Assembly: GCA_025454895.1 (NCBI GenBank)
Contig: JALONO010000044.1
Span: forward strand, 1-34,736
Direction of reading: 5' to 3'
DNA length: 34,736 bases
Source of the DNA: Bernardetiaceae bacterium
GTDB lineage: Bacteria > Bacteroidota > Bacteroidia > Cytophagales > Thermoflexibacteraceae
Within the stretch, counting starts at the first letter, position 1, and every line of letters begins with the position of its first letter. A model generated the notes under the pieces. It was not told the origin of the DNA and made no database searches. It was given only the letters and a program-made list of their open reading frames with translations. The position numbers were made by a program, and so were the translations under genes. Below are positions 1 through 34,736 of the stretch, piece after piece.

Positions 1-90
1 CAAGACCACGAGGTGCTGTTCCCCATCCCCCAGCGCGAAATCGACCTTAATCCAGCTATTGAGCAAGCCGACCAAAACCCCGGCTATTGA
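1..90 (+). CDS. RagB/SusD family outer-membrane lipoprotein, C-terminal end only
   Basis: Frame 1 is open from the window edge to a TGA at 88-90 and encodes 29 residues ending in EQADQNPGY. The segment VLFPIPQREIDLNPAIEQ is the very typical C-terminus of SusD/RagB proteins, whose last residues usually read FPIPxxEIxxNPxLxQNPGY. Family members are surface-exposed lipoproteins that sit on a SusC TonB-dependent channel and capture glycans or other nutrients. The rest of the gene, and normally a susC partner, would lie to the left of the window. The repeat copy R1-A starts about 10 nt after the stop and a palindromic terminator follows at 217-246. The family call is confident despite the short length because this terminal motif is so characteristic; the substrate is unknown. 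Confidence 0.85.
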   Translation, partial: QDHEVLFPIPQREIDLNPAIEQADQNPGY

Positions 91-98
91 TCCTAATC

Positions 99-183
99 CT
101 AAAATGACTTAATGATTGCATGACTAAATGTTTTTTGCCTGATCATCAATCATCTACAATAAAAAAAGCTACAATTAGGGTTA
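99..183 (-). repeat. Dispersed repeat R1, copy A
   Basis: This is one of six copies of a roughly 105-bp AT-rich interspersed repeat found in the window. Reading the plus strand it begins CTAAAATGACTTAATGATTG and continues through CATGACTAAATG and GATCATCAATCAT, which line up with the reverse complement of copies B, C and F. The end called R here (CTAAAATGA) lies about 10 nt after the SusD stop codon. The far end is diverged. I infer a non-autonomous mobile element or a 3'-UTR repeat; no coding potential is seen. Confidence 0.75.
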
Positions 184-216
184 GATTCTAGGGCCAGCCC
201 TCTTTCTAAAAAAGTC

Positions 217-246
217 AACCTCAAGGATTTGCAAATCCTTGAGGTT
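217..246. terminator. 30-nt perfect palindrome, likely bidirectional terminator
   Basis: Positions 217-231 (AACCTCAAGGATTTG) and 232-246 (CAAATCCTTGAGGTT) are exact reverse complements, giving an uninterrupted palindrome that can fold with a small loop around TTTGCAAA. It is preceded by an A-run (CTAAAAAAG) and followed by TCTCTTT, so U-rich tracts flank the stem on either strand, although the plus-strand U tract is short. It probably ends the SusD transcript from the left and may also stop the minus-strand phosphatase transcript. Confidence 0.6.
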
Positions 247-294
247 TCTCTTTGATAATCAATTATTTGCAAAGCGATCTCTCCTTACCAATCC

Positions 295-579
295 TTATAC
301 CAAAATCAAGTAGAGATTACGTATTCCTGGTGGTATAAATGATTGATAACCAAGTAGAAAAATCACTTAACCATGCAATCATTAGACCTCTTGAATATTA
401 GCCGTACTCAGGTCGAAATTGCGTCCCCTCCCCGACGGACGACCAAAAGCGAATGAGCTTTTGGGGCGAGCCAGTGCTGCTGGACAGGGTGGGGCCAAAA
501 AAAGGCAGCCCTTGAACGAAAATTCCGGGCTTTCATCCGGCCAAAAACCTAATCTGCAAGAGGTCTATTCTAGTATTAG
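295..579 (+). repeat. Dispersed repeat R1, copy B, interrupted by an R2 insertion
   Basis: The left end TTATACCAAAATCAAG and the body AAATGATTGATAACC ... CATGCAATCATT match the other R1 copies. The right end, CTAGTATTAG at 570-579, is separated from the body by a 183-bp R2 element at 384-566. The right end touches the stop codon of the minus-strand phosphatase at 580-582 with no gap. Most of the length of this copy is therefore the nested element. Copy B runs opposite to copy A. Confidence 0.75.
384..566 (+). mobile_element. MITE-like element R2, copy 1, nested in repeat R1
   Basis: The ends are near-perfect inverted repeats of 18 nt: AGACCTCTTGAATATTAG at 384-401 and, reverse complemented, AGACCTCTTGCAGATTAG at 549-566, with two mismatches. 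The element is flanked on both sides by ATT (381-383 and 567-569), consistent with a 3-bp target duplication. The GC-rich interior contains TCCCCTCCCCGACGG, CAGGGTGGGGCC and a small hairpin (CCAAAAG ... CTTTTGG) that is absent from the second copy at 30644-30782. It has no transposase and no convincing ORF. It is probably mobilised in trans; an ANT duplication is known for the ISL2 subgroup of IS5, but the parent element was not found here. Confidence 0.7.
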
Positions 580-1917
580 CTACTCCAACTCCTTGGCGGC
601 AATTTCCCGCTCCCACAGCACTTTGCTGTCTTTATTCATGATCTTGATTTTGAGCTTGCGGTCGCGCCGGGGGCCGCTCACTTCCATGAGGGCAAAATTG
701 CGCTCCTGTACCAGCGTGCCGGGCACACGCAGCGTATTGGCCTCGTTGGTGGCCGACATGGACACCCCCGAGGTGAGCGGCGAGGCCGTGAGGTCGTACA
801 AAGGATACCGGCGGGGGCTTTCTTTCAACATCGTCAGCTCAGTATGGTGGCGGTCGCCGCTGAGGAAGAATACCCCCTTGAGGTTCGCCTCGCGGACGAG
901 GCGGAGTAGCTCGGCCCGCTCCTCGGCGTAAGTGGAGTAATTTTCGTACACCACGGCGGGGTTGAGCACCTGGCACCCGATCACCACAAACTTGAACGGG
1001 GCCTCGCTCACGGCCAGGGCATTGATGAGCCAGTCCATTTGGGCCTTGCCAATCATTTGCCGGGGTTGGGCGTGGTTTTCGTTGGCGGTGCGGAAGTAGC
1101 GGTTGTCGAGCAAAAAGAACTCAACGTCGTTCCATTTAAACGAGCCGTTGCAGCCTTTGCCCTCGGTGGCGGGGCCATAGTTGGGGTTGCCCCAAAACAG
1201 TTGGAAAGCCCGTTCGGTCATCGATTTATACACATAGCTACCGTCGGAGTCGTTGGGGCCAAAGTCATGGTCGTCCCAAATGGCGTAGTGGTGAGTGTTG
1301 GCCCACAGCGGTTGCAGTTCGGGCGTGGAGCGCGTGTGCGTGTTGCGATGGAAAACGCCGGTTTGACTGTCAAAATCCCCTTCGCGCAGGTAAATATTAT
1401 CGCCGCCCCAAAGCATAAAATCCGGCTTCTCGTTATAAATAGCTTGGTAAATGCCGTACTCGCCGCCATATGCCCGTCCGGGGCGGTCGTAGAGGCTATC
1501 GTTCACGAAATTGCACGAGCCAAAAGCGAACTTGAACGCAGGCGGGTCGGTGCGGTACTCCCAGTGGGCCTGGCTCTGGAACGCCAGTGGGTACGGAAAC
1601 GTTTGTTTTTTACCATTGACAAACAACTCGTAGGCGTACTTTTTGCCCGGCAACAATTGGTCGGCAACGAGCTTGGCCGTGTAAGCCTCGCCTTTCTGGG
1701 TAGCGTAAATTTCGGTGCGGTAGCGGGTTTTGGGCAGGGCTTGGTCCCAGTACTCGAAATAAACCTGGGCCGAACCCTTGGTTTGGACCCACAGCAGGGC
1801 TTCCCGCTTGGCCGAGTAGCCCACCATAGGCCCCGACTGGACCAGCCCCTGGGCCAACAAGGCCGGGCTTAACATCATCCAAAAGAAAAAAAACTGAACT
1901 AAGCCGCGAAAAAACAT
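580..1917 (-). CDS. Alkaline phosphatase D (PhoD)-like metallophosphatase, exported
   Basis: The protein has 445 residues, with a hydrophobic signal peptide at about 1-23 ending ALLAQ. An N-terminal domain (about 25-120) precedes the calcineurin-like catalytic core. Metal-ligand motifs of the PhoD family are visible in order: FAFGSCNF, LWGGDNIYLRE, WDDHDFGPNDSDG and LSGDRHHTEL. Family enzymes release phosphate from mono- and diesters in the periplasm or at the cell surface, using Fe/Ca centres. The ATG at 1915-1917 gives an intact signal peptide and is the only sensible start. The gene stands alone, divergent from the methyltransferase, and its stop codon abuts repeat R1-B. The specific substrate and any phosphate-starvation control cannot be read from the sequence. 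Confidence 0.9.
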   Translation of the reverse strand: MFFRGLVQFFFFWMMLSPALLAQGLVQSGPMVGYSAKREALLWVQTKGSAQVYFEYWDQALPKTRYRTEIYATQKGEAYTAKLVADQLLPGKKYAYELFVNGKKQTFPYPLAFQSQAHWEYRTDPPAFKFAFGSCNFVNDSLYDRPGRAYGGEYGIYQAIYNEKPDFMLWGGDNIYLREGDFDSQTGVFHRNTHTRSTPELQPLWANTHHYAIWDDHDFGPNDSDGSYVYKSMTERAFQLFWGNPNYGPATEGKGCNGSFKWNDVEFFLLDNRYFRTANENHAQPRQMIGKAQMDWLINALAVSEAPFKFVVIGCQVLNPAVVYENYSTYAEERAELLRLVREANLKGVFFLSGDRHHTELTMLKESPRRYPLYDLTASPLTSGVSMSATNEANTLRVPGTLVQERNFALMEVSGPRRDRKLKIKIMNKDSKVLWEREIAAKELE

Positions 1918-2102
1918 TGGTTTTTTAAGATTGGTGAATAGATTTGAAAGTGGAAAAAGTTTGTTGGCGTTTAATTGCCAAACTTACATTTGACCGAAGC
2001 AAAGTTTATTAATCTAACAACAAAATTACGGCACCACCGCGCGCTTTTGGCCTAGCGATTGCGGCTAGTGTAGTAAATTAACCCTGGCGTAAGCAAGATG
2101 TC

Positions 2103-2738
2103 ATGAACGCTACTAATATTGACTTCTACCGCAGAATCGATATTGGCAAATTCAAGGAATTTGCTGACCGTATCGGTTTGGGGGCTTCGTGCGATGTGGA
2201 CGAGGTTTACCCATTTGTAAAAGAAGCCAAGCTTGTTTACGAATTAGGAGCTGGCTACGGGCGGGTAGCCTCGGCCCTCTACCGCAAGGGTTTCCAAGGC
2301 CGCATTGTGGCCCTGGAACGTTCGCCCGAATTGGTGGGCTACTTGCGCAAGCACCTGCCCCAACGCATCACCGTCCGGCAAGACGACTACCTGCATTTCC
2401 GCGTGGGCGAGCGGCCCGACGCTTTTTTGTGGATGTGGTCCGGCGTGTTGGAGCTTTCGCCGGAAGAACAGCGGCATGGCATGGCCTACTTGGCCCGCAA
2501 ACTGCGCCCCGGCGGGCGGCTCATTGCCGAAATCCCGGTGGAGATTAAAGTAGTGGGCGAAATGATTTACAACGGGTTTATTAAAGTCCAAACGGACTGG
2601 GGCAGTTTTGAAGGTTATTTGCCCACCCACGAGCAAATGATGGACTATGCCTATCAAGCCGGGTTTGGCCGGGTTACCCGCCACGAGTACTACACCAGCA
2701 AGCGCATCCGCCGCTGCTTTTACGTGCTGGAAAAGTAA
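2103..2738 (+). CDS. Class I SAM-dependent methyltransferase
   Basis: This 211-residue cytosolic protein has a Rossmann-type glycine motif at about 47-54 (ELGAGYGR), followed by the acidic residue after strand 2 (IVALERS, E72) that normally binds the SAM ribose. A motif like LRPGGRLIAEIP at about 135-145 matches methyltransferase motif III. These show a class I methyltransferase fold; the acceptor is unknown. The C-terminus (YEYYTSKRIRRCFYVLEK) resembles small-molecule methyltransferases. The ATG at 2103 is the first in frame. The gene is monocistronic, divergent from the phosphatase. The GC-rich gap to the next gene (2739-3021) holds only a possible promoter box. Confidence 0.85.
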   Translation: MNATNIDFYRRIDIGKFKEFADRIGLGASCDVDEVYPFVKEAKLVYELGAGYGRVASALYRKGFQGRIVALERSPELVGYLRKHLPQRITVRQDDYLHFRVGERPDAFLWMWSGVLELSPEEQRHGMAYLARKLRPGGRLIAEIPVEIKVVGEMIYNGFIKVQTDWGSFEGYLPTHEQMMDYAYQAGFGRVTRHEYYTSKRIRRCFYVLEK

Positions 2739-2905
2739 CCCCCCCGCCCAGCCCACCCTGACCTTATTTTTGGTTAATTTTGCTAAATTTATTACCCAGC
2801 ATCTCGCGCTTATTTTCACCTTGCCCGCTTAACAAGGGCCGCTACCACTACCTTGGCCAAAAAAATTGCTGGAGTGTTGCAACCCCGACCTTGACTTTTT
2901 GCGTA

Positions 2906-2913
2906 TAATTTTG
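2906..2913 (+). promoter_or_regulatory. Possible TAnnTTTG (-7) promoter box
   Basis: TAATTTTG fits the Bacteroidota -7 consensus TAnnTTTG and lies 108 nt upstream of the MORN/caspase start. TTG triplets exist 12 and 26 nt upstream but neither has the preferred 17-23 nt spacing, so the call is weak. Confidence 0.3.
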
Positions 2914-3021
2914 CCAAACAACCTGCTGACTTGGGCTTGACGGCTTATCCGTTACACCCACTTTTTTTACTTTGCCGAGTCAACCTTTTCCTGGTTTGCT
3001 TCCTTCATTTTTCACAAAAAC

Positions 3022-4878
3022 ATGATTAACAAAGTACTTATGGGGGCGTTTATGTTGATCGCCCCTTTGGCCCAAGCCCAACAATGTATCCAAGGCAATT
3101 GCCAAAACGGATTTGGCGTGATGAGCCACAGCAACGGCCAGCGCTACATGGGCCAGTTTGCTAACGGTAAATACAACGGCCTGGGCTACTATTCGTTCCC
3201 CAACGGCGAGTATTACTACGGAGAATTTAAAAACGACAAATACGGTGGCTACGGCACGTATCGCTACGCCAACGGCACAGTGGGGCGCGGGTTTTGGAAC
3301 GACGTGGACCGCTACCAAACCATCACGGCTACCAGCGGCTGCATTGATGGCGACTGCAACAACGGCCTGGGCACCTACGTTTTCAATAACGGCGACGAGT
3401 ACCGGGGCCAGTTTTCCAATCAACAATTGAACGGCCACGGCCTTTACGTGTTTGCCAATTCCCAGGAACGCTACATCGGCGACTTTAAGAACAACAAGCG
3501 GCAAGGCCAAGGCGCGTACTATTACAAGTCGGGCAACGTTGATTTTGGCCAGTGGGCCAACGACAACTTTGTAACCGATGGTTATACGGGCCAATCCAAG
3601 TCGGGCTGCGTGAGCGGCGATTGCAGCAACGGTAACGGAACCTACGTGTTCGATAACGGCAGCAAATACATCGGCATGTTTAACAACGGCGAATTGCACG
3701 GTTACGGCACTTATCAACTGCTGGACGGCTCGCGCTACGTGGGCAATTTTGCCCGGGGCAAGTACAACGGCTATGGCACCTACTATTATGCCGACGGCCG
3801 GGTGGACCAGGGCAACTGGGTGGACAATAAATTCTCGGGCAGCGTGGCCAAAACTGGCTGCAATACGGGCGACTGCAACGACGGCATCGGTACGTTTGTG
3901 TTCGAGAACGGCAATAAATACATCGGCAAGTTTGCCGCTGGCCAGTTACAAGGTTACGGCACGCTGTTTTTCACCAACGGCGATAAGTACGAAGGTCAAT
4001 TTATGGCCAATAAATACGAAGGCAAAGGCAAATACACCTACAAAAGCGGCAAGATTGAGGACGGCCTCTGGTCGGCCAATAATTTCCTGGGCGAAAATGT
4101 GGCGGGTAAAAAGAACTCGTTGTACGAAGACCTTCAGTTAAAACAAGATCAGCCAGCTAACAACAACAACCAAAGTTCAATCGGCACCAAACTGAAAGAC
4201 CGCCGCCTGGCCCTGGTGATCGGCAATGGCAACTATGTGAACGCCGGCGTGCTTAAAAACCCGGTTAACGATGCGCGCGCCATGAGCACCGCCCTCAGCG
4301 AAGCGGGTTTTGATGTGATCAAAGTAGAAAACGGGGACCGCAACGAAATGATCCGGGCCATCAACACCTTTGGCGACCGGCTCAAGAGCTACGATGTGGG
4401 GCTGTTTTTCTTCGCGGGCCACGGTTTGCAGGTAAAGGGCAACAACTACGTAGTGCCCACCACGGCGGCCATCGGTGGGGAAAACGAAGTAGAGCTGGAA
4501 TGTGTGGAAGCCAACCGCGTGCTGGCCAAAATGGAAAGCGCGGGCAACCGGCTCAACATCGTGATCATGGATGCCTGCCGCAACAACCCGTTTGAGCGCT
4601 CGTGGAACCGCAGCACCAACGGCAACGGCCTGGCCAGCATGAGCGCGCCCGTAGGCTCGTTTATCGCCTACGCCACGGCCCCGGGCAGCGTGGCTTCCGA
4701 CGGGCAAGGCTCCAACGGCCTGTACACCAGCCAGTTATTGCGGTTTATGCGTCAGCCCAACCTCAAACTGGAAGATGTGTTCAAGCAGGTGCGCATTAGC
4801 GTGATGCAAATGTCGGGCAACGCCCAAACGCCCTGGGAGTCGTCTTCGCTGATGGGCGACTTCTATTTTAGCAAGTAA
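3022..4878 (+). CDS. Exported MORN-repeat protein fused to a caspase-like (C14) peptidase domain
   Basis: The protein has 618 residues. A signal peptide (about 1-20, ending LAQAQQ) directs export. Residues 21-355 are MORN-type repeats (YxGxFxNGxxxGxGxYxxxNG) arranged as four super-repeats of roughly 80-85 residues, each opened by a C-x4-C element: CIQGNC, CIDGDC, CVSGDC, CNTGDC. After a polar Asn/Gln-rich linker, a caspase/metacaspase domain starts near residue 392 (DRRLALVIGNGNY). The catalytic dyad is intact: His467 in FFFAGHG and Cys519 in IVIMDACRNNPF. C14 peptidases of this type are cysteine endopeptidases; MORN repeats often bind membranes or partners. The location is inferred to be periplasmic or at the envelope. 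Substrates are unknown and no adjacent partner gene is evident. Confidence 0.9.
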   Translation: MINKVLMGAFMLIAPLAQAQQCIQGNCQNGFGVMSHSNGQRYMGQFANGKYNGLGYYSFPNGEYYYGEFKNDKYGGYGTYRYANGTVGRGFWNDVDRYQTITATSGCIDGDCNNGLGTYVFNNGDEYRGQFSNQQLNGHGLYVFANSQERYIGDFKNNKRQGQGAYYYKSGNVDFGQWANDNFVTDGYTGQSKSGCVSGDCSNGNGTYVFDNGSKYIGMFNNGELHGYGTYQLLDGSRYVGNFARGKYNGYGTYYYADGRVDQGNWVDNKFSGSVAKTGCNTGDCNDGIGTFVFENGNKYIGKFAAGQLQGYGTLFFTNGDKYEGQFMANKYEGKGKYTYKSGKIEDGLWSANNFLGENVAGKKNSLYEDLQLKQDQPANNNNQSSIGTKLKDRRLALVIGNGNYVNAGVLKNPVNDARAMSTALSEAGFDVIKVENGDRNEMIRAINTFGDRLKSYDVGLFFFAGHGLQVKGNNYVVPTTAAIGGENEVELECVEANRVLAKMESAGNRLNIVIMDACRNNPFERSWNRSTNGNGLASMSAPVGSFIAYATAPGSVASDGQGSNGLYTSQLLRFMRQPNLKLEDVFKQVRISVMQMSGNAQTPWESSSLMGDFYFSK

Positions 4879-5162
4879 CCCCGGCGTTGCTGGGTGAAGA
4901 TTGAACTTGGTTAATCTTTAGGGGATTGGTTCCTGACGGGTCGGCGTTTGGCCAAGTCAGAAAATTTCCTCGTGGCAAGAGTGGGCAGGAGTGAGCCGTC
5001 CAAAAATATTGCTCGCAAAGCTGCCAAGACGCTAAACTGGTTTTGGTTTTTTGACCATACCAAGTTTGGAACAAATGGCCTACTCCAGGCCGTCAAAAAT
5101 AGAAGCGGTGGGCAGTGACAGGTGCCCGCGCGTGGGAGCAAGCCCTAAAGGTGGAGTCATTC
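4879..5162. other. Intergenic stretch with no recognisable gene
   Basis: Between the MORN/caspase stop and repeat R1-C there are about 280 nt. Short open frames here (up to 76 codons, minus strand) have no signal peptide, no recognisable motif and no family resemblance, so I treat them as noise. The right end of the ABC operon transcript probably terminates here, but no strong hairpin followed by a U tract was found. Confidence 0.5.
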
Positions 5163-5269
5163 TTATAACAAAATCAAATAAGAATTGCGTGTTCCTGATG
5201 TTGTAAATGATTGATAAACAAGGAGAACAATCATTTAGTCATGCAATCATTGAGTCGTTTTAGTATAAG
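5163..5269 (+). repeat. Dispersed repeat R1, copy C (uninterrupted reference copy)
   Basis: This 107-bp copy shows the element without insertions. The left end TTATAACAAAATCAAA and the right end, reverse complemented CTTATACTAAAACGA, are imperfect terminal inverted repeats. Internally AAATGATTGATAA and ACAATCATTTAG can pair, so the whole element may fold into a long hairpin. The right end stops one base before the stop codon (TCA at 5271-5273) of the minus-strand ABC permease. Confidence 0.8.
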
Positions 5270-5270
5270 A

Positions 5271-7658
5271 TCAGGGGCGCATCTGAATAGCTTCCACGGG
5301 GGTTTGCCCGGCCGCTTTGAAGGCGTGGAAACTCACCGTAACCAGGGTAACCCCCAAAATGAGCAGGGCCGACCAGCCAAAAATATCCGCCGCCAGGCTG
5401 ATGCGGTAAGGAAAACCGGCCAGCCAGGCGTAGGCCAACAGGTAGCCCAGTGGCAGGGCCACCACCAAACTTAGGCAGGCCAGCCAAACAAACCGTTGGC
5501 CCAGGTACAGGGCCACGCTCAGGGCATCAGCCCCGATGGCCTTGCGGATACCGATCTCTTTGCGGTGCCGCTCCGCCACGAACGACGACAGCCCGAACAA
5601 GCCCATGCAAGCGATCACCAAGGCCGCCACACTAAACCAGGTAGAAATTTCGCCCAGCCGCTGTTCTTTGATGTAAAGGTTGGCCAGGTTATCCCGCAAG
5701 AAAAAATAATCGAACGGCTGATCGGGCACAAACCGCTGCCACACGGCTTGCAGGTGCTCCAGCCCTTGGTCAACTTGGCCCCGGTGCAACTTGACGGCCA
5801 GGTACTTGATAAAACTGCCCCGGATGTTGAACGCCGCCAGGTCGATCACGAACGGGACCACCGGGCTGTGCAGCGACGAGATGTGAAAATCTTTGACCAC
5901 ACCGATGATCCGCTCGTTGCCGTCGCGCCGGTGGAACGGCCGCCCAATGGCTGCCTCGGCCGACGGGTAACCCAGGTGTTTCACCATCGCCTCGTTGACC
6001 AGCACGGCATTGTTGCCGTCGTTTTCGGTCAGGTTCAGCCAGTCGTTGGCGGTGCTATCGGTGAGGGCCTGCTGGTTGGGTTGGGCAAAATCTCGCCCAG
6101 CAACTAATTGAATATCAAAAGTTTGCAAAAAATCATACGTAACCTCAATAGACGGGTAAAACGAAAACTCGCCCAGTTGGTTGCGGTCGGTGTGGAACTC
6201 GTGGGTCTGGTATTTTTTGCCCACGATCTCTTCCAGGGCCGTAACGGCCGCCACCGCGCTATCGGCCAGCAGGTTTTGCCGCACCTCGTCGTAGCTCACG
6301 ATGAGGCGGCCGCTGGTAATGGGCACCAGCACCACGTGGTTTTGGTCGAAACCCAGGCGGGCGTTGCGCAGGTAGGCCAGTTGGCGCTTGCTCACAAAGG
6401 TACCCACCAGCAGCAGCATCGAGATCACAAACTGAAGCATCACCAAAGCACTGCGGTAGTTGCGCCCGCTTTGCAGCTTGAGCAACCGGCCGTGGTACAC
6501 GTTAGCCACCTCGAACGAAGCCAAATAATGGGCCGGGTACACCCCCGCCAGCACTCCGGTGATCACGCCCGCCGCCAGCACCCCGGCCAACATGCTGCCC
6601 TGGCGCAGCGAGGTGCCCCGTAGCGGCTCGCCGGAAAGGTCGTTGAGGTAGGGCGAGGCCAGCTCGACCATGACCAGGGCCAACAGCACGGCGGTAAGCC
6701 CAATAAATACCGACTCGCCCACGAACTCGTAAAACAGGCCCTGGCGGTCGGCCCCGATGGCTTTTTTCACGATCACCTCCCGCACGCGCACGGTGGCCTG
6801 GGCCGTGGTGAGGTTGGTGTAGTTGATCCCGGCAATGAGCAAGATGAAAATGCCCATGCCCACAAACACGTACACATATTTAATATCGGCATTAGGCCCG
6901 ATCTCGTAATCCAACGCCGAGTGCAGGTGGATGTCGCGCACGAGTTGCAGGCCCAAGGTGAGGTGGGGCCTCAACTCAGTCGGGAAATGCGTTTGCAACA
7001 CCTGGGCCAGGGCCTGCTCCACTTGGGCCGGGGCCACGCCGGGGCGTAGGCGCACGTAGCTCCAGCAGGGGTTCCAAGTCCACTGATCCAAATGAGGCAG
7101 GTAACCAATTTGCCGCAGGGTGGCCATAGGCACTAGCACATCGGGCGCTAAGTGGCTGGGCGGCTGGTCGGGGGCTAGCACACCGCTCACCCGCAGCGGA
7201 TGCCGCCCAAACAACTTCAATTGTTTACCCAAAGCGGAGCCAGGGCCAAAAAAACGGGCCGCCGCCGCCGCGCTTAGCACCACGTGGCCGGGGCTGGCCA
7301 AGGTCCGGCCCGCCTCGCCTTCGCTCAGTTGCCAGCTAAAAAGGTCAAAGAAGCCGGAGTCGGCAAAAAACACCCGCTTTTCATTGAATACCTTGCCATC
7401 AATGGCCAGGCCAACGGACGGGGCCTGGAAGTTGAACAGCCGGAGGTGGGCTTCCACCAGGTCGGGGTGTTCGGCTTGCAAAGTGCTGGCCAGCGGAAAG
7501 GGCACGCTGGCCGAGTGCTCGCCCAGGCCTTGGTGCTGCACCCGCTCGGTGAGCCGGTAGAGCCGCTCCGCGTGGGGGTGGTGGTCGTCGTAACTCAGTT
7601 CGTGGCTCACTAGCAGCCACAACACGGTAAAACAAGCAATGCCCGTGGCCAGCCCCAA
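5271..7658 (-). CDS. ABC transporter permease, FtsX/MacB type, start uncertain
   Basis: This 795-residue protein has the duplicated layout of Bacteroidota FtsX-like permeases: N-terminal membrane segment, MacB-type periplasmic domain, a three-helix FtsX block near 265-400, a second periplasmic domain, and a C-terminal FtsX block (about 670-785) containing RHRKEIGIRKAIGA. Such permeases move lipids, peptides or drugs out of the inner membrane, or act mechanically on periplasmic partners. The ATPase gene lies just upstream on the same strand. The start is odd: the listed start is TTG at 7656-7658, inside what should be the first helix. The frame stays open to 7769 and encodes LISATRRLFKYRLYSLINIL, the usual family N-terminus, but contains no ATG or GTG. 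A CTG or ATT start, or a mutated start codon, is possible. Confidence 0.88.
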   Translation of the reverse strand: MGLATGIACFTVLWLLVSHELSYDDHHPHAERLYRLTERVQHQGLGEHSASVPFPLASTLQAEHPDLVEAHLRLFNFQAPSVGLAIDGKVFNEKRVFFADSGFFDLFSWQLSEGEAGRTLASPGHVVLSAAAAARFFGPGSALGKQLKLFGRHPLRVSGVLAPDQPPSHLAPDVLVPMATLRQIGYLPHLDQWTWNPCWSYVRLRPGVAPAQVEQALAQVLQTHFPTELRPHLTLGLQLVRDIHLHSALDYEIGPNADIKYVYVFVGMGIFILLIAGINYTNLTTAQATVRVREVIVKKAIGADRQGLFYEFVGESVFIGLTAVLLALVMVELASPYLNDLSGEPLRGTSLRQGSMLAGVLAAGVITGVLAGVYPAHYLASFEVANVYHGRLLKLQSGRNYRSALVMLQFVISMLLLVGTFVSKRQLAYLRNARLGFDQNHVVLVPITSGRLIVSYDEVRQNLLADSAVAAVTALEEIVGKKYQTHEFHTDRNQLGEFSFYPSIEVTYDFLQTFDIQLVAGRDFAQPNQQALTDSTANDWLNLTENDGNNAVLVNEAMVKHLGYPSAEAAIGRPFHRRDGNERIIGVVKDFHISSLHSPVVPFVIDLAAFNIRGSFIKYLAVKLHRGQVDQGLEHLQAVWQRFVPDQPFDYFFLRDNLANLYIKEQRLGEISTWFSVAALVIACMGLFGLSSFVAERHRKEIGIRKAIGADALSVALYLGQRFVWLACLSLVVALPLGYLLAYAWLAGFPYRISLAADIFGWSALLILGVTLVTVSFHAFKAAGQTPVEAIQMRP

Positions 7659-7867
7659 AATGTTGATCAGGGAATAGAGGCGGTACTTGAACAGCCGCCG
7701 GGTGGCCGATATCAGGTTCAGGGCTGGAATAGCAAAGAAGAGAAAGGGGGTTCGCGTTAAGTCAAGCCTTTAACATAATTTATTGATAATGAATATTTTG
7801 ATTAAATGTATTTTATAAGATGGGAAGAGATAATTCCGCCTTTGCCTAAAAAGCTCAAACTGGAAGG

Positions 7868-8551
7868 TTAAACACTCACTAGCCCGTTCACCACTTGGCC
7901 ATCGAATAAATTCAACGTGCGGTGGCTGTAAGTCGCGTTTTCGGCCGAGTGGGTAACCATCACGATGGTGGTGCCGTTTTGGTTCAACTGGGTGAGCAGG
8001 TTCATCACGTCGCGGCCGTGGACGGAGTCCAGGTTGCCCGTAGGCTCGTCGGCGAACAGGATACGCGGCCGCCCCACCATGGCCCGGGCCACCGCCACCC
8101 GCTGTTGGTGCCCGCCCGAAAGTTGCAGCGGGAAAAACTGCTGCTTGTGGGCCACATCGAGCAGCTCGAGCACCTCGAGCACCCGGGCCTGGCGCGCGCG
8201 CGCGGGCACGCCCTGGTACACGAGCGGTAGCTCCACGTTCTCGTACACCGAAAGTTCCTCGATCAGGTTAAAGTGCTGAAAAACAAAGCCTACATAACGA
8301 CGACGCAGCTCGGCCCGTTGGCGGTCGGAGCTGCGGCTGGTGGCCTTGCCCATAAACCATAGTTCGCCCTGGGTGGGCTGGTCCATGAGCGAGAGCAAGT
8401 TGAGCAGCGTGGACTTGCCGCAACCCGACGGCCCCATAATGCTCACAAACTCTCCCTCTTGCACCTGCAAGTTCACCCCCCGCAAAGCCACGGTCTCGAT
8501 GTTGAAGCTCTGGTAGGTCTTGGTCAGTTCAGCGGTTTTTAAGATAGACAT
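7868..8551 (-). CDS. ABC transporter ATP-binding protein, LolD/MacB type
   Basis: The 227-residue cytosolic ATPase has every nucleotide-binding motif: Walker A GPSGCGKST (40-48), Q-loop Gln92 in FVFQHFN, signature LSGGH (144-148; His replaces the usual Gln), Walker B ILFADEP (164-170), D-loop NLD and switch His201. It powers the neighbouring FtsX-type permease, transcribed about 100-200 nt downstream, so the two form an operon and a two-component exporter or mechanotransmission complex. The ATG at 8549-8551 gives a full-length family N-terminus. A sigma-54-like promoter at 8584-8598 and an upstream palindrome at 8660-8676 suggest activator-dependent control. No adaptor, outer-membrane channel or regulator gene for this pair is seen nearby. 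Confidence 0.92.
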   Translation of the reverse strand: MSILKTAELTKTYQSFNIETVALRGVNLQVQEGEFVSIMGPSGCGKSTLLNLLSLMDQPTQGELWFMGKATSRSSDRQRAELRRRYVGFVFQHFNLIEELSVYENVELPLVYQGVPARARQARVLEVLELLDVAHKQQFFPLQLSGGHQQRVAVARAMVGRPRILFADEPTGNLDSVHGRDVMNLLTQLNQNGTTIVMVTHSAENATYSHRTLNLFDGQVVNGLVSV

Positions 8552-8583
8552 CCCCCCACCATTAATACTTATCCTATTTTGCC

Positions 8584-8598
8584 GCTAAATAAATGCCA
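8584..8598 (-). promoter_or_regulatory. Candidate sigma-54 (-24/-12) promoter
   Basis: On the minus strand the sequence TGGCATTTATTTAGC has the diagnostic GG-N10-GC arrangement and keeps TGGCA of the consensus TGGCACG-N4-TTGC. The -12 half (TAGC instead of TTGC) is imperfect. A start about 12 nt further on would give a leader of roughly 20 nt before the ATPase ATG at 8551. Confidence 0.45.
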
Positions 8599-8659
8599 CA
8601 TTGTAAAATTATCATAATCAATTAATTAAACTCAATCAAAGATCATAATTGTCCATAAA

Positions 8660-8676
8660 CGGACAGTCAGTGTCCG
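8660..8676. promoter_or_regulatory. Inverted repeat, candidate enhancer-binding site
   Basis: CGGACA-GTCAG-TGTCCG is a perfect 6-bp inverted repeat with a 5-nt spacer, about 65-75 nt upstream of the candidate sigma-54 promoter. A further half-site, GTCCA, lies at 8651-8655. The position and symmetry suit an upstream activating sequence for an NtrC-type activator. No such regulator is encoded in the window. Confidence 0.45.
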
Positions 8677-8715
8677 ATTTTGTAGCATCTAAGTTCCAAA
8701 AAATCGGGCCGGAGG

Positions 8716-9651
8716 CTAAAAATCGCCATAGTCCACTTGCAAGCAGGTGAGGCCCAGTTCTTGCCGCCACATATCCACCACTTGGTTGCGGTCGTCCACC
8801 ACTAAATCGGCCCAATAGCGGCCCACCACGTGGGCTTCGTACAGCTCTTTTTTGATGATGCTGTCTTTACGACTATCGTTTTCAGCACGCATAAAAAGCT
8901 GATAATCTTCGTTTTGCCACTCAAAAAACTGGTTGAGCCACGCCACGGTCTGGGGGCGGCACACCGCATCGCGGCCCGAGAAGAACACGATGGCGTACCC
9001 GGACTTTTCCAGGAGTTTTACCAGCCGGATCACGGGCCACTTGGGTCGGTCCTCGCCCACCCGCCCCCAATCGAACGGCGAGCGGTCGGCCCGCTCGGCC
9101 ACGGTGCCGTCAATGTCCACGATCACGCAGGGGGGCAGCGTTTCGTCGGCCTGGGCTACCTGGCTCAGGCGCGGACGCACGGTAATCACTTGGTTAAAAT
9201 CGAAGTTTTTGCGCAGCATTGCCAACCGGGCATACTGGGCCTGGATCACCGCCCCGCCCACTTGGTCGGGGCGGGCTTGGTCGCGGGCCAGGCAGGTGGC
9301 CAAGTCGGTGTCGATGAGCTTAAAGCGGATTTCCACCAGGCGGCCCTGGGCCAGGCTGATCACCTCGTTGAGGTAGGTACGGCGCAGGTGGGTGTTGTCC
9401 ACCAGCACGTTCCAACCGTTTTGCAGGGCTTCTTTCACGGCGGTGCGCAGCAGTTGGCCCACTAGTTTTTCTACCCGGTTTTGCTGGGCCGGTTCGCTTT
9501 GCCAAAACTCGGCGAGCGAGCCAGGGATGAGGCTCCGGCGCAGGTCGTCGCGATTGATGCGCAGCCAGTTAGGGTTTTGCTGGCAATAATTTTTGGCAAA
9601 GGTGGACTTGCCACTGCCGCTTAGGCCAATGAGCACTAAAATTTGTTGCAT
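8716..9651 (-). CDS. T4 Pnkp-like polynucleotide 5'-kinase / 3'-phosphatase (RNA end healing)
   Basis: With the ATG at 9649-9651 the protein has 311 residues, close to T4 Pnkp (301). The N-terminal kinase has P-loop GLSGSGKS with Lys15 and Ser16, and RDDLR with Asp35 and Arg38, the same numbering as T4. The C-terminal HAD-type phosphatase shows DIDGT (Asp179, Asp181), FFSGR (Arg227), RKDSIIKKELYEAHV and DDRNQVVDMWR (Asp286, Asp287). This enzyme removes 3'-phosphates (including 2',3'-cyclic phosphate) and phosphorylates 5'-OH ends, producing substrates for an RNA ligase. A T4 Rnl1-like ligase lies two genes upstream on the same strand. An upstream in-frame TTG would add 7 residues; the ATG matches the family start better. 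Confidence 0.92.
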   Translation of the reverse strand: MQQILVLIGLSGSGKSTFAKNYCQQNPNWLRINRDDLRRSLIPGSLAEFWQSEPAQQNRVEKLVGQLLRTAVKEALQNGWNVLVDNTHLRRTYLNEVISLAQGRLVEIRFKLIDTDLATCLARDQARPDQVGGAVIQAQYARLAMLRKNFDFNQVITVRPRLSQVAQADETLPPCVIVDIDGTVAERADRSPFDWGRVGEDRPKWPVIRLVKLLEKSGYAIVFFSGRDAVCRPQTVAWLNQFFEWQNEDYQLFMRAENDSRKDSIIKKELYEAHVVGRYWADLVVDDRNQVVDMWRQELGLTCLQVDYGDF

Positions 9652-9759
9652 GAGGGAAAACAATTCAAACAATTTTTTCTTTTACTATGCTTATTACCAA
9701 CTAGTTATGAGCAATAAAATGACTACCAGTGTTGCCCTGGCCTTTGGGGCGGTCAGCCA

Positions 9760-10866
9760 TTATGCTTGGATAATGTCGGCCAATTGGTAGCTTACGTTTC
9801 GTCCTGCTGCCTCGGTTGGTTGGAGGATGCCCTTGTCTATCAAATCTTTTATATCCCGCAATCCCGTGTCGGTCGAGGTTTTGGTCATTTTGGCCCATTT
9901 GGAGGTTTGGAGCTTCCCTACTAAGCCATCCAGGAGTTTATTGATCATCAGGCGTTGACGTTCGTTAAGGGGCGTATGTTCGTGCTGCTGCCAAAATTTG
10001 GCCTTTTGTACTATTAGTTGGGTGAGGTGCTCGGTGGCCGACATGGCATTTTTGAGGCACTCCAAAAACCAGACGAGCCATTCGGTAATGTCGCCTGAAC
10101 TGTATTGTACTTTTTGCAATACTTCGTAGTACTGTTTGCGTTGGGTTAGTATCTGGCTCGACAAACTATAGAATCGCTCGCCGCTACCTTCCGCCCGGGC
10201 AAGTAACATCTCGGTGATGGCTCTGCCAATGCGGCCGTTGCCGTCGTCAAACGGGTGGATGATGATGAACCAAAAGTGGGCAATGGCCGCCTTCAGCACT
10301 AAGTCCAGGCTATGGTCTTGGTTGAACCAAGCTAAAAACTTGTCCATCTCTATTTTCACCCACTGGGGCTTTACGGCTTCGTAATGCACTTTTTCTTTGC
10401 CCATTGCCCCCGAGACCACCCGCATTTGGCCCGTTCGGTAGCGGCCCACTTCAATTGGATAAGGCCCGCTGTAGCCCGTAGGGAACAGGGCGGCGTGCCA
10501 GCCCCATAGCCGTTCTTCGGTCAAAGGTAAGCGGTAACGTTGCGTGGCATCCAACATCATTTCCACCACGCCCTCGAGGTAGCGGCTGCTCGGCACCAAC
10601 CCGGCGGTGTTGATCCCCAAACGCCGGGCGATGGACGAACGCACCTGGTCGTAGTTCAAGATTTCGCCCTCGATTTCCGATGATTTGACCACCTCCAAGG
10701 TCAACGCGGTAAGGGCGGTTTCTGATTTGGCCGCAAAACCCAAGGCGTTCATTTGCCCAATGATTTTGCCCTGTCCCAGGCGAACTTCCCCGAACAAGAC
10801 ATTAATCGCTTTGTATTGCCAGGTAAAGGCGGTCCAGTTTTCATATTCGTAAATGTACTTCGGCAT
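9760..10866 (-). CDS. Fic family AMP-transferase with N-terminal inhibitory helix
   Basis: The protein has 368 residues. The N-terminus (YIYEYENWTAFTWQ) matches the DUF4172 region common in bacterial Fic proteins. The catalytic motif HPFDDGNGRIGR at 204-215 is complete, with His204. An inhibitory (S/T)xxxE(G/N) motif is present as S62-SEI-E66-G67, so this is a class II Fic enzyme held inactive by its own N-terminal helix. The C-terminal region (about 300-368) looks like a winged helix, suggesting DNA binding or autoregulation. Fic enzymes usually transfer AMP to hydroxyl side chains of proteins; the target is unknown. The gene lies between the RNA ligase (gap about 120 nt) and Pnkp (gap about 110 nt), all on one strand. 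Confidence 0.92.
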   Translation of the reverse strand: MPKYIYEYENWTAFTWQYKAINVLFGEVRLGQGKIIGQMNALGFAAKSETALTALTLEVVKSSEIEGEILNYDQVRSSIARRLGINTAGLVPSSRYLEGVVEMMLDATQRYRLPLTEERLWGWHAALFPTGYSGPYPIEVGRYRTGQMRVVSGAMGKEKVHYEAVKPQWVKIEMDKFLAWFNQDHSLDLVLKAAIAHFWFIIIHPFDDGNGRIGRAITEMLLARAEGSGERFYSLSSQILTQRKQYYEVLQKVQYSSGDITEWLVWFLECLKNAMSATEHLTQLIVQKAKFWQQHEHTPLNERQRLMINKLLDGLVGKLQTSKWAKMTKTSTDTGLRDIKDLIDKGILQPTEAAGRNVSYQLADIIQA

Positions 10867-10881
10867 GGGTCAGCATTTTTA

Positions 10882-10932
10882 TGCGGTAAATGTAAGGTTT
10901 ATTCGCCGCAAAATTGCGGTAAATAAACGCCT
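10882..10932 (-). promoter_or_regulatory. Repeat-containing region upstream of fic, candidate operator
   Basis: TGCGGTAAAT occurs twice (10882-10891 and 10915-10924, 33 nt apart). The second copy is also the right arm of an inverted repeat: GTTTATTCGCCGCAA pairs with TTGCGGTAAATAAAC with a small bulge. On the minus strand both are ATTTACCGCA boxes 16-50 nt upstream of the fic start. They could bind a regulator, possibly the Fic winged helix itself. Confidence 0.35.
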
Positions 10933-10988
10933 TTTCTGCCGCAGCACTTTGATCAGACTTATTTTAAGAAAAATCCCATAAACAGTTT

Positions 10989-12026
10989 TTAGGCGTCGTC
11001 CACCTGGTTCTTAAACGGTTTTTCAAATTTAGGTTTCACCATTTTCCAGATGGCCGGGGCGTAGTCGCGGCCATCCAGCATGGAAAACAAAATGCCCGGA
11101 TAAGTCTGGGTTTGGTAGTAAAACGCATTGGTTTTGCGGTCGCCCAGGTCTTTGAACTGGGCCTGGCAAAGTTGCTCAATGGCCTGGTAGCTATCGGTTA
11201 GCTGGGCCACCTGTTGCTTTACCCAGGTATAAAATTCGTCGGGCACGCGCTCGAGCAGCGGCTCCAACGGCTGGCCAGTGGCCAGGTACTCCCAAATGTC
11301 GCGGCTGCTCACGTGGGTAAGCAGGCGGTGCAGGCGCACGTACTCGTCAAACTTGACCTTTACCCGGCCTCCGGTGGCAAATTTGATCACAAACCCCTCG
11401 CGGTCGGCGGTTTGCCACTGGCGGATGGTGGCCAGGTCGCGGATGCCGTCGTAGCGGGGCACCAACGGGAAGCCAATGGCGGGCAACGGTTCGTCGCGCC
11501 CGGTTTGGTTATCGATCACGGCCAGCAGCACCAGGTCTTCCTGGTCGCCGTAATCGACCACGATGCGGTTGGCGGGGTAGATGATCTCGAACAACAAGGT
11601 TTTGCCGGGCGGCACCTGGGCCAGGGCATTAGCGTATTTTTGGTGCAAAATGGCGGTGGCTTTCCCGGCCTGCTCGCTCTGGAACGAGCCGCGCGTAGCT
11701 ATGGCAAACTGGCCTTGGTGCTGGTACAAAATGCCCAGCGAGCCGTCCATCTTTTCGTACACCTCGAAGGCCCCGTCCATAGCCACGGCGGGCACGCGGC
11801 TTTGGGCGTGTTCTTCCAAGTTAAAAAACTTGCGGAATGGCCGGGCCACCACCTGCCGGTGCTGATCCAGGATAAGCCCCCGGCAAGTTAGGGTCCACTC
11901 GTTCCACAGTTGGTCATACTGGGCCTTGGGCGTGTAGTTGTAAATAAACAAGTCGCCACTGGGGTGGGCTTGGACGTTAATGTAGCCCTCGGCGATGAGT
12001 TGGTCCAGTTCCGCGAAATTTTGCAT
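10989..12026 (-). CDS. T4 Rnl1-like RNA ligase
   Basis: With the ATG at 12024-12026 the protein has 345 residues. The nucleotidyltransferase motifs are all visible: motif I YEKMDGS with nucleophile Lys92; motif III around ATRGSF; motif IIIa LFEIIYPANRIVVDY; motif IV EGFVIKF; motif V RVKVKFDEYVRLHR. An Rnl1-type C-terminal helical region follows (about 235-345). The enzyme adenylates itself with ATP and seals 5'-phosphate and 3'-OH RNA ends. In phage T4 the same pair, Pnkp and Rnl1, repairs tRNA cut by an anticodon nuclease; the Pnkp gene here is 1.3 kb downstream. A longer form from GTG at 12068 adds a low-complexity Pro/Gly leader and is less likely. Confidence 0.92.
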   Translation of the reverse strand: MQNFAELDQLIAEGYINVQAHPSGDLFIYNYTPKAQYDQLWNEWTLTCRGLILDQHRQVVARPFRKFFNLEEHAQSRVPAVAMDGAFEVYEKMDGSLGILYQHQGQFAIATRGSFQSEQAGKATAILHQKYANALAQVPPGKTLLFEIIYPANRIVVDYGDQEDLVLLAVIDNQTGRDEPLPAIGFPLVPRYDGIRDLATIRQWQTADREGFVIKFATGGRVKVKFDEYVRLHRLLTHVSSRDIWEYLATGQPLEPLLERVPDEFYTWVKQQVAQLTDSYQAIEQLCQAQFKDLGDRKTNAFYYQTQTYPGILFSMLDGRDYAPAIWKMVKPKFEKPFKNQVDDA

Positions 12027-12387
12027 AAAGAAGAGTTGAGTTGGGGGCGGGCCGCCGCCTGGGGCCACCTTTAGCCGTTAAGTTTAACCAGGCAAAATAA
12101 TTAATCTACTACGCAGATTTTTTGCGTAGGTAATTTTGCTAAGAAAATTTAGTAACCCACCACCGGGCAACAACCAAGCCCGGCCGGGGCTTGTAGTGGG
12201 TTAGGTCAATGCGATGCTTTAATTTAGGGGCGGCAAATGGCAAGCCTAAGCTTAGCAAGCCAACTTGAACTTATTTGACCCAAGAAGCGAAACATATTCT
12301 TCCTATTCACTTACCTCTTTTGACCCACTTCTTTTGGCCAAAACCATTGCCTTGAGTGGCGGGTTGTAAGTAAAAATTCCCCACAAA
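12027..12387. other. Divergent intergenic region with two hairpins
   Basis: This gap separates the minus-strand RNA ligase from the plus-strand Asp-box protein, so it should contain promoters for both. A short stem CTACGCA (12109-12115) / TGCGTAG (12123-12129) is followed by TAATTTTG at 12131-12138, a match to the -7 box on the plus strand but without a spaced TTG. A larger imperfect stem runs from TAACCCACCAC (12153-12163) to GTAGTGGGTTA (12193-12203), with an inner AAGCCC/GGGCTT helix. It lacks a U tract, so it could be an operator or a leader structure. No ORF of interest. Confidence 0.4.
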
Positions 12388-15300
12388 ATGAAAAAAACAT
12401 TCTGGATTGTTACCAGCCTGGGCCTTGCTATTGCCTCGGCAGCTTTTTTCTTCCTACCCCCAACCGCTACGTGGGAAAGTTATTTTGAGACCGAGGAAGA
12501 CGAGCGCGAAGAGCGCGCCCGGCGGCAAATGAGCATCAAAGGGGCGATGGAAATTGAACGGATGATCCGCACCGGGCCGGACGGGCAAATTAGCTACCAA
12601 CCTGGTTACCAATGGGTAGAATACCAGAAAAGCCAGCAAAGCGTGGCCAATTTCCGCCTCGAGAACCTGGAATGGCGCGAGCGCGGGCCGGGCAACTTTG
12701 CCGGGCGGGCTAGGGCCATTGCCGTGGACGCGAGCGACCCCAACGGGCGGACCTGGCTCATCGGCACGGCCAGCGGCGGCATTTGGCGCACTACCGACGC
12801 GGGGAGTGCCTGGAGCAACACCACGGTGAACGCGCCCAACCTGGCCATCTCCACCATTGCCCAGGCCGCTAGCAACCCGCGCACTTTTTACGCAGGCACG
12901 GGCGAGGGAGCCTTCACGGGCGGCATCTCGGGCATCAATGGCGGGGGTATGCTCAAGTCGACCGACGGGGGCAACACCTGGCAAGTGTTGGCCAGTACCG
13001 TGCCGGGGCCTAACAACCGCAACTTCTTGAACGTGAACCGCATTATTGTGGACCCCGCCAACGAAAACGTGGTGATCGCGGCCACTTCCAACGGCTCGTT
13101 CCAAACTTTTATCTCGGGCATTATGCGCTCGGAAGATGGGGGCACTACCTGGCAGCGCGTGTTCGACACCGGGGCGGGCTGGGTACACCAAGTGGTGGCG
13201 GCCCCCACCAACTTTAACCGCCAGTATGCGGCCGTCAACTTTGGCGGGGTGGCCCGCTCCGACGACGGGGGGCGCACCTGGCGTTTCTCCTCTTTGGCTT
13301 TGATCAGCGACGCCACCGCCGGCGACAACCGGACTACGGGCCGCACCGAACTGGCGGTTTCGCCCACCAACCCCAACCGGGTGTTTGCTTCGGTACAGCA
13401 AGAAAGTGCCACCGGCACCAACGACGGGGCTAGCCTATTTTTGAGCGAAGACGGGGCCACTACTTGGCGGCAAGTAGCCGATTTCCAAAATACTACCATT
13501 TCAACCACCGACTTTTTAGGCGGCCAAGGCAGCTACAACAACTGTATCGCCATCAATCCTTTTAACGAAAACGTGGTGTACTGGGGCGGAGTGCTGCTGT
13601 ACCAAGCTGAAATTGCGCCTGCCGAGCGCCGCGAAACCGAAGTGCGCTACTTAGGCGTGGACGACTCGGAAACCCGCCAAACGTTCACCTTCACCAGCGT
13701 TACCGGCTGGAGCGACTGGAACGGCCGGATGCAGATTAGCAACCGCGACCAGACTTTCCCGGTTGAAGTCCGGTTTGGCCGGGGCCGCCGCCAACGGGCC
13801 CACCGGTTCACCACCCGCCGCCCCAACTCCGGCGCGGGCGTGCCCGTGGCCGACTACGTGTACCGCGATTATGTGGACGTGCCTTTTGAAGTGTGGGACA
13901 CCCAGCGCAACCGCCAAGTAATGATCTCGTTCCGCGACCAGGAAGACAACCGGGTTTTCAACCTCAACCAACGCGAAAACAACGACACCGAACTGCTCAC
14001 CAACCGGGAGTATTTGTACATCCACAACGTGGCCTACGATGCCAACAATCCCGACTCGCGCCTAGCCCGCGACGGCGGGCAGGAGCAACAACTGGTGTAC
14101 AGCTTGTGGCCCTACATGTCCCCGGGTCAAACCTGGCAGCCCGATAACTTCAATTTTACTTGGCGGGTGGTGTTTGACCGGCTGCGCACCCAAGGGGCCA
14201 CTATTGGCAACCTGACCACCATCCAGCAAATCCAACAAATCCACGTGGACCACCACCAGCTCACCACCGTGGTGCTGGACCGAGGCTCGCGGCGGTTCCG
14301 CCTCATCTCGGTCAACGACGGGGGCCTGGGCTACTCGGACGACAACGGGGCCAGTTGGACCATGCGCGACCGCGGCCTGAACACCAACCAATTTTACACC
14401 GCCATCAAACGCCGGGGGGCCAATGAATACCTGGGCGGCGTGCAAGACGGCAACCCCATGCGCTCTGGCCCCAACCCGGATGCTAACGGCCTGTACACCG
14501 ACCAAAATACGCCCAATAACTTCGCCGATGGCTTTGGCGTAGCCTGGCACGCGGCCAACCCACAGTGGTTGTTGGGCAGTAACCAATACAACCGCATCTA
14601 CCGCTCCACCAACGGCGGCACCAGTTATCAAGTGTCCATTTCTGGCCTCACCGAAGCCTGCGGCAACCTGAGCAACTGCAACGGAGCCGATACCCTGGCC
14701 CCCTTCTTTACCAAAATTGCCAACAGCGACCGCCTGCCCGACCTGGTGTTTGCCGTGAGCCGCAACGGCGTGTGGCGGTCCACCAACTTTGCCCAAAACT
14801 GGACCCAAATCCGCCTGCAAGCCAACCAGGGCTGGGGCGGCTTTTTGGACGTGGAAATCTCCGATGCCAATCCAGACTTTGTGTGGGCGGGCGGCAGTAT
14901 GATCACCAGCACTACTCCGGCCAATAACCGTTTCTTGTTTGTGTCCAACAACGGGGGCACCTCTTTTAACCGGGTCAATAACTTTACGGGCCGCAACCTG
15001 GGCAACATCACGGCCATCGTGCCCGACTTGTTCAACCCCAACACTTGCTACGTAACGTTTTCGCAAGGTGGGGCTCCTAAAGTATTGCGCACCAACGACT
15101 TAGGCCAAACCTGGCAAGACCTCAGCGGCTTTGGAACCGCTGGTACCGTCAGCACCAACGGCTTCCCGGATGTGGCCACTTACAGCTTGCTGGCCTTCCC
15201 GGACCGGCGCACCATTTGGGCCGGCACCGAGATCGGCCTCTACGAAAGCACCGACAACGGTGCCTCGTGGCGGCCCGCCAACAATGGCCTGCCGAACGTG

Positions 15301-15675
15301 CAAATTTGGGACATGAAAGTGCGCGACGGCCAAGTGGTAGTGGCCACCCACGGCCGGGGCATCTGGAGCGTGGACCTGGCCGACCGCTTCGCCAATACCC
15401 CACTCGCGAACGAAGACCTGCCCTTGGCCGGGGTGTTTAAGCTATACCCTAATCCGGCCCAAGCCCGGATCAACCTCGAACTGCCCAAGTTGGGCGGTTC
15501 CACGGTGGAGATTACCCTGATGAGCACCTTGGGCCAGCGCATCCATGCTGCCAAATTCCCGGCCAGCCAAAAGCTGAGCCTGGACCTGGCCCCCCTCAAT
15601 CTGCCCACCGGCACCTACCTGGTTCGGGCCGAAAGCGGTAGCGAGAAATATTTGCAACGATTAGTGATTCAGTAA
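12388..15675 (+). CDS. Large secreted Asp-box/VPS10-like beta-propeller protein with T9SS sorting domain
   Basis: The protein has 1095 residues. A signal peptide or anchor (about 1-24) is followed by a charged linker, then WRERGPGNFAGRARAIAVD, typical of Bacteroidota sialidase-like propeller proteins. At least ten Asp-box motifs (SxDxGxTW) are visible, for example STDGGNTW, SEDGGTTW, SDDGGRTW, SDDNGASW and STDNGASW; they mark propeller blades. The last about 85 residues (FKLYPNPAQARINLEL ... GTYLVRAESGSEKYLQRLVIQ) form a type A T9SS sorting domain, so the protein is moved across the outer membrane and probably attached there. No catalytic sialidase residues could be assigned, so binding or an unknown hydrolase role are both possible. 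A convergent terminator follows. Confidence 0.9.
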   Translation: MKKTFWIVTSLGLAIASAAFFFLPPTATWESYFETEEDEREERARRQMSIKGAMEIERMIRTGPDGQISYQPGYQWVEYQKSQQSVANFRLENLEWRERGPGNFAGRARAIAVDASDPNGRTWLIGTASGGIWRTTDAGSAWSNTTVNAPNLAISTIAQAASNPRTFYAGTGEGAFTGGISGINGGGMLKSTDGGNTWQVLASTVPGPNNRNFLNVNRIIVDPANENVVIAATSNGSFQTFISGIMRSEDGGTTWQRVFDTGAGWVHQVVAAPTNFNRQYAAVNFGGVARSDDGGRTWRFSSLALISDATAGDNRTTGRTELAVSPTNPNRVFASVQQESATGTNDGASLFLSEDGATTWRQVADFQNTTISTTDFLGGQGSYNNCIAINPFNENVVYWGGVLLYQAEIAPAERRETEVRYLGVDDSETRQTFTFTSVTGWSDWNGRMQISNRDQTFPVEVRFGRGRRQRAHRFTTRRPNSGAGVPVADYVYRDYVDVPFEVWDTQRNRQVMISFRDQEDNRVFNLNQRENNDTELLTNREYLYIHNVAYDANNPDSRLARDGGQEQQLVYSLWPYMSPGQTWQPDNFNFTWRVVFDRLRTQGATIGNLTTIQQIQQIHVDHHQLTTVVLDRGSRRFRLISVNDGGLGYSDDNGASWTMRDRGLNTNQFYTAIKRRGANEYLGGVQDGNPMRSGPNPDANGLYTDQNTPNNFADGFGVAWHAANPQWLLGSNQYNRIYRSTNGGTSYQVSISGLTEACGNLSNCNGADTLAPFFTKIANSDRLPDLVFAVSRNGVWRSTNFAQNWTQIRLQANQGWGGFLDVEISDANPDFVWAGGSMITSTTPANNRFLFVSNNGGTSFNRVNNFTGRNLGNITAIVPDLFNPNTCYVTFSQGGAPKVLRTNDLGQTWQDLSGFGTAGTVSTNGFPDVATYSLLAFPDRRTIWAGTEIGLYESTDNGASWRPANNGLPNVQIWDMKVRDGQVVVATHGRGIWSVDLADRFANTPLANEDLPLAGVFKLYPNPAQARINLELPKLGGSTVEITLMSTLGQRIHAAKFPASQKLSLDLAPLNLPTGTYLVRAESGSEKYLQRLVIQ

Positions 15676-15685
15676 ATCCTGGCCA

Positions 15686-15721
15686 CCCGGTAGCCGCAGG
15701 GCACGCCTTGCCGCTACCGGG
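15686..15721. terminator. Hairpin between convergent genes
   Basis: CCCGGTAGC (15686-15694) and GCTACCGGG (15713-15721) form a perfect 9-bp stem around an 18-nt loop in the 38-nt gap between two converging genes, overlapping the last codons of the permease. There is no clear U tract; a bidirectional terminator is the most economical reading. Confidence 0.5.
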
Positions 15722-17117
15722 CAACCCGCCGAGTGAAATAGAAATACAACGGCAGGCCCGCCAAAATGAGGCCCAGCCCTAAGCCCGCCTCCCGAGGTTT
15801 GTTATAAACCGTAACGGCCACCAGGCAGGCACAAAACAGCACAAATAGCCCTGGCACCACCGGATAGCCGATTACCCGGTAGGGCCGGGGCGTATTTGGC
15901 TCTTGCACCCGCAGCACAAATACCCCCAGGGCGGTGGCTCCGTAAAAAATGAATGCGGCGAAAATAAGCATGTCCGTCAGTTGGTCGAAACTGCCCGACA
16001 GCACCAGCACCGAGGCCCAAGCCGCTTGCATCCGTAGCGCGGGCGCAGGCGTGTGGTTGAGCGGGTGTACGTAAGCCGCCCGGCTGAAAAACAGCCCGTC
16101 GTTGGCCATGGCATAATACAAGCGGGGCGGCATCAAAATGGTGCTATTGGTGCTGCCCAGGGTGGTGATCAAAATCAGGAGGGAGATGAACAACGCGCCC
16201 GCCGGCCCCAGTAGGTAGCGCATTACGGCCACGGCCGCAATGCCATTTTGCGACTTATGGACGGCGATTAGTTCATCGATGGGCATTACATACAGGTACG
16301 TAAAGTTAATGGCCAAGTACACCGCAGGTTGCGCTGGGCGTTTTTGATCTCGCCGCCGATGTAGCCCACCGAGTTCCAGCCCTCGTAGGCCCAAAAAGCC
16401 CCCAGCAACGCGGAGAACAAAGCGGGCAGCCAATGCCCCAACCCCAGGCCGGATTGGAAACTGGCCGCCGGGGTTTGCACCCGCGCCCAACCGTTGGTGG
16501 CCAGCCCCAGCCCCAGGCCAATAATAGGCCAGCCCCAGCCCCAGGCCAATAATAACCAAAATGCCCAGCACCACCAAGGCCGTGAGCACGCCGCTAAAGC
16601 CGTTTCCAAATTTCAAACCTTTGATATTCAAGTAGGTAAGTGCCCACACCGTGGCAATGGTGAGCAACTTCACGCCCAAGTTATCCAACGGTTTGAATAA
16701 CCCTAACAGTTCTAACTGGGCTAGCCCAGCGGATACTGTTGGCAGCGGCACCAAGCTGTTAAACGACTGGGCAAACACGTAGGCAATGGAGGCCACCGCC
16801 GCCGATTTGATGACCGCAAAACAGCCCCAGCCGTACAAAAAAGCGAACAACCGCCCGTAAATCCGGCGAAAATAGACGTACTCGCCGCCCGAGTTGGCCA
16901 GCATCCCCGCGATTTCGGCGTTGCTGAGCGCCCCGAACAGGCTCACCAGCCCGGCCAACGCCCAGGCCAGCAGCACCAACCCCGGCGAGGGCAATTCGGC
17001 ACTCATAGGGGCCACTTTTTTGTAAACCCCGGAGCCGATAATGGAACTCACCACCAGCAACACCACCGAAACCAGGCTGAGGCTACGTTGTAATTGGCCC
17101 GAGGGCGGAGCGGACAT
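15714..17117 (-). CDS. APC family amino-acid permease with a frameshifted core (probably inactive)
   Basis: The open frame encodes 467 residues from the ATG at 17115-17117. The N-terminal part (VVSSIIGSGVYKKVAPM ...) and the C-terminal part (INFTYLYVMPIDELIAVH ... FFSRAAYVHP) are clearly APC permease with about 12 membrane helices. Between about residues 200 and 275 the translation is Gly/Arg-rich nonsense. In the next frame the same DNA reads TNGWARVQTPAASF and FWAYEGWNSVGYIGGEIKN, the expected family core. A 28-bp tandem duplication at 16499-16554 causes the first shift. Near 16325 the text jumps from AQRNL to VYLAINF, with roughly 11-13 family residues missing, and returns to frame. The product probably does not fold as a transporter. 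A sequencing or assembly error is the alternative. Confidence 0.8.
   Translation of the reverse strand: MSAPPSGQLQRSLSLVSVVLLVVSSIIGSGVYKKVAPMSAELPSPGLVLLAWALAGLVSLFGALSNAEIAGMLANSGGEYVYFRRIYGRLFAFLYGWGCFAVIKSAAVASIAYVFAQSFNSLVPLPTVSAGLAQLELLGLFKPLDNLGVKLLTIATVWALTYLNIKGLKFGNGFSGVLTALVVLGILVIIGLGLGLAYYWPGAGAGHQRLGAGANPGGQFPIRPGVGALAARFVLRVAGGFLGLRGLELGGLHRRRDQKRPAQPAVYLAINFTYLYVMPIDELIAVHKSQNGIAAVAVMRYLLGPAGALFISLLILITTLGSTNSTILMPPRLYYAMANDGLFFSRAAYVHPLNHTPAPALRMQAAWASVLVLSGSFDQLTDMLIFAAFIFYGATALGVFVLRVQEPNTPRPYRVIGYPVVPGLFVLFCACLVAVTVYNKPREAGLGLGLILAGLPLYFYFTRRVAR
16499..16554. repeat. 28-bp perfect tandem duplication inside the APC permease gene
   Basis: Positions 16499-16526 and 16527-16554 are identical 28-mers (starting GGCCAGCCCC, ending CAATAATA). 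Because 28 is not divisible by three, the extra copy shifts the frame. Removing one copy joins VIIGLGLGLA to TNGWARVQTP, the natural permease sequence. The unit itself contains CCAGCC repeats, which may favour slippage. Confidence 0.9.
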
Positions 17118-17142
17118 AGGCAATCAGGATTAAGCCCCTAAT

Positions 17143-17246
17143 GTTATACTAAAATGACTAAATGATTGCATCATTAAATGATTACTCCATCTGATCATCC
17201 ATTATTTACAAAAAAATGCGCAATCCCCATTTGATTTTGGTATTAG
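17143..17246 (-). repeat. Dispersed repeat R1, copy D
   Basis: This 104-bp copy begins GTTATACTAAAATGACTAAA and ends TGATTTTGGTATTAG; reverse complemented, its ends are TTATACYAAAAT-type inverted repeats. It includes the shared blocks ATGATTGCATCATTAAATG and GATCATCCATTATTTAC. Its R end lies 25 nt upstream of the APC permease start, not behind a stop codon, so any promoter of that permease overlaps the repeat. Confidence 0.8.
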
Positions 17247-17322
17247 CCTGAAGTGGGGAAAATCAAAGTCCGAAGGAGGAAAAATGGGGGAAAACAAGGA
17301 AATTACTGGTGCAACGCCCCCG

Positions 17323-17661
17323 CTACTCCTGCCGGGGCTTCAGTTGCCGCCAGTTGGGCGGGGCGTAGCTACTGCGATGCGAAGGCCCCGGAGCGGGCGG
17401 CGCGCTGGGTACCCAAGGGCGGCCCGGTGCGTGGTAACGGAGCAACGAGTCGCGCAAGGTGGCGGCGGCGTGCTCGCGCACGCGGGTTTCCAGCTTTTTC
17501 ACCACCGAGTCGCGCAGGGCCAGCTCACGGCGGTACCAGCCCAGGGTGGTGGTATCCACCCCGGCGGGCAGCCCGGGCTTGGTTTGGGCCAGCAAACCGG
17601 CGGGCAGCAGTACCCACAACCAAACCCAACCGAGCCAATTTTTAGACAAACCTTTGCACAT
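17323..17661 (-). CDS. Small hypothetical exported protein
   Basis: The 112-residue frame starts at an ATG (17659-17661) and has a plausible signal peptide (KNWLGWVWLWVLLPAGLLAQ). A charged, probably helical segment follows (WYRRELALRDSVVKKLETRVREHAAATLRDSLLRY), then a Pro-rich tail. I recognise no family. The signal peptide and helix favour this frame over the overlapping plus-strand frames, which lack such features. It stands alone between repeat R1-D and the TolB-like gene. Confidence 0.5.
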   Translation of the reverse strand: MCKGLSKNWLGWVWLWVLLPAGLLAQTKPGLPAGVDTTTLGWYRRELALRDSVVKKLETRVREHAAATLRDSLLRYHAPGRPWVPSAPPAPGPSHRSSYAPPNWRQLKPRQE

Positions 17662-17915
17662 GGCTAAAATTGATCCGTAATGTTTTTGGCAAGTTAACCT
17701 TGCCCGCCCAGTTTTTGATCACTTCGGTGTTTTTTTCACCTAACCATGATCCACCTGCTGCTCCGCCCCCTAAGTTTCACCATCATGCCTTACCGGGGGC
17801 TGGGGCACTCCCCGGCCCGCTTGGCAAGCGCATCTGTCCCATAATTTAAGGCCGGTTTGCTAGTTTGTACCACTAGGGGTTGTTACATTTACCACCAACC
17901 ATCACTACTTTGAAA

Positions 17916-18860
17916 ATGAAAACACTCGCCTGCTGTTTGCTCTTTTGGGGCGCGACCTTAGCCCAGGCGCAAGCCCCGACTGGGTTACCCGCCACCCGGC
18001 TGCTCATCACCAGCGTCCGCACGGGCGACACCGAGGTATTTGCCGTGGACCCGCGCACCGGCGATGCCCAGAATCTCACGCGCTCGCCCGCCAGCGAGGA
18101 GCGGTACCCCGCCTGGAGCCCCAACGGCCGCCAAGTGGTGTTCACTTCCAACCGGGGCAGCGACCGCCAAACTTATAACTTGTTCATTGCCAACGCCGAC
18201 GGCAGCAAGGTGCGCCAACTGACCCAGCTCCCGGCCGGCTCGGTGGTGTACTGGGCCAGTTGGACCGCCGATGGCAAGTATATTTACTTCAACGAAGGCA
18301 AAACCAGCCAGGTGTGCCGCGTAAAACCCGACGGCACCGGCTACCAAGCCGTGGCCGAGGGCCGTGATGCCCACGTATCGCCCGACGGTAAGTGGCTGGT
18401 GTTTACCCAGCAAGGCCCCAACGGCTACGGCGTGTGGGTAATGGACACCCAGGGCCAAAACCGCCGCCAAGTAGTGCCGCACGAGAGCGCCATCGGGGGC
18501 ATCGCCCCGGTGTGGTCGCCCGACGGGCGGTACATCGCCTTCTCGGGCCAGGCGGGCGAGTTCGCGGAGATTTTCCGCTGCCAGGCCGACGGCTCGGGGC
18601 TGACCCAACTCACCTCGTTGAAAAAAATCAGCAGTTCCCCCGCCTTCTCCCCGGATGGGCAGTACATCTCCTTCCGGGTAACTGACGAAGCCTACTGGCG
18701 CGATGCGCAAAAACGCGACAAAACCTACCAAGAAAAAGGAGCCGACAAACGCCCCGTGTGGCTCATGCGCGCCGATGGCACCGAGGCGCAACTGGTGGAG
18801 GTACTGCACTACCAATGTGCCATGGACGGCAGCCGGGCCGAGTGGCGGCCGGGGCGTTAA
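17916..18860 (+). CDS. TolB-like WD40/PD40 beta-propeller protein, exported
   Basis: The ATG at 17916 gives 314 residues starting with a clear signal peptide (MKTLACCLLFWGATLAQAQA); an upstream TTG at 17880 would only add a poor leader. The mature part contains repeated PD40 motifs: YPAWSPNGRQVVFTSNR, YWASWTADGKYIYF, HVSPDGKWLVF, PVWSPDGRYIAFSG and PAFSPDGQYISF, giving about six blades of a TolB-type propeller. Such proteins are usually periplasmic scaffolds or sensors. The long loop KRDKTYQEKGADKRPVW lies before the last blade. It is not next to tol/pal genes, so it is unlikely to be TolB itself. Confidence 0.85.
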   Translation: MKTLACCLLFWGATLAQAQAPTGLPATRLLITSVRTGDTEVFAVDPRTGDAQNLTRSPASEERYPAWSPNGRQVVFTSNRGSDRQTYNLFIANADGSKVRQLTQLPAGSVVYWASWTADGKYIYFNEGKTSQVCRVKPDGTGYQAVAEGRDAHVSPDGKWLVFTQQGPNGYGVWVMDTQGQNRRQVVPHESAIGGIAPVWSPDGRYIAFSGQAGEFAEIFRCQADGSGLTQLTSLKKISSSPAFSPDGQYISFRVTDEAYWRDAQKRDKTYQEKGADKRPVWLMRADGTEAQLVEVLHYQCAMDGSRAEWRPGR

Positions 18861-19050
18861 CGGACAGTTTTGCAAGCTAAAAATCGCGCACTTGAGGTAA
18901 GATTTAAATCCGTTTCCACCGATTTTATTCTCCCGAAGTTATTCATGTCTCGGGACCGCGCTTTGTTAGCTTATCCCAATCCCATACCTTAGCCTTGAGG
19001 GCTATGTAAGAAAGCCAATGCAATCGCAATCTACTCATTAGATTAATTGA

Positions 19051-19080
19051 TTGCAAGTCAACGAGTTTTACCTAATTTTG
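19051..19080 (+). promoter_or_regulatory. Bacteroidota-type promoter TTG-N19-TAATTTTG
   Basis: TTG at 19051-19053 and TAATTTTG at 19073-19080 are separated by 19 nt, an excellent fit to the TTG / TAnnTTTG promoter of this phylum. Transcription should begin near 19086. This excludes the in-frame TTG at 19047 as the start of the downstream gene. Confidence 0.6.
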
Positions 19081-19163
19081 TGGCCAAAACAAACCTAGTC
19101 GGCCGCTATTTCTTTCCCTCAATTTCATTTCCATGCTTAATAAAGTACGGCAAAGTCCTCTTT

Positions 19164-21077
19164 GTGGGGGCTAGCATTTTTAGCCTCAGTATTACCGGGC
19201 TGGTTTTCGGCCCATCAAAAGCCCAGGCCCAGGCGGCCAACAATGCGGCCTTCCAACAATTTAAAAAGAAGTACCCGGAAGCAGAGGCGGCCCTCATCAA
19301 CGCCGAGACGCGGTACTTGTTCCAAGTCCACGAAAAAGGCCGGGCCTTGGTGGTCAACGAAACCCACAGCGAAAACCTGATCTCTCTCAAGGCGGCCCAT
19401 AGCGTGGTGCGGGCTAGGTTTTTTGACGACAACTCCAACCTGACCACCATTGCCGAGCTACGGGGCGAAGACCGCAGCGCGCTCAAAACCATGTGCGGTA
19501 ATTACCAAAGCGAGGGCATCTTTTATTCTGATGCCAAGATTTGCGCCTATCAACTCGATTTCCGCTTGGCGGGCGATACCAAACGCACCGTGGTAGAAAA
19601 ATTCTACGGCGACCCCAAGTACCTCACGGCCGTGTATTTCCATGACCCCCTGCCCGTGGGGCGGCACCGGGTAACCTTCGAGATCCCGGCCGATGTGGAC
19701 GTGGAGCTGAAAGAATTCAACTTCGGGGCCTTCGGCATCAAAAAGAAAATCACCAAAAACCCGCAAACTGGCAACCAAGTCCACGAATACATTGCCGAAA
19801 ACTTGGCTGGTTTCAGCCGCGACGATAACGAACCCGGCAAGTCGCACGTTTACCCGCACATCTTGGTGTTGAGCAAGGGGTTTGTCAATAAAAAGGGAGA
19901 AAAATACAAAATCATCGCTAACACTGACGACCTCTACGGTTGGTATTCCAGCTTAACCAAAGAAGTTGATAACCAAGCCACTACCCTCAACGAAATTGTG
20001 CAAAAAACCATCGTTGGCAAAACCACGGACGATGAAAAAATCAAAGCTTTGTACTACTGGGTGCAAGATAACATCCGCTACATTGCCTTTGAAGACGGGC
20101 TGGCCGGGTTCCGCCCAGAGAGCGCGGCCAAGGTGTTCCAAAAGCGCTACGGCGATTGCAAGGGCATGGCCAACCTGCTCAAAGAGATGCTGAAAATCGC
20201 GGGGTTTGATGCCCGCCTCACCTGGATTGGCACCCAGCACATTGCCTATGATTATTCGGTGCCCTCGCTCGCGATGGATAACCACATGATTTGTACCGTG
20301 CTCACCAAAAACGGCCAGAAACTGATCCTGGATCCCACCGAAAAATATTCGCCCCTGGGCGAGCACGCCGAGCGGATCCAAAACCGCCCCATCATGATCG
20401 AGAACGGCGACAAGTTTATGCTCGAGAAGGTGCCCGCTGCCACCCACGAGCGCAACCTGAAACGCTACAGCCAAAACCTTAAAATCGAGGGCGACAAACT
20501 GGTGGGCAAAGGCGAAATGAGTTTCAAGGGCGAAAGCCGCACCACCATTTTAAACTACGTACACAACACCAAAAAGAACAGCCAAAAGGAGTTGATCGAA
20601 CTCATTGTGAACCAAGCCGATAAAAACTTTGATCTGGCCAAGCTGGAGCACTCGGATGTGAACAACCGGGACCAAGCCTTCACCATCAATTACGACTTTA
20701 GCTTGGCCAACAAAGTGAGCCAGTTCGATAACGACGTGTACGTTGAGCTCGACTTTTACAAGAGCTTTGCCAATGCCGAGCTACCGGCCGAGCGACTGAG
20801 CGATTGCCAGTTCGATGAGAAAATCTGGCAGCAGTCGGAGGTAAAACTACAAATGCCCAATGGCCTCAAGGTGAAGCACTTACCTGCTCCGTTGGCGGTA
20901 AACAACCCCGACTTTTCACTCAAAGTGAGCTACAAAGTAGAAGGTAGCACCCTGGTGTACGAGAAAGAAATTGCCGTACCCTCGGGCAAAATCCAGAAGG
21001 CCAATTTCAAAGCCTGGAACGACGCCCTGGCCCAGTTGAAAAAGACTTACGAAGACCAGGTGATTTTGACCAAATAA
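19164..21077 (+). CDS. DUF3857 and transglutaminase-like domain protein, exported, start uncertain
   Basis: From the GTG at 19164 the protein has 637 residues. After the signal region (SIFSLSITGLVFG ... AQAQA) an N-terminal DUF3857 beta-domain spans about 40-260. A transglutaminase-like core follows with an intact triad: Cys332 in YGDCKGMANLL, His374 in MDNHMI and Asp390 in LILDPT. A C-terminal beta region ends near EDQVILTK. Family proteins are periplasmic and may cross-link or hydrolyse peptides; the substrate is unknown. The frame extends to a TTG at 19047, but that lies upstream of the promoter. The first ATG after the promoter, 19133, is out of frame; deleting one G from the G5 run at 19166-19170 would join it to the gene as MLNKVRQSPLCGASIFSL, a better signal peptide. 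A second DUF3857 gene follows 127 nt downstream. Confidence 0.85.
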   Translation: MGASIFSLSITGLVFGPSKAQAQAANNAAFQQFKKKYPEAEAALINAETRYLFQVHEKGRALVVNETHSENLISLKAAHSVVRARFFDDNSNLTTIAELRGEDRSALKTMCGNYQSEGIFYSDAKICAYQLDFRLAGDTKRTVVEKFYGDPKYLTAVYFHDPLPVGRHRVTFEIPADVDVELKEFNFGAFGIKKKITKNPQTGNQVHEYIAENLAGFSRDDNEPGKSHVYPHILVLSKGFVNKKGEKYKIIANTDDLYGWYSSLTKEVDNQATTLNEIVQKTIVGKTTDDEKIKALYYWVQDNIRYIAFEDGLAGFRPESAAKVFQKRYGDCKGMANLLKEMLKIAGFDARLTWIGTQHIAYDYSVPSLAMDNHMICTVLTKNGQKLILDPTEKYSPLGEHAERIQNRPIMIENGDKFMLEKVPAATHERNLKRYSQNLKIEGDKLVGKGEMSFKGESRTTILNYVHNTKKNSQKELIELIVNQADKNFDLAKLEHSDVNNRDQAFTINYDFSLANKVSQFDNDVYVELDFYKSFANAELPAERLSDCQFDEKIWQQSEVKLQMPNGLKVKHLPAPLAVNNPDFSLKVSYKVEGSTLVYEKEIAVPSGKIQKANFKAWNDALAQLKKTYEDQVILTK

Positions 21078-21204
21078 ATTGACCGTTCTCTGGTTTTAAA
21101 ACATTTAATAACTATTTGAAAATGAATAATTTACTTACTCATTTCCAAGTAATGACCTTGATTTTTTTGGGCCAACCTGCCCAATTGCTAACCTCATTCA
21201 TCGC

Positions 21205-23625
21205 ATGAAAAAAATATTATTGCTAGCGGCAAGCCTGCTGGCCTGGGGCCAACTGATCGCCCAAGACGAACCCGCTCCCAAAAAACGGCTGAGCCGCAAC
21301 GAGCGGGAAAAAATGGAACTGTTCGGCAAGGTAAAGGCCGAAGTTTGGGGCCGGGCCGATGCCGAGTTTGCCCGCACCGAGGCCCCGGAAAAATGGAAGG
21401 GCGAGTCGGCGGTGATCATCGCCAAAAGCGTGCGGATCGAGTATAGCCAGGCCAAACGGAGCATCATCACCCTAGCCTCCAACAAAGATGCTTACTTGTA
21501 CGAGCGCGTAACCCTGCGCAAGCGCATCAAACTGCTCGACAAAGCCGCCGTGCAAGAGTACTCCGAGTTCACTTTTGTGGACGACGACACCCGCAGCTCG
21601 CTCCGCAAAACCGACAACATCTTCCTGGGTATCAAAGTAGTGAAGCCCGATGGCAAAGAAACGGAAGTACCGATGGACGAAGCGGTGGTGCTCGAGTTCC
21701 GCTCCAAGTCGATGCGCAACCAGGTGAAAAAAATCGCCGTGCCCAACCTAGAACCCGGCGATGTGATCGACTATTTTTACATGGCCACCTTGCCCGTGCC
21801 CAAGTCACAAATAGATGAAGATGGGCGTTACTTCTTTTCCCCGGTCATCCACTCACTTACTGAGGCTTACCCCATGCTGCACGAGCGGCTCGAGCTCCGC
21901 ATCATGAAAAACTGCTACCTCAACCTGCGCAGCATCAACGGGGCCCCGGAGCTGGCCCAAAAATCGGCCGACGACGACGATGTGGTGTACAGCCTGGCCA
22001 TCGACGACCGGGACAAAACCCCGGTAAAACGTTGGTTCTACAAATACCGGGTGCTGCCTGCGGTAAAGTTCCAGGCGTTTTTTGCCAAGGGTAAAGAACA
22101 TAACCTGATTTTCTACGCCAAAGAGAAAAACAGCGTTAAAAAAACGATCACCAAAGAAGAACTGGAAAAAGCGTTCACCCAAAGCTGGGCCTTGTCTATC
22201 CAAGGTGGGGAAAACAACGCCTACATCGGCTCGGCGGTGCCCGTGCCGACCCAACTGCCCGACTGGTTCAAAACTTATCACCTATTTGGCAACAAGTACA
22301 ACCTCAACAAAGAGCCGAAAGACAAGCTGCCCATTAGTTTGTATTATGCTATGCGCAGCCATCTGACTATGAACGGGTTCGCCTTTTCGTCGGCCAGCCG
22401 CTATTTCAGCACTTACGAAATGTACCACGTGATGGATGGCTATTTCCAACCGTTCAGCTATATCTACGAGTCGCGCGGGGCCCACCAATTGGGCATGTTG
22501 GCCGCTTATTTGTCGTACAAAAAAATCCCGCACGACTACGTGATCAGCGCCAACCGCAGCGTAGGCTCGCTGGAAGATCTCATTTTGCCCGAAATCGAGA
22601 CGGTGCGGGCCATCCGGGTCAAAATTGGTGAGCAGTACCACTACATCGGCCCCATGAACAGCAGCTCGCACTTCGGCGAAATCCCGGACGACATGCAGGG
22701 CGCGGAAGCTTACGCCATCAACGCCCCGCTCAACGTGAACGACGAGTTAAAAATGGAGAAGATCACGGTGCCAGTAGAAGCCCCCGAAACCAACGCTACC
22801 ACCACCGCCCTCACGGCCAGTTTTGACCCCGCCGACCTGACCAAGCTCAAAGTGGCCAAGACCCTCACCGCCAAGGGCCAAAACCGCTATGCCGAAGAAA
22901 GCGAGGCCCTGCTGCCTTATGATTTTATTAATGCCGATGCTACCAAGTTTCGCGCCCCCACATTGGAGCGGCCCACCGGCGGCGGCCTCAGTGCCCAGAA
23001 AAATTTTAACGACCTGGTAATCAACGGGGCCTACAGCGAAACCCAAGACCGCCGGGGCTTGGTGGCCCGCATCAAGCAGCGCAAAGACGACGACCTGAAA
23101 AACCGCCAGGAAAACCTCAAAAAAGTGCTCGAGGCTGAACTGAGCGGCAGCAAAGTTACCGTAGGCACGTTTGCCTTGGTACAGCCCGGCCTCTGGCCCG
23201 AAGCCCCCGAACTGAAATACTCCCTTGATTTTAGCGTGGAGGGCCTCAGCAAAAAAGCGGGCAGTAACTATATCGTGGACCTGGGCCGCTTGGTGGGCGG
23301 CCAAGTGGAGATCGGCAAAGACGAGATGGACCGCAAAGGCCAGGACGTATTTATGCCCTTTGCCCGCAGCTTCGAGTACTCGCTCACGCTGGCCATCCCG
23401 GCGGGCTACGAGGTACAGGGCCTGGATAAGTTCAACCTCAACGTCGACAATGCCACCGGCAGCTTCATCAGCACCGCCGCCGCCGAAGCAGGCAAAATCA
23501 ATATCACCGTCAAAAAAGTGTACAAACACAATTTTGAAAAAGCTGAAGACTGGCCCCAAATGGTCAAATTCTTGGACGCGGCTTACCAATTTACCCAGCA
23601 GAAGATTTTGTTGAAAAAGCAGTAA
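21205..23625 (+). CDS. DUF3857 protein with a degenerate transglutaminase-like region
   Basis: The protein has 806 residues with a signal peptide (MKKILLLAASLLAWGQLIAQ). A DUF3857-type domain covers roughly 60-330 (IKVVKPDGKETEVPMDEAVVLEF; VPNLEPGDVIDYFYMATLPVP). The region about 390-510 has the helical pattern of a transglutaminase core, but where GDCKD is expected the protein reads YESRGAHQLGMLAAYLSYKKIPHDYVIS, with no Cys. I infer that the catalytic site is lost, leaving a binding or scaffold role. The C-terminal part is beta-rich (ALTLAIPAGYEVQGLDKFNL). It follows a relative with an intact triad on the same strand, so the two probably act together. A repeat and a strong terminator follow. 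Confidence 0.85.
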   Translation: MKKILLLAASLLAWGQLIAQDEPAPKKRLSRNEREKMELFGKVKAEVWGRADAEFARTEAPEKWKGESAVIIAKSVRIEYSQAKRSIITLASNKDAYLYERVTLRKRIKLLDKAAVQEYSEFTFVDDDTRSSLRKTDNIFLGIKVVKPDGKETEVPMDEAVVLEFRSKSMRNQVKKIAVPNLEPGDVIDYFYMATLPVPKSQIDEDGRYFFSPVIHSLTEAYPMLHERLELRIMKNCYLNLRSINGAPELAQKSADDDDVVYSLAIDDRDKTPVKRWFYKYRVLPAVKFQAFFAKGKEHNLIFYAKEKNSVKKTITKEELEKAFTQSWALSIQGGENNAYIGSAVPVPTQLPDWFKTYHLFGNKYNLNKEPKDKLPISLYYAMRSHLTMNGFAFSSASRYFSTYEMYHVMDGYFQPFSYIYESRGAHQLGMLAAYLSYKKIPHDYVISANRSVGSLEDLILPEIETVRAIRVKIGEQYHYIGPMNSSSHFGEIPDDMQGAEAYAINAPLNVNDELKMEKITVPVEAPETNATTTALTASFDPADLTKLKVAKTLTAKGQNRYAEESEALLPYDFINADATKFRAPTLERPTGGGLSAQKNFNDLVINGAYSETQDRRGLVARIKQRKDDDLKNRQENLKKVLEAELSGSKVTVGTFALVQPGLWPEAPELKYSLDFSVEGLSKKAGSNYIVDLGRLVGGQVEIGKDEMDRKGQDVFMPFARSFEYSLTLAIPAGYEVQGLDKFNLNVDNATGSFISTAAAEAGKINITVKKVYKHNFEKAEDWPQMVKFLDAAYQFTQQKILLKKQ

Positions 23626-23626
23626 G

Positions 23627-23704
23627 GCTAAAATGATTGTATGCTTTGGTTATCAATCATCCACATACAAGAAATTTATAATCTCCATTTGAGGTTGGCA
23701 TAAG
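23627..23704 (-). repeat. Dispersed repeat R1, copy E (short form)
   Basis: This 78-bp copy starts GCTAAAATGATTGTATG two bases after the DUF3857 stop codon and contains GGTTATCAATCATCC and ATCTCCATTTGAGG. Compared with copies C and D it lacks about 25 nt of the repeated ATGATTGCATGACTAA block, presumably through recombination between the two internal CAATCATT units. Confidence 0.7.
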
Positions 23705-23719
23705 TCGCTAGCATTTGCA

Positions 23720-23753
23720 CAGCCCCGGCCAGGTGTCGGGGCTGCTTTTTTTG
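23720..23753 (+). terminator. Rho-independent terminator after the DUF3857 pair
   Basis: CAGCCCCG (23720-23727) pairs with CGGGGCTG (23737-23744) around a 9-nt loop, and is followed by CTTTTTTTG. The GC-rich stem plus U run is a textbook intrinsic terminator for the plus-strand genes. Confidence 0.85.
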
Positions 23754-23817
23754 ACATCAGGCCATTACTTCATCGGCTTGCCGTCAGGGCAGACTACTCC
23801 CTAGAACTAGAAGGTCG

Positions 23818-25014
23818 CTACTGATCGATTTTCACCAGGTCCAACCGGGTAAAGCTGAGGGCATCTTCGCGGGCTTGGGGGTTTTGCGGGTGGTTGTCTG
23901 ACAGGTAAAGGCCCGCTTTGGCCACAAAAGCGTTGTTGATGGCAAACCGATTGCGGGGCAATTTCACCTCGCCCAGTTTCTTAAAATCCTCCCCCACAAT
24001 GATAATGCTCACCTGCGGCGGGAACAAGCCCGTAGTGGGTAAAGCAGTGCCTGGCGGTAGCTCTTCACCCAAACTAGTGAACCAGTAGTACACCTCTTGA
24101 TAAGGGTCATAAAGCAGATTGCCAAACTGCGGGGTCTCCCACATATGCTTTACGTAACTATCCACAGCCATATCTTTGGGTTGGGGGGGCACTTCCTCAA
24201 AAAATCGGCTGCCTATCAAATGCTTATCCACTTGTTTGAAATCACGGGTAACATACAAATGCGGGTCGCCCAAAAAGGCATATACGTAGTTAACCCCAGC
24301 TTGCACATTGCTATATAAAGCATCTTTCCGGCCAACTTGCCAATAATCGCTAGGAAAAGTAACTGCCAAATATTCTACGCGATTTTGCCCTGTATCGATG
24401 GCCAGGCACAATGGCCACTCCAGGAGTTGGGCCTGGGTCATTTGGAGCCAACTGCCTACCGTTGTCATGGGCAACAATAACTCACCTTGCCTGATCATCA
24501 CCGGATTACGAAGACCTACGATAGTAGGAAAAGTACTCCGACCGGTACTTGTTATCGCATAATTGACCTTATTTTTAATCCGCCCTTCTTGATTTACATG
24601 GGCCAAAGAAAGCGTCGAACTAGCGGCTATGTACACGTTATCCAAGTCGCGCACGTAGAATCCCCGCATGTCCCCTACCCCGTCCGGGCCTTCTACTGCC
24701 ACTGGGATACGTTTGGCCAATTGCTGGTTGGCCAGGGTAAAAAACTGGATGTTGCCAGTTTGTCCCTTACCCCGGCTGAGATAAGCCAGGTACTCGCGAC
24801 CTGCCGAGTCGGTGTAAAGCGATAAAAATGGACTGTGGTTGGGCGTAGTGCTGTCAATGGCGAATATAAGTGGCTCATTAGCAATGCTTAAGTTGTACCG
24901 ATCAACTGGCTGGCTGTTGGTTTCCCTTTTTTCTTTTTCATTGCAAGCAAAAAGCAGCAAGACGCTTGTGATACACAGTGATATTTCTATGAATCTTCGG
25001 AATTTTCTTTTCAT
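23818..25014 (-). CDS. DUF4221-like lipoprotein (six-bladed propeller type)
   Basis: The protein has 398 residues. The lipobox LLLFAC (Cys at about 24) after a basic, hydrophobic N-terminus marks an inner- or outer-membrane lipoprotein. The body has repeated beta-strand segments such as IQFFTLANQQLAKRIPV, EGPDGVGDMRGFYVRDLDNVYIA and YAFLGDPHLYVTRDFK, which match the DUF4221/6-bladed propeller lipoproteins of Bacteroidota; EGPDGVG is typical. Function is unknown. The gene follows, on the same strand, a small Cys-rich exported peptide gene 67 nt upstream, with a terminator hairpin between them. Similar propeller lipoproteins are commonly paired with small leader peptides in this phylum. The family call is from memory of motifs and is moderately sure. 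Confidence 0.75.
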   Translation of the reverse strand: MKRKFRRFIEISLCITSVLLLFACNEKEKRETNSQPVDRYNLSIANEPLIFAIDSTTPNHSPFLSLYTDSAGREYLAYLSRGKGQTGNIQFFTLANQQLAKRIPVAVEGPDGVGDMRGFYVRDLDNVYIAASSTLSLAHVNQEGRIKNKVNYAITSTGRSTFPTIVGLRNPVMIRQGELLLPMTTVGSWLQMTQAQLLEWPLCLAIDTGQNRVEYLAVTFPSDYWQVGRKDALYSNVQAGVNYVYAFLGDPHLYVTRDFKQVDKHLIGSRFFEEVPPQPKDMAVDSYVKHMWETPQFGNLLYDPYQEVYYWFTSLGEELPPGTALPTTGLFPPQVSIIIVGEDFKKLGEVKLPRNRFAINNAFVAKAGLYLSDNHPQNPQAREDALSFTRLDLVKIDQ

Positions 25015-25035
25015 AAAAAATTGTTAAATAAAAAA

Positions 25036-25063
25036 TTGCCCAATATCGTATGATATCGGGCAA
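25036..25063 (-). terminator. Intergenic terminator between the peptide and the lipoprotein genes
   Basis: On the minus strand TTGCCCGATATC pairs with GATATTGGGCAA around an ATAC loop, with one G-U pair, then runs into TTTTTTATTT. On the plus strand the same position is an A-C mismatch, so the structure is better suited to minus-strand RNA. It should partly stop transcription after the peptide gene and give more peptide than lipoprotein. Confidence 0.75.
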
Positions 25064-25081
25064 TGCACCTTCCAGAATAAA

Positions 25082-25276
25082 TCAGTTGGGTGTAACAATC
25101 ACTGGATCGCAGCTTGTGCACATGGTGTTACCAGTTTTGGTACAGCCATCGGCAAGGCTAAAGAAACACGTTTCCCCACTATTGGCCTGGGCCTCATGGC
25201 TATTCTCTAAATAGGCAAAGCCCATAACTGTAGCTAACAATACGGCCGAAGCGATTTTTTTGATTTTTGCTTTCAT
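25082..25276 (-). CDS. Small Cys-rich exported peptide (64 aa)
   Basis: The ATG at 25274-25276 begins a 64-residue product: a basic start (MKAKIKKIAS), a hydrophobic stretch (AVLLATVMGFAYL) and a short mature part with four cysteines (ETCFFSLADGCTKTGNTMCTSCDPVIVTPN). The layout resembles NVEALA-type leader peptides of Bacteroidota, which are likewise encoded next to propeller or DUF4221 lipoproteins, but the NVEALA motif itself is not present. It may be secreted, processed and disulfide-bonded or otherwise modified. The function is unknown. A good promoter lies 36 nt upstream and a terminator immediately downstream, so it is probably expressed strongly as a short mRNA with read-through to the lipoprotein. 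A longer frame from TTG at 25339 overlaps the promoter and is rejected. Confidence 0.7.
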   Translation of the reverse strand: MKAKIKKIASAVLLATVMGFAYLENSHEAQANSGETCFFSLADGCTKTGNTMCTSCDPVIVTPN

Positions 25277-25311
25277 TGGTTTGGAAAGGTTTAATGGTGA
25301 AACTGATTGAG

Positions 25312-25339
25312 CAAACGTACCCCCCCCGCACATTACCAA
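25312..25339 (-). promoter_or_regulatory. TTG-N17-TACGTTTG promoter with an 8-G spacer tract
   Basis: On the minus strand TTG (25337-25339) and TACGTTTG (25312-25319) are 17 nt apart and fit the Bacteroidota promoter consensus. The spacer ends in eight consecutive Gs (plus-strand Cs at 25320-25327). A start near 25305 would leave a leader of about 30 nt before the peptide ATG. Gain or loss of a G would change promoter spacing. Confidence 0.5.
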
Positions 25340-25651
25340 GGAATAGAGATAAAATAAATGTTAATATTTAAAAAAGTTCAATTGAATGTGAACAAAACTT
25401 GTGCAACTAGTCGGAAAATTATGGACCGATTTACAATCGAGCCTCAACACTTAAAGCCGAGCGTTAAAAGCAAATGAATGGGTGGTTATCTGGTGCGGGG
25501 CCTACTTTTCAATCTATTTTCTACCATACCAGCTATTTAACTACCCTACCATGTTAACCTTACCAATTAAATTTACAACCCGGCCCGCGATTGTGCAATT
25601 TGTTTAACGCCACTACGTTAAATTTACGATTTACGCCTTACCCTGTTAGCT

Positions 25652-26224
25652 TTGCCCACTTTGGCACTTTACTGGTTGCGCCGCTCCATTTTTGTAGGGC
25701 TGGCTGGGGCTGGCCTGGGCTGGGCCACCTTTAGCTGGGGCCAGCAGCCACTGGCCATGCCTGCCCCAGCCTTTGCCTACGTGCGGGCGGAACAGAGCGT
25801 GCTTTGGTGGCAAACCCGTAACGAACCGCCCTCGGGCCAGTACTACGTGGAAACCTGGAAGGGCCAAAACTGGCAAACCGAAAACGTGGTTACGATTGAA
25901 CCCGAAAAAAAAGCCACTTATGGCCAGGTGCTGTATTTCCAGGCGGGCCTCAACCGTTACCGGGTGCGGCTCCAGGCCCCGTCGGTGCCCACCTTGGTTT
26001 CCTCGGTGGTCGAGTTCGAGTCGCCCAACGAGTTTGTCAGGGTGTTCCCGCTCAACGTAACGGATTACTTGTATTTTTCCAAGCCCATTCAATATCAAAT
26101 TACCCAAGCCAATGGGCAACTGGTTTTGAAAGGCTACGCCAAATTGGTAGATTGCAGGCCGCTTAGCCCCGGACTTTACTGGGTGCAATTTGACAACCGT
26201 CGGGAAAAATTCCTCAAAAAATAA
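25652..26224 (+). CDS. Short exported protein with T9SS-like C-terminal domain
   Basis: The frame encodes 190 residues from a TTG at 25652; there is no ATG before residue 36, and a later TTG at 25661 is equally possible. A signal-like stretch (LRRSIFVGLAGAGLGWATFSWGQQ) precedes a beta-rich domain (WWQTRNEPPSGQYYVETWKGQNWQTENVV). The last about 60 residues (FVRVFPLNVTDYLYFSKPIQYQITQANGQLVLKG ... LSPGLYWVQFDNRREKFLKK) follow the pattern of a T9SS type A sorting domain: VYPNPxxDxL, GxxVxxG, LxxGxYxVxF, KxxKK. The first motif is degenerate (FPLNVTDYL). A role as a small secreted or surface protein is inferred. It sits 40 nt upstream of cytidylate kinase. Confidence 0.65.
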   Translation: MPTLALYWLRRSIFVGLAGAGLGWATFSWGQQPLAMPAPAFAYVRAEQSVLWWQTRNEPPSGQYYVETWKGQNWQTENVVTIEPEKKATYGQVLYFQAGLNRYRVRLQAPSVPTLVSSVVEFESPNEFVRVFPLNVTDYLYFSKPIQYQITQANGQLVLKGYAKLVDCRPLSPGLYWVQFDNRREKFLKK

Positions 26225-26264
26225 TCCCTACCCTCGCCCTTAGGCGCGGACTAACCTAATTGGC

Positions 26265-26957
26265 ATGAAAAAAATCATCGTGGCCATCGATGGCTTCTCG
26301 GGTTGCGGCAAAAGCAGCACCGCCAAAGCCGTGGCCAAAAACCTAGGTTACGCCTATGTGGACAGCGGGGCCATGTACCGCGCCGTTACCTTGTATTTCT
26401 TGGACAATTACGTGAGTGAAGGCAACCCCAAGGCGGTAACCAAAGCCCTGGGCGATATCGATATTGAGTTCCGCCTTTCGGCTGAGCAGCCCCCCCGCAA
26501 CGAAACGTACCTCAACGGCCTCAACGTGGAAGACGATATCCGCACCATGCGGGTGAGCCAGCACGTGAGCGAAGTGAGCAAACTGCCCGAGGTACGGCGG
26601 TTTTTAGTGGCCCAGCAACAGAAAATGGGCAAAAAAAAGGGCATCGTAATGGATGGGCGCGACATAGGCACGGTGGTGTTCCCCCAGGCGGAGTTGAAAA
26701 TATTTATGCGGGCCGAACTGATGGAGCGCGCCCAACGGCGGCAGGCCGAACTACTGGCTAACGAGGAGGTGGCCACGCTGGACGAAATAGCCGCCAACCT
26801 CCGCGACCGTGACCGTATCGACTCCACCCGGACCGAAAGCCCCCTGCGCCAGGCCAGCGATGCGGTGGAACTGGACACCACCTACCTCACTTTTGAGGAG
26901 CAAGTGGATGTGATCGTGCGGTTGGCGTACAGTAAAATTCTCCAGGAAGACGTTTAG
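26265..26957 (+). CDS. cmk: Cytidylate kinase
   Basis: The 230-residue cytosolic enzyme phosphorylates CMP and dCMP to the diphosphates in pyrimidine nucleotide recycling. It has the P-loop GFSGCGKSSTAK (about 8-19), the base-binding segment YVDSGAMYRAVTLYF, the core motif GRDIGTVVFPQAELKIF (about 128-144) and the lid RDRIDSTRTESPLRQASDAVELDTT (about 187-211). The length matches the family (220-230). The ATG at 26265 gives the normal MKKIIVAIDGF start. The gene is preceded on the same strand by the small T9SS-like protein gene and followed by the efflux regulator, with a 280-nt gap in which no other gene was found. Confidence 0.95.
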   Translation: MKKIIVAIDGFSGCGKSSTAKAVAKNLGYAYVDSGAMYRAVTLYFLDNYVSEGNPKAVTKALGDIDIEFRLSAEQPPRNETYLNGLNVEDDIRTMRVSQHVSEVSKLPEVRRFLVAQQQKMGKKKGIVMDGRDIGTVVFPQAELKIFMRAELMERAQRRQAELLANEEVATLDEIAANLRDRDRIDSTRTESPLRQASDAVELDTTYLTFEEQVDVIVRLAYSKILQEDV

Positions 26958-27183
26958 CCTACCAGGCCAGCGGATCAATGGCCGCCTTCGCTCACCTCGG
27001 CGGCGGGGTGCGGGGTTGCGTTCGGCAATGGGGTACCAGCTATTACCGTGGTTGGGAGAGCCTGTCCCCGCCCGGCTTGGTCGCTAGCCGCCCGCCATGA
27101 TTTTCTTGTACTGCGTTCTTAAATGTTACATCAATAAATCCTTTAACAAAATTTATTTGTTGAACGTATTTTTATTTATAAAC

Positions 27184-27200
27184 ACTGTTCAGTAATTTTG
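27184..27200 (+). promoter_or_regulatory. TAATTTTG box overlapping a short palindrome upstream of the TetR gene
   Basis: ACTG-TT-CAGT (27184-27193) is a perfect 4-bp inverted repeat that abuts and shares its last base with TAATTTTG (27193-27200), a -7 box match 38 nt before the TetR ATG. The placement suits an autoregulatory TetR operator. A correctly spaced TTG is not present, so the promoter assignment is tentative. Confidence 0.35.
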
Positions 27201-27237
27201 TGCCGTTAACTCAACCAAAAAACGAACGAACTCACAA

Positions 27238-27849
27238 ATGGGCATCTTAGAACGAAAAGAGCGCGAGAAGCAAGAGATGCGCGAGCGGATTTTGCACACG
27301 GCCAGCCAAATGTTTTTGGAAGAAGGTTACGACAAAACCTCGATCCGGGGCATTGCCGAGCGTATTGAGTATAGCCCGGCCGCTATTTACCTGTATTTCA
27401 AGGATAAGAACGAGATTTTCGTAGCCATCCACGACCGGGCGTTTGACCTGCTATTTAGCAAACTGGCCCAAGCTAACCTAGAGGCCAATCCCTTTGCCCG
27501 GCTTTGCCACATGGGGGGGCTTTTCGTCGGCTTTGCCCTGGAAAACCCCGAGTTGTACGACCTCATGTTCATTATGCGGGAACCGATGGATGCCCTGTGC
27601 CAGCGGGAGATGGACTGGGACAAGGGTTTTCGGTCGTTCAACTTCCTGCGCGAGACCCTGCGGGAGTGCATGGAGGCTGGGCTGATGAAACCGATGGACT
27701 TGGACGTGGCCGCCGTGAGTGTGTTCTCATTTGTGCATGGGGTTACCTCGCTCATTATCCGGGGGCGGTTTAAAATGTACCCCGCCGAGCAGCATCAGGC
27801 CCTGGTGGAGCAGTCGTTGCAAAATATGTTGGAGTTGATGCGGGCCTAA
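27238..27849 (+). CDS. TetR/AcrR family transcriptional regulator of the RND efflux genes
   Basis: The protein has 203 residues. The N-terminal helix-turn-helix is typical: RERILHTASQMFLEEGYDKTSIRGIAERIEYSPAAIYLYFKDKNEIF (about 16-62). The rest is a helical ligand-binding domain. TetR repressors usually leave their operator when a drug or metabolite binds. The gene is the first of four plus-strand genes (regulator, TolC, adaptor, RND pump) with a 76-nt gap to the next, the common arrangement for self-regulated multidrug pumps. The ATG at 27238 gives the family start. Ligand unknown. Confidence 0.92.
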   Translation: MGILERKEREKQEMRERILHTASQMFLEEGYDKTSIRGIAERIEYSPAAIYLYFKDKNEIFVAIHDRAFDLLFSKLAQANLEANPFARLCHMGGLFVGFALENPELYDLMFIMREPMDALCQREMDWDKGFRSFNFLRETLRECMEAGLMKPMDLDVAAVSVFSFVHGVTSLIIRGRFKMYPAEQHQALVEQSLQNMLELMRA

Positions 27850-27925
27850 TTAAGTTTAGACTAAAGCGAAAAATGTTGATTATCAAATATTTAATCATTT
27901 AAGTCCTCCCTTCGGAAAGTTTAGC

Positions 27926-29323
27926 ATGAAGACGTTTGCCTTGCCTTTTTTTCCAAGCTCGATCGGCCGATTTTTTGCCGGGGCGTGCCGCGCCATTTTT
28001 TTAAGCGCGATTTTTTGTGCCCCGGTGGCCGCTCAAAGCGTTGTGCTAGAGCAGTATGTGCAGCAAGGGTTGGCCCAAAACCAATCCATCCAACAACAAA
28101 ACTTTTTATTGGAGAAAAGCCTAGCCGCCTTGCAAGAAGCTCGTGGCTTGTTTTTGCCCACGGTGAGCGTGGGGGGCAGCTACACGTTAGCGGCCGGGGG
28201 GCGCAGCATTAGCTTTCCCATCGGCGACTTGCTCAACCCCGTGTACGCCACCCTGAACGAGATGACGCAGAGCAACCGGTTCCCGCAATTGGAAAACGTG
28301 AACGAGCAGTTTCTGCCCAACAACTTTTACGATGCCCGGCTGCGCACCAGCGTGCCCATCTACAACGCGGAAATCAACTACAACCGCCAGATCAAACGCG
28401 AGATGGTGAACTTGCAACAAGCTGAAATCCAGGTTTATAAACGTGAGTTGGTCAAAGAGATCAAAAAAGCCTACTTCCAGTATTTGCAGGCGGCGGAAGC
28501 GGTAAAAATCTACGACAACGCCTTGACCTTACTGGCCGAAAGCCGCCGGGTGAACGAGAGCCTGGTGCGCAACGGGGTGGCTAACGGCACCGTGCTGGCC
28601 CGCACCGAGGCCGAAACCGCGAAAGTGAAATCCCAGCGCACCGAGGCGGAAAATAACCGCCGCAACGCGGCCGCCTACTTCAACTTTTTGCTGGGCCAGG
28701 GCCTGGAAACCGCCATCCAGGCCGACAGCCTGGTAACCAGTGGCCGTGCCGAGTTTGCCGCCAACCTAGACACCGCCCTTGGCCCGCGCGAAGAACTGGC
28801 TAAGTTAGCCACTGCCAAAAGTATTGGCTTACTGAGCACGAAGTTAAGCCGCGCTGCTTGGCAGCCTAAATTGGGTGCCCAACTGGACCTGGGCAGCCAG
28901 GGTTTCAATTGGGCATTTAACAACACCTCGCGCTATGGGCTGTTGGGCCTCAGCTTTGATGTGCCCCTTTTCACGGGCGGGCGCAACCTGGCCAAAATAA
29001 AGCAGGCCGAAAAAGACCTGGCCGCCTTGAGTGCCCAAACTACCTATGTGGAGCAGCAACTGCGCCTTCAACTGCGCACTAGCCAAACGGCCTACCAGTC
29101 GGCTTTGGAGGTGTTCAATAGCACGCAGGGGCAGGTAACGGCCAGCCGCCGCTATTTGACCGATACCGAGAAACGCTACCGCATTGGCCAGGCCAACTAC
29201 ATCGAGTACCTGGACGCGCGCAACGAGTACACTAATGCCCAGTTGCAACAAAGCTTGGCCCGCTACACCGTGTGGGTCAAACTGGCCGAGGTGGAACGCG
29301 CCCAGGCCAGTTACGGGTTATAA
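27926..29323 (+). CDS. TolC-family outer-membrane efflux channel
   Basis: The protein has 465 residues with a long signal peptide (about 1-37, ending APVAAQ). The mature part shows the two-fold repeat of long helices and beta hairpins of OEP/TolC: first half around EARGLFLPTVSVGGSYT and KREMVNLQQAEIQVYKRELVKEIKKAYFQYLQA, second half around LSRAAWQPKLGAQLDLGSQGFNW and TDTEKRYRIGQANYIEYLDARNEYTNAQL. It forms the trimeric exit duct of the RND pump encoded by the next two genes. A 76-nt gap from the TetR gene and an 83-nt gap to the adaptor suggest one operon. Confidence 0.92.
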   Translation: MKTFALPFFPSSIGRFFAGACRAIFLSAIFCAPVAAQSVVLEQYVQQGLAQNQSIQQQNFLLEKSLAALQEARGLFLPTVSVGGSYTLAAGGRSISFPIGDLLNPVYATLNEMTQSNRFPQLENVNEQFLPNNFYDARLRTSVPIYNAEINYNRQIKREMVNLQQAEIQVYKRELVKEIKKAYFQYLQAAEAVKIYDNALTLLAESRRVNESLVRNGVANGTVLARTEAETAKVKSQRTEAENNRRNAAAYFNFLLGQGLETAIQADSLVTSGRAEFAANLDTALGPREELAKLATAKSIGLLSTKLSRAAWQPKLGAQLDLGSQGFNWAFNNTSRYGLLGLSFDVPLFTGGRNLAKIKQAEKDLAALSAQTTYVEQQLRLQLRTSQTAYQSALEVFNSTQGQVTASRRYLTDTEKRYRIGQANYIEYLDARNEYTNAQLQQSLARYTVWVKLAEVERAQASYGL

Positions 29324-29406
29324 AGCACTGGTCCCAGTTAAAACCCTCAAGTATTTCAATTAGCTCATTTTTAAATTTTTAAGAAGATTTTAACCCACCC
29401 GTTGCC

Positions 29407-30489
29407 ATGAAAACCACCCTTCGTTACTTGGCCTATTGGAAAATCACCTTGCCGTTTTTGGCGTTGCTGGCCCTGGCTTGGCTACTGGCGGGCTGCCATC
29501 AAAACCAGGCCGCTAGCCAAGCCAAAACCACCCTGGCCGATGTCGCCATCCCCGTGAAAACGGTGCCGGTGAGCCGCCAAACCCTGGTTCAGCCCGTGGT
29601 GGCTTCGGGCTTGCTGGCCTCCGAAACCGAGGCTAGGCTATCGTTCAAAACCGGGGGCATCATCCAAAAAATCTACGTGGGCGAGGGCGATGCCGTGCGC
29701 AAGGGCCAACTGCTGGCCGTGCTCAACCTTACCGAAATCAATGCTCAGGTAACCCAGGCCCAAGAAGGCTTAGCCAAGGCCGAGCGCGATTATCAGCGGG
29801 TAAAAAACTTGTATGCCGACAGTGTGGCTACGCTGGAGCAGTTGCAAAACACCACCACGGCCCTCAACGTGGCCAAACAGTCGGTGCAAATTGCCCAGTT
29901 TAACCAAGGTTACTCCGAAATCAGGGCCGTGGCCAGCGGCCGCATCGTGCGCAAGCTGATGAACGAAGGCGAACTGGCCGCCTCGGGTGCGCCAGTGTTC
30001 TTCATGAACGCCACCGGGCCGGCCAGTTGGGTGGTAAAAGTGGGCGTGGCCGATAAGGACTGGGTGCGCCTGCAACTGGGCGACCCGGCCACCGTGGGCT
30101 TTGATGCCCTGCCCGGCCAAACATTTCCCGCCAAGGTGAGCAGTTTGGCCCAGGGGGCCGACCCCACCTCGGGCTTGTATCAGGTGGAATTGAAACTTAC
30201 CGGCGGTGCCCCGCAACTGGCCACCGGTTTTTTTGCCACCGCCCAGTTAACCCCCAGCCGCCGCCCCCAGTACGTGGGCGTGCCCGTGGACGCGCTGGTG
30301 GAGGGCAACGGCGACCAAGCCTTCGTGTTTGTGCCCGTAAACGGCCAGGCCCAGCAACGGCCCGTGAAAGTAGCTTACCTGGCCCAAGGCCAAGCCATGA
30401 TTTACGAGGGGCTTACCGGCGACGAAACGGTGATCACCGATGGCTCGGCTTACCTAACCGACAAAGCCAAAATCATGCTTGCTAAGTAG
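29407..30489 (+). CDS. RND efflux periplasmic adaptor (membrane fusion protein), lipoprotein
   Basis: The protein has 360 residues. The N-terminus ends in a lipobox (LLAGC, Cys at about 30), so it is probably anchored in the inner membrane by lipid. Lipoyl-like halves (LSFKTGGIIQKIYVGEGDAVRKGQLLAVLN and GRIVRKLMNEGELAASGAPVFFM) flank an alpha-hairpin (EGLAKAERDYQRVKNLYADSVATLEQLQN), followed by beta-barrel and membrane-proximal domains. It links the RND pump to the TolC channel. A 512-nt gap containing repeats R1-F and R2 separates it from the pump gene, unusual within such an operon. Confidence 0.92.
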   Translation: MKTTLRYLAYWKITLPFLALLALAWLLAGCHQNQAASQAKTTLADVAIPVKTVPVSRQTLVQPVVASGLLASETEARLSFKTGGIIQKIYVGEGDAVRKGQLLAVLNLTEINAQVTQAQEGLAKAERDYQRVKNLYADSVATLEQLQNTTTALNVAKQSVQIAQFNQGYSEIRAVASGRIVRKLMNEGELAASGAPVFFMNATGPASWVVKVGVADKDWVRLQLGDPATVGFDALPGQTFPAKVSSLAQGADPTSGLYQVELKLTGGAPQLATGFFATAQLTPSRRPQYVGVPVDALVEGNGDQAFVFVPVNGQAQQRPVKVAYLAQGQAMIYEGLTGDETVITDGSAYLTDKAKIMLAK

Positions 30490-30601
30490 TAAATTTTCTT
30501 GCCGATTGCTTAATCCTAGCCGCTATTGTTTACCAGACAAGCAAAGGAGCGTAGGGTTTTTCTTACAATTTTTTTCTTTAGCTAACCCGGGAAAATGCGA
30601 T

Positions 30602-30850
30602 TAGTAATAGAATCAAGTAGCAATTGCGTGTTCCAGGTACAATAGACGGCTTGTATATTACCCGTAATTGGTTCGATATTAAGTTCCCTCCCCGCCGGGG
30701 TGGGTCAGGGTGGGGCCAAATAGAGCGGATTTTGAACGAAAATTTGAGCTTTCACCTAGTCAAATCTAATGGGCAGAAGTCTAATAAATGGTTGATAACC
30801 AAACAGAACAACCATTTAGTTATGTAATCATTTCATCGTATTAGTATAAC
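30602..30850 (+). repeat. Dispersed repeat R1, copy F, interrupted by an R2 insertion
   Basis: The left half (AATAGAATCAAGTAGCAATTGCGTGTTCC) and the right half (AAATGGTTGATAACC ... ATGTAATCATTTCATCG, then TTAGTATAAC) match other R1 copies; the middle is the R2 element at 30644-30782. It fills most of the gap between the adaptor and pump genes of the efflux operon, so transcripts of the operon must cross it. Unlike copies A, B, C and E it does not begin at a stop codon. Confidence 0.75.
30644..30782 (+). mobile_element. MITE-like element R2, copy 2, nested in repeat R1
   Basis: This 139-bp copy starts AGACGGCTTGTATATTAC and ends, reverse complemented, AGACTTCTGCCCATTAG, so the terminal inverted repeats have decayed more than in copy 1. 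The flanks AAT (30641-30643) and AAT (30783-30785) form a 3-bp duplication. The interior shares TTCCCTCCCCG, CAGGGTGGGGCC and TTTGAACGAAAATT with copy 1 but lacks its extra hairpin of about 44 nt. Confidence 0.65.
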
Positions 30851-31001
30851 TAGTTGATTATTAGTTTTTTTGATTTTAAAAATATTCTTTGTCTTGTTGC
30901 CAGATGAGCAGTTTTCTGAATGAACAGATCCGCCATCGGGTTTTCAGATTATTGCCTATAAAACCTTCGCTTTTGGCTCACCATTTTTCACCTCAACTTC
31001 C

Positions 31002-34000
31002 ATGAAAATTTCTGAATATTCGGTTAAGAACTACCAATTTACCTTGGTGATGTTTCTGGGCGTTTTGTCGTTGGGGGTTTATACCTTGTTTAATATGCCC
31101 CGAGGCGAAGACCCCGAAACCCATAGTCCGCAGTTTCCGGTAGTGGTGGTGTACCCCGGCACCAGCCCCGGCGATATGGAAGAGCTGGTGCTGGACCCAC
31201 TGGAGGCCCGCATCAGCGAATTAGAAGACTTGAAACGCATCCAGTCCACCGTGTATGACGGGGTGGCCGTGCTGCAAGTGGAGTTTGAATACACCGTGGA
31301 CGTGGAGAACAAATACCAAGAAATGGTGCGCGAGGTGAACGCCGTGCGGCAGGAACTGCCCGCCGATATTTACAGTTTGGAGGTGCGCAAGGTTACCCCC
31401 TCGGACGTGAACATTTACCAATACGCGCTGGTGAGTGAAAACGCCCCCTACCACGCGCTCAAAGCCCAAGCCGAAAGATTTGAGGAACAATTGGAAAAGG
31501 TAAAAGCCCTCAAAAAGGTGCAAACCTGGGGCTTCCCCAACGGCGAAGTGGAAATTGTGCTCGACATCGATAAAATGGCCCAGCAGAAAATTGCAGTGGG
31601 CCGCGTGATCGGGGCCTTACAGAGCAGCAACACCACCATCCCTGGGGGCAGCGTCAACGTCAATACCCGCAAGTTCAACGTAAAAACCAGCGGGGGCTAC
31701 CAAAACCTTGACGAAATCCGCAACACCATTGTGGCCAGCAACGGCAACAAAATCGTGTATTTGAAAGACGTGGCCCAGGTGCGCCAAGCCTACGAAGATG
31801 AGAAGTACCTGGCCCGCTACAACGGCCACCGGGCCGTGTTTGTAACGGCCGCCCAAAAAGACGGGCAGAATATTTTCAAAGTACGGGATCAGGTGGAGCC
31901 CATCGTGGCTCAGTTTGCCGAAAGCCTGCCCAAGAACATTGATTTCGTGAAGGTATTTGACCAAACCGCGAGCGTTGATAAGCGGCTCACCCGGTTCGGA
32001 ATCGATTTCGGCATTGCCATTTTGTTGGTGCTGGTTACCTTGCTGCCATTGGGCTACCGTGCCTCGGTAGTAGTGATGATCTCCATCCCGCTGTCGCTGG
32101 CCATCGGCCTAATCTTACTCAGTATTTTTGGCTTCACTATCAACCAGTTGAGCGTGGTGGGCATGATCATCGCCCTGGGCATTTTGGTGGACGACAGTAT
32201 TGTAGTCGTTGAAAATATTGAGCGCTACCTGCGCGAGGGCCATACCCGGGTGCAGGCGGCCATTTTGGCCTCCCGGCAAATTGGCCTGGCGGTATTGGGC
32301 TGCACGGCCACGCTTTGCTTCGCTTTTATGCCGCTTATGTTTTTGCCGGAGGCGGCGGGTGATTTTATCCGCAGTATGCCAGCGGCGGTGATTTTTACGG
32401 TCGTGGCCTCGCTCATTGTATCGCTCACCATTGTGCCGTTTCTGTCGAGCCGCTTGCTTTCCGAAAGCCACAGCCAGGAAGGTAACGTGTTCATGCGGGG
32501 GTTGCAGTGGATCATCAGCGGCTCGTTTAGCAAGGCCCTGCACTATGCGCTGGCCCACCCAATTATTACTTTACTGGTGGCAGCGGCCATTTTTGGCGGC
32601 AGTTTAACCCTCATTCCGTCGGTCGGTTTCAGCTTGTTCCCCAAGTCGGAAAAACCGATGTTCCTCGTCAACATCGAGACCCCGGTGGGCACTAATTTGT
32701 ATGCCACCAACCGGGTGGCCCGGTATGTGGACAGCGTGTTGCGCGCCCGCCCGCAGGTACGCCACATTGCCACCAACGTGGGGCAGGGTAACCCCCGTAT
32801 TTATTACAACGTGATCCCACGGGATGCGGCCGAGAATTTTGCCCAAATTTTTGTGCAGACCAACACCGAGCGCGCCAAGGAGAAGGTGGCCCTTATTGAC
32901 GAACTACGCACCACTTTTGCGCACTACCCCAACGCCAAAATCGAGGTAAAAGACTTTGAGCAAGGCCCACCGCTAGAGGCCCCGTTGGCTTACCGCATCC
33001 TGGGCGACAACCTGGATACCTTGCGCAGCCTGGCCGGCCGGGTAGAAGCCATGTTGCAGGCCACGCCGGGTACTATTTACATCAACAACCCGCTGAAAAC
33101 CCAGCCCACCGATTTTAAGGTGCGCATCAACAAGGACAAGGCCGGGCTGCTGGGCGTGCCCGTGGCCGAAATTGACCGCACCGTGCGCCTGGGCATCGCG
33201 GGCCTCAACGTGGGCAAGTACCGCGACGAGGCGGGCGAGGAGTATAACCTCAACCTGTCGTTGCCCCGGCAAGGCCCAGCCCAGGGCTACGAGGTGTTTG
33301 ACCAACTTTTCGTGAACAGCGTGCAGGGCACGGCGATCCCGCTGCGCCAACTGGCCGACATCCGCATGGAAAGCTCGCCCAACCAAATTCGGCACTTTGA
33401 CAAAACCCGGTTTGTAACCATTTCCTCGTTTTTGCAAACGGGCTACCTCACCGACAACGTGAATCGGGAATTTATTGAAAAATTAGCGGCTTTCCCCTGG
33501 CCCAAGGGCTACACTTACAGCGTGGCCGGCGAGCAAGAAAACCGCGAGCGCAGTTTTGGCGGCCTGGGCACCATCATCCTCATCACCGCGTTTGGGTTTT
33601 TCGGCATTTTGGTGCTGGAGTTCCGCACGTTCAAGAGCACCTTCATCGTGCTGTCGGTAATTCCGCTGGGGATCATCGGGGCCATCCTCATCTTGCTAGC
33701 CACTGGCAATACCTTTTCGTTCACGGCCGTGATCGGGCTAATCGCCTTGGTGGGCATCGAGGTCAAAAACTCGATCCTACTCGTGGATTTCACCAATCAA
33801 CTGCGGGAGGAGGGCATGCCCCTGGACCAGGCCATCCAAAAAGCCGGGGAGGTGCGGTTTGTACCTATTGTGCTCACGTCGCTCACCGCCATTGGGGGCC
33901 TCATCCCGTTGGTGTTGGAATACAGCCCGTTGTACTCGCCCCTGGCTTTGGTGCTCATTGGCGGCCTTATCAGTTCCACCTTGCTGTCGCGGTTGGTTAC

Positions 34001-34097
34001 CCCGGTAATGTACAAGTTGCTGCCACCGCGCATCAAGGCCCGGCCCGCTGCCCAGCCACCGGTGGCCACCCCGCACGACGAGGGGGTGCTGGTATAG
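31002..34097 (+). CDS. Efflux RND transporter permease subunit
   Basis: The 1031-residue inner-membrane protein has the 12-helix, two-large-loop layout of the AcrB family. The first helix lies in YQFTLVMFLGVLSLGVYTLF. The proton-relay aspartates are Asp397 and Asp398 in GILVDDSIVVVENIER, and the matching lysine is Lys922 in VGIEVKNSILLVDF. It pumps substrates from the periplasm or outer leaflet using the proton gradient, together with the adaptor and TolC protein encoded upstream. The relay motif and general layout fit drug/lipid pumps better than heavy-metal pumps, but substrates are not readable. The start ATG at 31002 gives the family N-terminus. The 512-nt upstream gap with mobile repeats could contain a second promoter. 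Confidence 0.95.
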   Translation: MKISEYSVKNYQFTLVMFLGVLSLGVYTLFNMPRGEDPETHSPQFPVVVVYPGTSPGDMEELVLDPLEARISELEDLKRIQSTVYDGVAVLQVEFEYTVDVENKYQEMVREVNAVRQELPADIYSLEVRKVTPSDVNIYQYALVSENAPYHALKAQAERFEEQLEKVKALKKVQTWGFPNGEVEIVLDIDKMAQQKIAVGRVIGALQSSNTTIPGGSVNVNTRKFNVKTSGGYQNLDEIRNTIVASNGNKIVYLKDVAQVRQAYEDEKYLARYNGHRAVFVTAAQKDGQNIFKVRDQVEPIVAQFAESLPKNIDFVKVFDQTASVDKRLTRFGIDFGIAILLVLVTLLPLGYRASVVVMISIPLSLAIGLILLSIFGFTINQLSVVGMIIALGILVDDSIVVVENIERYLREGHTRVQAAILASRQIGLAVLGCTATLCFAFMPLMFLPEAAGDFIRSMPAAVIFTVVASLIVSLTIVPFLSSRLLSESHSQEGNVFMRGLQWIISGSFSKALHYALAHPIITLLVAAAIFGGSLTLIPSVGFSLFPKSEKPMFLVNIETPVGTNLYATNRVARYVDSVLRARPQVRHIATNVGQGNPRIYYNVIPRDAAENFAQIFVQTNTERAKEKVALIDELRTTFAHYPNAKIEVKDFEQGPPLEAPLAYRILGDNLDTLRSLAGRVEAMLQATPGTIYINNPLKTQPTDFKVRINKDKAGLLGVPVAEIDRTVRLGIAGLNVGKYRDEAGEEYNLNLSLPRQGPAQGYEVFDQLFVNSVQGTAIPLRQLADIRMESSPNQIRHFDKTRFVTISSFLQTGYLTDNVNREFIEKLAAFPWPKGYTYSVAGEQENRERSFGGLGTIILITAFGFFGILVLEFRTFKSTFIVLSVIPLGIIGAILILLATGNTFSFTAVIGLIALVGIEVKNSILLVDFTNQLREEGMPLDQAIQKAGEVRFVPIVLTSLTAIGGLIPLVLEYSPLYSPLALVLIGGLISSTLLSRLVTPVMYKLLPPRIKARPAAQPPVATPHDEGVLV

Positions 34098-34107
34098 CCA
34101 ATTTTCT

Positions 34108-34165
34108 CTGGTTTAGGCCCTTGGTCGCCCTTCCACCACTCTTTGCCCAGTTTGGCCTTCCATTT
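34108..34165 (-). pseudogene. Small gene remnant resembling the tail of the next minus-strand gene
   Basis: In one minus-strand frame this stretch reads WKAKLGKEWWKGDQGPKPEKIG. The tail of the gene at the right edge (34693-34736) reads KEWWKGDRGPKPNS; about 26 of 29 bases match and the differences include a synonymous GAG/GAA change. No start or stop gives a sensible gene; upstream is an A8 run where a frame change could join it to a short ATG frame starting at 34218. I read it as a decayed duplicate of the same coding tail on the other side of the DoxX gene; a conserved noncoding repeat is the alternative. Confidence 0.35.
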
Positions 34166-34227
34166 TTTTTAGGTTTTTCTAGGGGGAAGAATAGCCGCTT
34201 GTTTGCCAGGCCAGCCATTTTGCGGGC

Positions 34228-34632
34228 TTAGCGGCGGCTGCGCCACTCGTCCACGCTCCACGGGCCAGCCCCCACCAGCAGGTAGAGCAGGCCAAAGAGC
34301 AAGAACATGAACGGGTGCTGGTCTTGGTACCAAAACCGGCCCTGGCCGATCAGGAACGTGATGTAGGCAAACGTGCCCACGCAGATGAAACCCGCCAGCC
34401 GGGTCCATAGCCCGGCCGCCAGCAGCAGGCCCGCCACCAGTTCGGAGCCCTTGCCCGCGTAAACGAGCAGGGTGGCAAACGAGCTGCCCTTGAAGGCATC
34501 CCATGTGGCGTAGCCCGCCATGAGCTTGGGCTGGAACACTTCCAAGCCGTGATAGGCCAGCAACAAGCCGACCATGATCCTGACCAGGGCAAAACCCTTG
34601 CCCGGCCAAGCAGAGGAGGTATGTGGGTTCAT
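34228..34632 (-). CDS. DoxX family membrane protein
   Basis: The 134-residue protein has four hydrophobic segments (ALVRIMVGLLLAYHGLEVF; LLVYAGKGSELVAGLLLAAGLW; LAGFICVGTFAYITFLIG; PFMFLLFGLLYLLVGAG) and the family pattern RIxxGLLxxxHG ... GxxELVAGLLLxxGLxTRLA. DoxX proteins are small inner-membrane proteins linked to thiosulfate/quinone chemistry or oxidative stress in various organisms; the role here is unknown. It is convergent with the RND pump gene. The ATG at 34630-34632 is preferred; an upstream frame on this strand is a shadow. Confidence 0.88.
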   Translation of the reverse strand: MNPHTSSAWPGKGFALVRIMVGLLLAYHGLEVFQPKLMAGYATWDAFKGSSFATLLVYAGKGSELVAGLLLAAGLWTRLAGFICVGTFAYITFLIGQGRFWYQDQHPFMFLLFGLLYLLVGAGPWSVDEWRSRR

Positions 34633-34692
34633 AAAGCCCTAGAATAATCAGTAAATGCAAAACTTACCCGGTGGGCCAAAAATTCCCAGTGT

Positions 34693-34736
34693 CAGGAGTT
34701 GGGCTTGGGCCCTCTGTCGCCCTTCCACCATTCTTT
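34693..34736 (-). CDS. C-terminal end of an unidentified gene running off the right edge
   Basis: Reading the minus strand from the window end, the frame KEWWKGDRGPKPNS ends at a TGA at 34693-34695. The family is not recognisable from 14 residues. The assignment rests on the near-duplicate of this peptide at 34108-34165, with a synonymous difference consistent with coding. It lies 60 nt upstream of the DoxX start on the same strand, so the two could share an operon. Confidence 0.4.

What the first reader, a model, noticed from the sequence alone, without database searches (positions are those of the whole stretch)
23818..25339. Candidate peptide module: Cys-rich leader peptide, leaky terminator and DUF4221-like lipoprotein
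A 64-residue exported peptide with four cysteines is followed by a strong minus-strand terminator (25036-25063) and then a propeller lipoprotein. This layout should yield much peptide and little lipoprotein, as in bacteriocin or pheromone modules with an immunity, receptor or export partner. Similar small-leader/propeller pairs exist in Bacteroidota but their function is, to my knowledge, unexplained. The mature peptide region (SGETCFF ... CTSC) has no recognisable family.
Basis: partly seen in the sequence, partly recalled or inferred. Interest (0 to 1): 0.62.

Follow-up and report, generated by a model that had tools for sequence, protein, structure and literature searches.

The report
Exported cysteine peptide with propeller partner
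This is one copy of a widespread but apparently undescribed bacterial gene cassette that makes a small exported cysteine-rich peptide together with a dedicated envelope partner protein, probably for chemical conflict or signalling between cells.

Summary
On the minus strand a 64-aa exported-type peptide (33-aa mature part, 4 Cys) is followed after 67 bp, holding a 13-bp hairpin, by a DUF4221 beta-propeller lipoprotein. The layout is conserved. In the order, 48 of 110 testable DUF4221 genes have such a peptide 0-250 bp upstream, against 1 of 229 control genes; the gap is over-folded (z <= -2) in 41 of 45 cases against 43 of 131. Three between-genome peptide pairs show purifying selection; 49 of 55 peptides have even Cys. 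NVEALA peptides show the same layout. Many cassettes carry a thioredoxin-like lipoprotein; many lie near an MFP/RND-A/RND-B operon whose pumps form their own clades. RND-B (30 of 190 genomes) and DUF4221 (33 of 194) share 28 genomes. No such pump was found in the window genome, and the window's own efflux operon is of another clade. Repeats lie upstream of 8 of 48 cassettes (1 of 374 controls); in the window a G8 tract abuts a -7-like box, suggesting phase variation. Best reading: a secreted disulfide peptide with a cognate partner or immunity lipoprotein. Function is untested; my paper searches showed no description.

The parts
25312..25319 (-). candidate -7 box TACGTTTG, starting 43 bases before the peptide ATG
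   Evidence: TAnnTTTG as the Bacteroidota -7 consensus is recalled; found within 200 bp upstream of 13 of 45 peptides, 5.6 expected from shuffles
25320..25327 (-). G8 tract directly upstream of the -7-like box, candidate phase-variation tract
25082..25276 (-). 64-aa peptide gene: leader 25184-25276 (31 aa, ends HEAQA), mature part 25085-25183 (33 aa, 4 Cys, spacing 7-7-2)
   Evidence: cleavage site from a simple rule
25035..25064 (-). 13-bp hairpin followed by a T-rich tail, between peptide and lipoprotein
23818..25014 (-). DUF4221 beta-propeller lipoprotein, 398 aa, lipid-attachment Cys 24

Best explanation
The locus is one cassette of a family spread through the phylum. The peptide enters the periplasm by Sec, is cut by signal peptidase I after HEAQA, and folds with two disulfides. 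The hairpin behind it trims or protects the transcript, so that much peptide and little lipoprotein is made. The beta-propeller lipoprotein is the peptide's dedicated partner in the cell envelope and most likely protects the producer by binding it (immunity-like sequestration). In most genomes with DUF4221 a dedicated two-RND tripartite pump would carry the folded peptides out of the periplasm; in this genome another pump would have to do so. Repeats at the promoter would switch the cassette on and off. Shown here: conserved layout, hairpin, purifying selection on some peptides, predicted propeller and thioredoxin folds, pump linkage and co-occurrence. Inferred: export, disulfides, binding, immunity, phase variation.
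For: Peptide 0-250 bp upstream in 48 of 110 DUF4221 genes against 1 of 229 controls, and that one looks like a Cys peptide before a lipoprotein. Gap z <= -2 in 41 of 45 against 43 of 131. pN/pS 0.10, 0.21, 0.21 in the three closest between-genome peptide pairs. Even Cys in 49 of 55. Thioredoxin-like lipoprotein in 22 of 37 peptide loci, 8 of 42 others, 0 of 26 control stretches; two invariant Cys columns besides the lipobox in 30 aligned of 36, fold. RND-A and RND-B clades separate from other RNDs; RND-B in 30 of 190 genomes, 28 of them with DUF4221, 5.2 expected; RND-B within 25 kb of a DUF4221 gene in 19 of 30, 0.77 expected. Core and propeller similarity correlate, r 0.61, p 5e-4 by permutation within genomes. 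Arrays of distinct cassettes in G009 and G556. Precedent for Sec, then disulfides, then tripartite pump: enterotoxin STII through MacAB-TolC (PMC5985334, passages).
Against: No activity, binding or secretion datum. 62 of 110 DUF4221 genes lack a close upstream peptide by the strict rule; 26 of these form one clade, and a relaxed look adds only about four plausible ones by eye. No dedicated pump was found in the window genome, and the window's own pump is of another clade. Eleven RND-B genes are not within 25 kb of DUF4221. The leader also correlates with the propeller (r 0.33), so the correlation may only reflect joint duplication. No killing domain is visible in the peptides; mature charges range from -11 to +4. 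Weak NCBIfam hits of a few peptides are to signalling peptides, which favours the signalling rival if anything.
Confidence: 0.45

Rival explanations
1. Peptide signal with the propeller lipoprotein as its receptor or presenter: a pheromone-like system in which each cassette senses its own peptide.
For: Co-similarity of core and propeller, export-type pump, distant fold relatives include the vitamin-binding surface lipoprotein BtuG2. NCBIfam tally of 55 peptides: Phr family in 2 (best E 2.2e-4), AimP family in 1 (E 0.0031), PhrK in 1 (E 0.072); cutoffs are not shown in that tally and such hits may be to the leader only.
Against: The lipoprotein shows no part that could pass a signal across a membrane; among the 40 neighbour clusters listed the only regulator I recognised by eye was a MerR-like gene in two loci.
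Confidence: 0.2
2. The peptide is a small non-secreted subunit or folding factor of the propeller lipoprotein, kept in the envelope.
For: Fixed order and spacing; some genomes, the window's included, have the pair with no dedicated pump found.
Against: Two peptides before one propeller occur (G009, G049, G000:C127); a 26-member DUF4221 clade does without; link to a pump.
Confidence: 0.2
3. The peptide is a secreted metal or redox ligand that is exported and recaptured by the propeller.
For: Cys-rich cores, thioredoxin-like partner, RND-type pump, BtuG-like fold relatives.
Against: I recognised no TonB-dependent receptor by eye among the 40 neighbour clusters listed (no family search was made for it); even Cys numbers fit disulfides better.
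Confidence: 0.1
4. The short ORF and hairpin are only a leader and attenuator that regulate the lipoprotein.
For: Position, hairpin, short ORF.
Against: pN/pS 0.10 to 0.21 in the three closest between-genome pairs, conserved signal peptide and paired Cys; tandem peptides before one propeller.
Confidence: 0.03

Closest known systems
NVEALA peptides (Pfam PF14055) with their propeller-type lipoproteins (TolB_like PF15869, DUF5128 PF17170, once DUF4221)
   Same: Short leader peptide with Cys-containing tail, E-A-x-A-like leader end, directly before a lipoprotein (38 of 46 testable peptides), hairpin in the gap (16 of 23 gaps of 35 bp or more with z <= -3), arrays, a clade-A RND and an adaptor (adaptor by eye) nearby in G422.
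   Different: The window peptide does not match the NVEALA model; the similarity is confined to the leader (hhalign probability 75.5, 35 columns); leader shorter; no signal peptidase gene seen beside it.
DUF4221 protein BVU_1028, PDB 3s9j
   Same: Same family and fold as the window lipoprotein (Foldseek E 5.5e-27, profile E 2e-69).
   Different: Solved structure only; its gene neighbourhood was not examined.
Enterotoxin STII secretion through MacAB-TolC
   Same: Works-like precedent: Sec export, two disulfides in the periplasm, then a tripartite pump (PMC5985334, passages).
   Different: MacB is an ABC transporter; here the pump is a pair of RND proteins, not found in the window genome; no propeller partner is mentioned in the passages seen.
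DUF6520 small proteins (PF20130)
   Same: Signal-bearing small proteins, many with 4 Cys; weak hit to the window peptide, E 0.061.
   Different: Neighbours are MauE/DoxX-like and SusD-like by eye in many loci, not propellers; score below cutoff.

Membership tests
NVEALA (PF14055) | Match over the curated cutoff of 27 bits | tested here: not met
   Window peptide: no NVEALA hit; own genome has none over the cutoff.
NVEALA (PF14055) | E-A-L-A-like motif at the leader end | tested here: inconclusive
   HEAQA in the window; E[AVS]xA in 16 of 55 peptides, 12 of 23 in the window's family, 1 of 47 control Sec proteins.
NVEALA (PF14055) | Followed by a propeller-type lipoprotein | tested here: met
   NVEALA 38 of 46 (any lipoprotein-like ORF of 300 aa or more, or running off the locus, counted).
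DUF4221 (PF13970) | Match over cutoff 23.4 bits | tested here: met
   103.4 bits.
DUF4221 (PF13970) | Propeller fold as in 3s9j, with a lipoprotein signal | tested here: met
   Cys 24 in 90% or more of 44 sequences.
DUF6520 (PF20130) | Match over cutoff 25.4 bits | tested here: not met
   14.1 bits.
Dedicated RND-A/RND-B/MFP pump | Pump genes of clade A or B present in the genome | tested here: not met
   Own genome: 3 RND genes, none in A or B, no RND-B hit; assembly 95.6% complete.
Intrinsic terminator | G+C-rich stem then T run | tested here: inconclusive
   Form met, 5 of 13 pairs G-C; activity untested.
Bacteriocin with immunity protein | Kills relatives; partner protects the producer | not testable with these tools
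   No assay data.

The most novel reading that the evidence does not exclude
Bacteroidota possess an undescribed secretion and conflict system: a single pump built from two divergent RND proteins, RND-A and RND-B, exports many different disulfide-bonded ribosomal peptides, each made in a cassette with its own hairpin and its own propeller lipoprotein that protects or recognises, and the cassettes are switched by slippage of repeats in their promoters.
Probability: 0.35. Interest if true: 0.87.

Novelty: new variant of a known kind. Interest (0 to 1): 0.7.

Why it matters
Several orphan families (NVEALA, DUF4221, DUF5128 and TolB-like propellers, a thioredoxin-like lipoprotein without Pfam match, two RND clades) would become parts of one peptide system. 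It gives a direct test: does the RND pair export the peptides, and does each propeller bind only its own peptide? A table of Bacteroides thetaiotaomicron lists a 6-bladed propeller (BT0664), a signal peptidase I (BT0667) and an RND adaptor (BT0669) with close locus numbers (PMC10434189, passages), so a laboratory strain may carry a version; that link is my inference and I did not look at that genome.

Tried and rejected
Considered and rejected: (1) the window's TolC-MFP-RND operon (27926-34097, +) as the dedicated exporter: its RND groups with an ordinary RND of G009, not with clades A or B. (2) DUF6520 membership: weak hit, different context. (3) A known RNA element: only two sub-threshold matches in Rfam, neither at the hairpin. 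(4) Phage defence or phage gene: no PADLOC or PHROGs hit. (5) A spurious ORF: made unlikely by pN/pS and Cys pairing in relatives. (6) NVEALA membership: not met by score.

Led nowhere: naming the organism by a scan with the lipoprotein (21 pattern matches, no relative); plasmid search (two Phocaeicola massiliensis records at 22-24% identity; no upstream peptide by my rule). Paper searches: nine looked for this system and their listings showed no paper on it; listings were capped (20 of 39 shown; 30 of 69 shown). sought the STII precedent. The library holds open-licence papers only.

Results against the reading, and limits: 62 of 110 DUF4221 genes lack a close upstream peptide; the own-genome DUF4221 gene on contig C29 has none. 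Two RND-B genomes (G005, G077) lack DUF4221, and five DUF4221 genomes (G000, G049, G053, G154, G161) gave no RND-B hit; except for G000 I could not verify that searched them. The peptide rule was written after I had looked at 27 loci, before counting. The neighbour count includes the window's own RND and MFP; without them RND is 13 and MFP 11 of 37. The first control for the E-A-x-A motif was small and not significant (16 of 55 against 1 of 16, p 0.09); the larger one is. The repeat test was prompted by the window: without the two G000 cassettes it is 6 of 46; its control regions partly lie in coding DNA. Rows dropped: 5 of 115 for short upstream sequence; gaps under 20 bp (3 of 48) from the hairpin count. 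The RND tree has 46 rows with three genes entered twice, and leaves out fragments under 250 aa and the pumps of L223 and L225. The thioredoxin-like alignment used 30 of 36 genes, by length. Synonymous sites are saturated in two of the eleven pN/pS pairs.

Full report
What is there. On the minus strand the window holds a 64-aa ORF (25082-25276), a 67-bp gap with a 13-bp hairpin (25035-25064) and a 398-aa lipoprotein gene (23818-25014). The peptide has a basic-hydrophobic leader ending HEAQA and a 33-residue remainder with four Cys spaced 7-7-2 (cleavage by a simple rule). The hairpin region folds at -19.4 kcal/mol, z -4.98. The lipoprotein is Pfam DUF4221, E 2.3e-29; its model (pLDDT 90.8) matches 3s9j, a DUF4221 protein of Bacteroides vulgatus, at E 5.5e-27, and more distantly many propellers, the B12-binding surface lipoprotein BtuG2 among them. 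The peptide and lipoprotein genes are poorer in G+C (45 and 49%) than the window's first 20 kb (56%).

Is the pairing conserved? DUF4221 occurs in 33 of 194 genomes of the order, 115 gene rows, and in 12 of 292 of a phylum sample. After looking at 27 loci I fixed a rule and then counted: an ATG ORF of 35-130 aa on the same strand within 900 bp upstream, signal-like start, at least two Cys after residue 20, not inside a longer ORF. Of 110 testable rows (5 dropped), 50 pass, 48 with a gap of 0-250 bp. In 26 control stretches, taken from genomes with DUF4221, 4 of 229 genes pass, one with a gap of 0-250 bp, and that one looks like a Cys peptide before a lipoprotein. For 104 rows with both flanks, the same test gives 47 upstream, 7 downstream on the same strand (some may be the next cassette), 2 and 0 on the opposite strand. 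Of the rows without a peptide, 26 form one clade (support 0.78); peptide presence changes 25 times on the tree against 35.5 in shuffles, minimum 28.

The hairpin belongs to the module. In 45 peptide-lipoprotein gaps of 20-250 bp, 41 have z <= -2 and 37 have z <= -3; in 131 gaps between co-directional control genes the numbers are 43 and 30 (Mann-Whitney p 8e-13). The sequences printed differ between genomes, so the structure seems kept rather than the letters. Whether it terminates or protects the 3' end is open.

The peptides look like real gene products. The three closest between-genome pairs have pN/pS 0.10, 0.21 and 0.21; a pair within G009 has 0.29; the seven more distant pairs (four within, three between genomes) have 0.39 to 0.73. 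Of 55 peptides, 49 have an even number of Cys after the predicted cut, 33 of them four. As a group they have no strong family match: best Pfam E 0.022, with 4 of 55 touching DUF6520 weakly; best NCBIfam E 2.2e-4 to the Phr secreted-inhibitor family in 2 of 55 and 0.0031 to the AimP pheromone family in one. For 18 of the 23 peptides of the window's family the leader consensus is MKxKLKKxG, then EAxA.

Relation to NVEALA. NVEALA peptides show the same plan. In G422 (same class as the window) six copies lie upstream of lipoprotein-like genes, one of which is DUF4221. In a sample of that family 11 of 81 genomes carry NVEALA at E <= 1e-5. From the stretches I held, 48 distinct peptides with the motif were taken; of 46 testable, 38 are followed within 300 bp by a lipoprotein-like ORF of 300 aa or more or one running off the locus, and 16 of 23 gaps have z <= -3. 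The window peptide itself does not match NVEALA; profile comparison aligns leaders only (probability 75.5). I therefore call it NVEALA-like in layout, not a member.

Partners. In 79 DUF4221 loci, 37 with a peptide, a thioredoxin-like lipoprotein is found in 22 of 37 peptide loci and 8 of 42 others, and in 0 of 26 control stretches. Its alignment of 30 genes has three invariant Cys, the lipobox and two spaced as CxxC in the first sequence; the model is confident and the best fold matches are ResA and TlpA at E near 1e-3. RND pumps appear in 14 of 37 and 5 of 42 loci, adaptors in 12 and 4, counting the window's own pump and adaptor; controls show RND in 2 of 26 stretches and an adaptor in one, that one (L146) on a contig with a cassette. 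A GT1-like glycosyltransferase occurs in 5 of 37 and 0 of 42 loci. In same-family genome G009 ten peptide-lipoprotein groups, seven of them with DUF4221, lie in about 30 kb of contig C72.

A pump of its own. A tree of 46 RND rows puts the cassette pumps in two clades, A and B, each with support 1.0 and separate from the other RNDs that I had loci for in four genomes. RND-B gives one hit each in 30 of 190 genomes. Twenty-eight of these have DUF4221, 5.2 expected (p 4e-26, not corrected for kinship); by genus 17 of 18, p 3e-13. RND-B lies within 25 kb of a DUF4221 gene in 19 of 30 genomes, about 0.77 expected. In the eleven unlinked stretches an RND-A-like gene adjoins RND-B in ten, not in L319 (by eye), and Cys peptides lie nearby in three. 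In the window genome no RND-B was found and its three RND genes are of other clades; so in this organism export would need another pump, or the pump lies in the missing 4-5%.

A possible switch. In the window a G8 tract (25320-25327) touches the box TACGTTTG, which starts 43 bases before the ATG; TTGG lies at 25336-25339. On contig C127 of the same genome a G10 tract touches TAAATTTG before the first peptide, and on C84 a (TG)11 starts 60 bp upstream. Simple repeats lie within 300 bp upstream of the first peptide in 8 of 48 cassettes against 1 of 374 control genes (p 1.3e-7). The test was prompted by the window, so it is a lead. That TAnnTTTG is the Bacteroidota -7 consensus is recalled.

How it most likely works. 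Shown: conserved pair, hairpin, selection in some pairs, predicted folds, pump linkage. Inferred: Sec export, disulfides, binding by the propeller, secretion by the RND pair, switching. I prefer antagonism with immunity over signalling because the partner is a lipoprotein without a visible transmembrane signalling part, few regulators appear among listed neighbours (one MerR-like gene in two loci by eye), cassettes are diverse and patchy, and propellers without peptides exist; but no datum decides, and the weak Phr and AimP hits point the other way. STII secretion through MacAB-TolC (PMC5985334, passages) shows that Sec, disulfides and a tripartite pump can act in series.

Literature. Nine searches for the system showed nothing on this pairing in their listings, two of which were capped; the library is limited to open licences. 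Passages of three papers were seen; the other papers were seen only as listings.

Noticed in passing
window 25312-25339: G8 tract between a TTGG and a TAnnTTTG box upstream of the peptide; similar repeats upstream of other cassettes (C127 G10, C84 (TG)11). Candidate phase variation.
   Followed up: partly
window 27238-34097 (+): TetR-like regulator, TolC-like, MFP and RND genes (names by eye except RND): its RND is not in the cassette clades.
   Followed up: partly
L027 1-17149: Peptide cassettes lie between an RND-A, an MFP and an RND-B gene of one strand, with two DUF6734-type genes among them.
   Followed up: partly
L077, L063, L089 and window peptide C-termini: Several peptides end in similar hydrophobic tails after the last Cys (window CDPVIVTPN, L077 CLDPVIIIGG, L063 CLDDIVVTP); meaning unknown.
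   Followed up: no
L169-L187, L191-L195: DUF6520 small Cys proteins often sit beside MauE/DoxX-like membrane proteins (name by eye): perhaps a parallel redox peptide system.
   Followed up: no
L221 1-725, L196 10549-11430: Signal peptidase I genes within NVEALA or DUF4221 neighbourhoods.
   Followed up: partly
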